Part shown: in pieces, positions 1 to 34,819 of the stretch | How the letters are laid out: the number at the start of each line of letters is the position of its first letter | Numbering within the stretch: position 1 is the first letter of the stretch | NCBI GenBank assembly: GCA_016930695.1 | Contig: JAFGGD010000025.1 | Span: forward strand, 1-34,819 | From: Candidatus Eisenbacteria bacterium | Lineage (GTDB): Bacteria; Orphanbacterota; Orphanbacteria; Orphanbacterales; Orphanbacteraceae | Length of the DNA stretch: 34,819 nucleotides | Direction of reading: 5' to 3' | Translations under genes and position numbers: made by a program | Notes under the pieces: generated by a model | Databases searched by the model: none | Told to the model about the DNA's origin: nothing | What the model saw: only the letters and a program-made list of their open reading frames with translations

Positions 1-7
1 ACCCCCA

Positions 8-31
8 CCCTCTCCCGCAAGCGGGAGAGGG
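8..31. repeat. Short perfect palindrome
   Basis: Positions 8-18 and 21-31 are perfect reverse complements (11 bp, built on CCCTCTCCCGC) separated by AA. Simple G/C-rich palindromes like this occur as dispersed REP-type units in many GC-rich genomes. Only one copy is seen here and nothing ties it to a gene, so it is a structural observation only. Confidence 0.5.
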
Positions 32-118
32 AGAAAATGATTTGGACTTCGATCGCGCTTCGAGCACGGGGACGCGTACGGAATGAAACGGCACGAGTCG
101 CCCCCTTCCGCCGCCGGG

Positions 119-277
119 CTCCCTCTCGGGGCCGTCTCGACTCGCCGGGCACCCACCGGAGCCCGCCTCCGTCGAGTGGAGAAATGAATCTGTCGAGCTT
201 TAACGGGGCGGGCGAAGGTGGGTCGGCGAGCGAGAAGAGGGAGGATGCGGAAGCATCCGGACCGTGCCCCGAAGGGA
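119..277. repeat. Structured dispersed repeat, copy 1
   Basis: This 159-bp element recurs at 21475-21632. The left arm (119-176, 58 bp) differs from the other copy at one base and the right arm (204-277, 74 bp) is identical. The central 27 bases differ. It folds on paper into a branched structure. The outer stem pairs 120-132 with 266-277 (12 bp, one bulge). The middle stem pairs 136-157 with 217-234 (18 bp, two bulges). Two small hairpins lie at 157-171 and at 243-258, the latter a 6-bp stem with a GGAA tetraloop. It lies 127 bp beyond the stop codon of the minus-strand peptidase gene. It could be a non-coding RNA, a 3'-end element or a mobile palindromic unit; the sequence does not decide which. 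Confidence 0.8.
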
Positions 278-301
278 AGGCCGGCGGGGGAAGGGAAACT
301 A

Positions 302-337
302 GATTTCGATTTCGATTTCGATACCGATAGCGATGCT
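302..337. repeat. Degenerate GATNNC hexamer tract
   Basis: Three perfect GATTTC units (302-319) are followed by GATACC, GATAGC and GATGCT (320-337), giving six hexamers in register that all begin with GAT. The tract abuts the hairpin at 340-373. No function is assigned. Confidence 0.6.
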
Positions 338-339
338 AA

Positions 340-373
340 TAAGGCGCCACGGACCGGGACCCGTGGCGCCTTA
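340..373 (-). terminator. Hairpin downstream of the M20 peptidase gene
   Basis: Positions 340-352 and 361-373 form a perfect 13-bp stem around an 8-base loop. It sits about 30 bp past the minus-strand stop codon at 405. Location and strength fit a transcription terminator, but no clear U-run follows on the minus strand, so it may act as a 3'-end stabiliser or a factor-assisted stop. Confidence 0.5.
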
Positions 374-404
374 CGTGCGTTTCCGTTTTCGATCCTTCAG
401 CCGT

Positions 405-1772
405 TTACTTCACCCCCAAAAGCCCGATCAGATGCGCGCTCGCCAGCGCGCCCCGGTGAAAGTCTCCCAGATCGAACTTCTCGTTCGGCGAGTGGATGCG
501 GTCGTCGTCCTGCCCCCATCCGAGGAGGAGAGAGTCCGCGCCGAGGATCTCCTGGAACGTCTGGGTGATCGGGATCGATCCCCCCTCGCGAATGAACACC
601 GGTTTCACGCCGAAGCCCAGCTCCAGCGCCTCCGCCGCCTTCTCGAAATAGACCGACTTGGGGTCGAGCAGGAAGGGCTTGCCGCCGTGCATGGGAACCA
701 CCTCGACGCGCACCGAATCGGGGGCGATGGAGCGAACGTAGTCCTCGAAGAGCTTCGTGATCCTCTCCGGGTCCTGTTTCGGCACGAGCCGCATGCTCAC
801 CTTCGCGCCGGCCCGCGCGGGAATGATCGTCTTCGCCCCTTCCCCCTGATAGCCTCCCCAGATCCCGTTCACGTCCAGCGTGGGGCGCGCCCAACGCCGC
901 TCCAGCGTGGTGTACCCCTCCTCGCCAGCCAGGGCCGGGGACCCGGTTATCTCCCGGTATTCCTCCTCGTCGAAGGGAAGCTCGGCGAAGGCGGTCCTCT
1001 CCCAACCCCGCACGTCCACCACGTCGTCGTAGAAACCGGGGATGGCGACCTTATAGTCGTCGTCGTGCATGCTGCCGATGATCCGCGCGAGTTCATTCAC
1101 CGGGTTCGCCACCGTGCCGCCGAAACTCCCCGAGTGCAGGTCCGCCGAGGGCCCCTCGATCCGGATCTCCAGATAGGTGAGACCCTTCAGACCGTAAGTG
1201 ATCGCCGGCATCCCCGGTCCGTACTGCCCGCTGTCCGAGATGAGGACCACGTCGCAGGCGAGCATCTCCTTGTTCTCCTCGAGGAAACCGGGGAGGCTGA
1301 CCGAGCTGACCTCCTCCTCCCCCTCGAAGATGAACTTCATGTTGATCGGGAGCGAGCCCGCCTCGGCGAGCCACGCCTCCACCGCCTTGACGTGCGTGAA
1401 GAGCTGCCCCTTGTCGTCGGAAGCGCCGCGGGCGTAGACCTTCCCCTCCCGGACGACCGGCTCGAAGGGGGGGCTCTTCCACTCGTCCAGCGGATCCGGG
1501 GGCTGCACGTCGTAATGGCCGTAGACCAGCACCGTCGGCGCGCCCGGCGCGTCGAGTCGCTGGCCGCAAACCACCGGGTTCCCCTTCGTCTCCTTCAGCT
1601 CCGCCTGCACGCCGGCGGCGATCAGCTTGTCCCGGAGCCACTCGGCGGCCTTCCGGATGTCCCCCTTGTGCTCCGTGGCGGCCGAAACGCTCGGTATCTT
1701 CAGCCATTCGATCAGCTCGTCCACCGCCCGCTGCCTGCCGTCCTCCAGGTGACGGATGACCTTTTCCATCAT
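405..1772 (-). CDS. M20 family metallopeptidase (dipeptidase)
   Basis: A 455-residue zinc peptidase of the M20/M25/M40 clan, probably cleaving dipeptides or small peptides in the cytosol; no signal peptide is seen. The metal-site motifs are intact: YGHYDVQP with H86 and D88, the ASDDKG bridge with D119, the general-base pair E152/E153 in FEGEEE, and D180 in LISDSGQ. DLHSG (H213) marks the lid/dimerisation domain, and a final histidine lies in the C-terminal IHSPNE motif. Length matches the family. The start ATG is preceded by AAGGAG at 7 bases; a second ATG follows immediately. It is divergent from the YchF-type gene. The family assignment is firm but the exact substrate is not; the DUG1/carnosinase-like dipeptidase subgroup is the best guess. 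Confidence 0.93.
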   Translation of the reverse strand: MMEKVIRHLEDGRQRAVDELIEWLKIPSVSAATEHKGDIRKAAEWLRDKLIAAGVQAELKETKGNPVVCGQRLDAPGAPTVLVYGHYDVQPPDPLDEWKSPPFEPVVREGKVYARGASDDKGQLFTHVKAVEAWLAEAGSLPINMKFIFEGEEEVSSVSLPGFLEENKEMLACDVVLISDSGQYGPGMPAITYGLKGLTYLEIRIEGPSADLHSGSFGGTVANPVNELARIIGSMHDDDYKVAIPGFYDDVVDVRGWERTAFAELPFDEEEYREITGSPALAGEEGYTTLERRWARPTLDVNGIWGGYQGEGAKTIIPARAGAKVSMRLVPKQDPERITKLFEDYVRSIAPDSVRVEVVPMHGGKPFLLDPKSVYFEKAAEALELGFGVKPVFIREGGSIPITQTFQEILGADSLLLGWGQDDDRIHSPNEKFDLGDFHRGALASAHLIGLLGVK

Positions 1773-2073
1773 GGGGATACTCCTTTTCTATGCGGGAAAG
1801 ATTGCCGTTCTCGCTCCGTAAACCCGATCTTACCCCCCGGGGGAGGGGCGGCGCAACCGGCGGCGCTCTTCCCCCCCGTTTCCCCCTAAAGGAATGGCGG
1901 CCGGGAACGATACTTAGGGAGAATCGTCGTGAGACGATTCCACGCCCGGACGATGGCTATCTTCTCCACCTTCATCCTTCTGCCGTCGTCCGGGCTTCAT
2001 TTTTTTCCCCACCACCCTCCGCCGACCCTTCGCTTTCCGTTATACTCCCCGCTGGATAAGGAGACGAAGCGCC
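1773..2073. promoter_or_regulatory. Divergent intergenic region with two dyads
   Basis: This separates the M20 gene (-) and the YchF-type gene (+). It holds a perfect 20-bp hairpin at 1921-1940 (8-bp stem, GTGA loop). It also holds a 10-bp inverted repeat, 1944-1953 with 1986-1995, around a 32-base loop. TATACT at 2041-2046 is a good -10 hexamer for the plus-strand gene, with no recognisable -35. The dyads could be operators or leader structures. Confidence 0.5.
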
Positions 2074-3147
2074 ATGAAGCTCGGTATTCTGGGCCTTCCC
2101 TCGAGCGGGAAGACAAGCCTCTTCAACCTGTTGACCGGAGGGACGGCGGACACCACCCCCTTCGGCTCCGGCAAGCGCCGGGCGAACCTGGCGGTGGTGA
2201 AAGTCCCCGACGACCGGCTGGACCGCCTCGCCGCCTTCTACCGCCCCAAGAAGATCACCCCCGTCGAGATCGCCTTCGTCGATCCGGGCGGCCTCCCCGG
2301 CGCGGACCGTTCCGGCGAGCGCGCCGAGGAGCTTCTTCCCCATCTCCGGGACGCGGACGCCCTGGTGCTCGTCCTCCGCGATTTCGAGTCGGAGATCGTC
2401 CCGGCGCCGGGCGGCCGCGTCGACCCCCTCGCCGACCTCGATGAAATCCGCTCCGATCTGATCGTGGCCGACCTCGCCACGGTGGAGAAGAAGCTGGAGC
2501 GCCTCGAGAAAGAGAAGAAGGGGGGCGACCCGGCCAAGCAACGCGAGTACGACCTCTTCGCGCGCGCCCGCGACTGCCTCGAATCGGAGCGGCGCCTCTA
2601 TTCCCTCGACCTCACCCGGGACGAGGAGAAGACGATCTCCAATTACGGCTTCCTCACCCGGAAGGCGATGATCCTTCTGCGCAACACCGGCGACGGCGCG
2701 TCACCGGAGGAGCCGGAAGCGCTCCGCGCGCGCGCCGAGCACATGGGCGCCCCCCTCCTCTCGATGAACGCGCTCCTCGAACGGGAGGTGCTCGACCTGG
2801 CGGAGGAGGAGAGGGCCGAGTTCTACGAGAGCTTCGACATCGAGGGGGGCGGAAGGGAACGCTTCATACGGGCCGCCTTCGACTCGCTCGACCTGATCTC
2901 CTTCTTCACCGGCGGCGAGAGGGACTGTCACGCATGGACCGTGCGCCGCGGGAGCCACGCCCCGGTCGCGGCGGGAAAAATCCACTCCGACATGGAGAAG
3001 GGATTCATCCGCGCCGAGGTGATCCCCGTGGACGACCTCATCGCCCTCGGCGGCGAGAAAGGGGCGCGGGAGAAGGGGAAGATCCGGACCGAGGGGAAGG
3101 AGTACGTCGTCCGGGACGGCGACTTCATCATCATCCTCTTCAACTGA
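2074..3147 (+). CDS. ychF: YchF/OLA1-family GTP/ATP-binding protein (divergent)
   Basis: A 357-residue Obg-superfamily P-loop NTPase. YchF/OLA1 proteins bind ribosomes and usually prefer ATP. The P-loop is GLPSSGKTS (residues 7-15) and the switch-II DxxG is D70 in FVDPGG. A charged helical insert rich in E and K lies at about 125-165. The C-terminal TGS-like region (about 265-357) is very typical: FFTGGERDCHAWTVRRG, then AAGKIHSDMEKGFIRAEV and a terminal DGDFIIILFN. Length matches E. coli YchF (about 363). Oddities are the P-loop, which lacks the usual NVGKST, and the base-recognition segment, which reads RNTGD rather than the usual NxxE. This may therefore be a sister paralogue rather than the orthologue. 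A Shine-Dalgarno sequence, AAGGAGA, precedes the ATG. Confidence 0.88.
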   Translation: MKLGILGLPSSGKTSLFNLLTGGTADTTPFGSGKRRANLAVVKVPDDRLDRLAAFYRPKKITPVEIAFVDPGGLPGADRSGERAEELLPHLRDADALVLVLRDFESEIVPAPGGRVDPLADLDEIRSDLIVADLATVEKKLERLEKEKKGGDPAKQREYDLFARARDCLESERRLYSLDLTRDEEKTISNYGFLTRKAMILLRNTGDGASPEEPEALRARAEHMGAPLLSMNALLEREVLDLAEEERAEFYESFDIEGGGRERFIRAAFDSLDLISFFTGGERDCHAWTVRRGSHAPVAAGKIHSDMEKGFIRAEVIPVDDLIALGGEKGAREKGKIRTEGKEYVVRDGDFIIILFN

Positions 3148-3480
3148 CCCCGGCGCGGCGGCGGCGTGAGTGATTGCGCGGCGCACCCGCCCGCCCCCCC
3201 CTTACCGCTCCAATTCGTTCATCCCGAACCCCCTTCGTACGGAATTGTGCGGCGGCGGCGCGGGCGCCCCACCGAACACCAACCCACAACACATTGCTTG
3301 AATGGTAGTTAGCGCCGCACTCCCGCGCGCACGGTTCTGGCACGGGCGTTGCTCTCCTTGAAGATCAACAACGGGAAGCGCGGCTCTCGTGAGGGGATAC
3401 AGGCAGGAAAAGCGCAAGCGGGGGCGCCCCCCTCTCGATCCGCGCGACCCGACACTTCTACCCAAGGAGAAGATAAAAAA
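3148..3480 (+). promoter_or_regulatory. Intergenic region and leader of the sigma-54 gene
   Basis: This is the 333-bp gap between the YchF-type gene and the small secreted protein gene. It contains the sigma-54 promoter at 3338-3353, so a leader of roughly 115 bases precedes the ATG at 3481. AAGGAGA lies just upstream of the start. No terminator for the upstream gene and no clear enhancer-binding dyad was found by eye. Confidence 0.5.
3338..3353 (+). promoter_or_regulatory. Sigma-54 (RpoN) promoter, -24/-12 type
   Basis: The sequence TGGCACGGGCGTTGCT fits the established TGGCACRNNNNTTGCW consensus at every specified position. The -24 GG is at 3339-3340 and the -12 GC at 3351-3352, with the required 10-base spacing. 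Transcription would begin near 3364, upstream of the secreted protein gene at 3481. It is the only full match noticed in the window. Confidence 0.72.
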
Positions 3481-3864
3481 ATGAAGAACACGAACAGGAT
3501 CGTCGGCGGCCTCGTTCTGGTGCTCGCTCTCGTCATCAGCGGTTCCGCGATCGGCAGGGGAAGCGCGACGGATGTCACGATTCGGATCGCCCCGTCGGTG
3601 CTGCAGCTGGACACCGTGCAGGGGGGCGAGATCACCGTGCACGCGGACATTCCCCTCAGCCGCGTCGACACTTTCTCGGTCGAGCTCTCCGGCGTTCCGG
3701 CGCTCTACACGAAGGCGGACGCCCGCGGGAACCTGGTCGCCAAGTTCGACGAGAACGAGATCGAAGCGCTCGTGTCGCCGCCCGAGGCCACGCTGACCCT
3801 CATCGGCCTGACCGTGGACGGCGAGCCTTTCACCGGGAGCGGTGTGGTCGGCGTCCGGGACTAA
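3481..3864 (+). CDS. Small secreted beta-rich protein of unknown function
   Basis: A 127-residue protein starting MKNTNRIVGGLVLVLALVIS, a typical signal peptide with probable cleavage near residues 22-27. The mature part alternates hydrophobic and polar residues as in an Ig-like or cohesin-like beta sandwich (VTIRIAPSVLQLDTVQGGEI, then VTLHAD-type strands); no enzymatic motif is visible. The ATG at 3481 is chosen because AAGGAGA precedes it and the signal peptide begins there, although the frame stays open upstream. It sits alone between a sigma-54-type promoter and a strong intrinsic terminator, so it is a monocistronic, probably conditionally expressed, exported protein. No family was recognised. 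Confidence 0.75.
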   Translation: MKNTNRIVGGLVLVLALVISGSAIGRGSATDVTIRIAPSVLQLDTVQGGEITVHADIPLSRVDTFSVELSGVPALYTKADARGNLVAKFDENEIEALVSPPEATLTLIGLTVDGEPFTGSGVVGVRD

Positions 3865-3900
3865 CGAAACATCGCGGCGGGCTCGGTCGCCCGTCACGCC

Positions 3901-3939
3901 GAACGCCGGACGAGCTCCCCCCGTCCGGCGTTCTTTTTT
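3901..3939 (+). terminator. Intrinsic terminator
   Basis: A perfect 12-bp G/C-rich stem (3901-3912 with 3922-3933) with a 9-base loop is followed directly by six T residues. It ends the small secreted protein transcript and may also serve the convergent S8 gene. Confidence 0.9.
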
Positions 3940-4015
3940 GTGGTCATGGGGGCGGTCTCGGTTTTCCCGGTCGCGGGAAGAGCGGTCACCGCCCCTTGTT
4001 TATTTATCTCACCAG

Positions 4016-7000
4016 TTATCTCACCAGGGTCATCTTTCGGGCGCGCGTTTCCCCTTCCGCCGTTTCGAGGCGGGCGAGATAAACACCGCTCGCGAGGGAC
4101 CGGCCCCCGTCGTCCCGGCCGTCCCAAACCGCTTCATGGCTCCCCGCGTCCATCGTGCCGTCGACGAGGCGGCGGACCTCCCGTCCGGAGGCGGTGTAGA
4201 GCGTGAGCCTCACCCGCCCGCGGACCGGATTGTCGAAGCGGATCACCGTGCGCGGGTTGAAGGGGTTGGGCGTGTTTCGAAGAGACGCGGACGGCGGCCG
4301 CGGTGCGGGTGACCCGCCGACGCGCGTGGCGTCGCCGATCACGAGCGTAACCGGGAGCGCGCGCGGCGAAGCGGGATCGTTCCCCGCGAAGAGCGCCTCG
4401 TCGGCGTGGACGCCGTAGCCGAGGCCCGCCGGCTCGATCCGGCAGGCGAAACGGAGGGAATCGCCCGGATCGACCCGCCCGCCCGCGGCGGGGCTCACGG
4501 TGAGCCACGCGGCGTTCCAGGAAACCGTGTCCACCACGAGGGGGAGCGCCCCGTCGTTGCACACATAAATGAATTCCGTCGTCGCCGTCGGGAGACCGTC
4601 CAGCGAGGCGGGGATGTCCAGAAGTCCCGCGCCGGTGTAGTTGTCCCGGCCCGGCGAGGCGGGGGAGGCGGTCAGGTCGAGTGCGCCCGTCTCGATCGCC
4701 TCGGCGATCTCCTCCGGCATCGACGCCGGCGCCGCCTGCAGAAGGATCGCGCAGGCGCCCGCCACGAGGGGAGTCGCCATGCTGGTGCCTTCGTATGCGA
4801 TGTACGTGTTCGGCGGCGTGGTGCTCGTCACGTTCACGCCCGGCGCGGCGATGTCCGGCTTCATCAGTCCCGGCGGCCAGGGGTAGTCGTCGTATTCGCT
4901 CTCGGCGGTGGTGAAGTCCCATTCCGTCGGGCCGTAGCTGGAGTAGGCGTAGACGCCGTTCATCGACGTCGTGGCGCCGACGGTGATCACGCCGGAGCGC
5001 CCCGCCGCGCCGTAGTAGGGGTTGGGGCAGTCGCCCGGATCGGCGATGTCGTAGGGAGCGGCGTAGTGGCCGCCCACGTTGTCGCCGTTTCCGGCGGCGG
5101 CGATCCAGAGGATGCCCGCGGCCTGGAGAACCTCGGCGTTGTGCCGGCTCGCTTCGCGCACGTCTTCCGGCGCTTGCATCCAACCGGCGGAAAAGGTGAA
5201 GAGCTGAGCCCCGTGCTCGAAGCCGAACTCCAGCGACTCGACCAGATCGTCGTAGGAGCCGGGAACGCAGCGGAGCGCCATGATCGTCGCGCCCGGCGCG
5301 GCGCCGGTGGCGGTCCCCATCGTCCCGTCGCCGACGACGAGGCCGGCGGTGTGCGTTCCGTGGTAGTCGGGGGAGTCGCCGTCGTAGGGGTCGTTGTCGT
5401 CGTCCGCGGCGTCCCAGCCGTGATGGGGATAGGAGGCGCCGCCGTTCCACATTTGTCCCGCGAGGTCCGGGTGGTCGTAGGCGACGCCGGTGTCGAGGTG
5501 CCCGACGAGAATGCCGCTCCCGTCATAGCCGGCCGTCCAGGCGTCATCGGCGCCGATCTTGGGGAGATGCCAGGCGAGGGCGCGCGCGCCGGTCGTCGCC
5601 GGGGGCGCGGGCACGCCCGGCGCGGCGAGGGCGTCCGCCGGTTCCGAGGCGGAAGCGGCGAAGGTCTGCGAGAGGCGATCGTCGAGCCAGAGGCGGGCCA
5701 CGTCGGGCGACCCGGCGAGGCGGCGGATCGCTTCGGCGTCCATCTCGGCGCGGAATGCGCCGAGAAGCCATCGTTCGCGCGGCTCGGACATGTGCCCTTC
5801 CCGGACGGAGCGGTCCCAAGAGGGCGCGAGGAGGGCGCGGGTCGCGCGCGATTCGTCGTGCAGCGCGGCGCGGACCGCGTCGCGGCGGTCGTCGGGGGAC
5901 GCGCCGCGGAGAAGCGCTCCGAGCGCCTGCGCGTCGACCCTCTCGGCGGGGACGATCATCACGGGGAGACGCTCCCGCGCCGCCGCCTTGCCGAGCGCCG
6001 CATCGAGGCGCGGGTCGATCGTTTGCATGTAAGTGATCCGTTCGACGGGCGCTTCGGCGGCGATGCGGAGCGCCTCGTCGCGCGCCGGCGCCGGCTCGTC
6101 CAAAAAGACCGTCACCGCATCGGGATGGAAGCGGAGCGACGGCGCGCCGGTCACGGTGGTGAACGTGTCGGCGAATACGTTGTCCGTCTCGTCGCTCTCG
6201 TCCACCTCGGCGAGGACGTCCAGCTCGAAACCGATCGCGTGCGGGCCGGCGCCCAGGAAGACCGGATGATCCTCGACGGCGACGTAGGTGGTGATCGGGA
6301 GCCCGCCGGAGAGGACCCAGGCGGCTTCCTCGTCGCCGTCCAGGAGGAGGCGCACGCGGAAGTCGGCGGTGATGTCGGTGAGACCGTTGTTGATAAAGGC
6401 GAAGCTTACGAAGTTGGTGTCGCCCGCGGCGAGGGGGCCGTTCGTCTTCTCGCCGGGGATCCAGTTGGCGACGAGCGGCGCTTCCCATCCGTCGGGAACG
6501 AAGGGGGCGAGGTTCGCCTCGGTGGGGCGCTCGCAGGTGTACACGTTGAGCCCCTGGGTCGGGTAGTCGCGGCGGTCGATCCAGGCGGCGCGGAGAAGGG
6601 CGTCATCCTTTACGCCATAAGCGTTGTGGAAGACTGGGTCGGCGTAGGGGTGTTCGGAGGCTTGTTCGATCTGGCCCCACAGGTCCGGGTGGCCGTCGCC
6701 TCCGGCCTGGCGCGCGACGATGTAGAACTCGTCGCCGCCGGGAGGCGCGTCGAACCAGAGGCAGCCGACCACGCCGTCCTTGGCGTAGATCGCCGGGCCG
6801 ACGCTCTCGTACTCGTCCGCCACCATGTCGTAGGGGCCGTAGACGTTGGCGAGGCCGTCCCAGGAGACGCAGTAGACCACGTCGCCGTCGGCGGTTCCCT
6901 GAAAGTCGTCGTAGTCGTGCTGGAAGACCATGAAGACGTCGTCGCCGGCGTTGGTGATCGCGGGGAAGCGGCAGTCGTTGATCGTCCAGTCGGAGAGGCT

Positions 7001-8089
7001 CATCGGGTTAATGAAGCCGCCGTCCATCTGGTCGGCCGCGACGAGGATCTCGACCTCGCCGGTGTAGTAGTCCTGCTCGGCGTTGATGAACCAGACATCG
7101 CGGTTTTTGATCGCCACGTCCGGCCAGTAGTCGTTGTAGCCGTCGGGAAGGAAGTAGTCGAATTCGACCGTCTCGCCGCCGTCGTCGCTGTACATCCAGA
7201 TGAGGGTCCACTCGTAGGCGTAGAGGTCGTAGTTGATGGTGTACCAGGCGGCGGCGATGAAGACGCGCGCGTTGGAGCCGCCCCAGGCGGCGTCGATGGC
7301 GGTGGTGGCGCAGGTCTCGCCGACGTTCAATCCCTTCACCCACGACCAGAGCGTCGGGTCGTCCGGGTTCTCGGTGCGGGAGCGGAGGATGTAGCCGTCT
7401 TCGCGGATCCATGCGACGAAGAGATAACCCTGGGTGTCGATCGCCAGCTCGGGGTGATACTCGTCCTGGCTGAAGGAGGGCATCTCCCAAACGCTCCAGT
7501 TGAGGCCGCCGTCGGTGCTCCGGGCGATGTGGATGTCCCGGTCGGTACCGCCCAGGTCGGTCGCCTCGAAGACGGCGTAGAGGTTGCCGCTGATCGGGCT
7601 CGCCGCGATCGACACGTAGGCGTCGTCCATGTGGGTCGCGTCGGCGAGGAGGCGGTCCGTCGTCCAGGGGAGATCGCGCCCGCCGCGGGAGAGCTTGTCG
7701 GGCGCGGAGGCCGCTCCGTCGCGATCGGTGAGACGCGTAAGCGCGGCGAGGCGCTCGCGCGTGGCCGGATCGACGGGGCCGGCGTCGCGGGCGCTCTCCG
7801 CGCCGGCGGCGAGCATGTCCACGTCCTCGAACGCGGGATAGCGCGCGTCCTTGCCCGCGGCGGAGCCGAAGGTGAGCCGCGAGCGGCGCGCTCCTTCCAT
7901 GAGGCCCGGCGCGGGCATCGCGTGGCGCGTCGCGCTCTCGCGGCCCGGCGCGATCACGCGCGCGTTTTCGGCACCGGATTCTCTTTTCTCGATCGAAGGA
8001 AGAGAAGATGCGTCCGGCGCCGCTTCTCCGACGACAACGAACAGAAGGAACACGATGAGGAGGAAGGATGAGGAACGGCGTCGAAGCAT
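4016..8089 (-). CDS. Secreted multidomain subtilisin-family (S8) protease with FlgD-like C-terminal domain
   Basis: A 1357-residue exported serine protease. A signal peptide (residues 1-23) precedes a long sialidase/BNR-like segment (about 140-540, with repeated IHIARSTDGGLNW-type strands). A CARDB-like beta domain follows at about 540-650 (VSFAFINNGLTDITADFRVR), then a charged linker or pro-region at about 660-830. The S8 catalytic domain spans about 840-1160. Its catalytic residues are D866 (HLDTGVAYDHPD), H910 (HGTHTAG) and S1103 (GTSMATPLVAG), with oxyanion N1001 (AAGNGDN). The tail (1275-1357) begins NPFNPRTVIRF and ends ARKMTLVR, the FlgD-like domain used as a sorting signal in FCB-type bacteria. 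The N-terminal propeller before the protease is an unusual order. The substrate is unknown; the calcium/dockerin-type regions seen in related exoproteins are absent. Confidence 0.92.
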   Translation of the reverse strand: MLRRRSSSFLLIVFLLFVVVGEAAPDASSLPSIEKRESGAENARVIAPGRESATRHAMPAPGLMEGARRSRLTFGSAAGKDARYPAFEDVDMLAAGAESARDAGPVDPATRERLAALTRLTDRDGAASAPDKLSRGGRDLPWTTDRLLADATHMDDAYVSIAASPISGNLYAVFEATDLGGTDRDIHIARSTDGGLNWSVWEMPSFSQDEYHPELAIDTQGYLFVAWIREDGYILRSRTENPDDPTLWSWVKGLNVGETCATTAIDAAWGGSNARVFIAAAWYTINYDLYAYEWTLIWMYSDDGGETVEFDYFLPDGYNDYWPDVAIKNRDVWFINAEQDYYTGEVEILVAADQMDGGFINPMSLSDWTINDCRFPAITNAGDDVFMVFQHDYDDFQGTADGDVVYCVSWDGLANVYGPYDMVADEYESVGPAIYAKDGVVGCLWFDAPPGGDEFYIVARQAGGDGHPDLWGQIEQASEHPYADPVFHNAYGVKDDALLRAAWIDRRDYPTQGLNVYTCERPTEANLAPFVPDGWEAPLVANWIPGEKTNGPLAAGDTNFVSFAFINNGLTDITADFRVRLLLDGDEEAAWVLSGGLPITTYVAVEDHPVFLGAGPHAIGFELDVLAEVDESDETDNVFADTFTTVTGAPSLRFHPDAVTVFLDEPAPARDEALRIAAEAPVERITYMQTIDPRLDAALGKAAARERLPVMIVPAERVDAQALGALLRGASPDDRRDAVRAALHDESRATRALLAPSWDRSVREGHMSEPRERWLLGAFRAEMDAEAIRRLAGSPDVARLWLDDRLSQTFAASASEPADALAAPGVPAPPATTGARALAWHLPKIGADDAWTAGYDGSGILVGHLDTGVAYDHPDLAGQMWNGGASYPHHGWDAADDDNDPYDGDSPDYHGTHTAGLVVGDGTMGTATGAAPGATIMALRCVPGSYDDLVESLEFGFEHGAQLFTFSAGWMQAPEDVREASRHNAEVLQAAGILWIAAAGNGDNVGGHYAAPYDIADPGDCPNPYYGAAGRSGVITVGATTSMNGVYAYSSYGPTEWDFTTAESEYDDYPWPPGLMKPDIAAPGVNVTSTTPPNTYIAYEGTSMATPLVAGACAILLQAAPASMPEEIAEAIETGALDLTASPASPGRDNYTGAGLLDIPASLDGLPTATTEFIYVCNDGALPLVVDTVSWNAAWLTVSPAAGGRVDPGDSLRFACRIEPAGLGYGVHADEALFAGNDPASPRALPVTLVIGDATRVGGSPAPRPPSASLRNTPNPFNPRTVIRFDNPVRGRVRLTLYTASGREVRRLVDGTMDAGSHEAVWDGRDDGGRSLASGVYLARLETAEGETRARKMTLVR

Positions 8090-8137
8090 ACGACCCTCCC
8101 GGTGAGATCGAGCGATGATGTCGAATTTGTTGCTTAC

Positions 8138-8146
8138 ATTATATCA
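8138..8146 (-). promoter_or_regulatory. Extended -10 promoter of the S8 protease gene
   Basis: On the minus strand the sequence reads TGATATAAT, a perfect TATAAT with the TGn extension. No good -35 lies 16-18 bases upstream, as is common with extended -10 promoters. The start would be near 8131, giving a leader of about 40 bases before the ATG at 8089. Confidence 0.68.
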
Positions 8147-8348
8147 TGCCTCACCCGTCCCATTGCGCCCGCGATCTCTTCCCTTCCATGAAACCGACAG
8201 GTTTGACGACAAAGAGGAAAAGTCGTTCTTCTCTTTTCCTGATTTACTGAAAACGGCGAAACAGGTCCCGTCCCCTTCGAACCCGGATTCTCTGCGGGAA
8301 AGGCCGGGGACGTATCCGTTTTCGGAAGAGTTTCTCGACTTAATCCTT

Positions 8349-8377
8349 TTGACATCATGGCCTTCGGCCCTCATGAT
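8349..8377 (+). promoter_or_regulatory. Sigma-70-type promoter with a dyad across its spacer
   Basis: TTGACA (8349-8354), a 17-base spacer and CATGAT (8372-8377). The -35 is perfect and the -10 matches four of six positions. ATCATG at 8354-8359 is the reverse complement of the -10 hexamer, and GGCC pairs lie between them, so a dyad spans the core promoter. It drives the gene at 8526. Confidence 0.6.
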
Positions 8378-8525
8378 TCCCGAGACTCGTTTGCGGGACC
8401 CCGGAGGAAACGATGTCCACCTTTCGTTCCGGAATGTCGGTCGGCACCCCCTCACCACACATCCGTTCAACGATCAAGTTCACTTCGCGAAAATTCCGGG
8501 AACAACTCACATGAAGGAGTCGTCA

Positions 8526-8981
8526 ATGATCCGGATCATAGCGGTGATTCTCATTGGAACGGGCGCTTGGATCCTGGTGGGCCTGGGATCTTCCTACATG
8601 AACATGGGGGAAGCGTTTCGCCATGCTGCCGGTTTCGCGGGTACCGGAGCCGCGATCCTGCTCGCGGGTCAGCTTCTCGCGCCCATTCTCAAGATCGTCG
8701 CCGGGCTCGGCCTCTTCACGCGAAGGCGCTGGAGTTGGACCGGCGCCCTCGTCGCCCTCGCCCTGGACATAGTTGCTCTGGGCGTTTCGATTTATCGGTT
8801 CCACGGCTTCACCGGCACCGTTCCACCCACCGCTCCCGATGGCTCCGCCGGCGGAACGGTAGTCGAGACCAGCAGCATCGTTCCCGTGTATCTCATTTGC
8901 CTGCTGAGCCTGGCGTGCTTCGCGCTGATGAGCACGAAAGCCCTTCGCGGGAAATGGGCGAATCGGTTGGAGACCGCCTGA
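8526..8981 (+). CDS. Small integral membrane protein of unknown function
   Basis: A 151-residue protein with about four hydrophobic helices: residues 3-22 (IIAVILIGTGAWILVGLG), about 31-58, about 67-88 (WTGALVALALDIVALGV) and about 121-137 (IVPVYLICLLSLACFALM). A polar Gly/Pro/Thr loop lies before the last helix. The start at 8526 is chosen because AAGGAG ends 7 bases upstream; an in-frame ATG at 8511 overlaps that Shine-Dalgarno sequence and is less likely. No catalytic motif or family was recognised. It has its own promoter, and the downstream genes start more than 200 bp away, so it is probably monocistronic. Confidence 0.7.
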   Translation: MIRIIAVILIGTGAWILVGLGSSYMNMGEAFRHAAGFAGTGAAILLAGQLLAPILKIVAGLGLFTRRRWSWTGALVALALDIVALGVSIYRFHGFTGTVPPTAPDGSAGGTVVETSSIVPVYLICLLSLACFALMSTKALRGKWANRLETA

Positions 8982-9195
8982 CAGGCCGGGCGCGGGCGAC
9001 GGCGAATTGCGCGCCTGATCCGCACGTTCATCCACCGGCGGGCAGGGGCGAAAGGGACGCCACGGGAAAGGTGAAACGGGAAGATGGATCCCTCGCCGCA
9101 CATCGTGGTATAACCACCGGGTGCGGCGGATTCGCCGTCGCTCACCGCTCACTGATCGGGATTGTCGGGCGCGGGAAGATCAAGGAGGAACGGTC

Positions 9196-9318
9196 GTGGG
9201 AGATTCGGGGAAAAAGGACAAGGGTAAAAGAGAACAACAGAAGAAGGCCAAGCTGAACCCGAAGGAAAAACGACAGGCGAAGAGAGAGAAGAAGAATAAG
9301 CCCAAGACAAGCATTTAA
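9196..9318 (+). CDS. Very small lysine-rich basic protein
   Basis: A 40-residue product from a GTG start with a strong AAGGAGG Shine-Dalgarno at about 6 bases. The sequence is almost entirely K, E, R and Q (for example KLNPKEKRQAKREKKNK) and is predicted to be a highly charged helix or disordered. Tiny proteins with a PKEKR-type core are annotated as conserved hypotheticals in several phyla; nucleic-acid or ribosome association is a guess from charge only. The frame stays open upstream, but the GTG is favoured by its Shine-Dalgarno. It lies 204 bp before the ZIP transporter gene. Confidence 0.6.
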   Translation: MGDSGKKDKGKREQQKKAKLNPKEKRQAKREKKNKPKTSI

Positions 9319-9522
9319 CCGGCACGGAAGCAAACGCGGGGCACGCGGCCGCGGGTTTCTCGCGGTTCGTCGCGACGCGGACGTTTCGGCCGCCGGACGG
9401 CCCGCCGCGGAAGCCGTCGCGCTCCGTCTCTTTCCCGGAGGACGGTCGCGCCGCGAGCGGTCCGCTTCCCGCGCGCGTTTTTCCGTTCGGGAAGGAAACG
9501 TTCCTTCACGCGGGAAAAAGAC

Positions 9523-10338
9523 ATGATCGACTTCATTCAACAATTCGATCCGATTACGCAGGCTCTTATCGCCACGCTCTTTACGTACGGCGTAACCGCG
9601 CTGGGCGCATCGCTCGTTTTCTTCACGAAAACGGTCAACCCCAAACTCATGGACTCCATGCTCGGCTTCGCCGCCGGCGTGATGATCGCCGCGAGTTTTT
9701 GGTCGCTGCTCGCGCCGGGCATTGAGATGGCGGAACAGCTCGGTCATATTTCTTGGCTGACCGCCGCGATCGGATTCATGGGCGGCGGGCTCTTCATGAG
9801 ACTGACCGATCGCCTGCTGCCGCATCTTCATTTGGGCCTCGACACAAAAGAGCGCGAGGGAATCAAGACGTCCTGGCAGAGAAGCACTCTGCTGGTGCTG
9901 GCGATCACACTTCATAACATCCCCGAAGGGCTCGCGGTCGGGGTCGCCTTCGGGGCGGTGGCCGCCGGTCTTTCTTCCGCCACGATCGGCGGCGCCATCG
10001 CGCTCGCGATCGGAATCGGCCTCCAGAATTTCCCGGAAGGAGCGGCCGTCTCTTTGCCGCTGCGAAGAGAAGGAATCAGCCGGACCAAGAGTTTCATCAT
10101 GGGGCAGGCATCCGGTCTGGTGGAACCGATCGCCGGACTGTGCGGCGCGGCGTTTGTGCTGTATATGCAAAACGTTTTGCCCTACGCCCTCTGTTTCGCC
10201 GCCGGAGCGATGATTTTCGTCGTGGTGGAAGAGCTGATCCCGGAATCTCAAAGAAAAGAAGCGAACATCGATCTCGTCACCATAACGACCATGGCGGGCT
10301 TTACCGTGATGATGATCCTGGATGTGGCGCTGGGGTGA
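9523..10338 (+). CDS. ZIP-family divalent metal transporter (GufA/ZupT type)
   Basis: A 271-residue polytopic inner-membrane protein with about eight helices, importing Zn2+ or other divalent metals into the cytosol. The paired signature of ZIP helices IV and V is present: HNIPEG (residues 131-136) and QNFPEG (168-173), which supply the binuclear metal site. E201 follows in helix VI (GLVEP), and E236/E237 lie near helix VII. A short His-rich element (HLHLG, about 101-105) lies in the loop after helix III. Length and topology match the GufA subgroup. The Shine-Dalgarno sequence is weak. No metal-responsive repressor site was recognised upstream. Confidence 0.9.
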
Positions 10339-10784
10339 GAGAATCGGCCGGGAATCACCGTTATTTCCCGGCGGCCGCTCCACCCCGGACGTCGGCCGTC
10401 CCGCCGAATCCTCTCGAATCGTCGCGGGGGGATGGTCCCCCGACTTCGTGGAACAGGTGCTTCGCCCCACCGCGCCTCTCGTCCGGCACGGGATCCACAA
10501 CCCTCATAATTCCAACGCGTTTCCGTTTTAGCGAGAATCCGGAAGCCCCGGGTCCGCCCCGCCGCTCATACTGGAAGCCGTAACCGGAACGCGGGAGAGG
10601 CGCCCTGTGTGTCCACCTTAGAGAGCAGACGGAATTGTAGGGGGTGGACACCGCCCCATCTCGTTCCCTTCCAACACTTTCCCGCGCCGTCAAGCTCCGC
10701 CCCCCTTCTGTCGATCTCTTGGGAAACCGTAGGAGAGCAACCGACCGGCGCCCGCGCGGCGCCGGTTCTTACCCGGAGGAACAA
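10339..10784 (+). promoter_or_regulatory. Long structured leader region upstream of trpB
   Basis: This 446-bp gap has several structural elements. Segment A (10609-10617, GTGTCCACC) is complementary to segment B (10643-10651, GGTGGACAC). It is also complementary over 8 bases to segment C (10785-10792, GTGGACAC), which includes the trpB start codon, so B and C compete for A. A perfect 9-bp hairpin (10744-10752 with 10758-10766) stands just before the Shine-Dalgarno GGAGGA (10775-10780). An open frame from a GTG at 10609 has a Shine-Dalgarno-like GGAGAGG and contains three Trp codons before overlapping the trpB start. CATAAT at 10505-10510 is a possible -10. These are suggestive of leader-mediated control, but no known riboswitch class fits. 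Confidence 0.4.
10348..10371 (+). terminator. Hairpin after the ZIP transporter gene
   Basis: CCGGGAA (10348-10354) pairs with TTCCCGG (10365-10371) around a 10-base loop, 10 bp past the stop codon. Outer CGG/CCG pairing can extend it. No U-run follows, so termination is only suggested. Confidence 0.35.
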
Positions 10785-11993
10785 GTGGACACACGAAATT
10801 ACTTCAAGCGTCACCCGAACAAGGAAGGTTGTTTCGGTCCGTGGGGAGGCGCGTATCTGCCGCCGCAGTTGATCGATCAGTTTCAACAGATCACCGACGC
10901 CTACTGGCGGATCAGCAAGTCGACGCGGTTCATCTCGGAACTGCGGGCGATCCGGAGCCACTACCAGGGGCGCCCGACGCCGATCTATTTCGCCGAGCGC
11001 CTCTCGGACCGCTTCGGCGGCGGCCGGATCTACCTCAAGCGGGAGGATCTCAACCACACCGGCGCGCACAAGCTGAACCACTGCATGGGCGAGGGGCTCC
11101 TCGCACGCTTCATGGGTAAAAAGAAACTGATCGCCGAGACCGGCGCCGGGCAGCACGGCGTGGCGGTCGCCACCGCCGCCGCCTACTTCGGTCTCGAAGC
11201 GGAGATCCACATGGGCGTCGTGGACATCGAGAAGGAGAAGCCCAACTTCATCCGCATGCAGATCCTCGGCGCCAAGGTGGTCCCGGTGAGCCACGGCCTC
11301 GGCACCCTCAAGGAAGCGGTGGACTCCGCCTTCGAGGCGTACCTGAAAGATCCGGAGACGGCGCTCTACTGCATCGGCTCCGTCGTCGGCCCCCACCCCT
11401 TCCCGATGATGGTGCGCGAGTTCCAGAGGATCGTCGGCATCGAGGCGCGGGAGCAGTTCCACGAGATGACCGGCGAGACGCCGGACGCCGTCTGCGCCTG
11501 CGTGGGCGGCGGAAGCAACGCCATCGGCCTCTTCTCCGCGTTCCTGGACGACGACTGCGCCATCATCGGCGTGGAGCCGGCGGGCCGCTCCTTCAAGCCG
11601 GGCGACCACGCCGCCACGCTCACCTACGGGAGAGAGGGGATCATCCACGGCTTCAAGTGTTACCTCCTCCAGGACGACGACGGGAACCCCGCGCCGGTCT
11701 ACTCCATCGCGAGCGGGCTCGACTATCCCGGCGTGGGGCCTGAGCACTGCTTCCTGAAGGACGAGGAGCGTGTCCGCTACGAGACGTGCACCGACGACGA
11801 CGCGATCGACGCGTTCTACCTGCTCAGCCGGACCGAGGGGATCATCCCCGCGCTGGAGAGCGCCCACGCCGTCGCCTACGCGACCCGCTGGGCGAAGGAG
11901 AACCCGCTGAAGTCGATCCTGGTCAATCTGAGCGGGCGCGGCGACAAGGATATCGACTTCGTCCACGAGCGTTACGCCGAGAAATATCTGTAA
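10785..11993 (+). CDS. trpB: Tryptophan synthase beta chain (solitary, divergent)
   Basis: A 402-residue PLP enzyme that condenses indole with serine to give tryptophan. The GTG start is chosen from GGAGGA 4 bases upstream and the match to TrpB N-termini ([19 protein letters not shown]). The PLP lysine is K96 in [19 protein letters not shown] carries the catalytic glutamate, and GGGSNAIG is the phosphate-binding loop. The C-terminal [17 protein letters not shown] is classical. Residues usually involved in contact with TrpA look altered: the segment [11 protein letters not shown] replaces the usual ERQxxNVxRM, and AFEAYLKDP replaces the EAxRDW helix. No trpA or other trp gene is near. It could work alone or with a distant TrpA; another PLP-dependent indole or serine activity is less likely. 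Confidence 0.9.
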
Positions 11994-12009
11994 TCGCGAT
12001 CCACGCGGC

Positions 12010-12039
12010 GCGCCCGGCCCGGACATCGAGGCCGGGCGC
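12010..12039 (+). terminator. GC-rich hairpin after trpB
   Basis: A perfect 10-bp stem (12010-12019 with 12030-12039) with a 10-base loop starts 17 bp past the stop codon. It is a strong hairpin but is followed by C-rich sequence rather than a U-run, so it is a probable but unproven terminator. Confidence 0.5.
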
Positions 12040-12059
12040 CCGCCCTCCCCTCCCCGTTG

Positions 12060-12088
12060 TGGACAAAGCCGCCCCGAAGGGCTAGCAT
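12060..12088 (+). promoter_or_regulatory. Probable glnS promoter
   Basis: TGGACA (12060-12065), 17-base spacer, TAGCAT (12083-12088). Matches are five of six and four of six to the sigma-70 hexamers. It lies between the trpB hairpin and the glnS start at 12140. Confidence 0.4.
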
Positions 12089-12139
12089 TCTCCTTTCGTC
12101 GACGATCCCGAACGCCTGAGCCGAGCAAAGAGGACGACC

Positions 12140-13873
12140 ATGGAGAAGCCGGAACGGGAACCCGAATCCGCCGGCGGCCCCGCCGCCGACAACGACAAGC
12201 CGGTCGATTTCATCCGCGAGATCATCCGGGAGGACCTCCGCGCCGGGAAGCGCGACCGCGTCCACACCCGTTTCCCGCCGGAGCCGAACGGCTACCTCCA
12301 CATCGGCCACGCCAAGGCGATCTCCCTCAACTTCGAGATCGCCCGGGAGTTCGGCGGATTTTGCAATATCCGCTTGGACGACACCAACCCGAGTAAGGAG
12401 GAAGAGGCGTACGTCCGCTCCATCCAGGAGGACATCCGCTGGCTCGGCTTCGACTGGGAGGACCGCCTCTACTTCGCGTCGGATTATTTCGAACAGCTCT
12501 ACGCGTGGGCGGAAAAGCTGATCCACCAGGGGGACGCCTTCGTCTGCGACCTGACGGCGGAGGAGATCCGGGAGCACCGCGGCACACTCACCGAGCCGGG
12601 CCGCCCGAGCCCCTATCGCGACCGCTCCCCCGAGGAGAACCTCGACCTCTTCCGGCGGATGCGCGCCGGCGAGTTCCCGGACGGCGCGAAGACGCTCCGC
12701 GCCAAGATCGACATGGCGCACGGCAACATGAACATGCGCGACCCGATCCTCTACCGGATCGTCCGCGCGACGCACCACCGGACCGGCGACGCGTGGTGCA
12801 TCTATCCGACCTACGACTGGGCGCACGGACAGTCCGACTCCATCGAGGGGATCACCCACTCCCTCTGCACTCTGGAGTTCGAGGAGCACCGCCCCCTCTA
12901 CGACTGGTGCCTGGACCATCTCGGCGTCCATCACCCGCAGCAGATCGAGTTCGCCCGCCTCAACCTGAACTACATGGTCCTCTCCAAAAGGAAACTCCTC
13001 CGCCTGGTGCGCGACGGCCTGGTGAGCGGCTGGGACGACCCGCGGATGCCCACCCTCTCCGGGATCCGCCGCCGCGGCTACACGCCCGAGTCGATCCGCG
13101 CCTTCTGCGCGCGCGTCGGTCTCGCCAAGAGGAAGAGCGTCGTCGACATCGCCCTCTTGGAACACACCCTCCGCGAAGAGCTGAACCTCCGCGCGAACCG
13201 TGTGATGGCGGTCCTTCGCCCCCTGAAAGTGGTGATCGAAAATTATCCCGAGGGGAAGATCGAGGAGATCGAGGCGGTCAACAACCCGGAGGACGAAAGC
13301 GCCGGCTCGCGCACCATCCCCTTCTCGCGGGAGATCTGGATCGAACGGGACGATTTTCTCGAGGATCCGCCCAAGAAGTGGTTCCGCCTCGCGCCGGGCA
13401 AAGAGGTGCGCCTCAAGCACGCCTATTTCATCACCTGCAAAGAGGTCGTGAAGGACGATGCGACCGGCGAGGTCGTCGAGCTGCGCTGCTCGTACGATCC
13501 GGAGAGCCGGGGCGGCCAGTCACCGGACGGCCGCAAGGTGCGGGGCACTCTGCACTGGGTCTCGGCGGCGCACACCGCGGACGCGGATGTCCGCCTCTAC
13601 GACCACCTCTTCCTCTCGCCCGACCCGAACGAGATCCCCGAGGACGCGCCCGAGGGGGCGGACTTCACGGTCAACCTGAATCCGGATTCCCTCGAGACGC
13701 TCACCGGCTGCAAGGTGGAGCCGGGACTCGCCTCCGCCGAACCGGGAGCGCGCTTCCAGTTCCTCCGGCACGGCTACTTCTGCGTCGACGCGGCCGACTC
13801 CAAGCCGGACCGCCTCGTCTTCAACCGGACCGTTTCACTGAAGGATAGTTGGGGGAAGGCGGCGAAGCCCTGA
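12140..13873 (+). CDS. glnS: Glutaminyl-tRNA synthetase
   Basis: A 577-residue cytosolic class I aminoacyl-tRNA synthetase charging tRNA-Gln with glutamine. The HIGH motif is HIGH at 54-57 within [16 protein letters not shown], and the KMSKS equivalent is VLSKRK at about 280-285 (NYMVLSKRK), typical of GlnRS. The C-terminal anticodon-binding beta barrel is recognisable from about 345 onward ([28 protein letters not shown]). Length is slightly above E. coli GlnRS (about 554) because of an N-terminal extension. The ATG follows GAGGAC-type Shine-Dalgarno sequence. A bacterial GlnRS implies direct charging of tRNA-Gln rather than sole reliance on the GatCAB route; the family is thought to be of eukaryotic origin. 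Confidence 0.96.
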
Positions 13874-13945
13874 GAAGGGGTCGCGCCCGGGCCGATCCGT
13901 GATTGTAAGGCCGGCATTCTATGGCCGGCTCGCTTGCGCCTTTTC

Positions 13946-15001
13946 CTATCGGAACAAAGACTTCAACGAGCCCCAGCTGGTCTGCTCGGTATGTGTCGAT
14001 CCCGGGCACCCTTCACCGTACGCTCCGATCACGCCGCAGCCCGGGCCGTCCGGGTGGTTTTCCGGCAGGCAAGGGGAGTTGCCGTAAAGGGAGAAATCGC
14101 CGGACGCCGCGCCGCAGAAAAGCGGATCCATGCAGAGATTTCCGTCGATCCCATCGAAGGGATCGGCGTCCCAGACCCAATCGGCGCTTTGCCCGGCAGC
14201 GGTATTCCCGAAGATGTCCGTGCATCGGATACTCAGGTCGGGAGAGGAAAGACCGCTATAGATTGGTGGCAACGACGTTCCTGTTGAATAAGCGATGATG
14301 CAGTTCTCGATCTCCGTCGGACCGCCGCAAGTGATCGCAGATCCCTCTCCGGCGAGTCCCTGATTACCGTTGAAAGTGCTGTTCCGCACGATGATCGATA
14401 CATACCTGTCGGAACACAGAGAACAACCGACGTTATTCGCGAACAGGCAGCCGTCGAACAAGACATAGTCCGGATAATTATAGATCATGACCGACCAGTC
14501 CCAAATGTCCACCCCGCTGTTCTCCAGGAATGCGCAATTCAATACCTCGCACGCTCCCGTCGCCCCCGAGTAAAACAAGATACCGCTCCCCGCCCCGGAG
14601 CAGTATTGGAACCGGCAGTTCCTGACCGATATGCGGGGACCCTGCACATAAATCCCGCCTCCGAATACATGCACAGGAGCTCCTTCCTCGAATGTGATCC
14701 CCTCGACCACGACATCGGCCGCGGTGACATGCACTCCCTGATGATCATCGAGATAGAGCGTCGTGTAATCCGGACCGTTTTCGGAGCGGAGAACCACCGT
14801 CTGCGTGATCTGGATCTCCCGGTTCCCATCTCCGATAAAGGTGCCGTCATCCAACAGGATCGTATCGCCGGGAGCCGTCGAATCGACTCCCGCCTGAATG
14901 GTGGGCGCATCCCCCGTTCCATCCGGTGAGACATGCCACGTGCGGGCCAGAGGAAAGGAAACGATGACAAGCAGCACGAGAGCAACGATCGCAACGCGCA
15001 T
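13946..15001 (-). CDS. Secreted right-handed beta-helix repeat protein
   Basis: A 351-residue exported protein with a signal peptide at 1-20 (MRVAIVALVLLVIVSFPLA). It continues WHVSPDGTGDAPTIQAGVDS, the standard entry of pectate-lyase-like parallel beta helices. Repeated coils follow (ISVRNCRFQYCSG, CEVLNCAFLENSG, FDGCLFANNVG, VRNSTFNGNQG, IENCIIAYSTG), each a PbH1-type rung with N/C stacking. A cysteine-rich end (LCMDPLFCG, SPCLPENHPDGPGCG) precedes the terminal TSWGSLKSLFR. No polysaccharide lyase catalytic residues could be assigned, so it may be structural or adhesive. The start has a very strong AAGGAGGTG. The C-terminal W-G-S-L-K-S-L-F-R looks like a conserved tag. The gene's base composition is lower in GC than its neighbours. 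Confidence 0.85.
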   Translation of the reverse strand: MRVAIVALVLLVIVSFPLARTWHVSPDGTGDAPTIQAGVDSTAPGDTILLDDGTFIGDGNREIQITQTVVLRSENGPDYTTLYLDDHQGVHVTAADVVVEGITFEEGAPVHVFGGGIYVQGPRISVRNCRFQYCSGAGSGILFYSGATGACEVLNCAFLENSGVDIWDWSVMIYNYPDYVLFDGCLFANNVGCSLCSDRYVSIIVRNSTFNGNQGLAGEGSAITCGGPTEIENCIIAYSTGTSLPPIYSGLSSPDLSIRCTDIFGNTAAGQSADWVWDADPFDGIDGNLCMDPLFCGAASGDFSLYGNSPCLPENHPDGPGCGVIGAYGEGCPGSTHTEQTSWGSLKSLFR

Positions 15002-15571
15002 GAACGCACCTCCTTGGCGGAACGAGACAGCCGGAAAAACGGAAGAGGATGCATTTCGAGATGCACACCGTTTACACTATTTTCACTATGTTATTTTCCG
15101 TCAATATACATTCCGTAAATTACATGTGTCGCGGCACGAAACCGCCCGATCGACGCCGTTCCGGGCCACCAATCCGAATTCTCCGGTAATCCCCGCCGGA
15201 CACAAACGCCTCCGTGTCTCGTCGCCGCCAAACCGAACACTCCCTTCCGGTTTCTCCGGCATTTCCATTTCTGCATCGCCCCCTGCAAGCCGGACCGTCC
15301 CTCCTCTCACCGAACCGAATCCACGGAGGATCGGCGCGGAGGCGCCGGTTCCCCATCACACTCTCGGATCTCCTTTTTACTGTATTCTGTGCCCCATATA
15401 TTTTTATTGACATCACATTTGATTATTTTACTCTCTCTCCGATTACCTTTCTCATACCCATTTTACACCTATCGTTGTATGTTGTTTATGCGTCTTCGTC
15501 ATTCTGCACCATTTCCGAGTCGGCACGGGCATGTGCCCCCATCCACACCACATCTTCCAAGGAGGCTATCG
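15002..15571. promoter_or_regulatory. AT-rich divergent intergenic region
   Basis: A 570-bp gap between two divergent secreted-protein genes, clearly less GC-rich than the rest of the window. It contains the minus-strand promoter at 15076-15104. A perfect TTGACA lies at 15407-15412 on the plus strand, but no good -10 was found 16-18 bases after it. AAGGAGG precedes the plus-strand start. Open frames in the middle part show no protein-like composition. Confidence 0.5.
15076..15104 (-). promoter_or_regulatory. Probable promoter of the beta-helix gene
   Basis: On the minus strand: TTGACG (15099-15104), 17-base spacer, AATAGT (15076-15081). Matches are five of six and four of six. An A/T-rich stretch lies upstream and could act as an UP element. 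The leader to the ATG at 15001 would be about 70 bases. Confidence 0.5.
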
Positions 15572-18500
15572 ATGAAAAAGGGCTTCGGGCTCAGGGGAGC
15601 AACGTTTCTTTCGTTCGCACTTCTCGTGCTGGCACTCACCCCCCCCATCGCCCTCGCGGGAGATTTCCCCGTATTCGAGGAGCCGGAGTGGGTCGTTTCC
15701 GGTCTTGGCGGCTGGAGGGCTTATACCATAATGGCTCTTGTCGATACGGCGAACGATATCCACCTCGTTTATCATACCGGAGCGGATTCTCTCGTCGACG
15801 CCCGTTATATCCGATTTGATTTCAGCGCGGGAGTTTGGTGCGACACGGCCGACCTCTGGGCGGATAATGGTTTAATCGACGACCTCCCCGTGATCGCTCT
15901 GGACTCCAGCTACAATCTTCACATTTGCTGGGGAGCATCGGATTGGTACATCGACACAATGGAAACGGACACGATGGTACAAGCACGAAGGCATACACTT
16001 CCCCTATACCGCCGGAGAACCGCAGCCGGTATTTGGCAGCCGCCTCTTTCTTCAGATCCACTTACGTTGTGCGATACGAGTGTGGCGAAGGTCACAGGCT
16101 TCGGCCCTCCCGCCATTGACCCGATGGGGGGGATCATCCTTTTTTGGTCCGACCTCAGAGATTCGGCCTCCCAAGACAATATTACGACGGATTCCAAGCT
16201 ATACATAGACGGCTGCAGCACTTGCGCCGCAGGAGGTCAACTTTTCATTGAGCGTCTCGATGCCGATTTCAACATCGGTTCCTTCTCCCCCGTCACCGGT
16301 TTTCGCGTCACCGGCAATCAAACAGTCAAGGAATCGGTCGCCTGTGACTCTCTCGGAATCAAATGTCGAGGTGCGAGTCCGTCATGGATCTGCGTTTCCT
16401 CCGACAGTGTCCTCCACATGGCCTGGGACGATGATCGCTTTGTGGGGTCCGGTTGTTGCATTTCTTGCAGCTATAGCTACACCGACTCCACTCAGCCCTT
16501 TTCATTATTCGGTGAGGACCATATCTTTTATCAAAGCGCGAGTATCGATCCTTATGTAGATCCGAGTGACTGGACCTGGTCTTCTGAGGAGCTATTAAGC
16601 CAGACAATCGGACAGAGAGACAGCTCGGAAGGAGGTTGCGGATTCTACTACGAGAACGACACTCTTTATTGTGTGATATGCGATGACACCGTCGGCTCGG
16701 GCACCACGCCTGATGACGGCCTCGGTTCCGGGGGACTTTTCACAACATTAAGACACCTCCAACCGCAGATCATCTCGGACTCGCATTCCAACATTCACTC
16801 CGCCTGGTTCGGGCGAGTATTCGGTGAGGACTACAGCACCGGGGACTCTACTATATTGCCTTCCTATAAGGCTCCGCAGCACCGCTTTCTAAGCTATCCA
16901 TACTCCTCCGGGCTCGCCTCCGACGAGTGGGTCCCGGAGCTTTGCACGAATCCAAACGTTCCCATCGATTTCTACTCCGACTTGACGAAGACGAATGCCA
17001 AACAGTCTCGCATGGCAGTCGATCAATACGACAACCTTCACATGATCTGGAGATCTTCCTATTTATCCGGATCGACCGACCAGAACATCGTGTACAACCT
17101 GATGAACTACGGCGGAGCTTTCGATGGAAGCAACGTCGTGGAAGTCTCTTCCTCGGATACAACGGGATTCAATCCGTTTGAGAATTGGATCGTTTGCGAT
17201 CGGTACGGCCACGTTCACGTCTTTTGGCGGGAACTGGAATACACGGGGGGACAGGATGTCCTTTACCACGTTCGTGGAATTAACACCGGCGATCCCGACT
17301 TGTCCTCGGTGGAAATCGCTCACGCAGGCGGGCTTTCCCAATCCAATGACGACAGCGTATTCGTCTGCCCCGGGGGCGGTGGCACCGGCAGCATAAAAGT
17401 AGATACGATACGAGTGACCGTGACCGTTCACGGGGAACTGGGAGACCCGATTGCCGGCGTGCCGGCCGATTCCATACGGATTCTGCTCTCGTACGATCCC
17501 TTTGATACGCAGATTCATGTCTGCGCGGGAGACACGCTCAACCCGGCATCCGACACCGACTCGCTCGGCCGCGCGTGGATCGATGTGAGCGCCATCGGCG
17601 GCTGCGGTTACATTTTTGCGACCGCAACCGTTTGCGGACGCGCGATCAACGACACCGACACGGTGTTGATCAACAGCCCCGACATCAATGGAGACGGAAC
17701 AGTCGACTATTTCGACACATTCAAGTATCAAATGCTGCTCAGCGCGGGGACCGGTTGGTGCGGCGACTTCGAACACGTACAGACTCCCGGAACGGTAACC
17801 TATTTCGACACATTCAAGTATTCACCCCATGTCACGTGTACCTGTCCCGGAAATCCCAAGAACGCCGTTTCTCCCCGCATCGTGAATCACCAGGACGGAG
17901 AAAATCTGGACGTCTCCGGCGATTTGGTCGTCGACGCAGAGAACGGTCGGCTCCGGATCGAACTCGAATCGTGTCGTTCTCTCCGCTCCGCCTATATCGA
18001 ACTCTCCATCGATCCCAAGGCGGAATTGTTGTCCTGGCAACCCGGCGACATGATTCGTGCCGATCTTCCGATCGACGTCGTCCGTCTTTCGGATCACGTC
18101 ATAGGAATCACGGTAGCGCAACTCGGAGAAGTCGGTCTCGCTCCGAGCGGTACTTTAGCGGAGGTCGCCTTGCAGGGATCGGAATCCGCCCTTCAGCAAA
18201 CGCAGCTTCGGCAAATCGTCCTCTCCGACCGCAACTTCGAGCTGAACAGCGTGATGCGCGGCGCTCCCAATCTGGCGGCGGATGCGGAAACGGACATTCC
18301 CAAGGCTTTCTACTGCAACACCGCTCCGAATCCCTTCAATCCCACCGTCACAATTCACTACGGGCTGCCGTCGGGCTCGCCGGTCACGATGGAGATCTTC
18401 ACCGTAAGCGGGAGAAGGGTGAAAACCTTGTCGAACGGAAACGAATCCGCCGGTAGACACTCCGTGATCTGGAACGGAAAAGATGAGAGAGGAAAGGACG

Positions 18501-18577
18501 TCTCCTCCGGTATCTATCTGATGCGGATTCAAACATCGGCCGAGACGGAGACCATGCGGCTCGTTCTGCTTCGATAG
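15572..18577 (+). CDS. Large secreted protein with dockerin-like repeats and FlgD-like C-terminal domain
   Basis: A 1001-residue exoprotein. The ATG at 15572 is chosen over the longer open frame because AAGGAGG precedes it and the signal peptide begins there (MKKGFGLRGATFLSFALLVL, cleaved after ALAG). Residues about 30-600 form BNR/propeller-like repeats with DxxxNxHxxW patterns (SYNLHICWGAS, DSHSNIHSAWF, YDNLHMIWRSS, YGHVHVFWREL). An Ig-like segment follows at about 610-690. A dockerin-like calcium motif begins at residue 704 (DINGDGTVDYFDTFKY), with a second YFDTFKY about 35 residues later. A cohesin-like segment spans about 780-900, and the FlgD-like domain starts at NPFNP (residue 920) and ends MRLVLLR. 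It is probably surface-attached; no enzymatic residues were recognised. Composition is lower GC than the flanks. Confidence 0.88.
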   Translation: MKKGFGLRGATFLSFALLVLALTPPIALAGDFPVFEEPEWVVSGLGGWRAYTIMALVDTANDIHLVYHTGADSLVDARYIRFDFSAGVWCDTADLWADNGLIDDLPVIALDSSYNLHICWGASDWYIDTMETDTMVQARRHTLPLYRRRTAAGIWQPPLSSDPLTLCDTSVAKVTGFGPPAIDPMGGIILFWSDLRDSASQDNITTDSKLYIDGCSTCAAGGQLFIERLDADFNIGSFSPVTGFRVTGNQTVKESVACDSLGIKCRGASPSWICVSSDSVLHMAWDDDRFVGSGCCISCSYSYTDSTQPFSLFGEDHIFYQSASIDPYVDPSDWTWSSEELLSQTIGQRDSSEGGCGFYYENDTLYCVICDDTVGSGTTPDDGLGSGGLFTTLRHLQPQIISDSHSNIHSAWFGRVFGEDYSTGDSTILPSYKAPQHRFLSYPYSSGLASDEWVPELCTNPNVPIDFYSDLTKTNAKQSRMAVDQYDNLHMIWRSSYLSGSTDQNIVYNLMNYGGAFDGSNVVEVSSSDTTGFNPFENWIVCDRYGHVHVFWRELEYTGGQDVLYHVRGINTGDPDLSSVEIAHAGGLSQSNDDSVFVCPGGGGTGSIKVDTIRVTVTVHGELGDPIAGVPADSIRILLSYDPFDTQIHVCAGDTLNPASDTDSLGRAWIDVSAIGGCGYIFATATVCGRAINDTDTVLINSPDINGDGTVDYFDTFKYQMLLSAGTGWCGDFEHVQTPGTVTYFDTFKYSPHVTCTCPGNPKNAVSPRIVNHQDGENLDVSGDLVVDAENGRLRIELESCRSLRSAYIELSIDPKAELLSWQPGDMIRADLPIDVVRLSDHVIGITVAQLGEVGLAPSGTLAEVALQGSESALQQTQLRQIVLSDRNFELNSVMRGAPNLAADAETDIPKAFYCNTAPNPFNPTVTIHYGLPSGSPVTMEIFTVSGRRVKTLSNGNESAGRHSVIWNGKDERGKDVSSGIYLMRIQTSAETETMRLVLLR

Positions 18578-18598
18578 TCCCTTCGGATCCTTCACCGG

Positions 18599-18635
18599 GG
18601 CGGGAGATGTGAACAACGTCTCCCGCCTCTCTTTT
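18599..18635 (+). terminator. Intrinsic terminator after the 1001-residue exoprotein gene
   Basis: GGCGGGAGA (18599-18607) pairs perfectly with TCTCCCGCC (18619-18627), followed by TCTCTTTT. The spacing from the stop codon is about 20 bp. Confidence 0.85.
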
Positions 18636-18681
18636 CCCGGTGGGACCGTCTTCGGGAGCCGATCGGGCTTTCATATCATTC

Positions 18682-18710
18682 TTGACCCGCCCCCGCGACT
18701 TGGGCTACCT
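18682..18710 (+). promoter_or_regulatory. Possible promoter of the lemA-M48 pair
   Basis: TTGACC (18682-18687) with a 17-base spacer to CTACCT (18705-18710). The -35 is good and the -10 poor; TATTCT a few bases later is an alternative with over-long spacing. A TTGACC/TGGACA hexamer followed by GGGCTA also occurs upstream of glnS. Confidence 0.33.
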
Positions 18711-18775
18711 CTATTCTGTTCCCGCGGCCGCGGGACCGCGGCCGCCCTGAAACCGCCAACCTCGGAGGTGTCCGC

Positions 18776-19372
18776 ATGGGCCTCGTCGTTTTTCTCGTCG
18801 TCGTCGTCGTCCTGGCGTTCCTCATCATCGGCATCTACAACCGGCTGGTGAAAAGCCGCAACATCTTCCGAAACGCCTTCGCGCAGATCGACGTGCAGCT
18901 CCGCCGCCGGCACGACTTGATCCCCAACCTGGTGGAGACCGCCAAAGCCTATCTCGCCCACGAGAGGGAAACGCTCGAGGCGGTGATCCGGGCGCGGGCC
19001 GCCGCGGTGAGCGCGACGGACAAGGCCGCCGGAAGCCCGGGGGGCGCCGACGCCATGCAGGGGCTCGCCCAAGCGGAGGGGATGCTGAGCGGCGCTCTCG
19101 GCCGTCTCCTTGTGGTGATGGAGCGCTACCCGGAGCTGAAGGCGGACCAGTCGACGATCCGTGTGATGGAAGAACTCACCTCCACGGAGAACCGCATCGC
19201 CTTCTCGCGCCAAGCGTTCAACGACGCGGTGATGGCCTTCAACATCCTGCGCGAAACATTCCCGAACAATCTGGTGGCCGGCGCCTTCCGCTTCGACGAG
19301 GCGCGCCTCCTCGATTCGATCGACGCGCCGGAGCAGCGGGAGGCGCCCAAGGTCGACTTCTCGAGGAAGTAG
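18776..19372 (+). CDS. lemA: LemA family protein
   Basis: A 198-residue inner-membrane protein with one N-terminal anchor (residues 3-22, LVVFLVVVVVLAFLIIGIYN) and a long helical domain outside the membrane. The family hallmark is intact: YNRLVKSRN followed by AFAQIDVQLRRRHDLIPNLV and ETAKAYLAHERETLEAV. The typical FNDAVMAFN and FPNNLVA motifs come near the C-terminus. LemA proteins have no known enzymatic activity and are often encoded beside M48 or TPM-type membrane proteins. Here the M48 gene starts 42 bp downstream on the same strand, so the two probably form an operon and act together in envelope protein quality control. CTCGGAGGTGT supplies the Shine-Dalgarno sequence. Confidence 0.95.
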   Translation: MGLVVFLVVVVVLAFLIIGIYNRLVKSRNIFRNAFAQIDVQLRRRHDLIPNLVETAKAYLAHERETLEAVIRARAAAVSATDKAAGSPGGADAMQGLAQAEGMLSGALGRLLVVMERYPELKADQSTIRVMEELTSTENRIAFSRQAFNDAVMAFNILRETFPNNLVAGAFRFDEARLLDSIDAPEQREAPKVDFSRK

Positions 19373-19414
19373 GGCGCACGCGACGCGGCCGCGGCGGGAG
19401 CGGGAGCGGACACC

Positions 19415-21358
19415 ATGAACTTCTTCGACCACCAGGAAAGGGCGCGCCGGTCCACGTTCCGGCTGCTGGCGCTCTTCGGGCTCGCCGTCGTCTCCATCAT
19501 CGTCGGCGTGTATTTCGCGATCCGCATCATGCTCCGCGTCGCCTTCACCAACCCCCGCACCATCGTCGAGATCCGCCCCTGGTGGGACCCCGGCTGCTTC
19601 GTGCTGGTCGCGGCGATCACCGTGCTCTTCATCGGGGCGGTCAGCCTCGTCCGGATGCGGGAGCTGGGCAGAAGCGGCGGCGCGCTGGCGCTCCTTCTCG
19701 GCGGGCACCCGGTCCCGGCGGCGCCGATCGACACGGCGTCGCGCACGCTGAGAAACGTGGTGGAGGAGATGGCGATCGCCTCCGGCCTGCCGCCGCCGGA
19801 GATCTATCTGCTCGGCGGCGAGGAGGGGATCAACGCCTTCGCGGCGGGACACTCGCCGGCGGACGCGGCGGTCACGCTCACGCGCGGCGCCCTCCGGCGT
19901 CTCAGCCGGGACGAGCTGCAGGGAGTGGTCGCCCACGAGTTCAGCCACATCCTGAACGGCGACATGCGGATGAACCTGCGGATCGCCGGCGTCCTCCACG
20001 GCATCCTCGCCATCGGCGCCGTCGGCCGCGGCCTGATCCAGGTCTTTCCGGGTCGACACTCGGGCGGACGGAACAAAGGGGGCGTCCCGCTCGTCGCCGT
20101 CGGCGGATTGGTGCTGATCCTCGTCGGCTCCATAGGAACGATCCTCGGCCGGATGATCCAGGCGGCGATCTGCCGGCAGAGGGAGTTCCTCGCCGACTCG
20201 TCGGCGGTGCAGTTCACGCGGAACCCGGAGGGGATCGCCGGCGCGCTCAAAAAGATCGGCGGCTGGAAGGCGGGCTCCCGAATCGAGAACCCGAAGGCGG
20301 AGCACGCCGCGCGCCTCCTCTTCGGCGAGGGGCGGCGCGTTCTCTTCTTCGGGAATCTCTTCGCGACCCACCCGCCGCTCGTGGAAAGAATTCAGAGGAT
20401 CGACCCGCGCTTCGAGGGACGCTTCCCGCGGGTCCTCGATGGGCAGGCGGAGGAAGCGCTCGCGTCCTATCCCGGGCTGGAGGAGGTGGTTCGCTCCTTC
20501 CGCGAGAGCCCGACCGTGGGCGTGGAGCCGTCATCGGTGATCGGCACGATCGGAAAACCGACGGCGGAGCACATCGCCCTCGGCGCGGCGCTCCTCGACA
20601 GGATCCCCGAGCCGGTCCGCGAGGCGGTGCGCGCCCCCGAGGGAGCGCTCCGGGTGATCGTCGCGCTCCTTCTCTCTCCGGATGAGGGGGCGCGGCGCCG
20701 GCAGCTCGCCGAGCTGGGGCCGCTCCTCGGCGAGGGGGGCGCCGCCGAGACGGATCGCCTCGCCGCCCGGCTTCGCGAACTCGATCCGCGCTCCCGCCTT
20801 CCCCTGGCGGACATCGCCCTCCCGGCGCTCCGCGATCTCCCCCTGGAAAAACTGAGCCGCGCGGTCGGTTGCGTGGACGCGCTCATCGCGGCGGACGAGG
20901 AGACCACGGTCTTCGAGTTCTGCCTGCGGAAGCTTCTCGAGCGGCGGTTGCGCGGCGCGGCGCGCGAGACGCGGGCCGGACGGGGCGAGCGTTCCATCGA
21001 CCCGCTTCTCAAGGAGGCGGCGGTTCTTCTCGGCGCCCTTGCGTCGAGCGGTTACCCGGGCGATCCGGAGGGGGCGAAAGCCGCCTTTCGGGCGGGGTCG
21101 GAGAAACTCGTCGACCCGCGGCGGACTTCGCTCCCCTTCTCGCCGGACCGTCCGACGGACCTCGCCGAACTCGGCCGCGCGTTGGACCGCCTCGCCGGCG
21201 CCTCTTTCCCGGTGAAGGAGAAGCTGATCGAAGCGGCGGCGCACACCGCCTTCGCCGACCACCGCGTCAACCTCCTCGAAGCGGAACTCCTCCGCGTCGT
21301 CTCCGTCATGCTGGACGCCCCCCTTCCCCCCTTCCTCCCGGAGCCGACGGCGGACTAG
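19415..21358 (+). CDS. M48 family membrane metalloprotease with long C-terminal extension
   Basis: A 647-residue HtpX-like zinc protease of the inner membrane. Hydrophobic helices lie at about 17-40, 61-80, 194-208 and 226-245. The active site HEFSH (174-178) sits in QGVVAHEFSHILNGDMRMN, and the third ligand region is RQREFLADSSAV with E257, matching the HtpX arrangement. FATHPPLVERIQRI (about 310-325) is also conserved in the family. HtpX is normally about 290 residues. Here roughly 300 further residues follow, mostly Leu/Arg/Glu-rich and apparently helical, with a segment (FADHRVNLLEAELLR) near the end that resembles tellurite-resistance TerB-type helical bundles; that resemblance is tentative. 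Translational coupling with lemA is likely. Substrates are probably misfolded membrane proteins. Confidence 0.93.
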   Translation: MNFFDHQERARRSTFRLLALFGLAVVSIIVGVYFAIRIMLRVAFTNPRTIVEIRPWWDPGCFVLVAAITVLFIGAVSLVRMRELGRSGGALALLLGGHPVPAAPIDTASRTLRNVVEEMAIASGLPPPEIYLLGGEEGINAFAAGHSPADAAVTLTRGALRRLSRDELQGVVAHEFSHILNGDMRMNLRIAGVLHGILAIGAVGRGLIQVFPGRHSGGRNKGGVPLVAVGGLVLILVGSIGTILGRMIQAAICRQREFLADSSAVQFTRNPEGIAGALKKIGGWKAGSRIENPKAEHAARLLFGEGRRVLFFGNLFATHPPLVERIQRIDPRFEGRFPRVLDGQAEEALASYPGLEEVVRSFRESPTVGVEPSSVIGTIGKPTAEHIALGAALLDRIPEPVREAVRAPEGALRVIVALLLSPDEGARRRQLAELGPLLGEGGAAETDRLAARLRELDPRSRLPLADIALPALRDLPLEKLSRAVGCVDALIAADEETTVFEFCLRKLLERRLRGAARETRAGRGERSIDPLLKEAAVLLGALASSGYPGDPEGAKAAFRAGSEKLVDPRRTSLPFSPDRPTDLAELGRALDRLAGASFPVKEKLIEAAAHTAFADHRVNLLEAELLRVVSVMLDAPLPPFLPEPTAD

Positions 21359-21663
21359 CCGGCGCGCGGGAATATCTTCGGTACCAAACACCTCTTCACT
21401 CACTTCGTTCGTGAAAAGAAAATCCGGTACCGGCGGGGCATCGAACATCACGAAACGCTTTCCCCTCGCCTCACCTCCCTCTCGGGGCCGTCTCGACTCG
21501 CCGGGCACCCACCGGAGCACGCCTCCGTCGAGGTTAGAAAAAGGGCCATCGATCTTGTCGGGGCGGGCGAAGGTGGGTCGGCGAGCGAGAAGAGGGAGGA
21601 TGCGGAAGCATCCGGACCGTGCCCCGAAGGGAGGCGGGGCGGGGGAAAAGCTCGGAACGCGCC
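21359..21663. other. Convergent intergenic region holding the second structured repeat
   Basis: This 305-bp gap lies between the M48 gene (+) and the first GWxTD-like gene (-). An 8-bp hairpin with one mismatch (21392-21399 with 21411-21418) comes first, flanked by two GGTACC sites. The structured repeat at 21475-21632 comes next and ends 31 bp from the minus-strand stop codon. No gene is seen. Confidence 0.6.
21475..21632. repeat. Structured dispersed repeat, copy 2
   Basis: This is the 158-bp counterpart of 119-277, in the same orientation. The left arm is 21475-21532, the variable centre 21533-21558 and the right arm 21559-21632. All predicted stems of copy 1 are preserved. The single substitution in the arms (C to A, equivalent to position 163) falls in the loop of a small hairpin, and the rest of the variation is confined to the apical loop. 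Like copy 1 it lies just beyond the 3' end of a minus-strand gene. Confidence 0.8.
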
Positions 21664-23178
21664 CTACCGCTGGACCACGAATTGGGCGGTTTTCCGGTCC
21701 GCCGAGCCGCTCCCCTTGTCCGTCACGTCCACGATCAACGTGTAACGGTCCGGCGGGAGCGAGTTCGTGTCCAGGGAGATGTGGCGGCTCACCGTCCGAT
21801 CGTCGGCGAACGACTCGAAAGTCTGGCTCACCCCCTGCTCCAGCATCCCTTCGTCGCTCCCCTGCAGAAGGCTGGAGAAACGCCGAACCGCGCTGCCGTA
21901 GAGCGTGTAGGTGATCTCATAGACCCCCCGCCCACCCGGCCCGAGCGTCAGGTTGTAGAGCTCGAAGTAGACGTTCACGTCCTCGCCGGGCGCGTAGACG
22001 CGGATCGGGCGGGGCACGATCCGGAAGCCGCGGCGGAGAAACGCCCCCTCACCCCGCTCGTCCCGGGTGACCGCGGCGGCGAAAACCAGGTCGCTGAGCC
22101 GCGCCTCTCCTCCGCCGAAATCGGGCGCCGTCACTTCCGTTTTGAGGATGCCGTGGTTCTTGGAGCGAAGATCGATCACCCGGAGCGCCAGGTGATAGAC
22201 GCCGGGATCGACGGTGAAAGAATCGCTGGTCACGACCCATCCGCCCCCTCCCTCGATCGGATCGAAACGGTGCACCAGGTTCTCCACCCTGCGATCCACC
22301 AATCGGTAGTCCGCGTCGGAAATCGACGCCCGCCGCTGAATCCGCGCCGCCTCCCGACCCTCCTCCACCTCGCGGTCGAACTTGTCCAGAGGGATCAGGA
22401 AGCCGATCAGCAGGTCCGTTCTTTCGCCGGAACCGGCCAGAAAGTTCAAATCAAAAAGAAAGCGGAACTCCTCCGCTCCGCCGTAGTCGTAATCGTTGAT
22501 CTCGGGGAGCGACTCGAAGTTGCGCTTGCCGTCGTCGGTCATCCGCTGCGCCAGGACCGGATCGACGTCGATATCGTTCACCTCGAGAAAACGATTGAAG
22601 CTCTCCTCGAACTCGAGCTGCTCGTCCACGGACCAGCCCGTGTCCTCCCGTAGATACTGGTCGCGGGAGGCGATGCTGGAGACATTGGTCGAAAGCCCCT
22701 CGATGAAGTTGCCGTTCAGCCAGCGGTCCTCGAACCAGAGGATCATGTCGTCGTAGAGCCAGAACTCGCGGGGAGGGCGCATCCCCTCGTGCACCACCAC
22801 CTCGCCCGGCATGCTCTCCCGGTTCTTCGGCTGGCCGAAACGGATCCAGGCGCGGACGCGATCGTCGAACACGAACTCGCCATTCTTGTCATGAAACTGG
22901 AGGATGGCGCCGCGGACCCGCTTCTCGTGCTCTTCGAGGCGTTGGTTCTCGTCCGTCGTCGGCGTCGGGTCCCTCTCCGCCCAGAACCGAACCCGCCAAG
23001 CCTCCCTCTGTTCCGCCGGGAGGTTTTCATACTCCAGGCGCTGCCCCTCGCTCAGGATGACCGAGAAGAAACGGTCCTCCGACGGGTCGGGCCGTGTTTT
23101 CTCACCGGCGATCGCGCGGGAAGTCCCGGCGGCGAGGGCGGTGAGAAGAACGAGAATCACGAGAAGCGCGCGGCGCAT
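21664..23178 (-). CDS. Secreted GWxTD-domain-like protein, paralogue 1
   Basis: A 504-residue exported protein with a signal peptide (MRRALLVILVLLTALAAG, cleaved near AIAG). The start at 23178 is chosen because AGGAGG precedes it and the signal peptide begins there. Residues about 30-180 resemble the GWxTD domain: FFSVILSEGQRLEYE, then FWAERDPTPTTDENQ, LEEHEKRVRGAI and VRAWIRFGQPKN, ending in the LWFEDRW strand. The eponymous GWxTD box is replaced by FVFDDR. The second half is beta-rich (VYFELYNLTLGPGG, SLDTNSLPPDRYTLIVDV), a typical C-terminal sandwich of these proteins. GWxTD proteins are known from Bacteroidetes and related phyla and have no established function. The gene is downstream of its paralogue with an 89-bp gap and is probably co-transcribed. 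Confidence 0.8.
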   Translation of the reverse strand: MRRALLVILVLLTALAAGTSRAIAGEKTRPDPSEDRFFSVILSEGQRLEYENLPAEQREAWRVRFWAERDPTPTTDENQRLEEHEKRVRGAILQFHDKNGEFVFDDRVRAWIRFGQPKNRESMPGEVVVHEGMRPPREFWLYDDMILWFEDRWLNGNFIEGLSTNVSSIASRDQYLREDTGWSVDEQLEFEESFNRFLEVNDIDVDPVLAQRMTDDGKRNFESLPEINDYDYGGAEEFRFLFDLNFLAGSGERTDLLIGFLIPLDKFDREVEEGREAARIQRRASISDADYRLVDRRVENLVHRFDPIEGGGGWVVTSDSFTVDPGVYHLALRVIDLRSKNHGILKTEVTAPDFGGGEARLSDLVFAAAVTRDERGEGAFLRRGFRIVPRPIRVYAPGEDVNVYFELYNLTLGPGGRGVYEITYTLYGSAVRRFSSLLQGSDEGMLEQGVSQTFESFADDRTVSRHISLDTNSLPPDRYTLIVDVTDKGSGSADRKTAQFVVQR

Positions 23179-23267
23179 GACAGGTCCTCCTGGAGGGCAA
23201 GCACCCTCATGGAGTAATACCCCCGAAGCCCGGAGAGGATCGTCGCCGGAACGGGGCTGCGGTTTGC

Positions 23268-24740
23268 TCAGGGCACCTCGACCCGGAAGGGGGCTTCGAT
23301 TGCGGCGCTCCCGCCGGTCGTCTCGTCGTCGACCCTCACGAAGAGCGTGTACCGCCCCGCCGGAAGCGAAGAGAGATCCAGCGAGACCCGCCTCTCGGCG
23401 ACGGTTTCCCGGCTCATCACGCGGGAGCGTTTCTCTTCGCCGCTCCGGAGCTTCCCCCCCTCGTCTCCGCCGAGCTTGCACGAGTATTCGCCGCCCGGTT
23501 CCCCTTCCAACCGGTAGACGATCTTGAAATGGCACCGTTCGTCCCTGCCGATCCCCAGGTTGTAGATCTCGAAGTACACGTAAGCCTTCTCGTCCGCGCG
23601 GAAGACACCGCCCGGGCGCGGCTCGATCCGGTTTCCTCGCCGAAGGATCGTCCCGTCCCCGCCGGAGAGGCGGCGGATCGCCGTCGCGAGGATCGGACCG
23701 CCGATGCGGACCTCCTCGCCGGAGAAATCGGGGACATCGAAGGAGACCGTGCGGGACGACGCGTTGCCGGAGAGCCGGTCGGCGAGGCGCACCGCCACGC
23801 GGCAGGGGCCGGGCGGAACGACGAGAGAGTCGGCGACGAGAAAACCGGCGCGCCCATCCAGGGCCGGGTCGCGGAGAACGCGGGTCTCCTCCTTCGAGGC
23901 GCTCAGATGATAGCCCTCGTCCCAGGCGGCGAGTCGCATTTCGATCCGGGCGTGTCTATGCTCCCCCCGCCCCTCCAAGGAGAGCGCCCCTTCGGGCACG
24001 AAGAGAGAGACGAGAAGGTCGCCGCCTCCTACGCCCGCCGCCGCTCGCGGCTCGACGATGAACTCGATCCCGTCCCCCTCCTTCGGATCGAATTCGTATC
24101 GCACCGGCGCGTTCCGCCACCGTTCGGCGCCGCGCGCGGCGTCCGCCCCCCCCCGGTCCCGATCGATCTCGAGACGGTCGAAGGCGCGCTCCAACCTCTC
24201 GCGGGAATCCGGGACCGCTCCCGTCCGGGGCGAGACGAGCGCCGGCTCGTCCCCGTCGCCGCCCGGAACGAGCAACTGAACATACGCGCCGCTCTCGTCG
24301 ACATCCTCGAACCAGAGAAGCATGTCGCCGTAGCGCCAGATCTCCCGGCGCGCGCCGTCCCGGTCCGGGAAGTCGTCTTTTCGATCGGGAAAATCGAAAC
24401 GGATCGCCGCGCGCGCCCGGTCGTCCCAGACGAAACGGTCTTCGTCGTCCCGAAAATCACCGATCGCCCGCACCACGCGCCGCTGGTGCTCCAGTTCCAA
24501 CTCGTTCATCTCCGTGGTGGGGGTCGGATCCCGTTCGGCCCAAAAGACGCGCCGCCACTCGTCGCGGCGGTTTCCGTCGAGGCGCAGATAATCGCCCCGC
24601 TCCTCCTCGCTCAAGATGACGGAGAAGAAACGCTCCTCCCACGGATCCGGATCATTGACGACGCCCCCGGCGCGAAGAGACGCGGCCGAGAGGAGAAGGA
24701 CGGCGACGGCGGGGGCGAGACGGATGGCGGCTCCCTTCAC
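23268..24740 (-). CDS. Secreted GWxTD-domain-like protein, paralogue 2
   Basis: A 490-residue paralogue of the next gene in the transcript. The start is GTG at 24740 with GGAGGTCA upstream; a signal peptide (MKGAAIRLAPAVAVLLLSAA, the first residue being encoded by GTG) follows. The matching N-terminal block reads FFSVILSEEERGDYL, FWAERDPTPTTEMNE, LEHQRRVVRAIGDF, FVWDDRARAAIRF and LLWFEDVDESGAY. The GWxTD box is again lost (FVWDDR). The C-terminal half matches paralogue 1 in VYFEIYNLGIGRDER and LSSLPAGRYTLFVRVDD. Identity seems moderate, so the duplication is old. It is probably periplasmic or cell-surface. It has a good promoter about 40 bp upstream and is the first gene of the pair. Confidence 0.8.
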   Translation of the reverse strand: MKGAAIRLAPAVAVLLLSAASLRAGGVVNDPDPWEERFFSVILSEEERGDYLRLDGNRRDEWRRVFWAERDPTPTTEMNELELEHQRRVVRAIGDFRDDEDRFVWDDRARAAIRFDFPDRKDDFPDRDGARREIWRYGDMLLWFEDVDESGAYVQLLVPGGDGDEPALVSPRTGAVPDSRERLERAFDRLEIDRDRGGADAARGAERWRNAPVRYEFDPKEGDGIEFIVEPRAAAGVGGGDLLVSLFVPEGALSLEGRGEHRHARIEMRLAAWDEGYHLSASKEETRVLRDPALDGRAGFLVADSLVVPPGPCRVAVRLADRLSGNASSRTVSFDVPDFSGEEVRIGGPILATAIRRLSGGDGTILRRGNRIEPRPGGVFRADEKAYVYFEIYNLGIGRDERCHFKIVYRLEGEPGGEYSCKLGGDEGGKLRSGEEKRSRVMSRETVAERRVSLDLSSLPAGRYTLFVRVDDETTGGSAAIEAPFRVEVP

Positions 24741-25364
24741 GGTGACCTCCCGGGCTCGGTTGGTGATTGCGCGACCACCCCCTTACTATACTCTCGTTCC
24801 CGAACGGCTCAAGCGCCGCCGCGCCGCTTCCGCGAGATGCCGGCCCGGGAAAAAAGCGCGGGACGGGTCGAATCGAAGATCCGGCCCGCCCCGGGAGGGT
24901 GATCCGGTCCCGCGTGACGCCGGCAAGCTTCGCCAGGGCCACTCTTCCTCGACGAAACTTCACAACCGGCGTCCGGCGCGAACGCCCGCGGGATCCGAAT
25001 CCCGTCCGCCTCGCTCTCTCCTTCCACGGCCGCGCGGCGCCGTCCCGACCTCGAGAGACGGTAGGGCGCGAGCCGGCCGGCGACCGCTTCCGGAGCCCTC
25101 CGGGTCGTCCCTCCATCCCCGCTGTCTCCCACAACCACGCGGCGATGGTCCCGAAAGGAGGTCCGGCGAACGAACGGTTGTTGCGCCGTCCCCTCCTCCA
25201 AAGAAGAGAATGACGGAGAGACGTCACCGGAACGTCTCGCGGAGAGCATGCGGCGATGAGGGGGCGTGTCGCCTGAGGAGGAGCGGCAGAAAGCCTCCGG
25301 AAGACCTCCGGATGGGTGGCGGAGCCCCCTTGGATTCGGCCGGATCCGCGCAAAAAAAGCGCAT
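24741..25364. other. Intergenic region upstream of the GWxTD pair
   Basis: About 620 bp between the GWxTD promoter and the terminator of the beta-barrel gene. The promoter at 24785-24812 is the only clear signal. The rest is GC-rich with a short direct repeat (CCTCCGGA twice near 25300). Several open frames exist on both strands, but their arginine/proline/serine-rich products look like GC-rich noise. Confidence 0.45.
24785..24812 (-). promoter_or_regulatory. Promoter of the GWxTD gene pair
   Basis: On the minus strand: TTGAGC (24807-24812), 16-base spacer, TATAGT (24785-24790). Matches are four of six and five of six. The leader to the GTG at 24740 would be about 38 bases. Confidence 0.6.
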
Positions 25365-25394
25365 AAAAAAAGGCGCCGACGAATGGCCGGCGCC
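25365..25394 (-). terminator. Intrinsic terminator of the envelope gene cluster
   Basis: Read on the minus strand, a GGCGCCGG-type stem (25386-25394 with 25372-25380, one mismatch) with a 5-base loop is followed by seven T residues. It lies about 20 bp after the stop codon of the beta-barrel gene. Confidence 0.85.
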
Positions 25395-25414
25395 TCTCGC
25401 AACTCATTGTTCAA

Positions 25415-26947
25415 CTAGAAGTTGGAAATCAGCTTCATCTCCACGCCCTGGAACTCCGGCTCCTTGCGGCAGACGCCGCCGACGCAGATGTATCCCTCGC
25501 GCCTCTTCCCCGCCATCACGGAGAAGCGATGGTTCATCGAGAGAGTCCAATCCACCTGGGCGTAGAAATAGTCGTCCCTCCGGAGTTCCGCCCCGTCCGC
25601 GACGGGGTCGAGGAACTGGGCGTGCTCGCCGACGACGGAGAAGGCGAACTCCATGTTGGGGTGGTACTCCAGGAGGGCGAAGTGATCTCGAGTGATCCCG
25701 CTCCGCGTATCCGACTCCTGGAACTGGTACTCGCCGCGCAGGCTCCACTCGCCGCCGGGAAAATACTCCACCTCCAGCGCCGGCGTCCGGTATTCGTCGG
25801 CCTCTCCCCCGCCGGCCTCCTGTTCGATGTGATCGTAGGCGAGCGCCACGATCCACTGTTCCCCGATCTCCTGCCGCCACTCGCCGTACCACTCGTGGAA
25901 GAGCGGCCCGCCGCTCAGGTCGTCCGTCTCCGCGCGGTTCAGGGTGAGGGTGGTGCTCCAGACGGGCGTATAGATCGCCTCGATCTGAAAACCTTCTTCG
26001 TCGTCCGCGTTCATCTCGTGCGGATGGCGGGTCATGAGGGTGTAGGCGGTCTCCCGAACCAGCGCCGGCGGGTTGTTGTAGTCCGTGCCGGACGATCCTT
26101 GAGGTTGAAAGCGGAACCGCTCGTAGCGCTTGTACTCGCCGGTGAGTGCCAATCCATCGAGGGGGTAGACGCTCGCCGCCGCGTAGTGCCCCGTCCCGCG
26201 GACGTCGTCGTAGTCCAGGGCGCGAATCCGGCTGTCCAGGGGAGAGACGTAGAGTCGATTGATCCGCCCCCCCTCGTAGTAAAGGTCCCCGAGCCGGTGG
26301 GTATAGCCGGCCCGGCCGCTGTAAGCCTCGGCGTGAGCCGGCTCGGGCGGCGGCACGTACTCGTTCACGTTCGGGTTGCGCGACGACTGGAGGAGGTAGC
26401 TCCCGCCGGCGGTGAATCCGGCCGGGAGGTCGGCCTCCAGATCGACGCCCCGGAGCACGTCGCTCCTCTCGTCCGTCTCCACCTCGCGCATGCGGCCGCT
26501 GAACGCCTTCGCCGCCAGGGGTCCGACGTTCCCGTGGAGCCAGATCCCGTCCATGTCGTTGTCGATGCGGACGTTGCGGTCCTCGTAGGAGCGAAAGAGA
26601 AGGCCCCGCCCGAAGATGCCGTAGAAGGTCCCCGCCCGGACGCCGCCGCGGCCGAAATCGATTTCGGCGAAACGGTGGACGAATCCCTCCCGCACCGAAT
26701 CCGCCGCCAGCTCGTGGGGCTGGAACGCCTCGTAACGGAAGCCGATGCGGACCATGTCGAACCGGAGGTCCAGCTCGAGCCAGTCCTCGAAAATCTCTTT
26801 TGGAATCAAGGAATCACGCTCGGCGTCGCTGTTCACCGAGTATTCGACCTGGTTCATTCCGTGAACGATCACCGGCTCCGGATCGGACGCGGCGACGATC
26901 GAACCGTGGGCGAGCAGAATCAGAAGAGGAAAGACGATCCTCCGCAC
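25415..26947 (-). CDS. Outer-membrane beta-barrel protein
   Basis: A 510-residue exported protein with a GTG start, a strong GGAGGAG Shine-Dalgarno and a signal peptide ending near IVAAS. The body is an alternation of amphipathic strands rich in Tyr, Trp and Phe with polar turns (FRYEAFQPHEL, VRAGTFYGIFGRGLLFRSYE, SLRGEYQFQESD, FALLEYHPNMEFAFSV). It ends KLISNF; a terminal aromatic residue is the usual signal for BAM-dependent insertion. It resembles the porin-like DUF6029 type of FCB bacteria. Substrate or channel role is unknown. A cysteine pair near the end (YICVGGVCRKE) may form a disulphide, which fits the thioredoxin-fold gene 16 bp upstream; translational coupling is likely. Confidence 0.82.
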   Translation of the reverse strand: MRRIVFPLLILLAHGSIVAASDPEPVIVHGMNQVEYSVNSDAERDSLIPKEIFEDWLELDLRFDMVRIGFRYEAFQPHELAADSVREGFVHRFAEIDFGRGGVRAGTFYGIFGRGLLFRSYEDRNVRIDNDMDGIWLHGNVGPLAAKAFSGRMREVETDERSDVLRGVDLEADLPAGFTAGGSYLLQSSRNPNVNEYVPPPEPAHAEAYSGRAGYTHRLGDLYYEGGRINRLYVSPLDSRIRALDYDDVRGTGHYAAASVYPLDGLALTGEYKRYERFRFQPQGSSGTDYNNPPALVRETAYTLMTRHPHEMNADDEEGFQIEAIYTPVWSTTLTLNRAETDDLSGGPLFHEWYGEWRQEIGEQWIVALAYDHIEQEAGGGEADEYRTPALEVEYFPGGEWSLRGEYQFQESDTRSGITRDHFALLEYHPNMEFAFSVVGEHAQFLDPVADGAELRRDDYFYAQVDWTLSMNHRFSVMAGKRREGYICVGGVCRKEPEFQGVEMKLISNF

Positions 26948-26963
26948 GGCACTCCTCCGCTGG

Positions 26964-27539
26964 TCAGGATTGATCGGTTTCGTCCGCCCCGGATTCTTCT
27001 CCGGCGCCGGCGTCCAGGAGTTTTTCGATCTCCTCGGCGAGCCGCCGCTCGTTTCCGGGCGCGTAACCGAGATGTGAATAGGCGATGGTTCCGTCGGCGT
27101 CCACGAGGAACACCTGGGGAATGCTCTTGAAATGATAGAGGCGCATCATCTCGCTGTTCGCGTCGAGAAGAACTTCGAAGGAGTAACCCTTGCTCTTCAC
27201 GTAGGAACGAACCTTGGCGGAGGAGCGAGGGGAGTCGACGTTTACGGTGAGCACCGTGAGCCCGCGGTCCGCGTATTTCTTGTGCAGCTCCTCCGTTCCC
27301 GGAAGCGCGCGGAGACAGGGCTTACACCAGGTGGCCCAGAAGTCGATCAACACCGGCCCGCCGGCCAGCTTTTGCGAGAGGGCGACCTCTTCGCCGGAGA
27401 GATTCTTCAGCTTGAAGTCCGGTGCGGCGCCCCCGAGGGAGATCCCGGCCGGCTGGGGCGTCCCCGCGGCCGCGGTGACGGCGCAGACGGCGAGCAGGGC
27501 GCAGTAAACCAAGGAAGCGTGCATGGGAACGCGTCTCAT
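26964..27539 (-). CDS. TlpA/ResA-like thioredoxin-fold protein
   Basis: A 191-residue periplasmic thiol-disulphide oxidoreductase. A signal or anchor segment spans about 8-25 (ASLVYCALLAVCAVTAAAG). The AhpC/TSA-TlpA fold follows: GGAAPDFKLKNLSGEEVALS, then LIDFWATWCKPCLRALP with the active-site pair C72 and C75, VNVDSP, and the cis-proline P141 in FKSIPQVFLVD. The C-terminal tail is acidic and low-complexity (GEESGADETDQS). AAGGAG precedes the ATG at 10 bases; M6 is an alternative start. Its neighbours suggest that it reduces or isomerises cysteines of envelope proteins made in the same cluster. A TACAAT -10-like hexamer at 27587-27592 may give it an internal promoter. Confidence 0.92.
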   Translation of the reverse strand: MRRVPMHASLVYCALLAVCAVTAAAGTPQPAGISLGGAAPDFKLKNLSGEEVALSQKLAGGPVLIDFWATWCKPCLRALPGTEELHKKYADRGLTVLTVNVDSPRSSAKVRSYVKSKGYSFEVLLDANSEMMRLYHFKSIPQVFLVDADGTIAYSHLGYAPGNERRLAEEIEKLLDAGAGEESGADETDQS

Positions 27540-27670
27540 GAATGAAAGACTCCTTCCGCGGAGGGACGGGGGGTGATTTTTATCGGATTGTACCTTTTCC
27601 CCGGCTCGGATTGCGCGAGAATTCCCCGGCGCGGCATCGGCCCGCGACGGGACTTCGCGAGCGATCCGGG

Positions 27671-29032
27671 CTAACGGATCAGCGTGATCTTACGGGTCTC
27701 CGACGCCTTGCCGGCGGTCAGCCGGGCGAAGTAGACGCCGCTCGCCGCGGGAGCGCCCGAATCGTCGTTCCCGTCCCAAACCACCGTCGCGGGCCCGGCC
27801 GGCACGGACCGGTCGAGGAGGGTGCGCACCACCCGCCCCGCGGCGTCGTGGATCCTGACGAGCGCCCGCCCCTCGCGCTCCACCGAGAAGGCGAGGGTCG
27901 TGGCCGGGTTGAAGGGGTTCGGCCGGTTCTCGAAAAGCGCGGTGCGCGCCGGCGCGCCGGGATCGCCGGATTCCACGTCCACCGTGGCGGACCAGTAGTT
28001 GAAGACGCGCTGCATGATGGTCTGCCGGGTGGTGAGCGATGAAATTCCTTCCAGGCCGAAGGAAAGATAGACGCCGCGTTTCGTGCCGTCGTTCCAATGC
28101 ACGCCGCCGTCGAGCGAGGCGCCGTCATAGGTGAAGCAGGCGTTCCCGATTCCCGCGGGTGAGATCCCGTCGGGGCTGCTCTGGTTGCCCGCCCCGCCGG
28201 CGATGGAGAAGGAAAGGTCTTGGCCGATCGGGTCGGTGCCGTCGCCGGTCACGTCCGTCGTTCCGGCGTCGTCCGCCTCATAGGAGGCGCGCAGCACGTC
28301 CTCTAAAAAGTCGCAGGCCGATGTGGAATAGTTCGGGCTGGAAGGATCGCAAAGGTCGTACGCGATGTCCTGCCCGCAGAGGAACAGCTTGCGGTTCACG
28401 GTGCCGAAGTAGGTGCTCAGGATGGTGCGGTCCGTCGAATTCAGAGTCGGGGATTCGCCGCCGGTGAACCAGATCACCTTGCGGATCGCGCCGAGCACCG
28501 CCGCGGTGGGCGCCTCGACGGAGCGAATCCAGCGCCCATAGGTGGTCCCCGCCGGGAGCGCGTCGATGTAGTAGCTCTCCGTCGCCTGCGCGCCGTCGTC
28601 GTCGATGAGAAGCACGTTCACGCCGTTGGTGATCGCCGCGAGGGTCTCGGCCGCCGCTTCGGCGGGGACGCCGAGCGGCTCGACGCGCAGGGCGACCACC
28701 GCGCCTCCCTGATCGATGAAGGCGTTGAAATAGATCCCCACCTCCGTAACCTCGCTGGGGTCCAGCGAGAGCGTGTCTGCCATCACGTTCGGCGCAAGGC
28801 AGTCGCCGTCGACGCAGAGCGGCGCCGACCACATGAAGGAGGGAAGCTCCTCCGTCTTCTCGACGTAGAACAGCTGGACGGTCGCTTCATTGTTCGTCAG
28901 ATAGCACTTCGCCTGAAACGTGTTGTTCAGGGCGCCCCACTTTATATTGTCGGAACAGGTGAAATCGAAGTCCACGGCCTGGGCGAGAACGGGCACCAGG
29001 GCCGCGAGCAGGATCAGGGCTGCGCGCTTCAT
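27671..29032 (-). CDS. Secreted protein with FlgD-like C-terminal domain
   Basis: A 453-residue exoprotein with a signal peptide at 1-19 (MKRAALILLAALVPVLAQA). The N-terminal 110 residues form a beta domain with Cys pairs (FTCSDNIKWG, KCYLTNNEA). The middle part (about 135-330) reads VNVLLIDDDGAQATESYYID, then VIWFTGGESPTLN, LFLCGQDIAYDL and GVYLSFGLEGIS. That arrangement resembles the ThuA/glutamine-amidotransferase-like folds seen in many FlgD-tailed exoproteins. The tail (372-453) runs NPFNPATTLAFSVEREG to SETRKITLIR. It starts 39 bp after the Omp28-type gene and is probably co-transcribed. No catalytic residues could be assigned with confidence. Confidence 0.85.
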   Translation of the reverse strand: MKRAALILLAALVPVLAQAVDFDFTCSDNIKWGALNNTFQAKCYLTNNEATVQLFYVEKTEELPSFMWSAPLCVDGDCLAPNVMADTLSLDPSEVTEVGIYFNAFIDQGGAVVALRVEPLGVPAEAAAETLAAITNGVNVLLIDDDGAQATESYYIDALPAGTTYGRWIRSVEAPTAAVLGAIRKVIWFTGGESPTLNSTDRTILSTYFGTVNRKLFLCGQDIAYDLCDPSSPNYSTSACDFLEDVLRASYEADDAGTTDVTGDGTDPIGQDLSFSIAGGAGNQSSPDGISPAGIGNACFTYDGASLDGGVHWNDGTKRGVYLSFGLEGISSLTTRQTIMQRVFNYWSATVDVESGDPGAPARTALFENRPNPFNPATTLAFSVEREGRALVRIHDAAGRVVRTLLDRSVPAGPATVVWDGNDDSGAPAASGVYFARLTAGKASETRKITLIR

Positions 29033-29071
29033 GATTTACCTCTACCCTCCTGGGGGGGAGCGGTGGGTGTC

Positions 29072-30088
29072 TTAACGAGTGTGAACGGTCTGATACACCT
29101 TGCGGGTCGAATGGGACTCCACGCAGGCGACCGCTTGCAAATTCTCCCCCTCCCAAGCCTCGGAGATGAAGACGGCGTAACGGAAGTCTCGGGACTCTCC
29201 CACCGTCAGGACGAGCGCCTCCCCATCCGCTCCGGGGAGGAACCAACGGACCACGTCGTCGAAGTGATCGACCCCGTTCATCGCGTTAAAATCGATGTCC
29301 GTCTCGATCACCATCACGACCAACGCTTCGTCTCCTTCGACGGTTTCGGCCAGTTTCTCCACCGTCCCCGTCACCACGAACGAATCACCGTCCACCGCGG
29401 CGACCAGATCGCGCAGGTCGAACGAAGGCTCCACCTGCAACGCTTCCTCCACCGCGGCGAGCATCGTCTCGTACAGATTGTCCGGATTCCCCAATGCGGC
29501 GCCGTCCACCCACGAATAGGGGAGGCTCCGGACGCCGAACAGCCCGAGCCGCTCCGTGAGCTGCGCCGGGTTCGCCAAGAAAAAGGGATCCTGATAGGGG
29601 ATGGGCCAGTTCATATGGTCCGACACCGTGATCACCTTCTCGTATCCTAATTCTTCCACCAACGCTCCGATCGCCGCGTGCGCGGCCGGACAGCCCGTGC
29701 AGCTGGCGCTGGTGAAATGCTCGATCAAGACGATCCTCTGCACGTCCGGCTCGTCGACCGGTTCCTGAAGCGTGAAGGACGCCGTGGCCGTCGACTCGCC
29801 GCCCACCATCACGATCAGCGACTCCGGATCGGCGACGTATCCGTCCAGCCGCACCCGGACCACGAACTCCCCCGCGGGAATCTTGTCGATGACGGCCGGC
29901 GTCTTCATGCCGGTGCGCACGCCGTTGACGGTGACCGCCGCGCCGGTCGGAGAAGACGCGACCCGCAGATCGCCGGTTTCTCCTTGGGGACCCGCCGAGT
30001 CATCGCATGCGAGCGCCGCCGCGAGAAGCAGCGGAACAAAAGGAGCTATGGTGCGCAAAGAGGCGGATTTCCCCTTCCGGGAGGACAT
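29072..30088 (-). CDS. Lipoprotein with PEGA domain and Omp28-like thioredoxin-fold domain
   Basis: A 338-residue lipoprotein. The start at 30088 is chosen from the lipoprotein signal peptide that begins there; the lipobox LAAALAC puts the lipid-modified Cys at position 28. A PEGA domain (about 40-108: GDLRVASSPTGAAVTVNGV, IPAGEFVVRVRLDGY) is usually a surface-attachment module. It is followed by an Omp28-type domain (about 112-338) with FTSASCTGCPAAHAAI; C130 and C133 form a CxxC pair as in thioredoxins. Omp28 proteins are known outer-membrane or surface proteins of FCB bacteria. It is the first gene of the envelope cluster, directly behind a near-consensus promoter, so it is probably well expressed. 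Confidence 0.88.
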   Translation of the reverse strand: MSSRKGKSASLRTIAPFVPLLLAAALACDDSAGPQGETGDLRVASSPTGAAVTVNGVRTGMKTPAVIDKIPAGEFVVRVRLDGYVADPESLIVMVGGESTATASFTLQEPVDEPDVQRIVLIEHFTSASCTGCPAAHAAIGALVEELGYEKVITVSDHMNWPIPYQDPFFLANPAQLTERLGLFGVRSLPYSWVDGAALGNPDNLYETMLAAVEEALQVEPSFDLRDLVAAVDGDSFVVTGTVEKLAETVEGDEALVVMVIETDIDFNAMNGVDHFDDVVRWFLPGADGEALVLTVGESRDFRYAVFISEAWEGENLQAVACVESHSTRKVYQTVHTR

Positions 30089-30139
30089 GCGTATATCCCT
30101 CTCTCGCGATCGGCGTTTGCATACTTGATCGAGATTAAG

Positions 30140-30168
30140 ATCATAGCAGTTTTTTCCCCCGTTGTCAA
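30140..30168 (-). promoter_or_regulatory. Near-consensus sigma-70 promoter of the envelope gene cluster
   Basis: On the minus strand: TTGACA (30163-30168), exactly 17 bases, TATGAT (30140-30145). This is a perfect -35 and five of six at -10. Transcription should start near 30133, about 45 bases before the lipoprotein ATG. It is the strongest vegetative promoter seen in the window. Confidence 0.85.
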
Positions 30169-30307
30169 CGGAAGATCTTTTTAACCCATTGTATTGCAAA
30201 CAATTGAAAAAATAGACGAAAGCGGGTTCCCTCGGACATTTCCCCTATTTTTCCGCGGTCGGCCGGACCGGTACGACACTCCGGTCGGGAAAGAGAGATA
30301 GGTCGTC

Positions 30308-32188
30308 CTATTTTACGTAACCGAGGGCTTTTAGCCGCTCCATCTCCGCCTGGGACGCGGAGGCGGCGGCCGCCTCGTCGACGGCCACGGTCCTCTCCCA
30401 TCCCCGGAAGATCCGGTCCCATGAGGGGATCCTCTCGAGTGGGGGGCGGCGCTCGGCGGAAAACAGCTCCGTGAGAACCCGGCCCGGCATGTCCTCGCCG
30501 GCGGGGAGGCCGAGAAGGTCGAGCACGGTGGGGGTCACGTCATAAACCGAGGCGCCCCGAATCGTCTCTCCCGTCCGGATGCCGGCGCCGCGCGCCATGA
30601 ACACCCCCGGCGGAGGCGGGTCGAAGGAGTGGGATCCGGACCAGGGGAGCCGCCCCGATGGGCGGTGGCCGTGATCGGAAGCGATGAGCAGCACCGCGTC
30701 GTCGCCGATCCGGTTCAGCACTTCGCCGACGAGCGAATCGGTGAAGACGTAGTAGTCGGGGATCAACTCGGCGTAACGCCCGATCGCCTCCTGGTCGATC
30801 GTGTATCCGGGGAAGCTGTCCGGCTCCATGTAATGCCAGAAGAAATGCTCCGTGTCGTCGATCCCGCGGATGTAAAGGCCGAAGAGGGTCGGGCCGTAGC
30901 GCTCCCAAAGGTAGAGTCCCTGGGCGTGGCGGGAACAGTCGTCCAGATAGGGGAGGAGGAATCCGCCGAGACGGAACGCCTCCGATTCGCGCGGCGCGGT
31001 GGCGCCGAAGGGGGGACGCGTCCAGCCGTCCAGAGAGCGAAACGCCTCCAGCGCGCGCGCCGCCCCCTCTTCATCGCACGATCCCGAGCACCAGAAGCGT
31101 TTCAGGTCCGGCGCGCCGACCGTCTCGGGGAGGCGGAAACGGGCGATCAGATCCTCCCTCGCCTCGGGCGGGTACAGGTCGCCGCTCGCTTCGCGCAGAT
31201 AATCCCAACCGCTCTTCTTGTAGAGGCCCAGATCGAAGAGGAAGCGGCTCGACAACTGAAAAGACTCGACGGGGACCACGGGGTAGCTCGCCCACCAGCT
31301 GACGAAACCGCACGGGAGCGACGTCTCGCCGCAGATGTCCCAGAGGGTGTTGACGCGGCGCTCGCGCGCGGAGATCGGCCTTTGCGGGAAGAGGCGCGCG
31401 AGATGCTCGATGCCGGACCAGGCGGGGAAGCTGATGCTTCGCACGGGAAGGAACGGGGCGTCCCAAACGGTGAAATGGTTGATTCCGTGGCGCATCGGCT
31501 CCTTCCCCGTAACGAGCGTGGTCCAGATGAGCGGCGAGTTGGTCGGGACCAGCGTCTCCAGCTTCCCCGTCGTCCCCTCGCGGATGATCCTCTCGAAGTT
31601 GGGGAGGCGGCCCGCCTCGAGGAGCGGATTCATGATCCGCCACTCCATCCCGTCGATGCCCAGAAAGACCACGGGGCGCGGATCGATCGGGCCGGGGGAA
31701 GCGCCGGTGGGGGCCGGCATCGGAGGGGTGCGTACCGAGCAGAGGACGAGGAGCGCGGCGACGACGACGGCCGCGGCCCCCGATAGGCGGCGGCCGATCC
31801 GCCGGGGAAAGAGCCGGCGTAGAATCAGAAAGAGAAGGAACGCGCCGAGGAAGAGCGCCCCGTCCACGGCGAGGCTCTTCGGGGCGAGCGCCCCGCCGGC
31901 GAGGCGGCGGTTCATCTCGAGGCCGGAGAAGACGAGGGCGGCGAGCGAGACGGAAAGGGCGAGCCGCGCGCCGCCGCTCCGGAGGAAGGGGAAGAGCGGC
32001 GCGATCAGCCCGAGCGCGCCGAATGGGACGGCGTAGGCGACCAGGGCGGTGAGGATCACGGCGATCGCCGCGCCTCCGGGGAAGGGGAGGTAGTTCGTCC
32101 ATATCGTCCATGCGCCGATGAGGAGACCGAGAAAGACACCGAAGAGAAACCCCAGCGCCCGCCCCGTGATCCGTCCGTCTTCGTTCAT
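30308..32188 (-). CDS. Membrane-anchored alkaline phosphatase superfamily hydrolase (phosphodiesterase/sulfatase-like)
   Basis: A 626-residue protein with about five N-terminal membrane helices (about 11-32, 40-68, 76-92, 106-125 and 138-152) followed by an extracytoplasmic metal hydrolase domain. Catalytic features match the nucleotide pyrophosphatase/phosphodiesterase group: D179 in FLGIDGMEW, S218 at the nucleophile position in PTNSPLIWTTLVTGK, D445 and H448 in RGIDDTEHFFWH, D505 and H506 in ASDHGH, and H520. The C-terminus MERLKALGYVK is typical of the family. The start at 32188 has GGAGGGG upstream and begins at the first helix. The substrate could be a phosphodiester, phosphonate or lipid head group. 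Serine replaces the usual threonine nucleophile. A weak promoter lies at 32298-32327. Confidence 0.88.
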   Translation of the reverse strand: MNEDGRITGRALGFLFGVFLGLLIGAWTIWTNYLPFPGGAAIAVILTALVAYAVPFGALGLIAPLFPFLRSGGARLALSVSLAALVFSGLEMNRRLAGGALAPKSLAVDGALFLGAFLLFLILRRLFPRRIGRRLSGAAAVVVAALLVLCSVRTPPMPAPTGASPGPIDPRPVVFLGIDGMEWRIMNPLLEAGRLPNFERIIREGTTGKLETLVPTNSPLIWTTLVTGKEPMRHGINHFTVWDAPFLPVRSISFPAWSGIEHLARLFPQRPISARERRVNTLWDICGETSLPCGFVSWWASYPVVPVESFQLSSRFLFDLGLYKKSGWDYLREASGDLYPPEAREDLIARFRLPETVGAPDLKRFWCSGSCDEEGAARALEAFRSLDGWTRPPFGATAPRESEAFRLGGFLLPYLDDCSRHAQGLYLWERYGPTLFGLYIRGIDDTEHFFWHYMEPDSFPGYTIDQEAIGRYAELIPDYYVFTDSLVGEVLNRIGDDAVLLIASDHGHRPSGRLPWSGSHSFDPPPPGVFMARGAGIRTGETIRGASVYDVTPTVLDLLGLPAGEDMPGRVLTELFSAERRPPLERIPSWDRIFRGWERTVAVDEAAAASASQAEMERLKALGYVK

Positions 32189-32645
32189 ATCCCCTCCGTG
32201 CCGGCGCGGCGGTCCGGTTCTACCGAGTATCGACCCTTTCGTCCACGGGCAGCACCACCCCTTCAACCGGCCCGCTCCGGCGTGATTCCACAATCTAATC
32301 TTAGTATTTTCCGGTGATTAGAGGCAACGGGAACCGGGGAAGGCTCGGGATCGCGGGGCGGCACGCGGCACGGACCACCCGACCGAATCCGGCATAGGCT
32401 GCATTTGTATATTTTCTATTTCGACAATGCGGATCGAAGGCTTATCATCGTGATCGTGAATCATAACGTCCTTTATGTTACATATAAACGGGGGGGAGGG
32501 GGGGCTCGGCAGCGCCGAGGCGTGACCGTCAGGATCACATGTCAAATGCCCGCATGACCCGATCTGATATACTGCCGGGGTGACGTGGATACCGTTGTCC
32601 GGGGTAAGCCGATTACCAGTTGGGCGATAAGGTGGAACAGTAAGG
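32189..32645. promoter_or_regulatory. Intergenic region at the boundary to the accessory tail
   Basis: A 457-bp divergent gap where composition drops towards AT. It holds a possible minus-strand promoter (32298-32327: TTGCCT, 18 bases, TAAGAT), an AT-rich patch (about 32395-32490) and a G7-A-G7 run (32490-32504). It also holds the plus-strand extended -10 at 32565-32573. No gene is seen. Confidence 0.45.
32565..32573 (+). promoter_or_regulatory. Extended -10 promoter of the accessory genes
   Basis: TGATATACT: a TATACT hexamer with the TGn extension, the same layout as the S8 gene promoter. No good -35 is present. The leader to 32646 would be about 65 bases. Confidence 0.5.
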
Positions 32646-33380
32646 ATGGAATCGCACCTTTCCGCGATGGCCGACTTGGAGTCATTCGACCCCGTAGTCT
32701 TCAGGGGAGACGACGAGGTCCCACAGGCCGTCTGTGATTTCGTCCTAGCTCTCGCTCTCGCATACAATGACCTCAGAGACCTACTTGAGCTTCACTTGGC
32801 TCTCAATGAACCGAAACCGACGGAGCTTGTGCCCTATACGAAGCAATACGGGGCGTTCCACGGCATCAACCACCATCTTTATCGTCTCATCGTGGGAATG
32901 CTGCACGAACTCATGAAGCTTGTCCGCAACCACCGTCAATCCACAGAACATCCCGTCTTCCAGGCGGTTGTCATGAGACTGCCGAAGAAGGTGCGATTAG
33001 ACTGGGCGACACTCTCTTCTGTTGCCTCGGGACAGGAAAACGACGGGCGCCTTGGCAGGGCTCTTGCAGTAGTTCGCAACAAGGTCGTATTTCATTACGA
33101 CCCGGGGGCGATAGGCCGTGGGGGCAAATTCCATTTTGCTTCCGTTGAGCGGGACCGGCGGCGAGCCTTTGTTTCGCGTGGGCAGAACATGGCCGAGTCA
33201 CGATTCTATTTCGCCGACGCTGCTTCCGCCGGTTGGCTTCCTACAATCATGGGCGGAGAGAAGGCGCAGGAGTTTGCTCGGGATATCGTCGAGTTCATTG
33301 AGCCCGTAAATAAGGCTCTATGGGGGCTCATAATCGGATTCGTGTATGAGCGTCGTGAGGGATTCCGGACGGAGTCATAG
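32646..33380 (+). CDS. Unrecognised protein with HEPN-type R-N-x4-H motif
   Basis: A 244-residue, mostly helical, soluble protein with no signal peptide or membrane helix. R144-N145-K146-V-V-F-H150 followed by Y151-D152 matches the R-N-x4-H pattern of HEPN ribonuclease domains and sits at the end of a predicted helix (GRLGRALAVVRNKVVFHYDP). A preceding helix-rich half (AYNDLRDLLELHLALN, LIVGMLHELMKLVRNH) would suit a four-helix bundle. HEPN proteins commonly act in toxin-antitoxin or antiphage modules, but no partner nucleotidyltransferase gene is visible. Codon choice is less GC-biased than in the rest of the window, suggesting transfer. The start lacks a strong Shine-Dalgarno; M8 (32667) is an alternative. 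Function is inference only. Confidence 0.65.
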   Translation: MESHLSAMADLESFDPVVFRGDDEVPQAVCDFVLALALAYNDLRDLLELHLALNEPKPTELVPYTKQYGAFHGINHHLYRLIVGMLHELMKLVRNHRQSTEHPVFQAVVMRLPKKVRLDWATLSSVASGQENDGRLGRALAVVRNKVVFHYDPGAIGRGGKFHFASVERDRRRAFVSRGQNMAESRFYFADAASAGWLPTIMGGEKAQEFARDIVEFIEPVNKALWGLIIGFVYERREGFRTES

Positions 33381-33507
33381 CGTCGCCGCACCAGCGACCG
33401 CCGTTACCCGAATCCCGGGATCCTGACACTTCGATGTCTCGTGGGAGGGGTTCTTTTAGGCGTTGCGGCTGACCCGCAGCGTTGGACACGTAGGGGAGAA
33501 TCGTGAA

Positions 33508-34134
33508 GTGAGGAGAATCACCTATTCCCTGGCTGTTGCGTGCGCGATAGCTTCGACGGTTTTGGCAGCTACCGAAGGATCGTACGTGGTTCATCAACCT
33601 GTCGTTGCAGGTGACGAGGGAGTGACACCACGACCCATCACATTCGTCTGCCTCGGTGACATGTGGGCGGGGCCGGGGTGGACGGTGAAGCGCACGGTCG
33701 AGGAGAACTGCATATCGACGACCGAAGGATTCGCCAATCGGAATGCGGCCAACCTGGCGGGGCTGACGGTAACACTCGTTCCGCACCCGGGGCCTCCAAA
33801 GAACATGGTCTTCCCGGGCTTGTTCGGCGATACGCTGCGGGCAGTCTTGGACGTTTCTGCGGCGGTTCGGCCACCGGGTGAGAAGAGGCTCTACTTTGGT
33901 GGATATTCGCTGGACACGATTCTGCCCGTCACGGTCGAGTGTTTTCTCCTGAACCTCGCGCAGGAATACCCTCGCATTCAATTGCTGGTACTAGAGGTGG
34001 CTGGTAGCGAGGAGTACGCATATCTGCGCGGGACGTACCCGATCCACCCACTCGGTGAGAAACCTGAGGAGGTGCCTGACAAACCGGTTCATCAGGATGC
34101 ACCCAGGGACTCCGTTACTTCAATAAAGAGGTAG
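33508..34134 (+). CDS. Secreted protein of unknown function
   Basis: A 208-residue product from a GTG start with AGGGGAG upstream. The N-terminus RRITYSLAVACAIASTVLAA is a signal peptide, which fixes the start better than the upstream ATG at 33463. The mature chain has two cysteines (ITFVCLGDMW and EENCIST) and beta-type segments such as NLAGLTVTLVPHPGPP and RLYFGGYSLDTILPVTVECF. It ends in a charged, Pro-rich tail. No family or catalytic motif was recognised. It lies 53 bp before a lipoprotein gene on the same strand, and both are exported, so they may form a two-gene unit. Composition is less GC-rich than the core genes. Confidence 0.6.
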   Translation: MRRITYSLAVACAIASTVLAATEGSYVVHQPVVAGDEGVTPRPITFVCLGDMWAGPGWTVKRTVEENCISTTEGFANRNAANLAGLTVTLVPHPGPPKNMVFPGLFGDTLRAVLDVSAAVRPPGEKRLYFGGYSLDTILPVTVECFLLNLAQEYPRIQLLVLEVAGSEEYAYLRGTYPIHPLGEKPEEVPDKPVHQDAPRDSVTSIKR

Positions 34135-34187
34135 GCGCGGTGCTTCACGGCAAGGCCGTTGAGCAAGAACGCGAGGATTGTGCGATT

Positions 34188-34544
34188 ATGCGTATGATAT
34201 CGGCACTTGTTGTGGCGCTGACCCTTCTGTCGTGCTCGCACCAGCCAGCAGTGGAAACCCGTGCGCCCGTTGCTGACGCAAGAAGTCCGGTCTTGGCGGC
34301 CCTCCTATCACGCGACAAGAACCAGATCTATGTGGTCAGTGAGCTGTTTGAAAGGACGGCCGGTGCCGATCCGGATTGTGGACTAGACTTCTCCGGTAGC
34401 TATCGTGAGAACGTGCCTGCGATCATTTGCATCATGACGTCACTTCTCAGCTACGATCTGGCGACCTTCCGGGAGTTCGAGGCGGCATACGAGATGGATT
34501 CGTGGGCCTATTCTCCGATGTTCTCTGAAAGGTATTGGAAATAA
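34188..34544 (+). CDS. Small lipoprotein of unknown function
   Basis: A 118-residue lipoprotein. The ATG at 34188 is chosen because the lipoprotein signal begins there: MRMISALVVALTLLSCSHQP, with lipobox LLSC putting the modified Cys at residue 16. GAGG lies 10 bases upstream. The mature part is helical and acidic (NQIYVVSELFERTAGADPD, YDLATFREFEAAYEMDSW) with two further cysteines (DPDCGLDF and IICIM). No family was recognised. It follows the secreted protein gene closely, probably in one transcript. Confidence 0.6.
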   Translation: MRMISALVVALTLLSCSHQPAVETRAPVADARSPVLAALLSRDKNQIYVVSELFERTAGADPDCGLDFSGSYRENVPAIICIMTSLLSYDLATFREFEAAYEMDSWAYSPMFSERYWK

Positions 34545-34819
34545 CCTGGGAAACCCGATTCAGGGTAGCGCCGCACTGGATCCGCATCGCGAACGATCCG
34601 CCGCCAGTCACGCCCCCCCAGTTCGCCTTCCGCATAGAAAGGCGAACCGGGCGATTTTGGGCACTGGCGCCGATTCTCTCCCGGGTGAGCCACCGACACC
34701 CGCAAAAAGGGCTTTTCGAGCCTGAAGGCCTTCGGCCCTTCCGCCCGTAGGAAAGCGAATCCTGTTCGCGATCCTGGTGCATATACGACGGGTTCTCTTG
34801 CGGGCTGTTGCTTGGAAGA
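34545..34819. other. Non-coding tail with hairpins
   Basis: No convincing gene. A 9-bp perfect hairpin (34621-34629 with 34639-34647) on GTTCGCCTT is the clearest element. A GGCC-centred palindrome lies near 34725-34740, and GCGAA/TTCGC pairing lies near 34755-34770. It looks like dispersed palindromic sequence or a 3' region, cut by the window end. Confidence 0.4.

Follow-up and report, generated by a model that had tools for sequence, protein, structure and literature searches.

Intergenic palindromic repeats with a predicted three-way junction in Candidatus Eisenbacteria bacterium and its relatives

The window, a stretch of 34,819 nucleotides from Candidatus Eisenbacteria bacterium, carried two copies of a palindromic repeat of ~190 bp, here named element A. 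As judged from sequence, element A and its relatives are best read as structured repeats specific to this lineage, most likely mobile but non-autonomous, whose three-way-junction fold is selected; we give this reading about an even chance. The family is real and under-described. Its intergenic location and palindromic nature are ordinary, and its architecture and the evidence for a conserved fold are unusual.

Copies, extent and placement of element A

An earlier note on this DNA had described a structured element at 119-277 recurring at 21475-21632. Both copies were present, and they shared the same orientation. The extent was too short, because the arms reach about 103 and 294. The anatomy of the two copies is as follows.

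103..294, + strand: element A copy 1, full extent with outer arms; homology boundaries CCCTTCC...GGAAGGG common to the family
103-132, + strand: module aL, by module mapping of copy 1
262-294, + strand: module aR, by module mapping of copy 1
103..124, + strand: outer arm, 5' side, pairing with 273-294; family terminal inverted repeat
273..294, + strand: outer arm, 3' side, pairing with 103..124
126..133, + strand: helix 1, 5' strand, pairing with 264 and 266-272; RNAalifold consensus, kept in the genome G003
264..272, + strand: helix 1, 3' strand, with U265 as a conserved bulge; RNAalifold consensus and G003 alignment
135..147, + strand: helix 2, 5' strand (135-139 and 141-147, bulged A140), pairing with 224-235
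224..235, + strand: helix 2, 3' strand; consensus of 17 copies and joint alignment
148..150, + strand: GGC bulge (GGGU in G003), invariant in 17 copies
151..157, + strand: helix 3, 5' strand, ACCCACC, pairing with 217-223; one A-U pair is G-C in G003, a double change
217..223, + strand: helix 3, 3' strand, GGTGGGT; consensus of 17 copies and joint alignment
158-160/214-216, + strand: 3x3 purine loop; consensus of 17 copies
161..169, + strand: helix 4, 5' strand, pairing with 205-213 and containing 163; consensus of 17 copies
205..213, + strand: helix 4, 3' strand; consensus of 17 copies
170..204, + strand: variable apical loop; disagreement averages 0.109, compared with 0.013 for paired columns
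239..263, + strand: third arm, with a GG/CC base (239-240/262-263) and the hairpin GGATGC-GGAA-GCATCC (243-258)
241-242/259-261, + strand: third-arm GA/GGA internal loop, kept despite three double changes between genera
21475..21645, + strand: element A copy 2; outermost arms begin about 21452
21598..21613, + strand: third-arm hairpin of copy 2

The ~30-bp terminal arms of the family read CCCTTCC..GGGGC / GCCCC..GGAAGGG. The outermost arms of copy 2 (GCTTTCCCC..CTCCC / GGGAGG..GGGGGAAAAGC) were unlike the family in sequence and still largely paired. At locus L026 of the parent genome (G000), the outermost 30 bases of either side bore no relation to the family, yet about 28/30 were complementary. 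In both cases, the arms were replaced and the core was kept. The L026 arms did not occur elsewhere in G000, and because of this uniqueness the idea that the core had inserted into an already existing family of hairpins was rejected.

Searches of the parent genome (3.78 Mb, 60 contigs) gave 40 matches to element A, 17 of them near full length, so that the "two-copy element" of the earlier note was an undercount. A covariance-model search returned largely the same set. At least 27 matches had DNA on one given side, which gives ~27 to 40 distinct copies. Since matches lay on 32 of the 120 contig ends, it was probably this family that broke the assembly; when a second repeat, core B, was added, the number of occupied ends rose to 43 of 120.

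As revealed by a survey of flanking genes with a crude ORF caller, all copies in G000 were intergenic. As had been observed earlier, each window copy lay beyond the 3' end of a gene on the minus strand (405-1772 for copy 1, 21664-23535 for copy 2), but this placement was not general. Gene 3' ends facing repeats numbered ~37 and 5' ends ~25, as tallied by hand from the same crude ORF caller for clusters of either core, which is at most a weak preference for 3' ends. The suggestion of a 3'-end processing element was therefore unsupported. Neither the orientation of element A nor its position with respect to genes was fixed.

Other features of the window were recorded as well. Two more dispersed repeats lay at 10-37 and 54-87, a CTCTCCCGCAAGCGGGAGAGGG hairpin and CGCGCTTCGAGTACGGGGACGCGTACGGAATGAA, respectively. 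A GC-rich, terminator-like hairpin (GGCGCCACGG..CCGTGGCGCC) occupied 341-370, in the spacer separating copy 1 from the 3' end of the M20 peptidase gene. At 17695-17821, in the gene for a 1062-aa FlgD-Ig protein, two 34-base repeats, 88% identical and 93 bases apart, are probably protein repeats.

The window had no Rfam match at the gathering threshold, and an Rfam search of 14 family loci gave chance matches only (E 0.76 or worse). Distant BLAST against plasmids found nothing, nor did an exact-pattern search of genome and viral contigs. A wider search of 145 genomes yielded no element A under stricter filters, which missed G003 too. The absence of element A outside its bacterial family is thus weakly shown.

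The predicted fold within and between genera

The predicted branched fold was far more stable than expected by chance. Element A had a folding energy of -104.5 kcal/mol, compared with -77.1 +/- 4.7 for shuffled sequences (z -5.8), and 0/200 shuffles reached it. The z-scores of the two strands were -5.8 and -5.7, and DNA parameters gave -5.8. The stems proposed earlier at 120-132/266-277 (outer) and 136-157/217-234 (middle) and the hairpin at 243-258 were all correct. A further hairpin at 157-171 was missing from the consensus, in which 161-169 pairs with 205-213. The substitution at 163, previously assigned to a loop, is in a stem, where C163-G211 becomes A-G in copy 2 and the pair is broken.

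Among the 17 copies from G000, disagreement was 1.3% in paired columns, 4.1% in internal unpaired columns and 10.9% in the apical loop. Fifteen of the 20 internal unpaired columns were invariant, and the most conserved portion of the element was its internal part, not its ends. The consensus fold of these copies showed no two-sided pair changes, so neither the window nor this genome alone can show selection on structure.

The analysis covered seven genomes of the phylum, all in one family. Copies beyond the window pair, for which the earlier note had proposed a covariance-model search, were found both in G000 and in another genus. A model built from G000 (R1) detected six copies in G003, which belongs to that other genus, with E values from 1.3e-5 to 1.2e-3. 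A DNA search with one G003 copy raised the count there to ~11 and also found a few copies in the genome G006. The reciprocal model (R2), built from the copies of the G003/G006 search, recovered the G000 copies (best E 1.2e-4).

In the joint alignment of the two genera, 93.8% of cells were paired, and two-sided changes occurred in 12 of 44 pairs (43 cells), so that compensatory changes, lacking within G000, were present between the genera. None of 500 shuffles reached the covariation score. Controls slid by 1-3 columns had 33-46% pairing and 0-2 two-sided pairs. Helices 2, 3, 5 and 6, which aligned without doubt, held 8 of the 12 two-sided pairs; in helix 2, four pairs changed on both sides between genera. 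Because joint MAFFT misaligned the 3' half, pairs were counted on an alignment fitted to, and thus leaning towards, the model. Each two-sided change may be one event; with this alignment and two lineages only, the contrast amounts to ~8 events instead of 43.

The unpaired A140, the bulge GG, the GA/GGA loop and U265, read by eye, were identical in both genera. In helix 2, CGA at L009 and L026 of G000 matched the G003 copies, which suggests an old state. Copies in another genus with the same fold and different base pairs suggest, at the level of sequence comparison, that the fold itself was kept during the evolution of element A. Selection on structure, which the earlier note had argued from changes confined to loops, thus lost that argument, as position 163 is in a stem, and gained one from the 12 of 44 pairs changed on both sides between genera.

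Covariation alone is not decisive, the main reason being that template switching between inverted arms at replication can keep stems paired without selection. Element A could accordingly be a DNA palindrome free of any selected function, its pairing maintained by this process, which we regard as quite unlikely. The mechanism is known, and can produce both perfect stems and what look like compensatory changes (PMC8794818); the unique complementary arms of L026 and the altered arms of copy 2 resemble inverted copying of flanks. However, tract copying would tend to erase bulges and internal loops, and A140, GGC/GGGU, the tandem GA, GA/GGA and U265 persisted around the changed pairs, with unpaired internal bases conserved.

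The same conserved bases bear on the proposal that element A serves the cell as a non-coding RNA or as a cis-element that is transcribed, with the junction as a putative protein-binding or RNA-processing module and copies that would be read from neighbouring transcripts or from their own promoter. We consider it possible but doubtful. Consistent with it are the fold kept across genera together with A140, the bulge GG, GA/GGA and U265, a + strand whose hairpin cap is GGAA (GNRA) or a triloop and whose internal loops are rich in purines, and some sites common to genera. Wobble pairs leaned to the + strand, with G-U in 32 and A-C in 6 cells, but at only 6 and 4 positions. The + strand was slightly more stable in 13/17 and 6/8 copies of the two genera, and in 13/13 for core B, where the difference was clear. 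This preference is a weak lean and not proof of RNA. Against an RNA speak the lack of a fixed orientation and placement relative to genes, the decayed or inverted copies at orthologous sites, a copy number and nesting that resemble a spreading repeat, and the lack of an Rfam family match. No promoter sequence or T-run shared by the copies was seen beside them.

Nesting, proposed mobility and shared sites

A second inverted-repeat layer, B, surrounded element A in its wider flanks (GGACGGACGGCGTGATCCTTC.. / ..GAAGGATTACCCGTCCGTCC). Outside the window, a second structured core, core B, had about 20 matches of ~170 bp in G000 (L133-L150), with variation mostly at predicted unpaired positions. A DNA search for core B in the relatives gave chance matches only; those inspected were inside genes. 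Many copies were nested, layer A enclosing B, which in turn encloses A or core B, with brackets up to 4 deep. One copy of core B and examples of nests, all from G000, are listed below.

C46:125777-125948: core B
C8:71941-72481: bL aL bL aL [core A] aR bR aR bR, module map
C37:56368-56770: b a b [core B] b a b, module map
C29:48931-49220: a b [core B] b a, module map

The C8 cluster was predicted to fold as a single hairpin of -329 kcal/mol. Linkers differed between the halves, c2 in the left and gat in the right, which means that the halves are not simple mirror copies. Unbalanced clusters and clusters cut by contig ends also existed, such as the one at C20:110 kb without the outer left A.

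High copy number, exclusively intergenic location, nested composites and species-specific amplification make a mobile palindromic unit the best supported of the three readings in the earlier note, with the reservation that inspection by eye of the copies that had both flanks showed no obvious target-site duplication, and that no empty site was established. No transposase or integrase tied to element A was found, and no carrier gene was linked to it. A reverse-transcriptase origin (group II intron or retron) was rejected, as G000 had no RVT_1 match.

A MITE derived from an insertion sequence, whose transposase would act on the terminal arms, is improbable. Its size of ~190 bp, terminal inverted repeats of ~30 bp, intergenic location and high copy number would suit this origin. 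However, at L026 and in copy 2 the arms were replaced and the core kept, whereas a transposase that reads the termini would require the reverse, the most conserved part is internal, and no gene-bearing element with A termini was met among the matches.

We judge it very improbable that element A is a REP/BIME-type repeat moved by the RAYT transposase of the genome. G000 had a single RAYT-like Y1 transposase gene (C27:972-1298, L232), and others were present in G003 and G006. But these genes were flanked by other hairpins, GTAACCAGATACC in G000 and GAACCAGGTTCC in G006, not by element A, and a RAYT origin was rejected because the RAYT-associated repeat is another hairpin. One repeat resembling the hairpins of the G000 gene lay in the window.

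21378..21433, + strand: hairpin repeat E (GGTACC..CCGGTACC), resembling the RAYT-flanking hairpins and separate from element A

BIME/REP sequences with RAYTs are, like A, intergenic palindromes with mosaic arrays and species-specific amplification (PMC2817692, PMC3733652), but REPs are GTAG-tagged, RAYT-tied palindromes of 20-40 bp, whereas A is a branched three-way junction of ~190 bp without GTAG, and the local RAYT is tied elsewhere. GGAG stood before the hairpin in G000 and was placed differently in G003. A CGTC-tagged REP was also rejected: CGTC was found at the module border in G000 and, by inspection, was absent in G003.

Some sites were common to genera. The genes flanking L180 in G003 were homologous (54% and 47% identity) to genes at the start of C20 and the end of C32 in G000, where both contigs overlap identically inside element A. 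Synteny points to a join of C20 and C32, and C21 has the same overlap too. At this L180-type site (C32/C20), the core was inverted relative to the genes. L039 (G000) and L197 (G006) had both neighbours in common (42% and 66%), and each held an A fragment beside the common GGGTGGCGGC repeat. Further sites with decayed copies were common to G003 and G006. At orthologous sites, copies were decayed or inverted. That genera have sites in common and that copies decay where they stand both speak against high mobility in recent times.

Other repeats were found at or near such sites. The repeat GGGTGGCGGC..CGGGTGCCCGCG..GCCACC was common to G000, G003 and G006 and often adjoined element A (L039:1590-1760; right flank of L176). 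G006 had many GAACCAGGTTCCTTAACAATT repeats (L231, L183, L187), also beside its RAYT-like gene, and some of them sat where old A copies break off.

Under the favoured reading of a non-autonomous mobile element, the core, in the form of RNA or single-stranded DNA, would adopt a three-way junction that the ~30-bp arms close. This conserved fold, bulges and GA/GGA loop included, may act as a recognition signal for machinery encoded by the host or by an element, and this candidate machinery would copy element A into intergenic sites. Copies with common arm sequences could swap what they contain, with recombination or gene conversion acting through both arms. Such exchange would build balanced nests of the type A(B(A(core))), and it could also invert the core. 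Copies would decay in place as they age, and some sites are common to genera. A rather unlikely model posits a new class of bacterial mobile element that would be recognised by its conserved three-way-junction fold, as RNA or single-stranded DNA, and not by fixed terminal sequences, with at least two structured cores, A and B, using one nesting system. If true, fold recognition would let arms be swapped freely and elements nest.

Relation to known repeats and significance

Small interspersed repeats with a predicted fold (PMC3049150, PMC2267715, PMC2229807) and REP/BIME mosaics moved by RAYTs (PMC2817692, PMC3733652) are already known. Element A differs by its balanced nesting with two interchangeable cores, its replaceable arms and its cross-genus branched fold. 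Balanced nesting, with matched halves and two interchangeable cores, was not found in the literature searched. We know of no nesting in ERIC/RU-1, RU-2 and Correia elements. REP dimers inside longer palindromes have been reported (PMC3733652).

In module architecture, as seen in the module map, A resembles the BOX elements of Streptococcus (boxA-boxB(n)-boxC; PMC3049150), which are likewise composite, intergenic, strongly folded in RNA prediction and modular with variable module number. In BOX, however, the modules stand in tandem between boxA and boxC, whereas those of A are matched halves nested round a core. The neisserial intergenic mosaic elements, mentioned in PMC3049150, are also mosaics of repeat units; that mention does not describe them as balanced nested inverted layers, which the nests of A are. 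ERIC/RU-1, RU-2 and Correia elements (PMC2229807) resemble A as intergenic sequences of 100-200 bp that have long inverted arms and are predicted to fold as RNA, but compensatory changes in the fold between genera were not found reported for them in the literature examined. Cozzuto et al. (PMC2267715) described 92 families of stem-loop repeats that, like A, have a predicted fold in common within a genome; they were defined by within-genome repeat clustering, whereas the fold of A was traced to another genus with changed pairs.

Small palindromes are common in bacteria, and it is rarely clear whether a fold is selected or a by-product of the palindrome. Two genera with the same branched fold, different pairs and the same unpaired bases make the question of fold selection testable, and balanced nesting offers a natural system for how palindromic repeats exchange and grow.
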